Shown here: piece after piece, positions 1 to 34,602 of the stretch
Numbering within the stretch: the stretch's first letter is position 1
Layout of the letters: each line of letters begins with the position of its first letter
NCBI GenBank assembly: GCA_033471095.1
Contig: CP136752.1
Span: 829,348 to 863,949 of the forward strand
Length of the DNA: 34,602 nt
Direction of reading: 5' to 3'
Source of the DNA: Nitrosopumilaceae archaeon AB1(1)
GTDB lineage: Archaea > Thermoproteota > Nitrososphaeria > Nitrososphaerales > Nitrosopumilaceae
The notes under the pieces: model-generated
The model's input: only the letters and a program-made list of their open reading frames with translations
Told to the model about the DNA's origin: nothing
Databases searched by the model: none
Translations under genes and position numbers: made by a program

Positions 1-461
1 CTTGTTGCAATCTTTCCTAGTGTCTTTATGCTAGTGTCGTTATCAATCATTTCATTATTAATTATACCACAATGTCCTGATGTTGTATATTGACATAGAC
101 ATACATCTGCCATTATAATTAATTTATCTCCAGCTGCTTTTCTAATCTCTGTTATTGCTCTTTGTACTATGCCGTCTTTTGCAAATGCAGATGTACCATC
201 GTTATCTTTTTTACTTGGTATTCCAAACACCATCACTGCTGGTATCTTTAGAGAAATAATTTCTTTAATCTCTTCTGCAAGTTGATTTAATGGTAGTCTG
301 TATAATTCTGGCATGGAATCAATTGGGATTTTATCTTGTATGTCTTCCTGAACAAATATGGGACATACCAAATCATTTGTAGAGAGTCTAGTCTCTTGAA
401 CTAGTCTACGCATTGCTTTACTACTTCTTAATCTTCGAAGTCGTTTTTGAGGAAATGACAT
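1..461 (-). CDS. hemB: Delta-aminolevulinic acid dehydratase (porphobilinogen synthase), N-terminal part, cut by window edge
   Basis: HemB condenses two 5-aminolevulinate molecules into porphobilinogen, the second common step of tetrapyrrole synthesis. Read on the minus strand from an ATG at 461, the product begins MSFPQKRLRRLRSSKAMRRL and continues for about 153 codons to the window edge. The family's cysteine-rich metal site is visible as DVCLCQYTTSGHCG (about residues 118-131), so this is the zinc-dependent type. The Schiff-base lysines lie outside the window. A TATA-like box sits 25-26 bases before the ATG, which supports this start and a leaderless mRNA. The later pathway genes hemL, hemC and hemD are about 15 kb away on the other strand. 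The identification is secure; only the 3' part is missing. Confidence 0.95.
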   Translation of the reverse strand, partial: MSFPQKRLRRLRSSKAMRRLVQETRLSTNDLVCPIFVQEDIQDKIPIDSMPELYRLPLNQLAEEIKEIISLKIPAVMVFGIPSKKDNDGTSAFAKDGIVQRAITEIRKAAGDKLIIMADVCLCQYTTSGHCGIINNEMIDNDTSIKTLGKIAT

Positions 462-481
462 TACCCCATTGCAGTGTCATT

Positions 482-491
482 CAAATATAAT
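482..491 (-). promoter_or_regulatory. TATA-like box of hemB
   Basis: On the minus strand this reads ATTATATTTG, centred about 25.5 bases before the hemB ATG at 461. That is the normal archaeal TATA-to-start-site distance, so the transcript probably begins at or next to the ATG. Confidence 0.55.
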
Positions 492-507
492 CCAAACTAG
501 ATTATAA

Positions 508-581
508 TGGACTGAAGGGGATTTGAACCCCTGACCCCTCGCGTGCAAGGCGAGTATTCTACCAGTCTGAACTATCAGCCC
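508..581 (-). tRNA. tRNA-Ala (anticodon TGC)
   Basis: The minus strand folds into a full cloverleaf. The acceptor GGGCTGA pairs with TCAGTCC (one G-T pair), the anticodon stem CTCGC pairs with GCGAG around loop CTTGCAC, and the T arm is CAGGG/TTCAAAT/CCCCT-like. The anticodon is TGC (Ala). There is no intron and no encoded 3' CCA beyond the discriminator A at 508. It lies between hemB and its own TATA-like box. Confidence 0.93.
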
Positions 582-605
582 ATCAAAACTGATTGAGATA
601 ATCAC

Positions 606-615
606 GATTTAAATT
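606..615 (-). promoter_or_regulatory. TATA-like box of tRNA-Ala
   Basis: The minus strand reads AATTTAAATC, centred about 29 bases before the mature 5' end of tRNA-Ala at 581. This fits transcription starting a few bases upstream of the tRNA. Confidence 0.5.
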
Positions 616-722
616 AACACCACAAATGTCTGTGGTGTATAATTTGGGTATAATCATAATTCACATCTACTAGCGTGTTTCGTGTATAATTGATGTCATT
701 TCTTGTTTAATTGGTTAAAAAA

Positions 723-732
723 GTTAAATATT
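723..732 (+). promoter_or_regulatory. TATA-like box of the gene at 753
   Basis: GTTAAATATT is centred 25-26 bases before the GTG at 753. It favours that GTG, rather than the in-frame ATG at 771, as a leaderless start. Confidence 0.5.
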
Positions 733-752
733 GATTTTGTAAAGTTGCTTTT

Positions 753-1364
753 GTGTCTATTTTACAATCTATGACCGGGGGTTATCTCTGTACTCCATAC
801 CTACACGATCACAACTCGGTAAATCTCAAAAACTCTTGGCTAAACTTGCCAAATATGAAAAATATCTATTTTGCCACTGCCACATTTCCAAAAGAAATTC
901 ACTCTTATTATCCAAACCTCTCAAATCATTATCTTCTTGCAAAGTTTTATGATTACAACAAAACACTTGAACTAATGAAGCAACACATTCAGAGTGATAC
1001 TTCTTTTATATTTAATATTGACGATAACTTGTTTGAACGGAATGTTGACGGTACAATGAATTTTGTTACTGTATATTATTTAGAATATAATGAGTCTAAC
1101 GATGACTTGAACCAAATCGCTCAGACAATAATTAAACGTGATCATATTAGTAATGCAAGTCTAGGATTTATGAGTACATTTTGTTCTGAACCTTTGAAAT
1201 TCAATTTTCCTTATGCCGATAATCTTTTGATGCTAGAAGTCTCCAGTACACGCGGTCATCAAAGTGTAAATAAATACTGTGATGAAATGCGTCGTTATAT
1301 TAATAGAAAAGGCATGACCATTACTAATGTTGTATCTTTATCTATACTTGAGCAATGGAAATAA
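753..1364 (+). CDS. Hypothetical protein, 203 aa
   Basis: I do not recognise this protein. It is a soluble-looking mixed alpha/beta sequence with no signal peptide, membrane segment or evident metal motif. The N-terminal third is rich in aromatic residues (YFATATFPKEIHSYYPN). The middle holds an acidic stretch (NIDDNLFERNVDG) and the C terminus ends SILEQWK. The GTG start at 753 is chosen because a TATA-like box lies 25-26 bases upstream; ATG 771 is the alternative and would remove six residues. The stop is 9 bases before the pterin dehydratase ATG, so the two are probably cotranscribed. Nothing in the sequence supports a specific function. Confidence 0.75.
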   Translation: MSILQSMTGGYLCTPYLHDHNSVNLKNSWLNLPNMKNIYFATATFPKEIHSYYPNLSNHYLLAKFYDYNKTLELMKQHIQSDTSFIFNIDDNLFERNVDGTMNFVTVYYLEYNESNDDLNQIAQTIIKRDHISNASLGFMSTFCSEPLKFNFPYADNLLMLEVSSTRGHQSVNKYCDEMRRYINRKGMTITNVVSLSILEQWK

Positions 1365-1373
1365 TCATTAATC

Positions 1374-1661
1374 ATGACACAAAAATTAACAATTCAAGAA
1401 GTTGATGATTATCTTACTGAACTGAATAGTTGGTCAATTATTGATGGAAAATTACACAAAGAATTTGAATTTGTAGATTTTACAGCCGCCTTTAAATTTA
1501 TGAGTGATGCTGTTCCACACATAGATACTATGAATCATCATCCCGAATGGTCTAATGTTTATAATAAAGTAATAGTGAATCTTGTAACTCATGATGTGGG
1601 AGGAGTTACAATGAATGATATTAATCTTGCAAAAATTTTAGATTCGCTTGTTTCATCCTAA
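1374..1661 (+). CDS. Pterin-4a-carbinolamine dehydratase family protein
   Basis: At 95 residues this matches the compact size of the PCD/DCoH family, which dehydrates 4a-hydroxytetrahydropterin and also occurs in organisms without aromatic amino-acid hydroxylases. The family signature is clear: an HHPEW block (MNHHPEW, about residues 53-59), then NKVIVNLVTHDVGGVT with the third active-site histidine, then NDINLAKILD at the C terminus. It follows the 203-aa gene by 9 bases and is probably in the same transcript. The ATG at 1374 gives the usual family length. Its pterin partner in archaea is not evident from this context, so only the family assignment is firm. Confidence 0.9.
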   Translation: MTQKLTIQEVDDYLTELNSWSIIDGKLHKEFEFVDFTAAFKFMSDAVPHIDTMNHHPEWSNVYNKVIVNLVTHDVGGVTMNDINLAKILDSLVSS

Positions 1662-1662
1662 A

Positions 1663-1671
1663 TTTATATAC
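1663..1671 (+). promoter_or_regulatory. TATA-like box of the gene at 1693
   Basis: TTTATATAC is centred 26 bases before the TTG at 1693, starting right after the stop codon of the pterin dehydratase gene. It supports a separate, leaderless transcript for the next two genes. Confidence 0.55.
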
Positions 1672-1692
1672 AAATCAAGCCAAATATTCTAG

Positions 1693-2508
1693 TTGTCTAA
1701 TACTCCCTCAATATTGGATTCTGATTACAAGTATATAGATGGAAAAGGTAATCATCTTAAAAGTCGTACAGAACTATCTATTGCAAAATTATTGTCATTT
1801 ACCAATCAGAGTTATGAATATGACGTAAAATTAGATGTGCTTGGGAAAACCGTTCTTGTAGATTTTAAAACGAAATCCGGTTACATCGAAGTGATTGATT
1901 CTGAACAAGATCTGATAAAATATCAGAAAATTCGGAAAAACCGATCTGATATTAATATAATGGCTATAGGATCTCCGAGTCGTACTGCTCATCTCAACGA
2001 GATGAATGAAATTGTTACACATCAGGAAGATGCTGATATTGGTTCTATTTTTCTTGAAGATCCGTCATTTGCATTTGATTATGCACATATTCTTCCTCTA
2101 GTGAACAAGTGTTCAATATTGCATGGTCATACATCATTAGTTATGATTGAACTTGCAGGTAAAATGAATAATGGTTTGCTGATGGATTTTGGTGAGGCAA
2201 AGAAAATAATAAAATCTACCATATCCATGTTGGATCATAAATTTTTCATCAGTAGAAAATATTTGCTCTCTGAGGATTCCGATCATTATAAAATTGGCTT
2301 TGATGGACCTAAAGGAAAATTTGATCTTCAAATTCCTAAAAATACAACCTATCTGCTTGAAGGCGAGGCGACGGTAGAGAATCTCTCCTCCGAATTACTT
2401 CAGCTATTAACACCTGCTTTACCAAAAAACGTAGAATCTGTGGGTGTGTATATCTATGAGGGTTACAACAAGGGTGCTCATATTGTATCTAAAATCACTC
2501 AAAGGTAG
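1693..2508 (+). CDS. PD-(D/E)XK nuclease-like hypothetical protein, 271 aa
   Basis: The first 100 residues resemble the restriction-endonuclease-like fold: SRTELSIAKLL (a glutamate in helix 1), then a beta hairpin with YEYDVKLDVLGKTVLVDFKT, then GYIEVIDSEQDLIKYQKIR, giving a plausible E...DF...E/K metal site. The rest (about 110-271) is not recognisable. The TTG start at 1693 is supported by a TATA-like box 26 bases upstream; the next in-frame TTG is at 1714 and no ATG comes early. The stop lies 4 bases before the proposed ValRS start, so the two are translationally close. The fold call comes from motif reading only, and a non-catalytic role is possible. Function unknown. Confidence 0.7.
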   Translation: MSNTPSILDSDYKYIDGKGNHLKSRTELSIAKLLSFTNQSYEYDVKLDVLGKTVLVDFKTKSGYIEVIDSEQDLIKYQKIRKNRSDINIMAIGSPSRTAHLNEMNEIVTHQEDADIGSIFLEDPSFAFDYAHILPLVNKCSILHGHTSLVMIELAGKMNNGLLMDFGEAKKIIKSTISMLDHKFFISRKYLLSEDSDHYKIGFDGPKGKFDLQIPKNTTYLLEGEATVENLSSELLQLLTPALPKNVESVGVYIYEGYNKGAHIVSKITQR

Positions 2509-2512
2509 TGAA

Positions 2513-4831
2513 TTGAACCCAACAATTGAATCAAAAACATGGGATCCAAAACTTGAAAAAGCAATTCTAGAGGAGTGGAACAATTCTGGGATTTATCAAT
2601 TTGAATCTGACGGTGATAATTTTGTAATAGATACCCCGCCACCTTATCCATCAGGTCGTCCATGGCATGTTGGCACAGCAGCTCATTATGCACAAATAGA
2701 TATGATTGCAAGAACTGCTAGAATGTCTGGTAAAAATGTCTACTTTCCGATAGGAATTGATTGTAATGGTTTACCTGTTGAACTTTACACTGAAAAAAAA
2801 CATGATATCCGAATGCATGATACTGATCGTAAAGAGTTTATTGACTTGTGCAAAACAACGTTAGACGATCTAGAGTCTGAAATGCTTCAAATTTTGAAAA
2901 ATTTAGGTATAAGTGGAGATTTTGAAAATTACTACCAAACAGACTCGGAAGAATATCGCAAGTTTACCCAATCTACATTTATTCAAATGTGGAATGATGA
3001 TCGTATCTATCTGGCAAACAGACCCAATAATTATGATTGGGTATCTGGAACTACCATAGCTGATGCAGAAATTATTCATATTGAGATGCAGACAAAACTA
3101 GTCCACATGAGATTTTCACTTGTAGACTCGAAAGATGATATAATAATTGCAAGTACTAGACCTGAATTACTTTGTGCATGTCAGGCAGTTATTGTAAATC
3201 CAAAAGATCAACGCTATGCCCATCTTTTAGGTAAAAAAATCACTATTCCCCTCATTAATCGTAAAGTCAGTATCATACCTCATCCTTCTGCAAAAGAAGA
3301 TTTTGGATCTGGTGCTGTGATGGTGTGTAGTTTTGGTGATCAAAATGATGTAGCATTGTTCAGAGAGTTGAGATTGCCTGTAATTATTGCAATAGGTCTT
3401 GATGGAAAAATGACCAAAGAGGCAGGAGTGTATGAAGGGCTACGACCAAAACAGGCTAGGGCAAAAATAATTCAAGATTTACAAGATGCAAATTTTCTTA
3501 CAGAAATTCAAGATATTAATCATAGAACTCCAGTATCTGAGAGAAGTAAAAACCCAATTGAAATAATTCCTATGGAAGAGTATTATCTTAAACAACAAGA
3601 CTCTATAGATGATCTGCGTAAATCTAGTGATACCATTTCATTTTATCCCCCCATGCATCGCATAATTTTACAAAACTGGTTTGATTCTATATCTATTGAT
3701 TGGCCAATTTCACGTCGCCGATATTATGCAACAGAAATTCCTGTTTGGTATTGTAAAAAATGTTCACATCCTTTTGTACCAAAACCTGGAAAATATTATA
3801 GACCTTGGCTTGATAAATGTCCTGCAGAAAAATGCTCTGAGTGTGATGGTGTAGAGTTTGAGGGGGAGACCCGTACCCTTGATACCTGGATGGACTCCTC
3901 AGTATCCCCCTTATTCATATCTAAATTTGGGCGTGATGAGGAATTTTTTAAAAAAACATATCCTGCATCCATACGACCACAGGCTAAAGATATTGTACGG
4001 ACCTGGCTTTACTATACCCTCTTGCGTTGTAATCATATTACTAATAACACACCGTGGTCATCGGCGTGGATAATGGGATATGGTCTTGATGAGCGTGGAT
4101 TAAAAATGAGTAAGAGTAAAGGCAATGTTCTCGATCCGCTACCAGTAATTGAGCGTATTGGAGCTGATACTTTTAGATTTTGGAGTGCAAGTGAGGTGAC
4201 TCATGGGTATGATTTTAGATGCTCTGAACAAAAAATGGATTCTTCAAAAAAGTTCCTCAGTAAACTTTGGAATGTTGCACGATTAATCTCTGCGTTTCCA
4301 CAGGTAGATTCTACAAAATTGGAACCAAGTGACAAATGGATCATCTCTGAACTAAATTCTCTAATCTCTGAGTGTCAAAAAGGTTATTCTGAGTATAACT
4401 TTTTCATACCTGCAGTTGCCATACGTGAATTTACACGCAATATCTTTGCTGCGCACTATATTGAAATGGTAAAGGCTAGGGCATATGGTGATAATTTTGA
4501 ATCATCTCAACGTGATTCTGCAATATCTACATTACATCTAGTATTGAAAACAATTTTGAAATTACTAGCTCCTCTAACTCCATTCATAACAGAGTATCTG
4601 TGGCAAAAGCTCTATTCTAAAACTAGTATTCATAAACAATTACATCCTACTGTTTTCGATTCAGATGATATGAAACGATACACCAAACATCTAGTCGAAT
4701 TCAACTCGAAAGTTTGGAATACAAAAAAATCACAAAACGTCTCTTTGAAAGAGTCTATTCAGTGTGTAATTCCTGATACATTACACATATTTGCAACTGA
4801 TCTTATTCAGATGCATAATCTCCAAATCTAA
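2513..4831 (+). CDS. valS: Valyl-tRNA synthetase
   Basis: This class Ia aminoacyl-tRNA synthetase charges tRNA-Val. Visible in order: a HIGH-type site in the form HVGTAAHYAQID after DTPPPYPSGRP; the GIDCNGLPVE block; the CP1 editing domain (TRPELLCACQAV, SGAVMVCSFGDQNDV); RRRYYATEIPVWYC; a zinc-knuckle-like pair (CKKC and CSEC); the Val-specific RPQAKDIVRTW; and KMSKSKGNV. About 772 residues is short for ValRS but complete through the anticodon-binding region. The reading frame opens farther upstream, but I choose TTG 2513: it follows the previous stop by 4 bases, has AGGT just before it, and gives NPTIESKTWDP, a normal ValRS start. It overlaps pdxT tail-to-tail by 4 bases. Confidence 0.93.
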   Translation: MNPTIESKTWDPKLEKAILEEWNNSGIYQFESDGDNFVIDTPPPYPSGRPWHVGTAAHYAQIDMIARTARMSGKNVYFPIGIDCNGLPVELYTEKKHDIRMHDTDRKEFIDLCKTTLDDLESEMLQILKNLGISGDFENYYQTDSEEYRKFTQSTFIQMWNDDRIYLANRPNNYDWVSGTTIADAEIIHIEMQTKLVHMRFSLVDSKDDIIIASTRPELLCACQAVIVNPKDQRYAHLLGKKITIPLINRKVSIIPHPSAKEDFGSGAVMVCSFGDQNDVALFRELRLPVIIAIGLDGKMTKEAGVYEGLRPKQARAKIIQDLQDANFLTEIQDINHRTPVSERSKNPIEIIPMEEYYLKQQDSIDDLRKSSDTISFYPPMHRIILQNWFDSISIDWPISRRRYYATEIPVWYCKKCSHPFVPKPGKYYRPWLDKCPAEKCSECDGVEFEGETRTLDTWMDSSVSPLFISKFGRDEEFFKKTYPASIRPQAKDIVRTWLYYTLLRCNHITNNTPWSSAWIMGYGLDERGLKMSKSKGNVLDPLPVIERIGADTFRFWSASEVTHGYDFRCSEQKMDSSKKFLSKLWNVARLISAFPQVDSTKLEPSDKWIISELNSLISECQKGYSEYNFFIPAVAIREFTRNIFAAHYIEMVKARAYGDNFESSQRDSAISTLHLVLKTILKLLAPLTPFITEYLWQKLYSKTSIHKQLHPTVFDSDDMKRYTKHLVEFNSKVWNTKKSQNVSLKESIQCVIPDTLHIFATDLIQMHNLQI

Positions 4832-5442
4832 GATTCTTGTATCATTTTTATAAAATACTCGTGCATTGCTACACTGTGACTTAGTTCTGGATGAAATGCT
4901 GTAGCAATGATGTGATTCTGTTTCACAGCAATTATTTTATCGTTCCATTTTGATATGATGCTAGTTTTAGATCCTAATTTTGATACAACGGGAGCACGAA
5001 TAAAAACAGCATTAAATTTCTCAATTTGAATATCATTCATCTCAATCTCTGTTTCAAATGAATTTTGTTGTCTTCCAAATGCATTTCTCTCAATATCTAC
5101 GTCTAGATTTCCAAATAATGTTTGTTTTGTATCACCTACAGTATGATTGTATACTTGTTTGCCAAGTAATACCAATCCTGCACAAATTCCAAATGTAGGT
5201 GTCTTTGACTCAATTTTTGATTTAATCTCTTCCAACATACCATCTCTCTCTGATAATTTTCCTATAGTAGTACTTTCACCACCTGGAATAATTATACCAT
5301 CTAAATTTGATACCCCTTCTTTGTCAAATACTGCATATGCATCTCCTTGTTGTTTCATATTATCTAGTGCCATCTTTGTTGCAATCACATTTTCATATAC
5401 ATCTCCCTGTATTCCGATAACACCGATATTCAGACTAGTCAT
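4828..5442 (-). CDS. pdxT: Pyridoxal 5'-phosphate synthase, glutaminase subunit PdxT
   Basis: PdxT hydrolyses glutamine and passes ammonia to PdxS for PLP synthesis. The 204-residue product shows the family's GVIGIQGDV start, the [10 protein letters not shown] motif, the nucleophile cysteine in [10 protein letters not shown], the RAPVV block and the C-terminal His/Glu pair in HPELSH. The frame stays open upstream, but the ATG at 5442 is chosen because it gives the canonical N terminus, overlaps the pdxS stop by 8 bases (ATGACTAG) and is preceded by a GAGG-type ribosome binding site about 8 bases away. It is the second gene of a pdxS-pdxT operon. The 3' end overlaps valS by 4 bases on the opposite strand. 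Confidence 0.95.
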
Positions 5443-6406
5443 GTAAATCCCCTCGTTCTTGCATTTTGAATTGTAAACTGTCTGCAGATTCGCCCAGTAT
5501 GGATTTTTTCTCATTGACCATAACTTGTGCCTCTAGTACCTTGTCCGGATACATCCAAAATGTAGTTGCCAATACTATGGCATTAGCTCGCTCCTGTGCG
5601 TCTTCTGCTTTGAATATACCAGATCCTACAAATATTCCATCACAACCTAGTGACATTAGATGTGCTGCATCTGCAGGGGTCGCAATACCACCTGCTGCAA
5701 AATTTACTACAGGTAATCGTCCAAGTTGAGCAGTTTCAGATACTAGCTCGTATGATACTTTTAACTCCCTTGCTAATTTAATTAATCCCTGATTGTCCCC
5801 CGAATCATATATTGATTTTATCTGTCTTAATTGAGAGTTTACCAAATTTATGTGAAGTATTGCTTCTGCCACATCTCCTGTCCCCGGCTCTCCTTTTGTT
5901 CTGATCATTGCAGCTCCTTCTTCTATTCTGCGCAGTGCCTCTCCAAGTGATCTGGCTCCATTTACAAATGGTGTGGTAAAATCCCATTTCCAAATATGAT
6001 GGGCCTGATCTGCCGGTGTTAATACTTCAGACTCATCAATCATGTCTACTCCTGTTGCATCTAGTACTTTGGCCTCATAGGTGTGACCTATTCTACACTT
6101 TGCCATAACTGGAATAGTTACCGAATCCATAATTTCACGTATAACATCTATACTTGCTGTTCGTGCAACACCGCCTATTTTTCTAACATCTGATGGGAGT
6201 TTATCTAACACCATTACTGCAACAACTCCGGCTCTCTCTGCAATCTTTGCCTGCTCTACTGTGGTCACATCCATAACCACTCCATTCTTGAGCATATGTG
6301 CAAAACCTCTCTTCAATGTAGATGTACCACGTGTTATTTGATGTGTGTTTTCTCTCTCTCTTATTACTCCGTGAACATTCTCAATTTCTCCAGATAATGA
6401 GATCAT
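5435..6406 (-). CDS. pdxS: Pyridoxal 5'-phosphate synthase, synthase subunit PdxS
   Basis: PdxS builds PLP from ribose 5-phosphate, glyceraldehyde 3-phosphate and ammonia, forming a dodecamer with PdxT. The 323-residue product is slightly longer at the N terminus than usual. It has [22 protein letters not shown], the catalytic lysine of [17 protein letters not shown]-like [13 protein letters not shown], the second lysine in [11 protein letters not shown], and the phosphate loop region [32 protein letters not shown]-like box is centred about 25 bases before the ATG at 6406, so the mRNA is probably leaderless. It supplies the cofactor for HemL and SufS encoded in this window. Confidence 0.96.
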
Positions 6407-6426
6407 GAATCCTCTGTGCTGTATTG

Positions 6427-6436
6427 TTATTTATTC
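6427..6436 (-). promoter_or_regulatory. TATA-like box of pdxS-pdxT
   Basis: The minus strand reads GAATAAATAA, centred about 25.5 bases before the pdxS ATG at 6406. It is the only TATA-like element at the right distance. Confidence 0.45.
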
Positions 6437-6509
6437 TAATATGATATTTAGAGTATAATGATGTGATGTATATTGCAATGAATGGAATTCGATAGGATTT
6501 ATTATAATA

Positions 6510-7040
6510 TTATATCTCATCAATTATACCCTGCAATTCTGCCTCTACCATGGTAATTATAGGTGGAATAAATTCATCTGTTGCCTCTTGATCTGGCCAA
6601 CTTATTCGTATGTCTTTTTGATTCAGCGTCACCTTTAGTGTTGTTTTCATATACTTCTCAACATCTTCTTTGATGTTAAAATTATCTTCAGGTATGTGAA
6701 TAAACCCTGTCTCTTTAATTAATCCGGCCAAGAACAGCATTTTGTCTGAATCAATTTTAATACTCTTCTCTTCTTGTAAATCTGCACTTACTACTGAATA
6801 TGTTACACTTCCATCGTTTTGTATCTTTAGTAATTCTGTCTTCTCTATAGTTACACGATTAATCACGTCAAATGGTGATGCATCAATGTGAAATCTAGTC
6901 AATTCAAATTCTATAGTATCGTATGAATTTACTGCAGAAAATGGAATTTCTGTCTTTGTGATTAGTGGAAATAATATAATCAAAGATATAATTCCCGGTA
7001 TCGCATAAAAGAGTAATCTTGCAGGTTTCATTATATTCAT
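6510..7040 (-). CDS. Membrane-anchored hypothetical protein, 176 aa
   Basis: An N-terminal hydrophobic stretch (FYAIPGIISLIILFPLI, about residues 11-27) predicts one membrane anchor or an uncleaved signal. The remaining 145 residues are polar and rich in beta-type sequence, so they are probably outside the membrane. I do not recognise a domain. Two in-frame ATGs are possible: 7040 and 7031 (MKPARLL); a TATA-like element around 7053-7062 would favour 7031. It is monocistronic, between pdxS and the divergent tRNA-Trp. No catalytic motif is visible. Confidence 0.75.
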   Translation of the reverse strand: MNIMKPARLLFYAIPGIISLIILFPLITKTEIPFSAVNSYDTIEFELTRFHIDASPFDVINRVTIEKTELLKIQNDGSVTYSVVSADLQEEKSIKIDSDKMLFLAGLIKETGFIHIPEDNFNIKEDVEKYMKTTLKVTLNQKDIRISWPDQEATDEFIPPIITMVEAELQGIIDEI

Positions 7041-7157
7041 TATATCATATAGTCCTTAATTGATTTAGCGTTGTTGTCAAATTATAATAAAATAGGTTAA
7101 AATTCTGCTCATAGAGTTAAGATGTTGTGGGGTCGTAGCCTAGCCTGGCAGGGCGAC

Positions 7158-7179
7158 AGTGAGACAAGTTCACCGCTAA
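7158..7179 (+). other. tRNA-Trp intron 1 (22 bases, between mature positions 28 and 29)
   Basis: The junctions form a textbook bulge-helix-bulge. GGCG (7152-7155) pairs with CGCT (7174-7177) as a 4-bp central helix with one G-T pair, flanked by 3-base bulges AC^A and AA^G. The intron body closes by GTGA/TCAC around a 7-base loop. Cleavage at both bulges restores the anticodon stem ACGGG/CCCGT. Confidence 0.85.
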
Positions 7180-7188
7180 GGGCTCCAA

Positions 7189-7242
7189 AGGTCAAAATAC
7201 CAAACTTCTGATACCAAATGATGTAAGTTTGGAGTTGCAGTG
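7189..7242 (+). other. tRNA-Trp intron 2 (54 bases, canonical position 37/38)
   Basis: It sits just 3' of the CCA anticodon. The ends are set by the mature cloverleaf: A37 at 7188, then A38 at 7243 and CCCGT. Its body has an 8-bp hairpin CCAAACTT/AAGTTTGG (7200-7207 with 7225-7232). The expected 4-bp helix between CTCC (7183-7186) and GCAG (7237-7240) has a C-C mismatch, so the bulge-helix-bulge is relaxed. Confidence 0.75.
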
Positions 7243-7285
7243 ACCCGTAGATCGCCGGTTCAATTCCGGTCGGCCCCACGTAATT

Positions 7286-9550
7286 TTAATTATTTTCTTT
7301 GAGAATATTCAAAGCAGAACCTGCCTTGAACCAATCTATATGAGATTCATTATATGAGTGATTTAGTTTAATTTCATCAGTGGTATCATCTGCATGATTT
7401 ATGATACACGTTATGCTCTTCTTTGGCATAAACTCTGTTAATTTTATGATACTAATTGTATCGTCTTCTAAAATTTTATCATAATCTTTGGGATCCTCAA
7501 ATGTTAATGCAAGTATGCCTTGTTTTTTTAGATTTGTTTCATGAATTCTTGCAAAACTCTTTGCCACAACTACTTTACATCCAAGATATCTTGGTGTCAT
7601 AGCTGCATGTTCTCTACTACTTCCTTCACCATAGTTTTTGTCTCCTATTATTATCCAACCCTGACCTTCTTTTTTATAGATTCTAGATATTTCTGTTATT
7701 GGTTGTATCTTTCCACTTAGTGCATTTTTACCACATCCAGTATCGCGATTGAAAGCATTTACTACTCCCAACAATACATTATCGCTTAGTTTATCCAAAT
7801 GACCTCTAAATGATAGCCACGCGCCTGCCGGTGATATATAATCTGTAGTACATTTTCCCTGTACTTTTACCATTAATTTTAAATCTTGAAAATCTTTTCC
7901 ATCCCATTTTTCAAATGGTTCTAAAACTTGTAATCTACTGCTATTTTTATTAATAATTATCTCTACAGATTCGTAATTATCCGACGGTTTCACATACGTC
8001 TCTTTACCATACACAAATCCCTTCTCTGGCACCTCAGGGGCCTCTTTTGGTTCATCAAGACGTATCTGCTTTCCATCTGGTGTGGTAATTGTATCTTTGA
8101 GTGGATTGAATGACATGCTACCTGATAATGCAAAAGCAACTATGATTTCTGGACTTGCAATGAAATTCATGGTATCACTACTCCCATCATTTCTACCTGG
8201 GAAATTCCGATTAAATGATGTTAGAATTGTATTTGGTTTATTTTCCATATTGGGTCTGCTCCACTGTCCTATACATGGACCACAAGCATTTGCAAGTACT
8301 GTTGCACCAATATCCTCCAATAAATCAATGTGACCGTCACGCTGTATCGTAGCTCGAATTTGTTCTGAACCTGGTGTGACTAGAAGCGGCGTCTTTATCT
8401 TTAGATTATTGTCTTTTGCCTGTTGTACTATAGACACAACCCTTGACATATCTTCGTATGAGGAATTTGTACAACTACCAATTAACGTACTTGATATTTT
8501 ATCAATATACCCATTTTTAATTACGTCAGAGGCCATCTGTGATATGGGTCTTGCCAGATCCGGTGTATGAGGACCTACTATGTGTGGTTCTAGTTTTGAT
8601 AAGTCTATCTCTAACACTTTATCAAAGTATTTGTGAGGATCTCCTAGTACCTCTACATCTGCAGACAAAATATCTTTATTTTTATTCGCTATATCTGCAA
8701 TCTGACCTCTATTTGTACTGCGTAAATAAATCTCCATTCTAGAATCATACGGAAATATCGAACATGTGGCGCCAATCTCTGCACCCATATTTGTAATGGT
8801 CGCCTTACCAGTACAGCTGATTGACTCTGCTCCCTCACCAAAATACTCGATTATTGCATTTGTTCCTCCAGATACTGTCAGCTCACCGGCTACTTTCAAT
8901 ATTATATCTTTAGGGGCTGTCCATCCATTCAATTTTCCCTTTAGATGAACTCCTATTTTTCTAGGATACAACAACTCCCATGATAGCCCTGCCATCACCT
9001 CTGCTGCATCAACTCCTCCTACTCCTATTGCCAACATACCTAAACCTCCAGCATTTGGCGTATGTGAATCAGTTCCAATCATTAATCCACCTGGAAAAGC
9101 ATAATTTTCCAACACAACTTGGTGTATGATACCTGCACCAGGTTTCCAAAAACCCACTCCATACTTTGCACACGCAGATTCTAAAAATTTAAACACTTCA
9201 TTATTTTCATTTAATGATAATTTGGTATCCTCATCACTTCCAATTTGAGCTCTTATCAAATGGTCGCAGTGTGTAGTTGTAGGAACTGCAACTTGTTTCA
9301 TACCTGTTTGCATAAATTGGAGCATTACCATCTGTCCAGTAACATCTTGCAGAGCTACTCTATCTGGTTTTAAAAAGATGTAATCTACACCTCCACTATA
9401 CTCACTATTTGTCATATTCTGTATATGGCCTGCTAGTATCTTTTCAGTCAGAGTTAGTGGTCTGTTTACATTTTTTTTATACTCTGATGCTTGTATACGA
9501 ATTTTTCTGTATGTGTCTAGCACTAAATCTGATGTAGTTTGTATCTGCAT
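7286..9550 (-). CDS. acn: Aconitate hydratase, mitochondrial-type
   Basis: Aconitase interconverts citrate and isocitrate using a 4Fe-4S cluster. The roughly 754-residue product has the two-part layout of the mitochondrial aconitase branch: TTTHCDH and GTDSHTPNAGGLGMLAIGVGG in the first domains, cluster cysteines in GSCTNSSYEDM and ACGPCIGQW, FNRNFPGRNDG, and a swivel domain with NYGEGSSREHAAM and KSFARIHETNLKKQG. The frame opens at GTG 9568, but ATG 9550 is preferred because a TATA-like box is centred 26 bases before it. It probably serves the oxidative/incomplete TCA branch, and its cluster depends on the Suf genes in this window. Monocistronic. Confidence 0.95.
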   Translation of the reverse strand: MQIQTTSDLVLDTYRKIRIQASEYKKNVNRPLTLTEKILAGHIQNMTNSEYSGGVDYIFLKPDRVALQDVTGQMVMLQFMQTGMKQVAVPTTTHCDHLIRAQIGSDEDTKLSLNENNEVFKFLESACAKYGVGFWKPGAGIIHQVVLENYAFPGGLMIGTDSHTPNAGGLGMLAIGVGGVDAAEVMAGLSWELLYPRKIGVHLKGKLNGWTAPKDIILKVAGELTVSGGTNAIIEYFGEGAESISCTGKATITNMGAEIGATCSIFPYDSRMEIYLRSTNRGQIADIANKNKDILSADVEVLGDPHKYFDKVLEIDLSKLEPHIVGPHTPDLARPISQMASDVIKNGYIDKISSTLIGSCTNSSYEDMSRVVSIVQQAKDNNLKIKTPLLVTPGSEQIRATIQRDGHIDLLEDIGATVLANACGPCIGQWSRPNMENKPNTILTSFNRNFPGRNDGSSDTMNFIASPEIIVAFALSGSMSFNPLKDTITTPDGKQIRLDEPKEAPEVPEKGFVYGKETYVKPSDNYESVEIIINKNSSRLQVLEPFEKWDGKDFQDLKLMVKVQGKCTTDYISPAGAWLSFRGHLDKLSDNVLLGVVNAFNRDTGCGKNALSGKIQPITEISRIYKKEGQGWIIIGDKNYGEGSSREHAAMTPRYLGCKVVVAKSFARIHETNLKKQGILALTFEDPKDYDKILEDDTISIIKLTEFMPKKSITCIINHADDTTDEIKLNHSYNESHIDWFKAGSALNILKENN

Positions 9551-9570
9551 AATTACTAATTTATTCACTA

Positions 9571-9580
9571 AAATTTATTT
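9571..9580 (-). promoter_or_regulatory. TATA-like box of aconitase
   Basis: The minus strand reads AAATAAATTT, centred about 25.5 bases before ATG 9550. It selects this ATG over the upstream GTG at 9568. Confidence 0.5.
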
Positions 9581-9647
9581 TCTGCTATACCATTTCTTCA
9601 TAAAATTACCTACATATAATTAGGCTCTACACATTGTCCAATATTAT

Positions 9648-10280
9648 ATGGTAAAAGCTGGTTTTCCCAAGTTTGGTATGTCACAAGGAAGTTCTTACAT
9701 CACTATACTAAATAATTACAATTTGCCTGATTTTATCCTCAAATTAGTTGCCCAAGAGTGCAACTCTGATCTTCTTGAAAAGGGAAGAATTGAGAGTAGA
9801 TTACAAAGTATGAATGATGACGCACTAAAGATATTACATAAAATTTTTGTAGAATGTGAAAATGATGATGACGGCAAATATGCCACATATCGTTTCTTTG
9901 CATACATATCTAGCATGTATCATAAATGTGAAATTCTACTTAATGAAACAATTCCAGGTCAATCTGAAAAAAATCATAGAATTCCCATTGCTGTAAAAAA
10001 TAATAGTATGTATATTGCAATTGCCTTCAATAAATCAAAAGGAAAACCAATTAGCAAAAAAGAAATTGTGAAATTTTATGACATCACTAATGATGTGAAA
10101 TTAGGTGATCATGGTACACAATTACTAGATGCTGTCTTTGGCTCCTCAGTGGGATTTACTAAAGAATCCATGGAGACTCTTCAAGATCTCAGTAAATCTA
10201 GAATTAATGATACAGAAAATAAACTAGAATTCAAAACTGCGTTTTTTGATAAAAATATCTATTCTACCATAAAGTGTTAA
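9648..10280 (+). CDS. Hypothetical protein, 210 aa
   Basis: I cannot assign this protein. It is soluble, with a mainly helical N-terminal half (DLLEKGRIESRLQSMNDDAL, then YRFFAYISSMYHKCEIL) followed by a beta-rich part (IPIAVKNNSMYIAIAFNKSKG) and a charged C terminus. No catalytic motif stands out. ATG 9648 is the first start; an in-frame ATG at 9678 (MSQGSSY) is the alternative. CATATAATTA at 9613-9622 could be the TATA box with a leader of only a few bases. Its 3' end overlaps the convergent metallopeptidase-like gene by 17 bases. Confidence 0.7.
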   Translation: MVKAGFPKFGMSQGSSYITILNNYNLPDFILKLVAQECNSDLLEKGRIESRLQSMNDDALKILHKIFVECENDDDGKYATYRFFAYISSMYHKCEILLNETIPGQSEKNHRIPIAVKNNSMYIAIAFNKSKGKPISKKEIVKFYDITNDVKLGDHGTQLLDAVFGSSVGFTKESMETLQDLSKSRINDTENKLEFKTAFFDKNIYSTIKC

Positions 10281-10809
10281 TCTCTTTTGTATCTAGTGTT
10301 AGGAACATGGGGTTCTCTTGTGTGATGTTAAATTTTTCATCATATCCTATATACTCTAATCCTCCGAATAGATGACGTGTCCAGACATCATGAACGTCCT
10401 CTACATACTTGCCATGTTTCTTTTGTCGTAAAAGTTCATGTGCAAGTTCGTGAGATACGATACTAGAGTTATTAATCATATGTTTCTCATCAAATTCTTT
10501 CTTTCTTGACCATACCACCATACCAAAATTCTCGGCGTGATATCCCTCACATGTACAATCTGTCCAAATTGGTCGGAAATGTGTCAGATAGAAATGAAAT
10601 ATGCCCTCTCCCCTACTTCTATGATCCTCAATTATAGTATGTGTGTCTAGTCTGCGCAAAAAACTTCTAGAATCTGTGATCATCATATCTGCCTTTACAT
10701 CCATGTCAATCTCAAATTCTTTTTTTATCCAAAATTTGAAAAATTTTGCCATCTTTTCAATATATACAAATTCATCTTTACGTAATTCCAATTCTTCTTT
10801 TTTTACCAT
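10264..10809 (-). CDS. Putative zinc metallopeptidase-like protein (HELAH motif)
   Basis: The product (about 181 aa from ATG 10809; ATG 10830 would add seven) contains SSIVSHELAHELL, an HExxH zincin motif at about residues 118-122. VEDVHDVWTRH, 17-27 residues further on, could supply the third zinc ligand. A CTCEGYHAE segment upstream may add metal-binding residues. There is no signal peptide or membrane segment, so it should be cytoplasmic. I cannot place it in a named peptidase family; it resembles small SprT/wss1-like or phage-type zincins only in layout. It is convergent with the 210-aa gene (17-base overlap) and 35 bases from the EVE gene on the same strand. Confidence 0.7.
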   Translation of the reverse strand: MVKKEELELRKDEFVYIEKMAKFFKFWIKKEFEIDMDVKADMMITDSRSFLRRLDTHTIIEDHRSRGEGIFHFYLTHFRPIWTDCTCEGYHAENFGMVVWSRKKEFDEKHMINNSSIVSHELAHELLRQKKHGKYVEDVHDVWTRHLFGGLEYIGYDEKFNITQENPMFLTLDTKEINTLW

Positions 10810-10844
10810 GAAAATAAAATGTAACAACATAACTATTCAATGAC

Positions 10845-11264
10845 TCACTTTGATAATTTTAATATTTTATTCCAAATATTTTCTGATACGGGCATTACTG
10901 AAAGACGTGATATTCGCAACAACTCCCATTTTGTAAATTCACCCCCAATATTTTTTATCTCATGTAAGGTAACTGGGTTTTTGAATTTTTGTTTATATTT
11001 TACATCAACAACAATAAATCTTGGATTTATCTCATCTGGATTAGAATATGGTTTACTTGTTATAGACATAATTCCCACAATTTGTCTCTCTTTACCCGTA
11101 TGGTAATATAGTATTGAATCTCCTTTTTTCATTTGTTTCATATGTTTTAGTGCAAGATTATTGTGTACGTTATCCCAAACAGTTGTATTATCTTTTTTTA
11201 ATTCATCTATACTGTATCCTCTAGGACCGTCAGGTTCCTGCTTTGCGAGCCAATATCGTACCAT
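10845..11264 (-). CDS. EVE-domain protein (PUA-like fold)
   Basis: The 139-residue product is nearly all EVE domain: MVRYWLAKQEPDG, GYSIDELKKDNTTVWDNVHN, the MKKGDSILYYHTG segment, IVGIMSITSKPY and KWELLRISRLSVMP. EVE domains bind modified bases or nucleotides in DNA or RNA in families where this is known. The frame continues upstream to 11435 and beyond, but ATG 11264 starts exactly at the domain and has a TATA-like box centred 25-26 bases upstream. The upstream stop-free extension is treated as a separate observation. The target here is unknown. Confidence 0.85.
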   Translation of the reverse strand: MVRYWLAKQEPDGPRGYSIDELKKDNTTVWDNVHNNLALKHMKQMKKGDSILYYHTGKERQIVGIMSITSKPYSNPDEINPRFIVVDVKYKQKFKNPVTLHEIKNIGGEFTKWELLRISRLSVMPVSENIWNKILKLSK

Positions 11265-11284
11265 GTGTATGATATCATTGCATC

Positions 11285-11294
11285 TAATTTTATT
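11285..11294 (-). promoter_or_regulatory. TATA-like box of the EVE gene
   Basis: The minus strand reads AATAAAATTA, centred about 25.5 bases before ATG 11264. It argues that the EVE protein starts there rather than at the upstream TTG. Confidence 0.5.
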
Positions 11295-11510
11295 CATTCT
11301 GAAATAATGTTCCCCGGACCTGACTCGCACAGAATCATTGGTATTAGCCACAACCTCCCTGAGATCTTTGACCGGGGTCACCTCGATTGTAACACGTCTG
11401 GGTGAATCAGTAATCATAGAAATCAAGACGATCAACTCATACAGATCCGTCTGCGTGTATTGCTCTTGAGGTAATTATGATGTAATATCAATTGATATAT
11501 TAATAATTTG

Positions 11511-13136
11511 TTAATTTTTTGATAATTTTTTGTAAAATGGATCTAATTGTATCTCAAATCCTACCACTGGTACTCTGATTTTATACTCTTGTTGAATCTG
11601 TATACTAATCTGACCTATAATTCCTATCTCTTTTTCATTAATGATGATCTTTGCTGTCTTACCATTCTCAAAGAATTTATGCATGGTTTTCGGTGTTGAA
11701 CATGATTCTCCTAATCCGTCGCAAAGTAATCCATTTAGGACTGATTTCATCTGCGAATAATCTGCATTTTTGTATGCCAAAACACAAGCTAGTCTATCCT
11801 GTTCTATATTTTTAGCTAGAAATACTCTACCAATCTCAAATATTTTTTGTGGGTATGTCTCATGAATATTTTTTGATAAATTCTTAATTAAACCTGCTAG
11901 TATTGTATTGCGCAGAATGATATGTTCAGTATTTTTTGAATTTAACAATTTTACTGATTCAGATGTATCATTTTTTAATGGACTTGTAAGACTAGAGTTG
12001 AGTACCTCAGTATATCCCAACCCTATCATGATTCTCTCAAGTGTATCGCACATCTCTAACTGTGAATTTTTTTGACCTATGACACTTGATGGAACTAGTT
12101 TAGATTCGAGTTTTTCAATACCATACCCCAACATAACCTCCTCGACTATGTCCATCTCATTAATAATATCAAAACGATATCTTGGTATGATACATATGAT
12201 TTCATTATCTTGGGACTTTGCATCCAATCTGCATTTCTTCAATGCATCAATTATTACTGAATTCTGTAACTCTGTCCCCAAAGCATGATTTATCATACTA
12301 TTCTGTACATGAATCTTGCTCGTTTCTGCTAGCATGTTATCATTTGTCTGTCCAGTAATGTCTACTGCGTGTAATTCAAAACCCATGTTTTGTAGTGTAA
12401 TTGCAATTACACTTGCAATATCAATCCCAGTTTTTTCCTCAACCCCTGTAACCTCTACAAATAGATTTTTTGTAGATATAGTTACAGTAGTTTCTGCTGC
12501 ATTTATCACTGGAGGTAATGATACTGTTTTATCATCCGAGTCAATAATTAATGGAACCATATCTTTTTCTAACAAATGTGAATAATCTTTTCCTGTCTTG
12601 GTCTCTGCTAATATTTGGCTTATTGTACATGCAGAATCTGCATTTAATGGAATGAATTTATGCTCTCTTGATACTGCAACATAACTTAGTGGAAATTTAA
12701 TTTTATCTAGATCATGTATTCCTATAGATGATTTTGATCTTTTACGTCCAATTCCTTCATGTAGATCCTCTTGCATATTTACTAGCTGTTTAATGTCCTG
12801 ATCATTTAATTTTCCTCCAGTTGCAATAATTCCTGTGATGTGTGGTCTTAATGGAACAACCTCTTTTGCAACTTTTATGATATACTCTTTACCAGATTCT
12901 ATAACAAGTGGAATCATTCCCTTCTTGAATCCTAGCAGTCCCTCCAATCCTGCAACAATTCCAAATTCTGTAGCATAATCTGGACGATTTGGGCTATACT
13001 CTATACGAACCTCTGTGTCAGTCTCTGACTCTATATCTAGACCTAGAAATGGTAATGTGTTTAGAATCAATTTTTTATCTGCATCACCATTCAATAACTG
13101 AATAATTCTATCTATGCGTAAATCTACAACGGGCAT
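11511..13136 (-). CDS. pheT: Phenylalanyl-tRNA synthetase beta subunit
   Basis: PheT forms the alpha2-beta2 PheRS with PheS and carries the B3/B4 editing module. The 541 residues match the short archaeal/eukaryotic type. Visible parts are the N-terminal MPVVDLRIDRIIQLLNG, the B1/B5-like IEYSPNRPDYATEFGIVAGL, IGIHDLDKIKFPLSYVAV, the B5 region (CIIPRYRFDIINEMDIVEEV with a GYGIEKL tail), and the class II-like core (LGYTEVLNSSLTSP, NTILAGLIKNLSKN, FEIGRVF). The ATG at 13136 overlaps the pheS end by 13 bases, so translation is coupled. There is no frameshift. Confidence 0.95.
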   Translation of the reverse strand: MPVVDLRIDRIIQLLNGDADKKLILNTLPFLGLDIESETDTEVRIEYSPNRPDYATEFGIVAGLEGLLGFKKGMIPLVIESGKEYIIKVAKEVVPLRPHITGIIATGGKLNDQDIKQLVNMQEDLHEGIGRKRSKSSIGIHDLDKIKFPLSYVAVSREHKFIPLNADSACTISQILAETKTGKDYSHLLEKDMVPLIIDSDDKTVSLPPVINAAETTVTISTKNLFVEVTGVEEKTGIDIASVIAITLQNMGFELHAVDITGQTNDNMLAETSKIHVQNSMINHALGTELQNSVIIDALKKCRLDAKSQDNEIICIIPRYRFDIINEMDIVEEVMLGYGIEKLESKLVPSSVIGQKNSQLEMCDTLERIMIGLGYTEVLNSSLTSPLKNDTSESVKLLNSKNTEHIILRNTILAGLIKNLSKNIHETYPQKIFEIGRVFLAKNIEQDRLACVLAYKNADYSQMKSVLNGLLCDGLGESCSTPKTMHKFFENGKTAKIIINEKEIGIIGQISIQIQQEYKIRVPVVGFEIQLDPFYKKLSKN

Positions 13137-14578
13137 TTTGTTGCTCCCCTGATCCAGTCAGAATCATTGTTGTAGAATTCGCGTACATCATTTATGCCGT
13201 GTTTTAACATAGCGATTCTCTCTATACCTCCACCCCATGCTAAAACTGTACTATTAATCCCCAATGGTTTTGTTACCTCTGGTCGTATTATTCCCATTCC
13301 GAATAACTCTATCCATTTACCAAGTTTGTCATTATACACCATACTTTGTAGTGATGGTTCTGTATATGGAAAGAAAGTAGGCCAAAATTTAATTTTTGTA
13401 ATTCCAATTCTACGATAAAATTCCCGTTGTATTCCCATCAATTCACGTAACGAGCAGTCATTTCCTACTATAACACCTTCAACCTGATTAAATTCTGCCA
13501 AATGCTTATCACTGGCTTTTTCATTTCTAAATACACGTCCATGTGAAAATACCCGTCCATTAGTAATACCTGTTTCAGCTGAATGTCTTATTGTGATACA
13601 TGTTGTATGCGTACGTAATACCATCCTTTGTGCCTGCTGCATCTTCCATGAATAATTCCATTTTTCTTCATGCTCTTTTGACACTCTTTTAATTATATTA
13701 TCATCTGCATTCAATTTCGGAACGGAATCTACATAGAATGTATCTTGCATCTCTCTTGCAGGATGATCCTGCGGAGTGAACAACGCGTCAAAATTCCAGA
13801 AACTTGATTGTTTTAAATCTCCAATCACTTCAGAGAATCCTAATAATGTGAAAATTTCTCTTATCTCATTAATCGTATCTTTGAGTATGTGTGTCTTTGC
13901 AGCATAAATTGTAGTCTTACCTGCCTCAACATCAATACTGTTCTCATCAATATTCTTTACGTTGATTTGTAATCCTTGTTCAGTTATATCAATTGCAATT
14001 ACATCACGAGTCTTTTCAATTATGTAGCCTGGTCGTTTTTTTAGAGAATTATACGTCTCTTTATCTTGTATTTCTTCTGGTGTGATGGAATCATTCCCAA
14101 TCTGTTTTAGTATATCTTCTTCTGGGATTGCGAATTTTTCTTCTACTAGTGAGACGGTTCCCTCGCTCATGTCTATCCAACCATTACGTTTGGCCTGACC
14201 AATACTTGGATTGCAATCCTGATTCAACTCTTTTTGTAATTTTGGTATGGTTGTGACTCCTTTGGATAAAATATCATATAATTTTCTCTCAGGTAATCCA
14301 TGTGTTATCGCGTCTATTCCATTTTTATCTAGTTGAATAATTATTGATGAAATTTTTTCTATCTTTACAAGATCTTTCATCTTTAACCATTCTATGCCTC
14401 TTCTAATTTGATCTTCAGAAAGTTTTGTTTTCACCTGTAGTGTATTCATGCTACAAATATTCGATGTTGAATCATTACCTAGCGTATCATCACTCTGCGA
14501 GGACTCTGCCCTAGTTTTCCTTAGTTCTTGAAGTGCGTCTAGTATCTTTTTCTCTATCCAATGTAATGTAAGTTCCAA
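13124..14578 (-). CDS. pheS: Phenylalanyl-tRNA synthetase alpha subunit
   Basis: This is the catalytic subunit of PheRS. The N-terminal 170 residues form winged-helix-type tRNA/DNA-binding domains (TKLSEDQIRRGIEWLKMKDLV). The class II core follows: DHPAREMQDTFY (motif 1 region), RTHTTCITIRHSAE, GRVFRNEKASDKHLAEFNQVEG (motif 2 region), FFPYTEPS, and GGGIERIAMLKHGINDVREF (motif 3). At 484 residues it is complete. The TTG at 14578 is chosen because a TATA-like box is centred about 27 bases upstream and the next in-frame ATG would cut 43 residues from the first winged-helix region. First gene of pheS-pheT. Confidence 0.95.
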   Translation of the reverse strand: MELTLHWIEKKILDALQELRKTRAESSQSDDTLGNDSTSNICSMNTLQVKTKLSEDQIRRGIEWLKMKDLVKIEKISSIIIQLDKNGIDAITHGLPERKLYDILSKGVTTIPKLQKELNQDCNPSIGQAKRNGWIDMSEGTVSLVEEKFAIPEEDILKQIGNDSITPEEIQDKETYNSLKKRPGYIIEKTRDVIAIDITEQGLQINVKNIDENSIDVEAGKTTIYAAKTHILKDTINEIREIFTLLGFSEVIGDLKQSSFWNFDALFTPQDHPAREMQDTFYVDSVPKLNADDNIIKRVSKEHEEKWNYSWKMQQAQRMVLRTHTTCITIRHSAETGITNGRVFSHGRVFRNEKASDKHLAEFNQVEGVIVGNDCSLRELMGIQREFYRRIGITKIKFWPTFFPYTEPSLQSMVYNDKLGKWIELFGMGIIRPEVTKPLGINSTVLAWGGGIERIAMLKHGINDVREFYNNDSDWIRGATKCPL

Positions 14579-14580
14579 TA

Positions 14581-14833
14581 TTCATAATCTAACACACTTT
14601 TTTTTAAATGGTTCTCTTGATGGTATTGTCAAGTTATAGGGACTTTGTTTATAACTTATAAAATATACATTTTTAGATACAGTATATTGTTTCAATTATT
14701 TATTTTATAATCATATTAGCAAGTATTAACCAGAGAGAATTGTATTTGGGATTAACAAGAAAGGAAAGGTTGGAGTTCGTGGGAATCAATAGTGACTAAA
14801 TAATTTTAAATCAAACATATCGTGACTATCATG
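14581..14833. other. Intergenic AT-rich region without a firm gene
   Basis: Besides the pheS promoter, the plus strand holds a strong TATA-like stretch (TTATAAAATATA, about 14656-14667). It is followed by a frame from 14686 to 14799 that would encode a 37-residue peptide with one membrane segment, but with ATT as first codon. I do not call it a gene. No tRNA or clear RNA fold is seen. Confidence 0.4.
14601..14610 (-). promoter_or_regulatory. TATA-like box of pheS-pheT
   Basis: The minus strand reads CATTTAAAAA, centred about 27 bases before the TTG start of pheS. It supports leaderless initiation at a TTG codon. Confidence 0.55.
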
Positions 14834-14980
14834 TCATATTGATGGTGGCGGTGTTGAAATTTGTTGAATCAAAGACTCCCATTTATCTGATAATTCTAAC
14901 CATACTGACATAGGAACATCACCAATGGTGGATGTCATTTGTCTAATTTTATCAGTTGAACTCCATGTCAGCTGTTTCAT
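14834..14980 (-). CDS. Possible small protein, 48 aa
   Basis: A short frame with ATG at 14980 encodes a product beginning MKQLTWSSTDKIRQM and ending QQISTPPPSI. Its composition looks protein-like (three tryptophans, amphipathic middle MSVWLELSDKWESL). GTATATTTG at 15005-15013 is a TATA-like box about 28 bases upstream. It overlaps the end of the 90-aa frame by 29 bases in another frame, so at most one of the two may be real, or both if translation is coupled. No family recognised. Confidence 0.45.
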   Translation of the reverse strand: MKQLTWSSTDKIRQMTSTIGDVPMSVWLELSDKWESLIQQISTPPPSI

Positions 14981-15224
14981 TGGATTTTTTTAACGAAATT
15001 GTGTCAAATATACAAATATTTTTTTCACGTAATTGACAAATTTGTTTAAATAGTTTGTTGGATTTACTAGATATCTTAAAAATGATGTTTTCAGAATGAT
15101 TTTTATCTTTAAGACTATGTAAAAAGACCAGACGTTGTGAAGTATTATCCTCAAGTGTTTGAATTATTGTATTTCTATTTTTAGCAGTATTACAAGATAT
15201 CGATATTAACTTATTTCTGTTCAT
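14952..15224 (-). CDS. Hypothetical small basic protein, 90 aa
   Basis: This is an uninterrupted 90-codon frame from ATG 15224. The product is basic and Asn/Ser/Lys-rich, with MNRNKLISISCNTAKNRN at the start, three cysteines without a CxxC pattern, and no membrane segment. Only a weak TATA-like element (TACATTTGAA, 15243-15252) lies at a suitable distance. No family is recognised. Given the AT-rich surroundings it could be spurious. Confidence 0.45.
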   Translation of the reverse strand: MNRNKLISISCNTAKNRNTIIQTLEDNTSQRLVFLHSLKDKNHSENIIFKISSKSNKLFKQICQLREKNICIFDTISLKKSNETADMEFN

Positions 15225-15279
15225 GATTTAGCTAGATTAAAAGTTCAAATGTACTTGCCATAATTTTTTATGGTATTTG

Positions 15280-15474
15280 TTAATTAAAATATTCAGCTTC
15301 CTCTTTTGCTGCTTTTTTTGACGCAAATTTTTTTACACCAGTATGATCACCTAACCAAGCAATTGGTTTTGTTTTAATTTTAAATCCCTCATCACTCATA
15401 TATTTTCGAATTTCCTTACATGCTTTATCTCCTTTACAATCAATTACAAAAGTTACTTCACACATTTTTATCAT
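15280..15474 (-). CDS. Hypothetical small protein, 64 aa
   Basis: A compact, lysine-rich protein: MIKMCEVTFVIDCKGDKAC, then EIRKYMSDEGFKIKTKPIAW, then a charged helix (FASKKAAKEEAEYFN). The pattern beta strand, helix, strand, helix would fit a small alpha/beta fold. Two cysteines in DCKGDKAC may be redox or metal residues. A good TATA-like box (15496-15505, minus strand AGTTTAATAT) is centred 26 bases before ATG 15474, which supports expression from that start. It is probably a real gene of unknown function. Confidence 0.65.
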   Translation of the reverse strand: MIKMCEVTFVIDCKGDKACKEIRKYMSDEGFKIKTKPIAWLGDHTGVKKFASKKAAKEEAEYFN

Positions 15475-15884
15475 TGACTAGTCACATCATAACCATATTA
15501 AACTTTCTAAAGTCAGATTAGTACTAAAATCTTTTAAAGCCATAAATGAGTGGCACTCAGAACTGCATGTATAATTATCTATACCCTGTGATTCCAAGTT
15601 ATAATTCTGTAAAAAATTGTGAATATATACTTAGTGTACGAGAATCCTTTTTTGAGTAAAACCATATGAATCTTTCTATCTCTGATTGTCCTCACATATT
15701 GCTCAAAAGTCTTGAATATAATATCAAAATTAAAAGGACCGATTTAGAATATGGTGCATTCACAAGTTACTATAACTTGACAATACCCACTGAAATAATA
15801 TGTGAATTCTTGTGCATCATTTCATTAAATACGAATTTATTCAAATTTCTAAATTGTATATGATATATCTGATACTACACTTTT
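15475..15884. other. Intergenic region with two doubtful ORFs
   Basis: The plus strand has two short frames in register: 15546-15659 (37 codons, MSGTQNCMYNYLYPV...) and 15666-15863 (65 codons, MNLSISDCPHILLKSLEYN...), separated by a TAA and two codons. Neither has a convincing TATA-like box at the usual distance, and neither is recognised. Otherwise only AT-rich spacer and the hemL promoter. Confidence 0.4.
15496..15505 (-). promoter_or_regulatory. TATA-like box of the 64-aa gene
   Basis: AGTTTAATAT on the minus strand, centred 26 bases before ATG 15474. Confidence 0.5.
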
Positions 15885-15894
15885 GCTTATATTG
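15885..15894 (+). promoter_or_regulatory. TATA-like box of the hem operon
   Basis: GCTTATATTG is centred about 25.5 bases before the ATG at 15915. It points to that ATG, not the one at 15906, as the leaderless start of hemL. Confidence 0.55.
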
Positions 15895-15914
15895 AACTTG
15901 GAAATATGACAAAC

Positions 15915-17189
15915 ATGTCTAAATCAAGAAAACTATTTGAGAAAGCCAAACAAGTTATTCCTTCAGGTGTAAATAGTCCAGTTAGATATTTTGAACCATA
16001 TCCATTCTTCGTCAAACGTGCACACCGAGGAAACCTTTGGGATGTAGACGGCAACAAATATGTTGATTTTTGTAATAGCTACGGAGCTTTACTCTTAGGC
16101 CATGGTAGAACTGAAATTATGTCTGCTGTGGGCAGACAATTGAAAAATGGTACAATGTTTGGTGCCCCTACAGATATGGAAACAAACCTTGCAACTCTAA
16201 TTAAACAACGATTTCCATCAATGGAAAAGATACGACTTGTAAACACCGGTGGTGAGGCTACCATGACTGCCATTCGTCTTGCAAGAGGATATACCCAAAA
16301 ATCTAAAATTATAAAATTTGAAGGATGCTATCATGGTGCCCATGATTCTGTTTTGGTAAAATCTGGTTCTGGTCATGCAAATATTGGAATTCCAGTATCA
16401 CTTGGAGTTCCTAATGACACTGCGAAAAACACCCTAGTTGTACCATACAATGATGTTGAGCAATTGGAGAAAATTATCAAAAAAAATGATGATATTGCAT
16501 GTGTGATAATTGAACCGATTCTTGCAAATATGGGTTTGATTCTTCCTGAGAAAAACTTTCTAAATATGGTACGTAAAATAACTCGAGATAATGGTATCAT
16601 ACTAATCTTTGATGAAATTATAACTGGATTTAGAGTGTCTTTTGGTGGAGCACAGCAATTATTCAACATAAAACCTGATCTTACAACACTTGGTAAGGCG
16701 TTAGGTAACGGATTTGCAATATCTGCTGTTGGTGGAAAGCGTGCAATCATGGATATGTTGGCCCCATCTGGTAAAGTGTATGAGGCAAGTACATTCGCTG
16801 GAAACCCTGTATCTGTATCTGCGGCAATTGCATCTATTGGTATAATGAATAAGATGGGCAATAGACTGTACACTGAACTAAACAAGAAATGCTCTATTTT
16901 GTCTCATACTCTGGACGATCTGGCAAGTGATTTGAAGATACCACATCAAATAAATTCTATACAATCCTTATTTCAGATTTTTTTCACAAATCATCCAGTG
17001 CGAGACTATTCTAGCGTTATACTATCAGATCATAAACGATTCAATGACTTTTTTTCATCACTTTTAAAAAATGGACTTTTTATTGCCCCTTCACAATTTG
17101 AGGTATCATTCTTGTCATCTGCACACACACAGTCAGACATGAATATTGCAACGACTGCGCATGAGGCTGCTCTGAGAAATTTGTCATGA
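15915..17189 (+). CDS. hemL: Glutamate-1-semialdehyde 2,1-aminomutase
   Basis: HemL is a PLP enzyme that makes 5-aminolevulinate from glutamate-1-semialdehyde in the C5 pathway. The product (424 residues) shows KVIPSGVNSPVRYF-type N terminus (KQVIPSGVNSPVRYF), the GGEATMTAIRLARGYT region, FEGCYHGAHDSVLVK, FDEIITGFR, and the PLP lysine in LTTLGKALGNGFAISAVGG, with ASTFAGNPVSVSA after it. ATG 15915 is chosen from the TATA spacing and because MSKSRKLFEKAK matches the family start; ATG 15906 is three codons upstream. It overlaps hemC by 4 bases (ATGA) and heads the operon hemL-hemC/SUMT-hemD. Confidence 0.96.
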   Translation: MSKSRKLFEKAKQVIPSGVNSPVRYFEPYPFFVKRAHRGNLWDVDGNKYVDFCNSYGALLLGHGRTEIMSAVGRQLKNGTMFGAPTDMETNLATLIKQRFPSMEKIRLVNTGGEATMTAIRLARGYTQKSKIIKFEGCYHGAHDSVLVKSGSGHANIGIPVSLGVPNDTAKNTLVVPYNDVEQLEKIIKKNDDIACVIIEPILANMGLILPEKNFLNMVRKITRDNGIILIFDEIITGFRVSFGGAQQLFNIKPDLTTLGKALGNGFAISAVGGKRAIMDMLAPSGKVYEASTFAGNPVSVSAAIASIGIMNKMGNRLYTELNKKCSILSHTLDDLASDLKIPHQINSIQSLFQIFFTNHPVRDYSSVILSDHKRFNDFFSSLLKNGLFIAPSQFEVSFLSSAHTQSDMNIATTAHEAALRNLS

Positions 17190-18862
17190 CTAGTTTTCTT
17201 GTAGGAACACGCGGCAGCCAATTGTCTTTAGCACAAACAAATTCTACACTTGGACAACTGAAATCTGTAAACTCTAATGTTGAATTTGAGATTAAAACAA
17301 TCAAGACTAGTGGGGATTCAGACGCAAAACCATTATTTGCTATGAATCAGAGGGGAATATTTGAAAAAGAGATTGACAATCAAGTGTTGAACGGTACGAT
17401 AGACTTTGCAATACATAGTATGAAAGATGTTCCATCACAAATAGACTCTGAATTATTCATTGCATGTGTGCCTATTAGAGAGGCGGCAAATGATGTATTG
17501 ATCTCTACAAATGGTGTCACCCTTGATGATATTCCGTCCAACTCTATTATTGGTACTAGTAGTCTACGTAGAGCAGTACAAATTTTACGCAAACGCCCCG
17601 ACGTGCAAGTCAAGCCTATACGTGGAAATATAGAGACACGCATCGGCAAAGTATCTGGGGATTATTCTGCTGTGGTTTTGGCTCAGGCAGGAATTACTAG
17701 ATTAAATCTTGATGTGACATACACTCCCCTTGATATTACTACTTTTGTTCCATCATCTGGTCAAGGCGCTCTTGCATTAATTTGCAGAAAAGACAATGAT
17801 GAAATATCTGACATTTTACATACAATCGAGGATCATAACACTAGGTGTGCCATTGATGCTGAGCGCTCATTCTCTGAATCTGTAGACTCTGGTTGCAGAT
17901 TTCCTGTAGGCGTGTATGCTCAAGTGAATGGCTCTACATTGAATATTCATACTGCTGTTTTTTCTGCTGATGGCAAAGATCTAATACAGGACAACATGTC
18001 CGGTGATCCTAGTATGTCTTATGAAATTGGTAAGAAATTAGGTGATAGAGTTGTTGAAATGGGAGCAGATAAATTTGCAATAGGTTGGAGAAGGAGGTTG
18101 AAAAATGGAACAACAATAGGTAAGGTGTATCTTGTAGGTGCAGGTCCTGGAGATTCTAAACTATTAACACTCTATGCTGCAGAATTAATCAAGACCGTAG
18201 ATGTAGTTTTGTATGATAGATTGGTCAATCCTGATATTATTGACATGATCCCTGACACCACTGAAAAATTCTATGTGGGAAGATTTGTCGGTGATGACAC
18301 CACACATCAAGATGATACTAATCATACCATGCTAAAACATGCCAATTCTGGTAAATCTGTTCTACGTCTAAAGGGTGGTGATCCTATAATATTTGGTCGC
18401 GGTGGTGAGGAGGCAGAATATCTCAAGGATAATGGTATCCCATTTGAAATCATTCCTGGTATTACATCTGGTATTGGCGCAGCTACATATTCTGGTATTC
18501 CACTAACTCATAGAAAATATGCCTCCTCTGTAGTATTTGTCACTGGACATGAAGATCCAAACAAGGGTGCAGAAGCAGTAAAGTGGAAGAATCTTGCAAA
18601 CTCTGTAGATACCATTGTAATTATGATGGGATTGTCTAGAATTGCTAATATTTGTAGCAACTTGGCTCAAGGCGGTCTGCCTATGGATACTCCGGTGGCT
18701 GTCATACAAGACGGTACCACCAATAATCATAAAATGATAACAGGCACCATTAATGACATCGCTACTAAATGTGTGGAATCTAAATTCAAAGCACCATGTA
18801 TAATTATTGTTGGCAAAGTAGTAAATCTCTCCTCAGTAATAGGCTGGCGTCATGACTCTTAA
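17186..18862 (+). CDS. hemC: Fusion of porphobilinogen deaminase (HemC) and uroporphyrinogen-III C-methyltransferase (SUMT)
   Basis: One 558-codon frame covers two enzymes. Residues 1-303 are HemC, which links four porphobilinogens into hydroxymethylbilane: VGTRGSQLSLAQT, DFAIHSMKDVPS (catalytic Asp), GTSSLRRAVQI and the dipyrromethane cysteine in DSGCRFPVGVYA. From about 311 it is SUMT, which makes precorrin-2 for siroheme and cobalamin: GKVYLVGAGPGDSKLLTL, VLRLKGGDPIIFGRGGEE and PGITSGIGAATYSGIPLTHR. The linker is only a few residues. AGGAGG at 18092-18097 lies at the junction, so a separate SUMT could also start internally, for example at TTG 18098. The start overlaps hemL by ATGA, and the end overlaps hemD by 11 bases. 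HemD acts between the two activities. Confidence 0.93.
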   Translation: MTSFLVGTRGSQLSLAQTNSTLGQLKSVNSNVEFEIKTIKTSGDSDAKPLFAMNQRGIFEKEIDNQVLNGTIDFAIHSMKDVPSQIDSELFIACVPIREAANDVLISTNGVTLDDIPSNSIIGTSSLRRAVQILRKRPDVQVKPIRGNIETRIGKVSGDYSAVVLAQAGITRLNLDVTYTPLDITTFVPSSGQGALALICRKDNDEISDILHTIEDHNTRCAIDAERSFSESVDSGCRFPVGVYAQVNGSTLNIHTAVFSADGKDLIQDNMSGDPSMSYEIGKKLGDRVVEMGADKFAIGWRRRLKNGTTIGKVYLVGAGPGDSKLLTLYAAELIKTVDVVLYDRLVNPDIIDMIPDTTEKFYVGRFVGDDTTHQDDTNHTMLKHANSGKSVLRLKGGDPIIFGRGGEEAEYLKDNGIPFEIIPGITSGIGAATYSGIPLTHRKYASSVVFVTGHEDPNKGAEAVKWKNLANSVDTIVIMMGLSRIANICSNLAQGGLPMDTPVAVIQDGTTNNHKMITGTINDIATKCVESKFKAPCIIIVGKVVNLSSVIGWRHDS

Positions 18863-19646
18863 TGATAAAATCATAGTAATAACTAGATCTAGTCAAGACG
18901 CATCCGCGTTTATCTCTACCATGAAACAAAATAATGCAAAACCCATCGCTCTTCCTACCATTAAACTTGTAAGCAAGGGTGATGAAATTGTTGCTGAATT
19001 TATTGAAAAAATAAAATTAGTAAATCCGGATTATTCTATATTCATGAGTTCTAATGCGGTCAAGATATTATTTGATACTGCAAAATCTGTGAATTTATAC
19101 GATAAATTAGTCTTGGCAGTAGCTAATACTAGTGTCGTTGCCGTAGGTCCGAAGACCAAAGAAATTCTTGAGGATCACGGAATCCGTGTCAAACTAGTAC
19201 CCAATACTTATTCTTCTGTGGGTATAGGGGAGATACTAACTAGTGTTGGAGCAGTTGGAAAACATGCAATCATACCAAGAAGCGGTGCGTCAAAACCTTT
19301 CTTAAAACAACTTTTGGAAAAAATTGGTATTCATGTAACAGAGATGCACATGTATAATCCACAACCAGTAAATGATACTGTTGAGTGGGAAGAGTTCAGA
19401 CCTCTGTTTGCGTCCGATAACATTAATGGAATTATATACACTAGTGCCTCTTCGGTAAGGGCATTCTTTGATGTAATGTCAAAAGAGTATGCGTCAGATA
19501 CTCTTGTTGAAAAATTTACAATGATCAAAGTGGTGGCCATTGGACCATTCACTAAAACCGAACTTGAAAAGAAGTGTATTCCATGTACCGTGGCACAAGT
19601 TCATACTATTTCTGGTGCTATGAATACCTTGACTAGCATGTTTTAG
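18852..19646 (+). CDS. hemD: Uroporphyrinogen-III synthase
   Basis: HemD closes hydroxymethylbilane with inversion of ring D, linking the two activities of the preceding fusion protein. The family is weakly conserved, but the layout is right. At 264 residues it has KIIVITRSSQDA at the start, PDYSIFMSSNAVKILFD (the MSSNAV motif), VVAVGPKTKEILEDHGI, a second half with IIPRSGASKPFLKQLLE, GIIYTSASSVRAFFD, and VVAIGPFTKTELEK. ATG 18852 overlaps the fusion gene's end by 11 bases, implying coupled translation. It ends the hem operon; 54 bases then separate it from sufB. Confidence 0.93.
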   Translation: MTLNDKIIVITRSSQDASAFISTMKQNNAKPIALPTIKLVSKGDEIVAEFIEKIKLVNPDYSIFMSSNAVKILFDTAKSVNLYDKLVLAVANTSVVAVGPKTKEILEDHGIRVKLVPNTYSSVGIGEILTSVGAVGKHAIIPRSGASKPFLKQLLEKIGIHVTEMHMYNPQPVNDTVEWEEFRPLFASDNINGIIYTSASSVRAFFDVMSKEYASDTLVEKFTMIKVVAIGPFTKTELEKKCIPCTVAQVHTISGAMNTLTSMF

Positions 19647-19666
19647 CTATACCTATTTTTCAATTT

Positions 19667-19676
19667 CTTTATATTT
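19667..19676 (+). promoter_or_regulatory. TATA-like box of the suf cluster
   Basis: CTTTATATTT is centred about 29 bases before the sufB ATG, giving no or a very short leader. Confidence 0.5.
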
Positions 19677-19700
19677 GTAGGAATTTATCTATTAAGTATA

Positions 19701-21065
19701 ATGAGTACAAAAGACCTAAACATGGATTATTCCAAATATGATTTTAAAGACTCTACAGAAATGTATGTACATCTTAGCAAGAAGGGTCTTAGTAAAGATA
19801 CGGTCATTGAGATTAGTAAGATGAAAGAAGAGCCTGAATGGATGCTAGACTTTAGATTGCGTTCTTATGATTCCTTTATGAAACGACCTATGCCAGAATG
19901 GGGTGGAGATTTGAATCAAATTGATTTTCAAAATATTTACTACTATGCAAAAGCATCTGAAAAAACTGAAAAAGATTGGAATGATGTCCCTAATGATGTG
20001 AAAAAAACTTTTGAGAAACTAGGTATTCCAGAAGCTGAAAAGAAATTCCTTGCCGGTGTGGGAGCACAGTATGAATCTGAAGTAGTTTATCATAGTCTTC
20101 GTGAAGATTTAGCAAAACAAGGTGTGATCTTTTTAGATACTGATACTGCACTCAAAGAACATCCTGAATTATTTAGAAAATATTTTGCTAAAATTATACC
20201 TCCTGAAGATAACAAATTTGCAGCATTGAATAGCGCAGTGTGGAGTGGTGGTTCATTCATCTATGTCCCACCAGGAGTCAAAATAGACATGCCACTTCAA
20301 GCATACTTTAGAATTAATGCTGAAAACATTGGCCAATTTGAGAGAACATTAATTATAATTGATGAGGGCGCAGAATGTCACTATATTGAAGGCTGTACAG
20401 CACCTGTATATTCATCCGAGTCTTTGCATTCTGCTGTAGTGGAACTAGTAGCACACAAAGATGCCAAACTTCGTTATACCACTATACAAAATTGGAGTAA
20501 TGATGTGTATAATTTGGTCACTAAACGTGCTTATGCCTATGAAGGCGCTACTGTAGAGTGGATTGATGGTAATATTGGCAGCAAACTTACTATGAAATAC
20601 CCTGGCATCTATCTTATGGGTCAAAGAGCATATGGTGAGACTCTGTCTGTTGCATTTGCAGGCAAAAATCAACATCAAGATACTGGAGCTAAAATGGTAC
20701 ACTTGGCACCAAATACAACATCCAAAGTGACCTCTAAATCTGTAAGCAAACTGAATGGTCGCTCTACATATCGTGGGCTATTACGGGTTGCAAAAGGGGC
20801 AACTGGTGTAAAATCTACGATACGTTGTGATGCTCTATTACTAGATGATACCTCAAAGACTGACACTTACCCATACATGGAGATTAATCAACAAGATGCT
20901 ACCATTACTCACGAGGCAACTGTGGGGAAAATTGGGGATGAGCAAATCTTTTACTTGATGACCAGAGGATTTTCTGAGGAAGATGCCCTAACATTAATTG
21001 TGAATGGGTTCATGGAACCGTTTACCAAAGAACTTCCAATGGAATACGCCGTAGAGTCGAATTGA
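19701..21065 (+). CDS. sufB: Fe-S cluster scaffold protein SufB
   Basis: SufB is the scaffold subunit of the SufBCD complex on which Fe-S clusters are built. The 454-residue product has the N-terminal [24 protein letters not shown] region (seen as [13 protein letters not shown]), [22 protein letters not shown], the beta-helix core with [34 protein letters not shown] (cysteine-bearing), and the C-terminal [32 protein letters not shown]. Length and motifs are complete. It begins the suf cluster. The SufC ATPase is not in this window. Confidence 0.96.
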
Positions 21066-21116
21066 CTGATAAAGATGGAAATGGACGGCTCCGTTGGATA
21101 ATACTTGGACGTTTTA

Positions 21117-21353
21117 ATGTCACAACAAACACTCTCAAAACTTGATCTAAATCACATCGATGCAATATCTTCAAATAGACAAGAACCTGATTGGCTCAGA
21201 CAGTATAGATTTAAATCTCTTGCTATATATCATGATTTACCCCTTGAGGTCTCTCCACTATATAACAAATACACTGATGCTAAACGATTAAACTCAGATA
21301 AGGTATATCTTGGAATAAATACTGATTCTACAATTCCGCCATTTTTGGATTGA
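21117..21353 (+). CDS. sufD: SufD, N-terminal piece, ended by an in-frame TGA
   Basis: Seventy-eight residues from ATG 21117 (an upstream in-frame TTG at 21105 would add four) match the start of SufD-like proteins: SNRQEPDWLRQYRFKSLAIY and LPLEVSPLYNKYTDAKRL. The frame stops at TGA 21351-21353 after PPFLD and resumes in the same frame after one CGA codon at ATG 21357. The two pieces together give the length of an intact SufD (about 468 residues). The simplest reading is a nonsense codon in a once continuous gene, with either loss of function, readthrough, or stop-restart producing two chains. A single TGA-to-CGA change would restore one protein. Confidence 0.75.
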   Translation: MSQQTLSKLDLNHIDAISSNRQEPDWLRQYRFKSLAIYHDLPLEVSPLYNKYTDAKRLNSDKVYLGINTDSTIPPFLD

Positions 21354-21356
21354 CGA

Positions 21357-22517
21357 ATGAAAGAATTGGAAAATTCAAATCATATTGTTCAAATTGGAAC
21401 TAATATTGTACGATCAAAACTTGATTCATCACTGAAAGATAAAGGTGTAATCATATCTTCTCTTAATGATGTCATGTCCACTAAATCTAATCTACTACAA
21501 ACCATATTAAATTCTGAGAATTCGTCTGAGGATAAATTTACAGCACTCAATAATGCTGCATTTAACACTGGAATCTTTATTCACATACCAAAAAATGTTC
21601 AAATAGATGAATCTATTTTTATTCTAAGTTGTATGTCTTCAGATGAATTGTCTTCTATATCTAAGAATGTAATTAATGTAGATAATTCTTCTAGTGCAAG
21701 GGTTGTTCAGGAGTTATACTCTCCTACAAATACTGCTCAACAGTCTTATCTTGAAATGCTACACGTGAATGTGGGTGCTGCTGCCAAACTTGATTCTACT
21801 ACCCTACAAATGATGGATAAAAGTTCAGTAAATTTTTCTACTCGTCATACTAGAATACATCAAGACGGTCTTGTAAATTGGTATTTGGGGTTATTCGGAT
21901 CAATTTTATCAAGATATAGAACAAATTATCACCTTATTGAACCAGGGGCAAATGCGAATGATTCAGAGGTAGTATTTGGAGATGGCAAACAGTGTTTTGA
22001 TATGCAAACCGTTATGAATCATTCTAGTCCTCATACAGATGGAAAAGTGATTGAAAAATCCATTTTACGTAATAAATCTAGATCTCTCTTTAAAGGTATG
22101 ATTCGAATAAATGAAAATGCGACAAAATCAAATTCGTATCTGTCTGGTAGAAGTATTCTACTTGACAGTGAAGCGAAATCTGATTCCATTCCGGGTCTTG
22201 AAATACTTACTAATGATGTCAAAGCCACACACGCCGCATCCGTAGCTCAGATTGATGAAGAACAGATATTCTATCTTGCAACTAGGTGTCTTGATAAAGC
22301 AACTGCAGAGAAGACCATTGTTGAAGGATTTTTAGAACCACTGTCTAGAAAAATGTCTTATCAGGTAAGGGCATGGATTGCATATTTGATTGACTCTAAA
22401 TGGGAGGGCAAAGAATTGTTGATAAATGATGATAAGGAACTTCGTAAATTCATTGAAATTGAAGAGACTAGATATGATGAAGATACAGAGATTGATCAAC
22501 ACTACAAGTATCGATAG
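21357..22517 (+). CDS. sufD: Fe-S cluster assembly protein SufD, main (C-terminal) part
   Basis: The 386-residue frame holds almost all of the SufD beta-helix and C-terminal domain: FTALNNAAFNTGIFIHIPKN, VVQELYSPTNTAQQSYLEM, KGMIRINENATKSNSYL, LSGRSILLDSEAKSDSIPGLEI, and the C-terminal ATHAASVAQIDEEQIFYLATR and IVEGFLEPLSRKM. It starts at ATG 21357, one codon after the TGA that ends the N-terminal piece, in the same frame. No strong ribosome binding site is seen, so restart after termination at the adjacent TGA is the likely way to make it. SufD partners SufB and SufC. The downstream frame is fully intact, which suggests it is still under selection. Confidence 0.9.
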   Translation: MKELENSNHIVQIGTNIVRSKLDSSLKDKGVIISSLNDVMSTKSNLLQTILNSENSSEDKFTALNNAAFNTGIFIHIPKNVQIDESIFILSCMSSDELSSISKNVINVDNSSSARVVQELYSPTNTAQQSYLEMLHVNVGAAAKLDSTTLQMMDKSSVNFSTRHTRIHQDGLVNWYLGLFGSILSRYRTNYHLIEPGANANDSEVVFGDGKQCFDMQTVMNHSSPHTDGKVIEKSILRNKSRSLFKGMIRINENATKSNSYLSGRSILLDSEAKSDSIPGLEILTNDVKATHAASVAQIDEEQIFYLATRCLDKATAEKTIVEGFLEPLSRKMSYQVRAWIAYLIDSKWEGKELLINDDKELRKFIEIEETRYDEDTEIDQHYKYR

Positions 22518-22526
22518 GCGACCCCG

Positions 22527-23768
22527 ATGAACGATATCGCACTTGATAATATTCGTAAAGACTTTCCAATCTTGGAACGACGCGTAGGTAATGACAACAA
22601 ACTACTTGTTTATCTTGATAATGCCTCCACCACTCAAAAACCTCAACAAGTAATTGATAGTATTACTAATTATTATCAAACATACAACTCAAATATTCAT
22701 CGTGCTGTGTATTCTATTGCAGAAGAGGCGACAGCAGCGTATGAATCTGTTCGTGATAAAATCGCAAGCTTTCTAAATATATCTGATCGTCAAGAAATTA
22801 TTTTTGTACGAGGTACCACTGAAGGAATTAATCTTGTAGCATATGCATGGGGGCGTAAACACATACAAAAAAATGATATTATAATTACTACTGAATATGA
22901 ACATCATAGTAATATTGTTCCCTGGCAGATATTAGCACAAGAAAAAGGTGCTACATTAGAGTATATTGATATTAATGATGATGGTCAATTGGAATTGGAC
23001 AAACTAGATACACTTCTTGCAACTGGACGTGTTAAATTGGTCGCATTCAGCTTTATGTCAAATGTTTTAGGAACAATAAGTGATGCAGAGACGATAATTA
23101 GTAAATGTAAATCTGCCGGTTCCCTTGTACTTGTTGATGGAGCACAAGCAGTACCACACATGACTATAGATATTGATTCATTGGGTGCTGATTTTTTCAC
23201 ATTTTCTGCGCACAAGATGCTCGGTCCAACCGGAATAGGTGTGTTACATGTACGTAAACAAATTTTGGAAACTATGGATCCATTCCATGGTGGTGGTGAT
23301 ATGATACGTGAGGTGCACAAGCAAAACACCACGTGGAATGATTTACCATACAAGTTTGAGGCGGGAACTCCAAATATTGCTGATGTAATAGGTTTCGGCA
23401 CTGCTATAGACTATTTGAATAAAATTGGCATGTCTAATGTTCGAGAACATGAAATCCAACTTACAAAATATACCCTAGATAAAATGGCTGAAATTAAACA
23501 TCTTCATGTCTATGGGACACAAGATATATCAAAACATGGTGGTGTTGTATCATTTAATTTTGGAGATGTACATCCACATGATGTTGCACAAATAATGGAT
23601 ACTGAAGGAATTGCTATTAGATCTGGTCATCACTGTGCTCAAGTTTTGATGGAAAAATTAGATGTAACTGCAACATCAAGGGCTAGTTTTTATATTTATA
23701 ATACTACTGATGAAATTGATGTGCTGATTAATGCTCTAAATAAGGTTGCAGTGATATTCAAGTTATGA
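22527..23768 (+). CDS. sufS: Cysteine desulfurase SufS
   Basis: SufS is a group II PLP-dependent desulfurase that removes sulfur from cysteine for Fe-S assembly. The 413 residues show YLDNASTTQKPQQVID, FVRGTTEGINLVAYAWG, TEYEHHSNIVPWQ, VDGAQAVPHM, the PLP lysine in FTFSAHKMLGPTGIGVL, and the active cysteine in IRSGHHCAQVLM. It starts 10 bases after sufD and overlaps sufU by 4 bases (ATGA). The preceding AGGCGA-like stretch is only a weak ribosome binding site. With SufU downstream it forms the SufS-SufU sulfur-transfer pair. Confidence 0.96.
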   Translation: MNDIALDNIRKDFPILERRVGNDNKLLVYLDNASTTQKPQQVIDSITNYYQTYNSNIHRAVYSIAEEATAAYESVRDKIASFLNISDRQEIIFVRGTTEGINLVAYAWGRKHIQKNDIIITTEYEHHSNIVPWQILAQEKGATLEYIDINDDGQLELDKLDTLLATGRVKLVAFSFMSNVLGTISDAETIISKCKSAGSLVLVDGAQAVPHMTIDIDSLGADFFTFSAHKMLGPTGIGVLHVRKQILETMDPFHGGGDMIREVHKQNTTWNDLPYKFEAGTPNIADVIGFGTAIDYLNKIGMSNVREHEIQLTKYTLDKMAEIKHLHVYGTQDISKHGGVVSFNFGDVHPHDVAQIMDTEGIAIRSGHHCAQVLMEKLDVTATSRASFYIYNTTDEIDVLINALNKVAVIFKL

Positions 23769-24196
23769 GTGGAACTGATATTTATCATGAAATGATTATA
23801 GATTATTCTAGAAATCCATTAAATTTTGGTAAAATAGAAAATCCCGATGTTACTTATCATGATAGTAATCCCTTGTGTGGGGATAGTATTGACATTGATA
23901 TGAAATTTGACAAGGATACTGTATCTGATATCACCTTTCATGGCAAAGGCTGTGCGATCTGTATGGCCTGCTCATCTGTCTTGACCGATATGGTAAAGGG
24001 CAAAAAGATTGATTTTGTAAAAAAATTAGCCAAAGATGATATCTTGTCTGAATTAGGTTTGGAACATCTACAGGCAGTGCGTATAAAATGTGCTTTGTTA
24101 TCCCTCAAGGTACTCAAATACGCGCTTTATACTCATCTTGTCAAAGATACTACTAATGTAGATACTTTAAAACAAGAGGCGTCTAGTTTATACTAG
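23765..24196 (+). CDS. sufU: SufU-type zinc-dependent sulfurtransferase / NifU-like protein
   Basis: The 143-residue product has the IscU/SufU fold with the four SufU zinc ligands: PLCGDSIDI (Cys and Asp), GKGCAICMACSSVLTDM (Cys), and RIKCALLSLKVLKYAL (Cys). The GKGCAIC/RIKC spacing with the inserted stretch before the last Cys fits SufU rather than classic IscU. SufU accepts persulfide from SufS. ATG 23765 overlaps the sufS stop as ATGA. The next gene starts 1 base after its stop. Confidence 0.93.
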   Translation: MSGTDIYHEMIIDYSRNPLNFGKIENPDVTYHDSNPLCGDSIDIDMKFDKDTVSDITFHGKGCAICMACSSVLTDMVKGKKIDFVKKLAKDDILSELGLEHLQAVRIKCALLSLKVLKYALYTHLVKDTTNVDTLKQEASSLY

Positions 24197-24197
24197 T

Positions 24198-24539
24198 ATG
24201 TCTGCAAACTATCCTGATGTTCTTTTATCAATTAGAAAAATAATTTATGAAAAATTCAATGATGTTGATTCCAAGTTCACAAATGATGATATTTTATCCT
24301 CACTAAAAGAATTAAACCTAATATCTTCCTCTACTACAGCAGATGATATGGAAAAGCATTTTAAAATTCTTGCAAACACAAAGTTATTTCGAATAATAGC
24401 CCAAAATTTCACTACTATGTGGTTTAAATTATTCACACCGTTGATTGAATCTAGTTGTGATTCATGTAATTCTATAATTCATGTACATTCAACAGAAAAA
24501 TTACCATGTCCCAACACATCGTGTAAATCTAATCTTTAG
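24198..24539 (+). CDS. Hypothetical protein with C-terminal zinc-ribbon-like cysteines, 113 aa
   Basis: The first 80 residues look like a helical, possibly winged-helix module (IRKIIYEKFNDV, DDILSSLKELNLIS, DMEKHFKILANTKLFRII). The last 30 residues carry SSCDSCNSII and LPCPNTSC, a CxxC plus CxxxxC set that could bind zinc or a cluster. It follows sufU by one base and so belongs to the suf transcript, but I know no family for it. Its 3' end overlaps pgk tail-to-tail by 11 bases. A role in regulating or assisting Fe-S assembly is only suggested by position. Confidence 0.75.
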   Translation: MSANYPDVLLSIRKIIYEKFNDVDSKFTNDDILSSLKELNLISSSTTADDMEKHFKILANTKLFRIIAQNFTTMWFKLFTPLIESSCDSCNSIIHVHSTEKLPCPNTSCKSNL

Positions 24540-25737
24540 AATATTTTTTCGCAGACTCTTCTAATGATTTTATCATCGGTAGCGTTTCTCCTGTCAAATA
24601 TAATACCAATGCCCCACCTGCTGTGCTAACATGATTTATTCTATCTGTCAACTTGTATTTTTTGAGTGCAGATGACAAATGTCCTCCACTTACAATAGTT
24701 GTGGCCATTGAATTTGCCACCGCTTGTAATAATTCCCTAGTTCCAAATTCAAATTTCTCTTTTTCAAATAAACCTGCTGGACCACTAATGAATACAGTTG
24801 CGGCCCCTACTATGATTCGTGAATAATGATTAATAGTTTTTGGACCAATATCTAATATTTTATCATTTGAGCCTAAATCTCTCACATCGATATCTATTCT
24901 TTTACCTTCACGTTCAATTGCTACATCTACTGGTGTTGAGAAAACATCTGGGTATTCTCCTATTAATTTATGTGCCATGAATACTACTTCTTCTTCACGC
25001 GCTATTCCCAATGACGATTTTATTCTTCCCTGTGCACGCATAAACACATTTCCAATTATTCCTGTAAGTAAAATATGGTCTGCTCTTTTATTTTTAATTA
25101 ATTGTTTTAAAGCCTCTAATCTATCAACAACTTTTGATCCTCCTAACACAATAACGTGAGGATTTTTTGTTATTGTCATTATTTCATTCAATTGTTTAGT
25201 TTCACGCTCCACAATTTTTCCTGCACATGCGGGTAAATTTTGTGAAAACCCAATTATTGATGGGTGGGCTCTGTGCGCAGTGGAAAATGAATCCAACACA
25301 CACAAATCAAATAAATTCACTAGTCTTTGCACTAGTATTGTCTTTGTTGCATCTTCGGGAGAAAATTCATAATTTTCTTCTGCACATAATCGAAGATTAT
25401 CGAGTAAAAGAATGTCATTATTCTGAAGATTTTTAATTGCCTCTCTTGCAGTTGGAGACATTACATCTTCCACATACTTGATCTTTCTGTTTAGAAATTT
25501 CTCTAATAGTTTTGCGTGCTTGTCCATTCCGGTATAGTCTTTATTCCCGACCCTGCCCTGATGTGATGCGACTACTATTTTTGCCCCTTTGAGAGCTAGA
25601 ATGCTCTCTGTTGCCTCCTCAATTCTTCTAGAACCAGTTATTTCCATGGTCTCTGAGTCAATTGGGCAGTTCATATCTACCCTCAAAAATACTGTTTTCC
25701 CCTCTATATCAAAATCTTTTATGGTCAGTATTTTCAA
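24529..25737 (-). CDS. pgk: Phosphoglycerate kinase, archaeal type
   Basis: PGK transfers phosphate between 1,3-bisphosphoglycerate and ADP; here it probably works in gluconeogenesis. The 402 residues show FLRVDMNCPIDSETMEI, the VVASHQGRVGNKDY loop, DNLRLCAEEN, DSFSTAHRAHPSIIGF, VIVLGGSKVVDRL, and the C-terminal nucleotide-binding GPAGLFEKEKFEFGTREL and SGGHLSSAL, all as in archaeal PGKs. The TTG at 25737 is chosen because a TATA-like box is centred about 26.5 bases upstream and KILTIKDFDIEGK is a normal N terminus. Monocistronic. Confidence 0.95.
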   Translation of the reverse strand: MKILTIKDFDIEGKTVFLRVDMNCPIDSETMEITGSRRIEEATESILALKGAKIVVASHQGRVGNKDYTGMDKHAKLLEKFLNRKIKYVEDVMSPTAREAIKNLQNNDILLLDNLRLCAEENYEFSPEDATKTILVQRLVNLFDLCVLDSFSTAHRAHPSIIGFSQNLPACAGKIVERETKQLNEIMTITKNPHVIVLGGSKVVDRLEALKQLIKNKRADHILLTGIIGNVFMRAQGRIKSSLGIAREEEVVFMAHKLIGEYPDVFSTPVDVAIEREGKRIDIDVRDLGSNDKILDIGPKTINHYSRIIVGAATVFISGPAGLFEKEKFEFGTRELLQAVANSMATTIVSGGHLSSALKKYKLTDRINHVSTAGGALVLYLTGETLPMIKSLEESAKKYSKD

Positions 25738-25758
25738 TATTTGTAGTAACTACTGCCC

Positions 25759-25768
25759 TGTTAAAATC
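25759..25768 (-). promoter_or_regulatory. TATA-like box of pgk
   Basis: The minus strand reads GATTTTAACA, centred about 26.5 bases before the TTG start of pgk. Confidence 0.5.
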
Positions 25769-25830
25769 GTTATACCTTGTCTACTTTATACTGATTAGAT
25801 TATTAGTGAGAATTTTTATTTAATATTGAT

Positions 25831-26472
25831 ATGCAAAATTGGATTTTTGATATACGTTCTAGACTATTCGTTCTTCTCAGTTTTGGGTTTTTGATTCTTA
25901 CAACTTTTGTGTATTTTGGATTTTTTGATCAATTTGATCAAGCTTCAATAACTTATTTTCAAAATTTTTTTGGTAATGACATCCTAGACGGATTCATGTT
26001 GCTTGTAACTGAAATTGGTACGATATACTACATGTTGGGATTCAGTATAGTTCTCTTAATAATACGACGAACTAGACGAATTGGAGCTGTGCTTTTAATA
26101 TTAATGGTTTCAACTACAATTGTAACTGGTTACATAAAATGCGGTGTCGATAGAGATCGTCCTAGTGAAGAATTCGCTGAAAATCCATTTCAAATGACTC
26201 CTTCACGTGATACTTTTTCATTATTTTGTGGTAGTGGTGCAGACGCATCCTTCCCATCTGGTCACGCCGCACGTGCTATGGCTTTGGCAGTTGTTTTAGG
26301 ATACATCGCATCAAAATATTTCCCACGTGGTTCATACTTGATTCTAATTTATCCAATTTTAATGTCAATCAGTAGAGTCTACATCTCGCAACATTATCCT
26401 ACTGATGTCATTGGCGGCATGATTATAGGTATGCTGCTTGCAGGGGTAATCTCTTACAAAGCCAAACTCTAG
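25831..26472 (+). CDS. PAP2-family membrane phosphatase
   Basis: The 213-residue protein has five to six hydrophobic segments and all three PAP2 motifs: KCGVDRDRP (motif 1), FPSGHAARA (motif 2) and SRVYISQHYPTDVIGG (motif 3). The arginines and histidines of the active site are therefore present. Such enzymes dephosphorylate lipid phosphates such as phosphatidate or polyprenyl diphosphate at the membrane; the archaeal substrate could be an isoprenoid lipid. ATG 25831 is the start; CTTTATACTG at 25784-25793 may be the TATA box, giving a short leader. It overlaps the next convergent gene by 4 bases. Confidence 0.92.
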   Translation: MQNWIFDIRSRLFVLLSFGFLILTTFVYFGFFDQFDQASITYFQNFFGNDILDGFMLLVTEIGTIYYMLGFSIVLLIIRRTRRIGAVLLILMVSTTIVTGYIKCGVDRDRPSEEFAENPFQMTPSRDTFSLFCGSGADASFPSGHAARAMALAVVLGYIASKYFPRGSYLILIYPILMSISRVYISQHYPTDVIGGMIIGMLLAGVISYKAKL

Positions 26473-26777
26473 AGACCAAATTTTTCTGCTAATGTTGATG
26501 ATGCAAAAACAATTGCATAATGATTTTCATCTTCATGATATGTCCAGTAACGCACATCACGATTCTTTCCTGATTTGCGTAATCCGTAATTCACACTAGT
26601 AGTTACTGCATATCCAATTCTTTTCACTATTTTTCTCTCCTTTGGCATCAATATTTTATATGCTACATCAAATCCTTTTTCTACCATCTCATTGGCAATT
26701 TTTTCTGCCTCCAATTCGTCTTTTATGTCAAATGTTTTATCTACAGGAATTTTTGAAGGATGTGTATCATTATTCAT
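26469..26777 (-). CDS. Hypothetical protein, 102 aa
   Basis: A small soluble charged protein. A central KILMPKERKIVKRIGYAVTT segment is followed by NYGLRKSGKNRDVRYWTYHE and HYAIVFASSTLAEKFGL, suggesting a beta-rich core after an N-terminal helix (DELEAEKIANEMVEKG). It is not recognised. TGATATTAAC at 26800-26809 (read on the minus strand as GTTAATATCA) lies about 27 bases before ATG 26777 and supports that start. It is convergent with the PAP2 gene (4-base overlap). Confidence 0.75.
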   Translation of the reverse strand: MNNDTHPSKIPVDKTFDIKDELEAEKIANEMVEKGFDVAYKILMPKERKIVKRIGYAVTTSVNYGLRKSGKNRDVRYWTYHEDENHYAIVFASSTLAEKFGL

Positions 26778-26932
26778 AATATTTTATTTATGTCTATTTT
26801 GATATTAACTTTTCATAAGATTTATGTTGTAAATTTTATCAAAAACTCTATAATTGCTTTACTTTTTTAACTATTGTGTCAAATAATTGTAATAATACTA
26901 TCTTATCCCTCATGTTATATACATTTTTTTAA

Positions 26933-28975
26933 ATGGTTACAATTTCATCACGTTTAATTACTGAATTAAAACAGCGTCGTGTAAAACTTAGTAATATTAA
27001 ACGAGATTTCTCTAGGCAGATGAATTCTGCTCAAAATCTACATGACAAATCAATTTCATCAATGATATCTTTACAAAAAAAATTAGATGCGACAGAGATG
27101 TCACTACATGGTTTAACTCAAATTTTAAATCAAGATAAAGCAAAAAAGAAAAGTATCGAAGATCTAATAAAATTAGCAAATTCTCGTCTTAATATTGAAA
27201 AGAAAATTATGCGTGATATTGAACAAAACGCAAAACAATCAAGTAATCTCAATGAAATGCAAGTCGTGGCAAAACGTCTAATCTCATCATCTGATAAGAT
27301 ATCTACTCTTGTATCTGAAATTAAATCATATGATCGGAGATTGAGCAAATTATCTCCTATAATCACACAACATCAACAATCCATTCTCAAATTAACTGCT
27401 AGCGTACATCAGCATTTAAAACAACAACCCATTATACAGCGTTTAATATCTTCCAGTTCTAAGGATTTCGAACGACGCAAACAACAATTCTTGAACCTTA
27501 CTAAACAAGATGACTCAATGAAAGATAAATTGGAATTAATAGCACAGAGAATTTTATTCAACAAGGAACATCATATTAAATCACCAAATTCTACTACAAA
27601 GAAAACGAAATCTAAAAAATCCACCAAGACTAAAACTAAACGTAAATCAAAACGAAGAACTAGTGGTAAAAAAACCAAAGCAGCACCAAAACGTAAACGT
27701 CCATCACGTAAATCTTCTAGTAAAACCAAAGCAGCACCAAAACGTAAACGTCCATCACGTAAATCTTCTAGTAAAACCAAAGCAGCACCAAAACGTAAAC
27801 GTCCATCACGTAAATCTTCTAGTAAAACCAAAGCAGCACCAAAACGTAAACGTCCATCACGTAAATCTTCTAGTAAAACCAAAGCAGCACCAAAACGTAA
27901 ACGTCCATCACGTAAATCTTCTAGTAAAACCAAAGCAGCACCAAAACGTAAACGTCCATCACGTAAATCTTCTAGTAAAACCAAAGCAGCACCAAAACGT
28001 AAACGTCCATCACGTAAATCTTCTAGTAAAACCAAAGCAGCACCAAAACGTAAACGTCCATCACGTAAATCTTCTAGTAAAACCAAAGCAGCACCAAAAC
28101 GTAAACGTCCATCACGTAAATCTTCTAGTAAAACCAAAGCAGCACCAAAACGTAAACGTCCATCACGTAAATCTTCTAGTAAAACCAAAGCAGCACCAAA
28201 ACGTAAACGTCCATCACGTAGAAAAGGAACTGGTAAACCAAGACGTTCTTCTGGCGGTAAAAAAACCAAAGCAGCACCAAAACGTAAACGTCCATCACGT
28301 AGAAAAGGAACTGGTAAACCAAGACGTTCTTCTGGCGGTAAAAAAACCAAAGCAGCACCAAAACGTAAACGTCCATCACGTAGAAAAGGAACTGGTAAAC
28401 CAAGACGTTCTTCTGGCGGTAAAAAAACCAAAGCAGCACCAAAACGTAAACGTCCATCACGTAGAAAAGGAACTGGTAAACCAAGACGTTCTTCTGGCGG
28501 TAAAAAAACCAAAGCAGCACCAAAACGTAAACGTCCATCACGTAGAAAAGGAACTGGTAAACCAAGACGTTCTTCTGGCGGTAAAAAAACCAAAGCAGCA
28601 CCAAAACGTAAACGTCCATCACGTAAATCTTCTAGTAAAACCAAAGCAGCACCAAAACGTAAACGTCCATCACGTAGAAAAGGAACTGGTAAACCAAGAC
28701 GTTCTTCTGGCGGTAAAAAAACCAAAGCAGCACCAAAACGTAAACGTCCATCACGTAAATCTTCTAGTAAAACCAAAGCAGCACCAAAACGTAAACGTCC
28801 ATCACGTAGAAAAGGAACTGGTAAACCAAGACGTTCTTCTGGCGGTAAAAAAACCAAAGCAGCACCAAAACGTAAACGTCCATCACGTAAATCTTCTAGT
28901 AAAACCAAAGCAGCACCAAAACGTAAACGTCCATCACGTAAATCTGGTAGAAGAAAATCTAAACGATCTCGATAG
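26933..28975 (+). CDS. Coiled-coil protein with a long histone-H1-like Lys/Arg/Pro/Ala repeat tail, 680 aa
   Basis: Residues 1-215 form a predicted long coiled coil (LKQRRVKLSNIKRDF, MISLQKKLDATEMSLHGLTQ, ISTLVSEIKSYDRRLSKL). A Lys/Arg/Thr/Ser linker (KKTKSKKSTKTKTKRKSKRR) leads into about 425 residues built from 21 copies of the core KTKAAPKRKRPSR, followed by KSSS (17-residue unit) or by a Gly/Arg/Ser-rich 14-residue extension (27-residue unit). The tail carries roughly 200 positive charges and no acidic residue, like histone H1 tails and bacterial AlgP or H1-like proteins, so nucleic-acid binding or compaction is the best guess. No membrane segment is seen. ATG 26933 begins the coil; TATA-like stretches lie at 26892-26902 and 26914-26923. 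Monocistronic. The repeats keep two other frames open, but these are artefacts. Confidence 0.88.
   Translation: MVTISSRLITELKQRRVKLSNIKRDFSRQMNSAQNLHDKSISSMISLQKKLDATEMSLHGLTQILNQDKAKKKSIEDLIKLANSRLNIEKKIMRDIEQNAKQSSNLNEMQVVAKRLISSSDKISTLVSEIKSYDRRLSKLSPIITQHQQSILKLTASVHQHLKQQPIIQRLISSSSKDFERRKQQFLNLTKQDDSMKDKLELIAQRILFNKEHHIKSPNSTTKKTKSKKSTKTKTKRKSKRRTSGKKTKAAPKRKRPSRKSSSKTKAAPKRKRPSRKSSSKTKAAPKRKRPSRKSSSKTKAAPKRKRPSRKSSSKTKAAPKRKRPSRKSSSKTKAAPKRKRPSRKSSSKTKAAPKRKRPSRKSSSKTKAAPKRKRPSRKSSSKTKAAPKRKRPSRKSSSKTKAAPKRKRPSRKSSSKTKAAPKRKRPSRRKGTGKPRRSSGGKKTKAAPKRKRPSRRKGTGKPRRSSGGKKTKAAPKRKRPSRRKGTGKPRRSSGGKKTKAAPKRKRPSRRKGTGKPRRSSGGKKTKAAPKRKRPSRRKGTGKPRRSSGGKKTKAAPKRKRPSRKSSSKTKAAPKRKRPSRRKGTGKPRRSSGGKKTKAAPKRKRPSRKSSSKTKAAPKRKRPSRRKGTGKPRRSSGGKKTKAAPKRKRPSRKSSSKTKAAPKRKRPSRKSGRRKSKRSR
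27671..28939 (+). repeat. Tandem coding repeat array: 51-base and 81-base units sharing a 39-base core
   Basis: Twenty-one copies of one 39-base core start at 27671. Ten 51-base units run to 28180, five 81-base units to 28585, then 51, 81, 51, 81, 51 and a final partial unit at 28901. As far as I can read, copies within each class are identical at every base, including third codon positions. This implies very recent expansion or continuing homogenisation by recombination or slippage. Both unit lengths are multiples of three, so copy-number change keeps the frame. Confidence 0.95.
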
Positions 28976-29051
28976 TAACAATTTGTTTTTCTAGTTGTAT
29001 ACATATATTCAATATGTTTAAAGATATTTTTTATAATTCCAATTCTTAATC

Positions 29052-29061
29052 CTTTAAATTA
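29052..29061 (+). promoter_or_regulatory. TATA-like box of tRNA-Glu
   Basis: CTTTAAATTA is centred about 27 bases before the mature 5' end at 29084. Confidence 0.5.
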
Positions 29062-29083
29062 TGATGATGTTAATTTCAATCAA

Positions 29084-29159
29084 GCTCCTGTGGTGTAGTC
29101 CGGTCAAGCATACAGCCCTCTCAAGGCTGTGATCCCGGGTTCAAATCCCGGCGGGAGCA
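29084..29159 (+). tRNA. tRNA-Glu (anticodon CTC)
   Basis: The acceptor GCTCCTG pairs with CGGGAGC, the anticodon stem CAGCC pairs with GGCTG around loop CTCTCAA (anticodon CTC), and the T arm is CCGGG-TTCAAAT-CCCGG. The discriminator is A at 29159. There is no intron and no encoded CCA. The gene follows the repeat-protein gene and is convergent with the SIMPL gene, 4 bases away. Confidence 0.95.
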
Positions 29160-29163
29160 CATT

Positions 29164-29793
29164 TCACTTTTGATAGTTCACTGGCCACTTTTCTGTCAAA
29201 AATATTACGTTTATGCTAACTATGATTTCTTGATTATCTGAAAATATTGGTGTGGCACTACGTGCCTCAGCATAAAATACACTTGGATTTTGATAAGGTA
29301 CATCTTGATATAGTGAAGCATATTTTACACCTATAATATCTACACCTAGTGATTGAGCAATTTTAGATCCTTTTCGTTTTGCGTCTAATGCCGCCTCTGA
29401 AATAAGATCATATTGTATATCGGCTACTACTTGAGGTGATATACCAAATGATAATTGTTTAAAATTATTTGCTCCTGCATCTACTGCCACATCTATTATC
29501 TCTGAGACTAGATGTGTCTTTTCTGTATCAATTTGTATGGTATTCGTAACTTTATATCCAATCAATATACTGTCTCCAATTCTTTGATCATAATCATATT
29601 TTGGGTATATGTTGAACTGTGATGTACTAAACTCGCTTTCTTGAATTCCTATTTCTTTTATTGCGTTTATAGTTGATTCCATTTGTTTATTATTTTGATT
29701 TAATGCATCTGTAGATGTCGTATCGATTGTCTCAACACCCAATGTTATGAATAATCTATCTGGTTTAATTTCTGTTGTAGCAGTTCCGATCAC
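29164..29793 (-). CDS. SIMPL-domain (DUF541) protein, main part; N terminus lost by frameshift
   Basis: The 209-residue frame is a SIMPL/DUF541 domain: GTATTEIKPDRLFITLGVET, DALNQNNKQMESTINAIKE, FNIYPKYDYDQRIGDSILIGYKVTNTI, DAGANNFKQLSFGISPQ, AALDAKRKGSKIAQSLG. Relatives are usually exported or membrane-anchored. Here the frame opens only after a TAG at 29830-29832. GTG 29793 is the first start-like codon, but the residues before it (ESDVKDHTIEV) continue the domain. The missing anchor is encoded just upstream in another frame (29810-29920). So the gene is probably frameshifted, or an anchorless form is made. Function of the family is poorly known (cell-envelope or signalling roles proposed). 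Confidence 0.8.
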   Translation of the reverse strand: MIGTATTEIKPDRLFITLGVETIDTTSTDALNQNNKQMESTINAIKEIGIQESEFSTSQFNIYPKYDYDQRIGDSILIGYKVTNTIQIDTEKTHLVSEIIDVAVDAGANNFKQLSFGISPQVVADIQYDLISEAALDAKRKGSKIAQSLGVDIIGVKYASLYQDVPYQNPSVFYAEARSATPIFSDNQEIIVSINVIFLTEKWPVNYQK

Positions 29794-29809
29794 TTCTATT
29801 GTGTGATCT

Positions 29810-29920
29810 TTAACATCTGATTCTGCCAGCTATTTTTGTATCTGATTGAATGAATATTACTGCCATGGTAAAGAGTGCAATTGCTATTATTGAGGTTCCA
29901 ACAATGATCCATTTTTGCAT
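29810..29920 (-). pseudogene. N-terminal membrane anchor of the SIMPL protein, out of frame with the rest
   Basis: From ATG 29920 the frame reads MQKWIIVGTSIIAIALFTMA, then VIFIQSDTKIAGRIRC and a stop at 29810: a classic single membrane anchor or signal sequence of 36 residues. Losing one base in the stretch GGCAGAA (about 29821-29827) would join it to ESDVKDHTIEVIGTATTE of the SIMPL frame. A TATA-like box (29941-29950) is centred 25-26 bases before ATG 29920, showing that this is where the gene really begins. Confidence 0.65.
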
Positions 29921-29940
29921 AACAAGTGTCATTATATTTA

Positions 29941-29950
29941 CTATAAAATC
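29941..29950 (-). promoter_or_regulatory. TATA-like box of the SIMPL gene
   Basis: The minus strand reads GATTTTATAG, centred about 25.5 bases before the anchor ATG at 29920. Confidence 0.5.
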
Positions 29951-30121
29951 TTATCCTATTATCATCATACTAAGTAAAATGAATAACTTAGAATCATAAA
30001 ATTGAAATCGGGTTAAAAACTATGTGTCTACAATTTTTCAAATAAATCATACACTTTAATATTTACTTTCATTTCTTTATGTACTATTTTGTCTCTAATT
30101 ATAAAATTATTAGTCTAATTT

Positions 30122-30131
30122 CTTTAAATAC
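30122..30131 (+). promoter_or_regulatory. TATA-like box of the PLD-like gene
   Basis: CTTTAAATAC is centred about 26.5 bases before the TTG at 30153. Between this and the SIMPL anchor (29951-30121) there is only AT-rich spacer. Confidence 0.55.
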
Positions 30132-30152
30132 TAATTCAACATTAAATTATCA

Positions 30153-30824
30153 TTGGGTCTACGTGATCTTAACCTCAAGAATGAATATAGATCAGACAAG
30201 AATAATCTTGTCGATGAGTTTTTTATTCCTTGTTTGGATACTTGCACTAAATTTGATAGAGCTGTAGAATTTATTCAAGTCACCCGCTTTGCTTCATATT
30301 ATTTTAATAATAAAAATGTAAAAAATCGTCCAACTATTCGTCTTGTAACCGGACACCGTATGAGTACAAAAAATCTTAACGCTCTGGTAAAAATCATATC
30401 TCAAGATCGTTCTAAATCCTTACATGCTAAAATTCCTTTTCCATTGCATTCTAAACTTAGTCAAAATGAAAAGCCAGTACAAGATATGCTCAAAACTGGC
30501 AAACTACGTATAAAAATCGCTATACCTGACTCTGATGAGGTGTATGAAACATTTGGAGAAAAAATTGGAATTTTTCGTGATGATACTGATGTGGTGGCCT
30601 TTACAGGAACATCTAATCGTATATTTGACCCATCACACCACGATTTTGAATCCCTTGATGTGTTTACATCTTGGGATGATAAAACTAGGGTTCAAACTAA
30701 AATTGATAATTTTGAAAATTTATGGGCCAATCAAACACGATACATTACTGTATTTGATATAGTAGATGCCATCGAACAAAATAAACTTCAATATTCTCAA
30801 GAATGGCTTACTAATAATTATTAA
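30153..30824 (+). CDS. Phospholipase-D-like domain protein, 223 aa
   Basis: The N terminus (NEYRSDKNNLVDEFFIPCLD, then FDRAVEFIQVTRFASYYF) and the C-terminal half (EKIGIFRDDTDVVAFTGTSN, DFESLDVFTSW, FENLWANQT) match the PLD-like nuclease module often attached to DEAD/Snf2-type helicases or restriction systems. In those proteins the C-terminal block normally begins with HxK; here it reads FGEKIGIF, so the histidine is replaced by glycine. The protein stands alone, with no helicase nearby. TTG 30153 is supported by a TATA-like box about 26 bases upstream. A DNA-binding or DNA-processing role is likely, but nuclease activity is doubtful. Confidence 0.75.
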   Translation: MGLRDLNLKNEYRSDKNNLVDEFFIPCLDTCTKFDRAVEFIQVTRFASYYFNNKNVKNRPTIRLVTGHRMSTKNLNALVKIISQDRSKSLHAKIPFPLHSKLSQNEKPVQDMLKTGKLRIKIAIPDSDEVYETFGEKIGIFRDDTDVVAFTGTSNRIFDPSHHDFESLDVFTSWDDKTRVQTKIDNFENLWANQTRYITVFDIVDAIEQNKLQYSQEWLTNNY

Positions 30825-30839
30825 ACAAATAATTATTTT

Positions 30840-31382
30840 TTATTTATTGTGATGGAAATTCATAGGTGACACTTTGTAATAAATCAATTCTCCTCTCCTG
30901 TCTATCATAGCTATTATGGCCTCTTTTCCCATCTGAGTTATGTTTTTAATTTTATCTTTTAATATACCAATTTTTTCTTGAGATCCTTCGCTGAAAGCAA
31001 ATACCACATATTTTGATGAAGATTTCCCCATCTCACCTTGCTCATACACACGAAAATCAATTCCTGCCCCAAAACCATCTTGTACTATATATCCACGTGT
31101 ACGTAGATCTCTGTAAATTAAGAATTTAATCAATATTTCTTTATCGTCACTAACACATTTTTTCATCATAGAATCAAAATTGATTTCTACATTACGTGAT
31201 GTAACTTTTAATGTTTTTCTATATATCAGATATAGTGCCTCATATACTTCCAATTTGAATATTTTTCCATCAATAATTTTACCAAAACCACGTTGTTGTA
31301 AATTCTTCTGCATCTCTATATCACTAATTATAATTTTGTTATTCTTCAAGATACCATTTACTTTCGAGTCTTCTGACTGCAT
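30840..31382 (-). CDS. endA: tRNA-intron endonuclease homologue (EndA family), probably structural subunit
   Basis: The 180-residue product has the two-part EndA layout: an N-terminal domain (GILKNNKIIISDIEMQKNLQ, FKLEVYEALYLIYRKTL) and the C-terminal domain with LIYRDLRTRGYIVQDGFGAG and IDFRVYEQGE. The catalytic tyrosine position (DFRVYE) and the lysine position (MGKEAIIAMID) are present. The place of the catalytic histidine, normally before the xYLV strand, reads SSSKYVVF. This fits a non-catalytic partner in a heteromeric splicing endonuclease. The double-intron tRNA-Trp at 7129 would be a substrate of the complete enzyme. A TATA-like box lies at 31399-31410. Divergent from rpl10e. Confidence 0.85.
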   Translation of the reverse strand: MQSEDSKVNGILKNNKIIISDIEMQKNLQQRGFGKIIDGKIFKLEVYEALYLIYRKTLKVTSRNVEINFDSMMKKCVSDDKEILIKFLIYRDLRTRGYIVQDGFGAGIDFRVYEQGEMGKSSSKYVVFAFSEGSQEKIGILKDKIKNITQMGKEAIIAMIDRRGELIYYKVSPMNFHHNK

Positions 31383-31398
31383 GATCTGCTTGATTAAT

Positions 31399-31410
31399 TA
31401 TATAATATAA
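31399..31410 (-). promoter_or_regulatory. TATA-like box of the endA-like gene
   Basis: The minus strand reads TTATATTATATA, centred 22-25 bases before ATG 31382. Confidence 0.5.
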
Positions 31411-31435
31411 GGTAATTTTTCTATAATCACTATTC

Positions 31436-31445
31436 GTTAAAATAT
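31436..31445 (+). promoter_or_regulatory. TATA-like box of rpl10e
   Basis: GTTAAAATAT is centred about 26 bases before ATG 31467. It selects that ATG over the in-frame ATG at 31452. Confidence 0.55.
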
Positions 31446-31466
31446 GGGAGTATGTCTATATTTTGT

Positions 31467-31973
31467 ATGCACGGAGCAAATTATCGAAGAGGTAACGGCC
31501 AAGTTTATTCAAGACGCAAGTATATAAAAGGAAAACCACAAATTAAAATTGCAAAATTTACTGGTGGGAATAGTAAAGGTACATTTGAATATTGTGTACA
31601 ATTATTAATCAATGAACAATTACAAATTCGTCATATGGCTATAGAATCTACTAGACTTGCTGCAAATAAGACGTTGGAGAAAACTACTGGAGAACAAGGT
31701 TATTTTTCTAAATTACGAATCTATCCACATGTATTGTTGCGTGAAAATAAGATGATTGCAACTGCCGGTGCAGATAGATTACAGGAAGGTATGAGACGTG
31801 CGTTTGGCAAAGCTGTAAGTTTAGGGGCTCGTGTTAATCGTGGTCAATGTATTATGGAAATGTATGTCAAAAAAGAACATGTAGACGCTGCAAGAAAAGC
31901 ACTCACTGGTGCTTGTGTAAAACTTCCTGGAACCCCAACAATCAAGATATTTGAAGTACCTGTAAAGAACTAG
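31467..31973 (+). CDS. rpl10e: 50S ribosomal protein L10e (uL16 family)
   Basis: The large-subunit protein L10e/uL16 sits near the A site and P site of the ribosome. The product (168 residues from ATG 31467) begins MHGANYRRGNGQVYSRRKYI, as in other archaeal L10e. It continues with KIAKFTGGNSKGTFEYCVQL, the AIESTRLAANKTLEK block, KLRIYPHVLLRENKM, the loop AGADRLQEGMRRAFGK and VNRGQCIMEMYV. An in-frame ATG at 31452 would add five residues (MSIFC), but the TATA spacing and the family's usual start favour 31467. Monocistronic, followed by tRNA-Gly. Confidence 0.96.
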   Translation: MHGANYRRGNGQVYSRRKYIKGKPQIKIAKFTGGNSKGTFEYCVQLLINEQLQIRHMAIESTRLAANKTLEKTTGEQGYFSKLRIYPHVLLRENKMIATAGADRLQEGMRRAFGKAVSLGARVNRGQCIMEMYVKKEHVDAARKALTGACVKLPGTPTIKIFEVPVKN

Positions 31974-31990
31974 TTTTTCTTTTAAATAAT

Positions 31991-32000
31991 TATATTTAAT
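31991..32000 (+). promoter_or_regulatory. TATA-like box of tRNA-Gly
   Basis: TATATTTAAT is centred about 31 bases before the mature 5' end at 32027, which allows a short 5' leader. Confidence 0.45.
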
Positions 32001-32026
32001 AACACTTGGAGTTTTCATTTTATTAT

Positions 32027-32100
32027 GCAGTTGTAGTATAGTTTGGTTATTATTCGAGCTTGCCAAGTTCGTGACCCGGGTCCGAATCCCGGCAACTGCA
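32027..32100 (+). tRNA. tRNA-Gly (anticodon GCC)
   Basis: The acceptor GCAGTTG pairs with CAACTGC, the anticodon stem CGAGC pairs with GTTCG (one G-T pair) around loop TTGCCAA (anticodon GCC), and the T arm is CCGGG-TCCGAAT-CCCGG. The discriminator is A at 32100. There is no intron and no encoded CCA. It lies between rpl10e and the convergent 137-aa gene. Confidence 0.94.
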
Positions 32101-32102
32101 TT

Positions 32103-32516
32103 TTAAATTACTAATGCTTTTTTAATTCTATCCAACGATTCTTTGATTTTTTCTGGACGCGGTAATTGTATCATGAATATATTCTCTTCACCATTTCCAT
32201 AATCTGGAGCTAGTGCAAGTATTGTTGTATCGGCTAAGGCTTCAAAAAAATCTAAAGATTTGTTTGCGTTTAATAGTACTTGTTCTTTTATATTTCCTAC
32301 TGAAAATGTCATTTGGACATCGACGAAAACATGTCCTAAATCATCTTGCAATATGTTCAGATTGGTATCGACTATGGCAGGTTTTCCTGCCATAACATTC
32401 ATTATTTCTGCAAATTTCTTTTTGTCTAATATTATACATGGTACCTTTTTATTTTCAAAATCTACCATCGTGGTTTTTTCATGAACCTTACTTAGTAGAT
32501 AATTATATTCATTCAT
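32103..32516 (-). CDS. Hypothetical protein coupled to the antiporter, 137 aa
   Basis: It is a soluble protein from ATG 32516 with KTTMVDFENKKVPCIILDKK, the helix FAEIMNVMAGKPAIV, the strand-rich HVFVDVQMTFSVGNIKEQVLL and an ANKSLDFFEALADTTILAL helix. I do not recognise it. The frame is open upstream, but this ATG overlaps the antiporter stop by 8 bases (ATGAATGA), the typical coupled arrangement. Position suggests a cytoplasmic partner or regulator of the transporter; this is inference only. The 3' end is 3 bases from tRNA-Gly on the opposite strand. Confidence 0.75.
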   Translation of the reverse strand: MNEYNYLLSKVHEKTTMVDFENKKVPCIILDKKKFAEIMNVMAGKPAIVDTNLNILQDDLGHVFVDVQMTFSVGNIKEQVLLNANKSLDFFEALADTTILALAPDYGNGEENIFMIQLPRPEKIKESLDRIKKALVI

Positions 32517-33828
32517 TTTCCACTCCTGTAATTTTTGGTATGGCTTTATCTGCAAGTTTGAATATTAGTGGAGTGATAAATGATGTGATTATTGTTATCA
32601 CGCCGATTAGTGGGAATAGAAACGCACTGATTGCACCGATGTCTATACCTGCTTTAATTATTACAATAGAGAATTCTCCTCTTGGCGCAGATAAAACAAA
32701 CGCTGAATGCATAGCCTTGGAACGCTCTCGACCAAATATTAAATTCCCACACAAACTTCCTCCAAATTTTACTGCAATTGTAACTGCAATGAGAATAATC
32801 GCAATTACGATATAATCATATATCTGACTTATATCCATAAGTGCACCTACGGATATGAAAAATATTGCCACAAACATATCTTTGATTGGACTAGATAGCA
32901 CTTTTGCAACTTCTGCAGATCGGGATTCTGCAACAAGTACGCCTGCTAGAAACGCACCTATGGCAACTGATAATCCTACAATATTTGCTAATAGTGCATA
33001 ACCGAAACACACTCCTAATACGCTTAGCAACAATATCTCACGATTCTCTGCACTAGCAACTCTGTCTATTAATCGTGGAATTATTTTGGTTCCTATGGTG
33101 AATGTTCCTATAATTAGACTTGCCGCTATGATTATCACAACAGCTACGCTCTCAATTGCCACAGAGCCTACTAGAGCAAATGATTGTAATGATGAAATCA
33201 AAATTACTGCGATTATATCTTCAATTATTAAAACTCCTAGTATCATTATAGATGACTCTTTTTTTATTCTTCCACTTTCTTCTAATAATTTTACAATTAT
33301 GGCAGTACTACTAATTGACAGCGCCGCACCAATGAATAATGCATCCATAAATCCTAATCCAAGTAGAGTTGCAACATAAAACACTGCGCCTAATGTTGAA
33401 AATAGACCTATTGTTCCAACACCGACTGCCATTCTTCCAATGGATTTAATTTTTGCATAAGGAAACTCAATTCCGATTACAAATAATAATAATATAACGC
33501 CAATTTCTGCAAATAAATTCATGGCAGAAATATCTGTCAAAAATCCTACTCCTTCTGTAGATAAATTTTCGCTATTTGGTATTAACCACGACCATAATGG
33601 AGATAGGGGGCCGATGATCATACCTGCAAACAAATACCCAATTATCAATGGCTGTCTAATTTTAAAAAATGCTAATGTAGTGATTGCTGCAACTATCATA
33701 ATTACTGCTAGATTTGTTACAAATCCTGTGTGGGGTAACTCTGGCTGCAACTGTTCTACTATATTGCCAAACACTGAGGTAACTGTACTGGAAATTTCAC
33801 TTTGTGTTTGCAGTAGAAAATTTTGCAT
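32509..33828 (-). CDS. Cation/proton antiporter, CPA2 (KefB/NapA-like) family
   Basis: The 439-residue membrane protein has about 12-13 hydrophobic segments after a short N-terminal tail. Family marks include FFKIRQPLIIGYLFAGMIIGP, LLLFVIGIEFPY, SISSTAIIVKLLEE and the acidic pair in GVLIIEDIIAVIL (the ion-site region of CPA2). SVAIGAFLAGVLVAES, MFVAIFFISVGALMD, and SAPRGEFSIVI follow. There is no RCK/TrkA domain at the C terminus, unlike Kef proteins. It should exchange Na+ or K+ for protons. A TATA-like box at 33848-33857 is centred about 25 bases before ATG 33828. It overlaps the next gene by 8 bases. Confidence 0.92.
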   Translation of the reverse strand: MQNFLLQTQSEISSTVTSVFGNIVEQLQPELPHTGFVTNLAVIMIVAAITTLAFFKIRQPLIIGYLFAGMIIGPLSPLWSWLIPNSENLSTEGVGFLTDISAMNLFAEIGVILLLFVIGIEFPYAKIKSIGRMAVGVGTIGLFSTLGAVFYVATLLGLGFMDALFIGAALSISSTAIIVKLLEESGRIKKESSIMILGVLIIEDIIAVILISSLQSFALVGSVAIESVAVVIIIAASLIIGTFTIGTKIIPRLIDRVASAENREILLLSVLGVCFGYALLANIVGLSVAIGAFLAGVLVAESRSAEVAKVLSSPIKDMFVAIFFISVGALMDISQIYDYIVIAIILIAVTIAVKFGGSLCGNLIFGRERSKAMHSAFVLSAPRGEFSIVIIKAGIDIGAISAFLFPLIGVITIITSFITPLIFKLADKAIPKITGVENE

Positions 33829-33846
33829 TCACTTTTACTCTTTATC

Positions 33847-34155
33847 TTAATTTAAAAGAGTTGATTTAATCGGTTCTAACATCTTTGGGTGTTTTGTCAT
33901 AATCGTTTTTGTAGGATTTTGATTTATGTATCTAGTCGTATTGTTAAATTCGTCAATCATTCTGGATTCTTCCTTACAAAGAAATTGTAAATTATATAAT
34001 ATCTGTGCTAGGGATTCTTTTTGAGGAATCATAATATTGTGTTTTTTACCATATTCAAATAATTGACGAATTGATCCCTCAAAATGATCACTTATATCTC
34101 TATTCACATTCATAATTTTTTCTAGTTGTTTAAATATTACATAATTACGTTCCAT
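33847..34155 (-). CDS. Hypothetical helical protein, 102 aa
   Basis: This is a soluble, mainly helical protein: VIFKQLEKIMNVNRDISDHF, EGSIRQLFEYGKKHN, SLAQILYNLQFLCKEESRMI. There is no membrane segment and no metal motif. It starts 7 bases after the stop of the 141-aa gene on the same strand and is probably in one transcript with it. Not recognised; the paired layout suggests the two products work together. Confidence 0.7.
   Translation of the reverse strand: MERNYVIFKQLEKIMNVNRDISDHFEGSIRQLFEYGKKHNIMIPQKESLAQILYNLQFLCKEESRMIDEFNNTTRYINQNPTKTIMTKHPKMLEPIKSTLLN
33848..33857 (-). promoter_or_regulatory. TATA-like box of the antiporter
   Basis: The minus strand reads TTTTAAATTA, centred about 25 bases before ATG 33828. 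It overlaps the end of the upstream gene, so the antiporter has its own promoter. Confidence 0.5.
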
Positions 34156-34162
34156 ATTCTAT

Positions 34163-34588
34163 CTACTCCTCTGTGGTTTTGACATGATTTACATATTTGT
34201 CTACCCAATCCAAAATGGGCTCTCTCTCTTTATAATTCATAGCTATTTCTTTTAATTGATTAATGTCTGAACCCGTACCATCTAATGTTTTTAGTATATT
34301 TTTTACATATTTATCTTTTAAATACCAATGAGAAACAGCAAATTTTTCAAAAGTATCTATATTAATATCTGAAAAAACGGCTTTTGCCAAACTTTTAAAC
34401 ATTTTCATTAAGGCTTGCTCGCCAATACTCGATCCTGTTGGAGCTGTGAATGATTCTATAATATCTCTGGATTTTTTTAAATTTTCTTTTTCTGTTTTAA
34501 AATATTCTTTTAAAGTATCTGGCAGATATTTTTCTCTCTGATATTCATAAGTATCTGACATTATTTTTTCCCTTTTGCTTTTATCCAT
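34163..34588 (-). CDS. Hypothetical charged protein, 141 aa, near window edge
   Basis: It is a charged, helical protein (EYQREKYLPDTLKEYFKTEK, IGEQALMKMFKSLAKAVFSD, DKYVKNILKTLDG). ATG 34588 is the first start; ATG 34561 (MSDTYEYQ), preceded by an AGGGAA stretch, is a good alternative and would shorten it by nine residues. The window ends 14 bases upstream, so a promoter or preceding gene cannot be seen. Not recognised. Cotranscribed with the 102-aa gene, with a 7-base gap. Confidence 0.65.
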   Translation of the reverse strand: MDKSKREKIMSDTYEYQREKYLPDTLKEYFKTEKENLKKSRDIIESFTAPTGSSIGEQALMKMFKSLAKAVFSDINIDTFEKFAVSHWYLKDKYVKNILKTLDGTGSDINQLKEIAMNYKEREPILDWVDKYVNHVKTTEE

Positions 34589-34602
34589 TCATTCAAAGCT
34601 CT

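Follow-up and report, generated by a model that had tools for sequence, protein, structure and literature searches.

A conserved coiled-coil protein with a histone H1-like repeat tail as a candidate nucleoid-associated protein of Nitrosopumilaceae

Closest described systems and the tail-bearing gene

Helical or coiled-coil proteins that end in a basic tail resembling that of linker histone H1 have been described in bacteria. In HBHA of Mycobacterium tuberculosis, which combines a helical coiled-coil N-terminal part with Lys-Pro-Ala-rich C-terminal repeats and has no enzyme domain, the C-terminal domain behind the coiled coil is both required for DNA binding and enough on its own; HBHA introduces bends and loops into DNA and is located in the nucleoid (PMC10665949). 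PhaF of Pseudomonas putida joins a helical, coiled-coil oligomerising N-terminal part to a disordered H1/AlgP-like DNA-binding tail (PMC3574117), and AlgP of Pseudomonas aeruginosa joins a predicted helical N-terminal domain to a tandem-repeat H1-like tail (154 aa, KPAA repeats) (PMC9239181); both proteins tie granules to DNA (PMC3574117, PMC9239181). Chlamydial Hc2 (HctB) is also an H1-like basic protein, and its size is set by the number of intragenic repeats (PMC2848022).

The window analyzed here is a 34,602-bp stretch of the genome of Nitrosopumilaceae archaeon AB1(1). The Nitrosopumilaceae are ammonia-oxidising archaea that live in sea and soil, and they are among the most numerous marine archaea. 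We focused on an ORF of the window that joins a coiled-coil head to a long basic repeat tail, and distinguished the following parts:

26933-28975, plus strand: tail-bearing ORF, ATG start, 680 aa
26933..27577, plus strand: head, residues 1-215, a predicted antiparallel coiled-coil hairpin (helix 2-102, turn 103-105, helix 106-213)
27578..27670, plus strand: irregular basic linker of 31 residues (KSPNSTTKKTKSKKSTKTKTKRKSKRRTSGK)
27671..28180, plus strand: array part 1, ten identical 51-bp units (KTKAAPKRKRPSRKSSS)
28181..28585, plus strand: array part 2, five identical 81-bp units (KTKAAPKRKRPSRRKGTGKPRRSSGGK)
28586..28939, plus strand: array part 3, 51- and 81-bp units alternating (A-B-A-B-A-core) with a 132-bp higher-order period
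28940..28975, plus strand: C-terminal basic end KSGRRKSKRSR and TAG stop

Of the 465 tail residues (216-680), 133 are Lys and 91 are Arg (48% K+R), and Asp and Glu are absent; by residue count, the tail carries 224 positive charges. The earlier note, made from the letters of this DNA, was therefore correct in describing an H1- or AlgP-like tail without acidic residues on a coiled-coil head, and its sizes of about 425 residues and roughly 200 charges were slightly low. The likeness to the long, acid-free, disordered Lys/Ala/Pro-rich tail of H1 is one of composition, not homology. The array is built of units A (51 bp, n = 13) and B (81 bp, n = 7) in the order A10-B5-A-B-A-B-A-core, and its 39-bp core KTKAAPKRKRPSR is present in 21 copies that are identical at the DNA level. 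Identity is 100% over each array (TRF), far beyond chance. Given that the units are identical in DNA, the repeat expansion is recent, and the exact copy number depends on the assembly.

Overlapping ORFs of 477 (antisense), 443, and 148 aa run through the array in other frames; these arise simply because the repeat lengths are multiples of three, and we rejected them as genes. The possibility that the tail-bearing ORF is itself a chance or translation artefact was rejected on the basis of its conserved head, synteny and composition. The array was found nowhere else in its own genome, except for a 20-nt piece shared with a second, stand-alone basic ORF (G000:C1:1302697-1303167, minus strand; locus L100, 3198-3668; 131-156 aa, MAKAKRTMSKSKTTRRTKRKATTTKRKAAPKRKAAS...). 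The divergent neighbour of this second ORF is presumably a topoisomerase IB-like gene, and the ORF was rejected as a possible partner: it is not kept beside the topoisomerase gene in 17 relatives.

The head family, its neighbourhood and predicted structure

We compared the head alone with sequence families and genomes, as the earlier note had proposed. A profile built from 21 sequences, which matches the window head with E 2e-61, had matches in 149 of 300 genomes of the class, comprising 148 Nitrosopumilaceae and one weak match outside the family (E 2e-4), while at least 20 Nitrosopumilaceae members among these 300 had no match. A single-sequence search with the window head matched 47 of 101 genomes, and the 46 other than its own all belong to Nitrosopumilaceae and show 20-28% identity. 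The gene is single-copy throughout, with a sole marginal second match in G021 (E 0.0099). When contigs of named genomes were scanned with the head of a relative, G045, 37 loci were obtained, nearly all labelled Nitrosopumilus, Nitrosopumilaceae, Nitrososphaerota or Thaumarchaeota; the same scan with the divergent window head gave no matches. A viral origin was rejected, as no relative was found among viral contigs.

No Pfam or NCBIfam family matched the head above cut-off, and a known family was rejected after searches of Pfam, NCBIfam and PDB sequences yielded only faint, mutually inconsistent coiled-coil matches. The head thus matched no known family, those unrelated to nucleic acids included. 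No paper on the family was found in a literature search that covered a minority of subscription papers, and the family is apparently both conserved and undescribed. The note knew of no such architecture in archaea; the gene proved to be conserved across Nitrosopumilaceae, and its general layout is known from the bacterial HBHA, PhaF and AlgP.

The head gene is a core gene of Nitrosopumilaceae, yet dispensable, since it is missing from some members: the 0.8-Mb genomes of genus g5, in which PAP2 is directly followed by the next gene, three g15 genomes, G051, which keeps the 102-aa ORF described below, and G001. Defects were observed in two copies, namely a frame-shifted basic tail in L017 (G002:C60) and a TAG within the head at G143:C1:1351875-1352480; these reflect either genuine variation or faults of assembly.

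Since coiled-coil sequences can resemble one another by chance, we used genomic position to check orthology. The neighbours used were:

24529-25737, minus strand: conserved neighbour that we take, from its sequence, to be PGK
25831-26472, plus strand: PAP2 phosphatase-like gene (Pfam) in conserved position
26469-26777, minus strand: 102-aa ORF without Pfam match, a divergent conserved neighbour (ORF list, synteny)

The order sufB-sufB/D-sufS-sufU-small ORF-PGK(-)-PAP2-102-aa ORF(-)-head gene was found, with small local changes, in 11 of the 12 regions compared, these 11 being complete or large, and is also that of the window. In the twelfth (G022), the head gene is flanked by that 102-aa ORF on one side and by the shared downstream genes on the other. 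This synteny with PGK and PAP2 establishes the head genes as orthologues. A functional link between the head gene and the 102-aa ORF was rejected: almost every member of the Nitrosopumilaceae has the latter, as do sister families f2, f3, and f8, and as it also occurs in genomes and sister families that lack the head gene, the association is not specific. In the window, the head gene stands alone between the divergent ORF upstream and a tRNA-Glu downstream, and several relatives have a same-strand ORF within ~60 bp after it. Elsewhere in the window, the second sufB/D-like gene (21105-22517) is split by an in-frame TGA at 21351-21353 into ORFs of 82 and 386 codons, where relatives have a single intact ORF of ~466 aa; the TGA is either a sequencing error or a nonsense mutation. 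A 223-aa ORF (30153-30824, plus strand) has no Pfam match and is not among the neighbours conserved in relatives.

AlphaFold2 monomer models placed the window head in an antiparallel hairpin of helices 2-102 and 106-213 (mean pLDDT 92, pTM 0.64), and the same hairpin was predicted for the G045 head (30 sequences, pLDDT 95). Hydrophobicity across the family showed a heptad period of 3.50 for each helix, a signal that none of 2000 shuffles reached, and the 215-residue coiled-coil head proposed in the note was thus confirmed at the level of prediction. At 1.5 angstrom per residue, the modelled rod would be ~15 nm long. The top Foldseek matches, and the closest structural likeness of the head, were fragments of SMC arms (5xg2, E 3e-4 and 2e-4; 5nnv_B, TM-score 0.76 with the window model), followed by other long helical hairpins. 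We read this resemblance between models and structures as generic coiled-coil similarity; SMC and Rad50 differ in having an ATPase head and hinge, both of which are missing here, where only coiled coil and basic tail are present.

A long helical hairpin could also be the rod of a membrane or cytoskeletal scaffold of BAR-, PspA- or ESCRT-like type, with the basic tail lying on acidic membrane surfaces, and F-BAR and SH3BP5 rods were among the weak Foldseek matches. However, their E-values were no better than ~2e-3 with rmsd mostly >15, PspA and ESCRT-III were not among the top 50 matches, and neither archaeal ether lipids nor a tail of 40-65% Lys/Arg lends this explanation specific support; we regard it as improbable.

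The head also sets the protein apart from the described systems. The winged-helix globular domain of H1 (Pfam Linker_histone) was found neither in the head nor in the full protein, the head being predicted as all coiled coil, and the head had no match to the archaeal histone (PF00808) or Alba (PF01918) families. HBHA is a bacterial protein of 199 aa with an 81-aa coiled coil, a tail of ~39 aa and an N-proximal hydrophobic segment, whereas the head here is predicted to fold as a hairpin in which each helix has ~100 residues; compared through family models, the head matched no HBHA model of NCBIfam or Pfam. Chlamydial Hc2, likewise bacterial, has a 36-aa repeat and no coiled-coil head (PMC2848022). 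H1-like tails thus occur in archaea on a scaffold unlike that of H1, HBHA or PhaF.

Tail length and composition across the family

We then surveyed the tails of 46 complete, clean copies, with the boundary set by the profile and the divergent G022 copy left out. Tail length ranged from 33 to 473 residues with a median of only 79.5, and the window tail was the longest (473 by the profile boundary versus 171 for the next). The description of the tail as extreme is therefore accurate for this copy, but such great length arose by repeat expansion, specific to this lineage, from an ordinary tail of ~80 aa, and is the least conserved part of the protein. Lys and Arg accounted for 51% of tail residues (range 45-65%), and Asp and Glu for ~0.1% beyond the first 12 residues. 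The repeat units vary by lineage (KKKPARKTAA, KKRPAKKKTAA, ASKKKSKAPAKK, KAKRPAPK, KPKTRKIKA, and others), so that composition is kept across lineages and sequence is not. Approximately 10% of random nonsynonymous changes in the tail codons would give Asp or Glu, and the near absence of acids despite this points to selection on tail charge, as judged from the codons. Between neighbouring repeat units of relatives, we counted 31 synonymous and 63 nonsynonymous changes versus 71 nonsynonymous changes expected; this near-neutral result fits expectation if little more than composition matters, and says little about function. A breakdown of the observed changes by class was left aside, as it took in the boundary between head and tail.

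These data also bear on whether the length of the window tail has a selected function at all. If a minisatellite on an otherwise functional short-tailed protein had expanded neutrally, or at a slight cost, this would account for units that are perfectly identical in DNA, for the near-neutral changes between units of relatives, and for the restriction of such length to the window copy. On the other hand, all units keep the reading frame and an acid-free composition, as do the independent expansions in relatives. We give this explanation a substantial chance, somewhat short of even; it concerns tail length only and is compatible with a nucleoid protein.

The repeat affects the recorded sequences as well. 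Among the 37 named contigs (L101-L137), 18 stop ≤450 bp past the head, versus ~1.1 expected from their lengths. As contigs end at the repeat, many copies in the databases are incomplete and the actual tail often exceeds the recorded one, which makes the repeat of the head gene a point at which Nitrosopumilaceae assemblies systematically break. The divergent G022 copy (L051, G022:C1:448500-452500) encodes 566 aa, including a tail of 364 residues of partly mixed charge, in which an extra mixed-charge repeat (AEAAAREAERVRLAAEQAAREEAARKK) separates the head from a KKPAA tail and the KKPAA run is broken by IFEDGDSMWINSY.

Possible roles of the protein

With the tails of HBHA and H1 as a working precedent, a polyanion-binding role in the nucleoid is the best explanation, and the chromatin-like role favoured in the note remained, by analogy, the best reading. 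We consider it probable, on the same analogy, that the family is a nucleoid-associated DNA bridger; we infer DNA binding, oligomerisation, bridging and nucleoid location. The protein would be a single-copy, Nitrosopumilaceae-specific architectural protein, in which a disordered H1-like tail of Lys, Arg, Ala, Pro, Ser and Thr is attached to a rigid coiled-coil hairpin ~15 nm long. The tail would bind DNA, and probably other polyanions, through its charge and without sequence specificity, and self-association of the rods would gather two or more tails and thereby bridge or compact the nucleoid. Selection would then hold the composition and a minimum length of the tail rather than its sequence, and the coding repeat may behave as a minisatellite that grows and shrinks and has here reached ~465 residues. 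The longer window tail should raise valency.

For a polybasic tail, RNA, ribosomes, polyphosphate or acidic lipids would be as ready a target as DNA. The protein might therefore be an RNA- or ribosome-associated scaffold, whose tail binds rRNA or mRNA and whose rod clusters RNA or ribosomes, for example in resting cells, and composition alone cannot separate DNA from RNA as the ligand. Nevertheless, no RNA-binding domain was found in the head (Pfam, NCBIfam), and the compared regions showed no conserved link with ribosomal genes; we judge such a scaffold unlikely.

The helical N-terminal part and H1-like tail are shared with PhaF and AlgP (PMC3574117, PMC9239181), which suggests a tether between granule and nucleoid, with the head on a polyhydroxyalkanoate (as in PhaF) or polyphosphate (as in AlgP) granule and the tail on DNA or on the stored polyanion itself. 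A PhaE-like PHA synthase subunit is indeed present in many relatives. However, PhaE (PF09712) was not found in the window's own genome or in six other carriers of the head gene (G009, G010, G015, G018, G035, and G036), and was present in at least four genomes without the head gene (G001, G014, G026, and G032). The amphipathic helix of PhaF binds PHA granules, whereas the head here had no Pfam phasin match. AlgP associates with polyphosphate granules (PMC9239181), whereas a search of 61 genomes that did detect its positive controls yielded no PPK1 (PF02503), and both the repeat units and the head are unrelated in sequence to those of AlgP. A phasin role and a granule of PPK1-made polyphosphate thus appear disfavoured by gene content, and a tether of this kind is improbable. 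The polyphosphate and condensate ideas of the earlier note were likewise without positive support.

For the nucleoid explanation, the chromatin context points both ways. The window's own genome encodes one histone and three Alba-domain proteins, with genes separate from the head gene, which weighs against it, as does the absence of the head gene from some members. For N. limnia, a low-salinity relative, the published genome description names one histone and two Alba proteins as chromatin proteins (PMC3043068). In N. maritimus, the member with a quantified proteome, the histone makes up <0.06% of the proteome and stands at the level of a transcription factor (PMC7613761), which leaves room for another architectural protein. 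The survey of archaeal nucleoid-associated proteins took only proteins <290 aa, and its four criteria include this size, a single-gene operon and high abundance relative to transcription factors (PMC7613761). The protein has 680 aa in the window and 317 aa in G045; with even the latter above 290 aa, a size-limited survey would miss the head gene. More tentatively, and with less than even odds, it may be an overlooked major chromatin protein, a DNA bridger of rod and tails that takes on compaction where histone is very scarce and whose strength is tuned evolutionarily by minisatellite copy number, perhaps within populations. The conserved, single-copy, H1-tailed coiled-coil gene is a concrete and testable candidate for organising Nitrosopumilaceae DNA.
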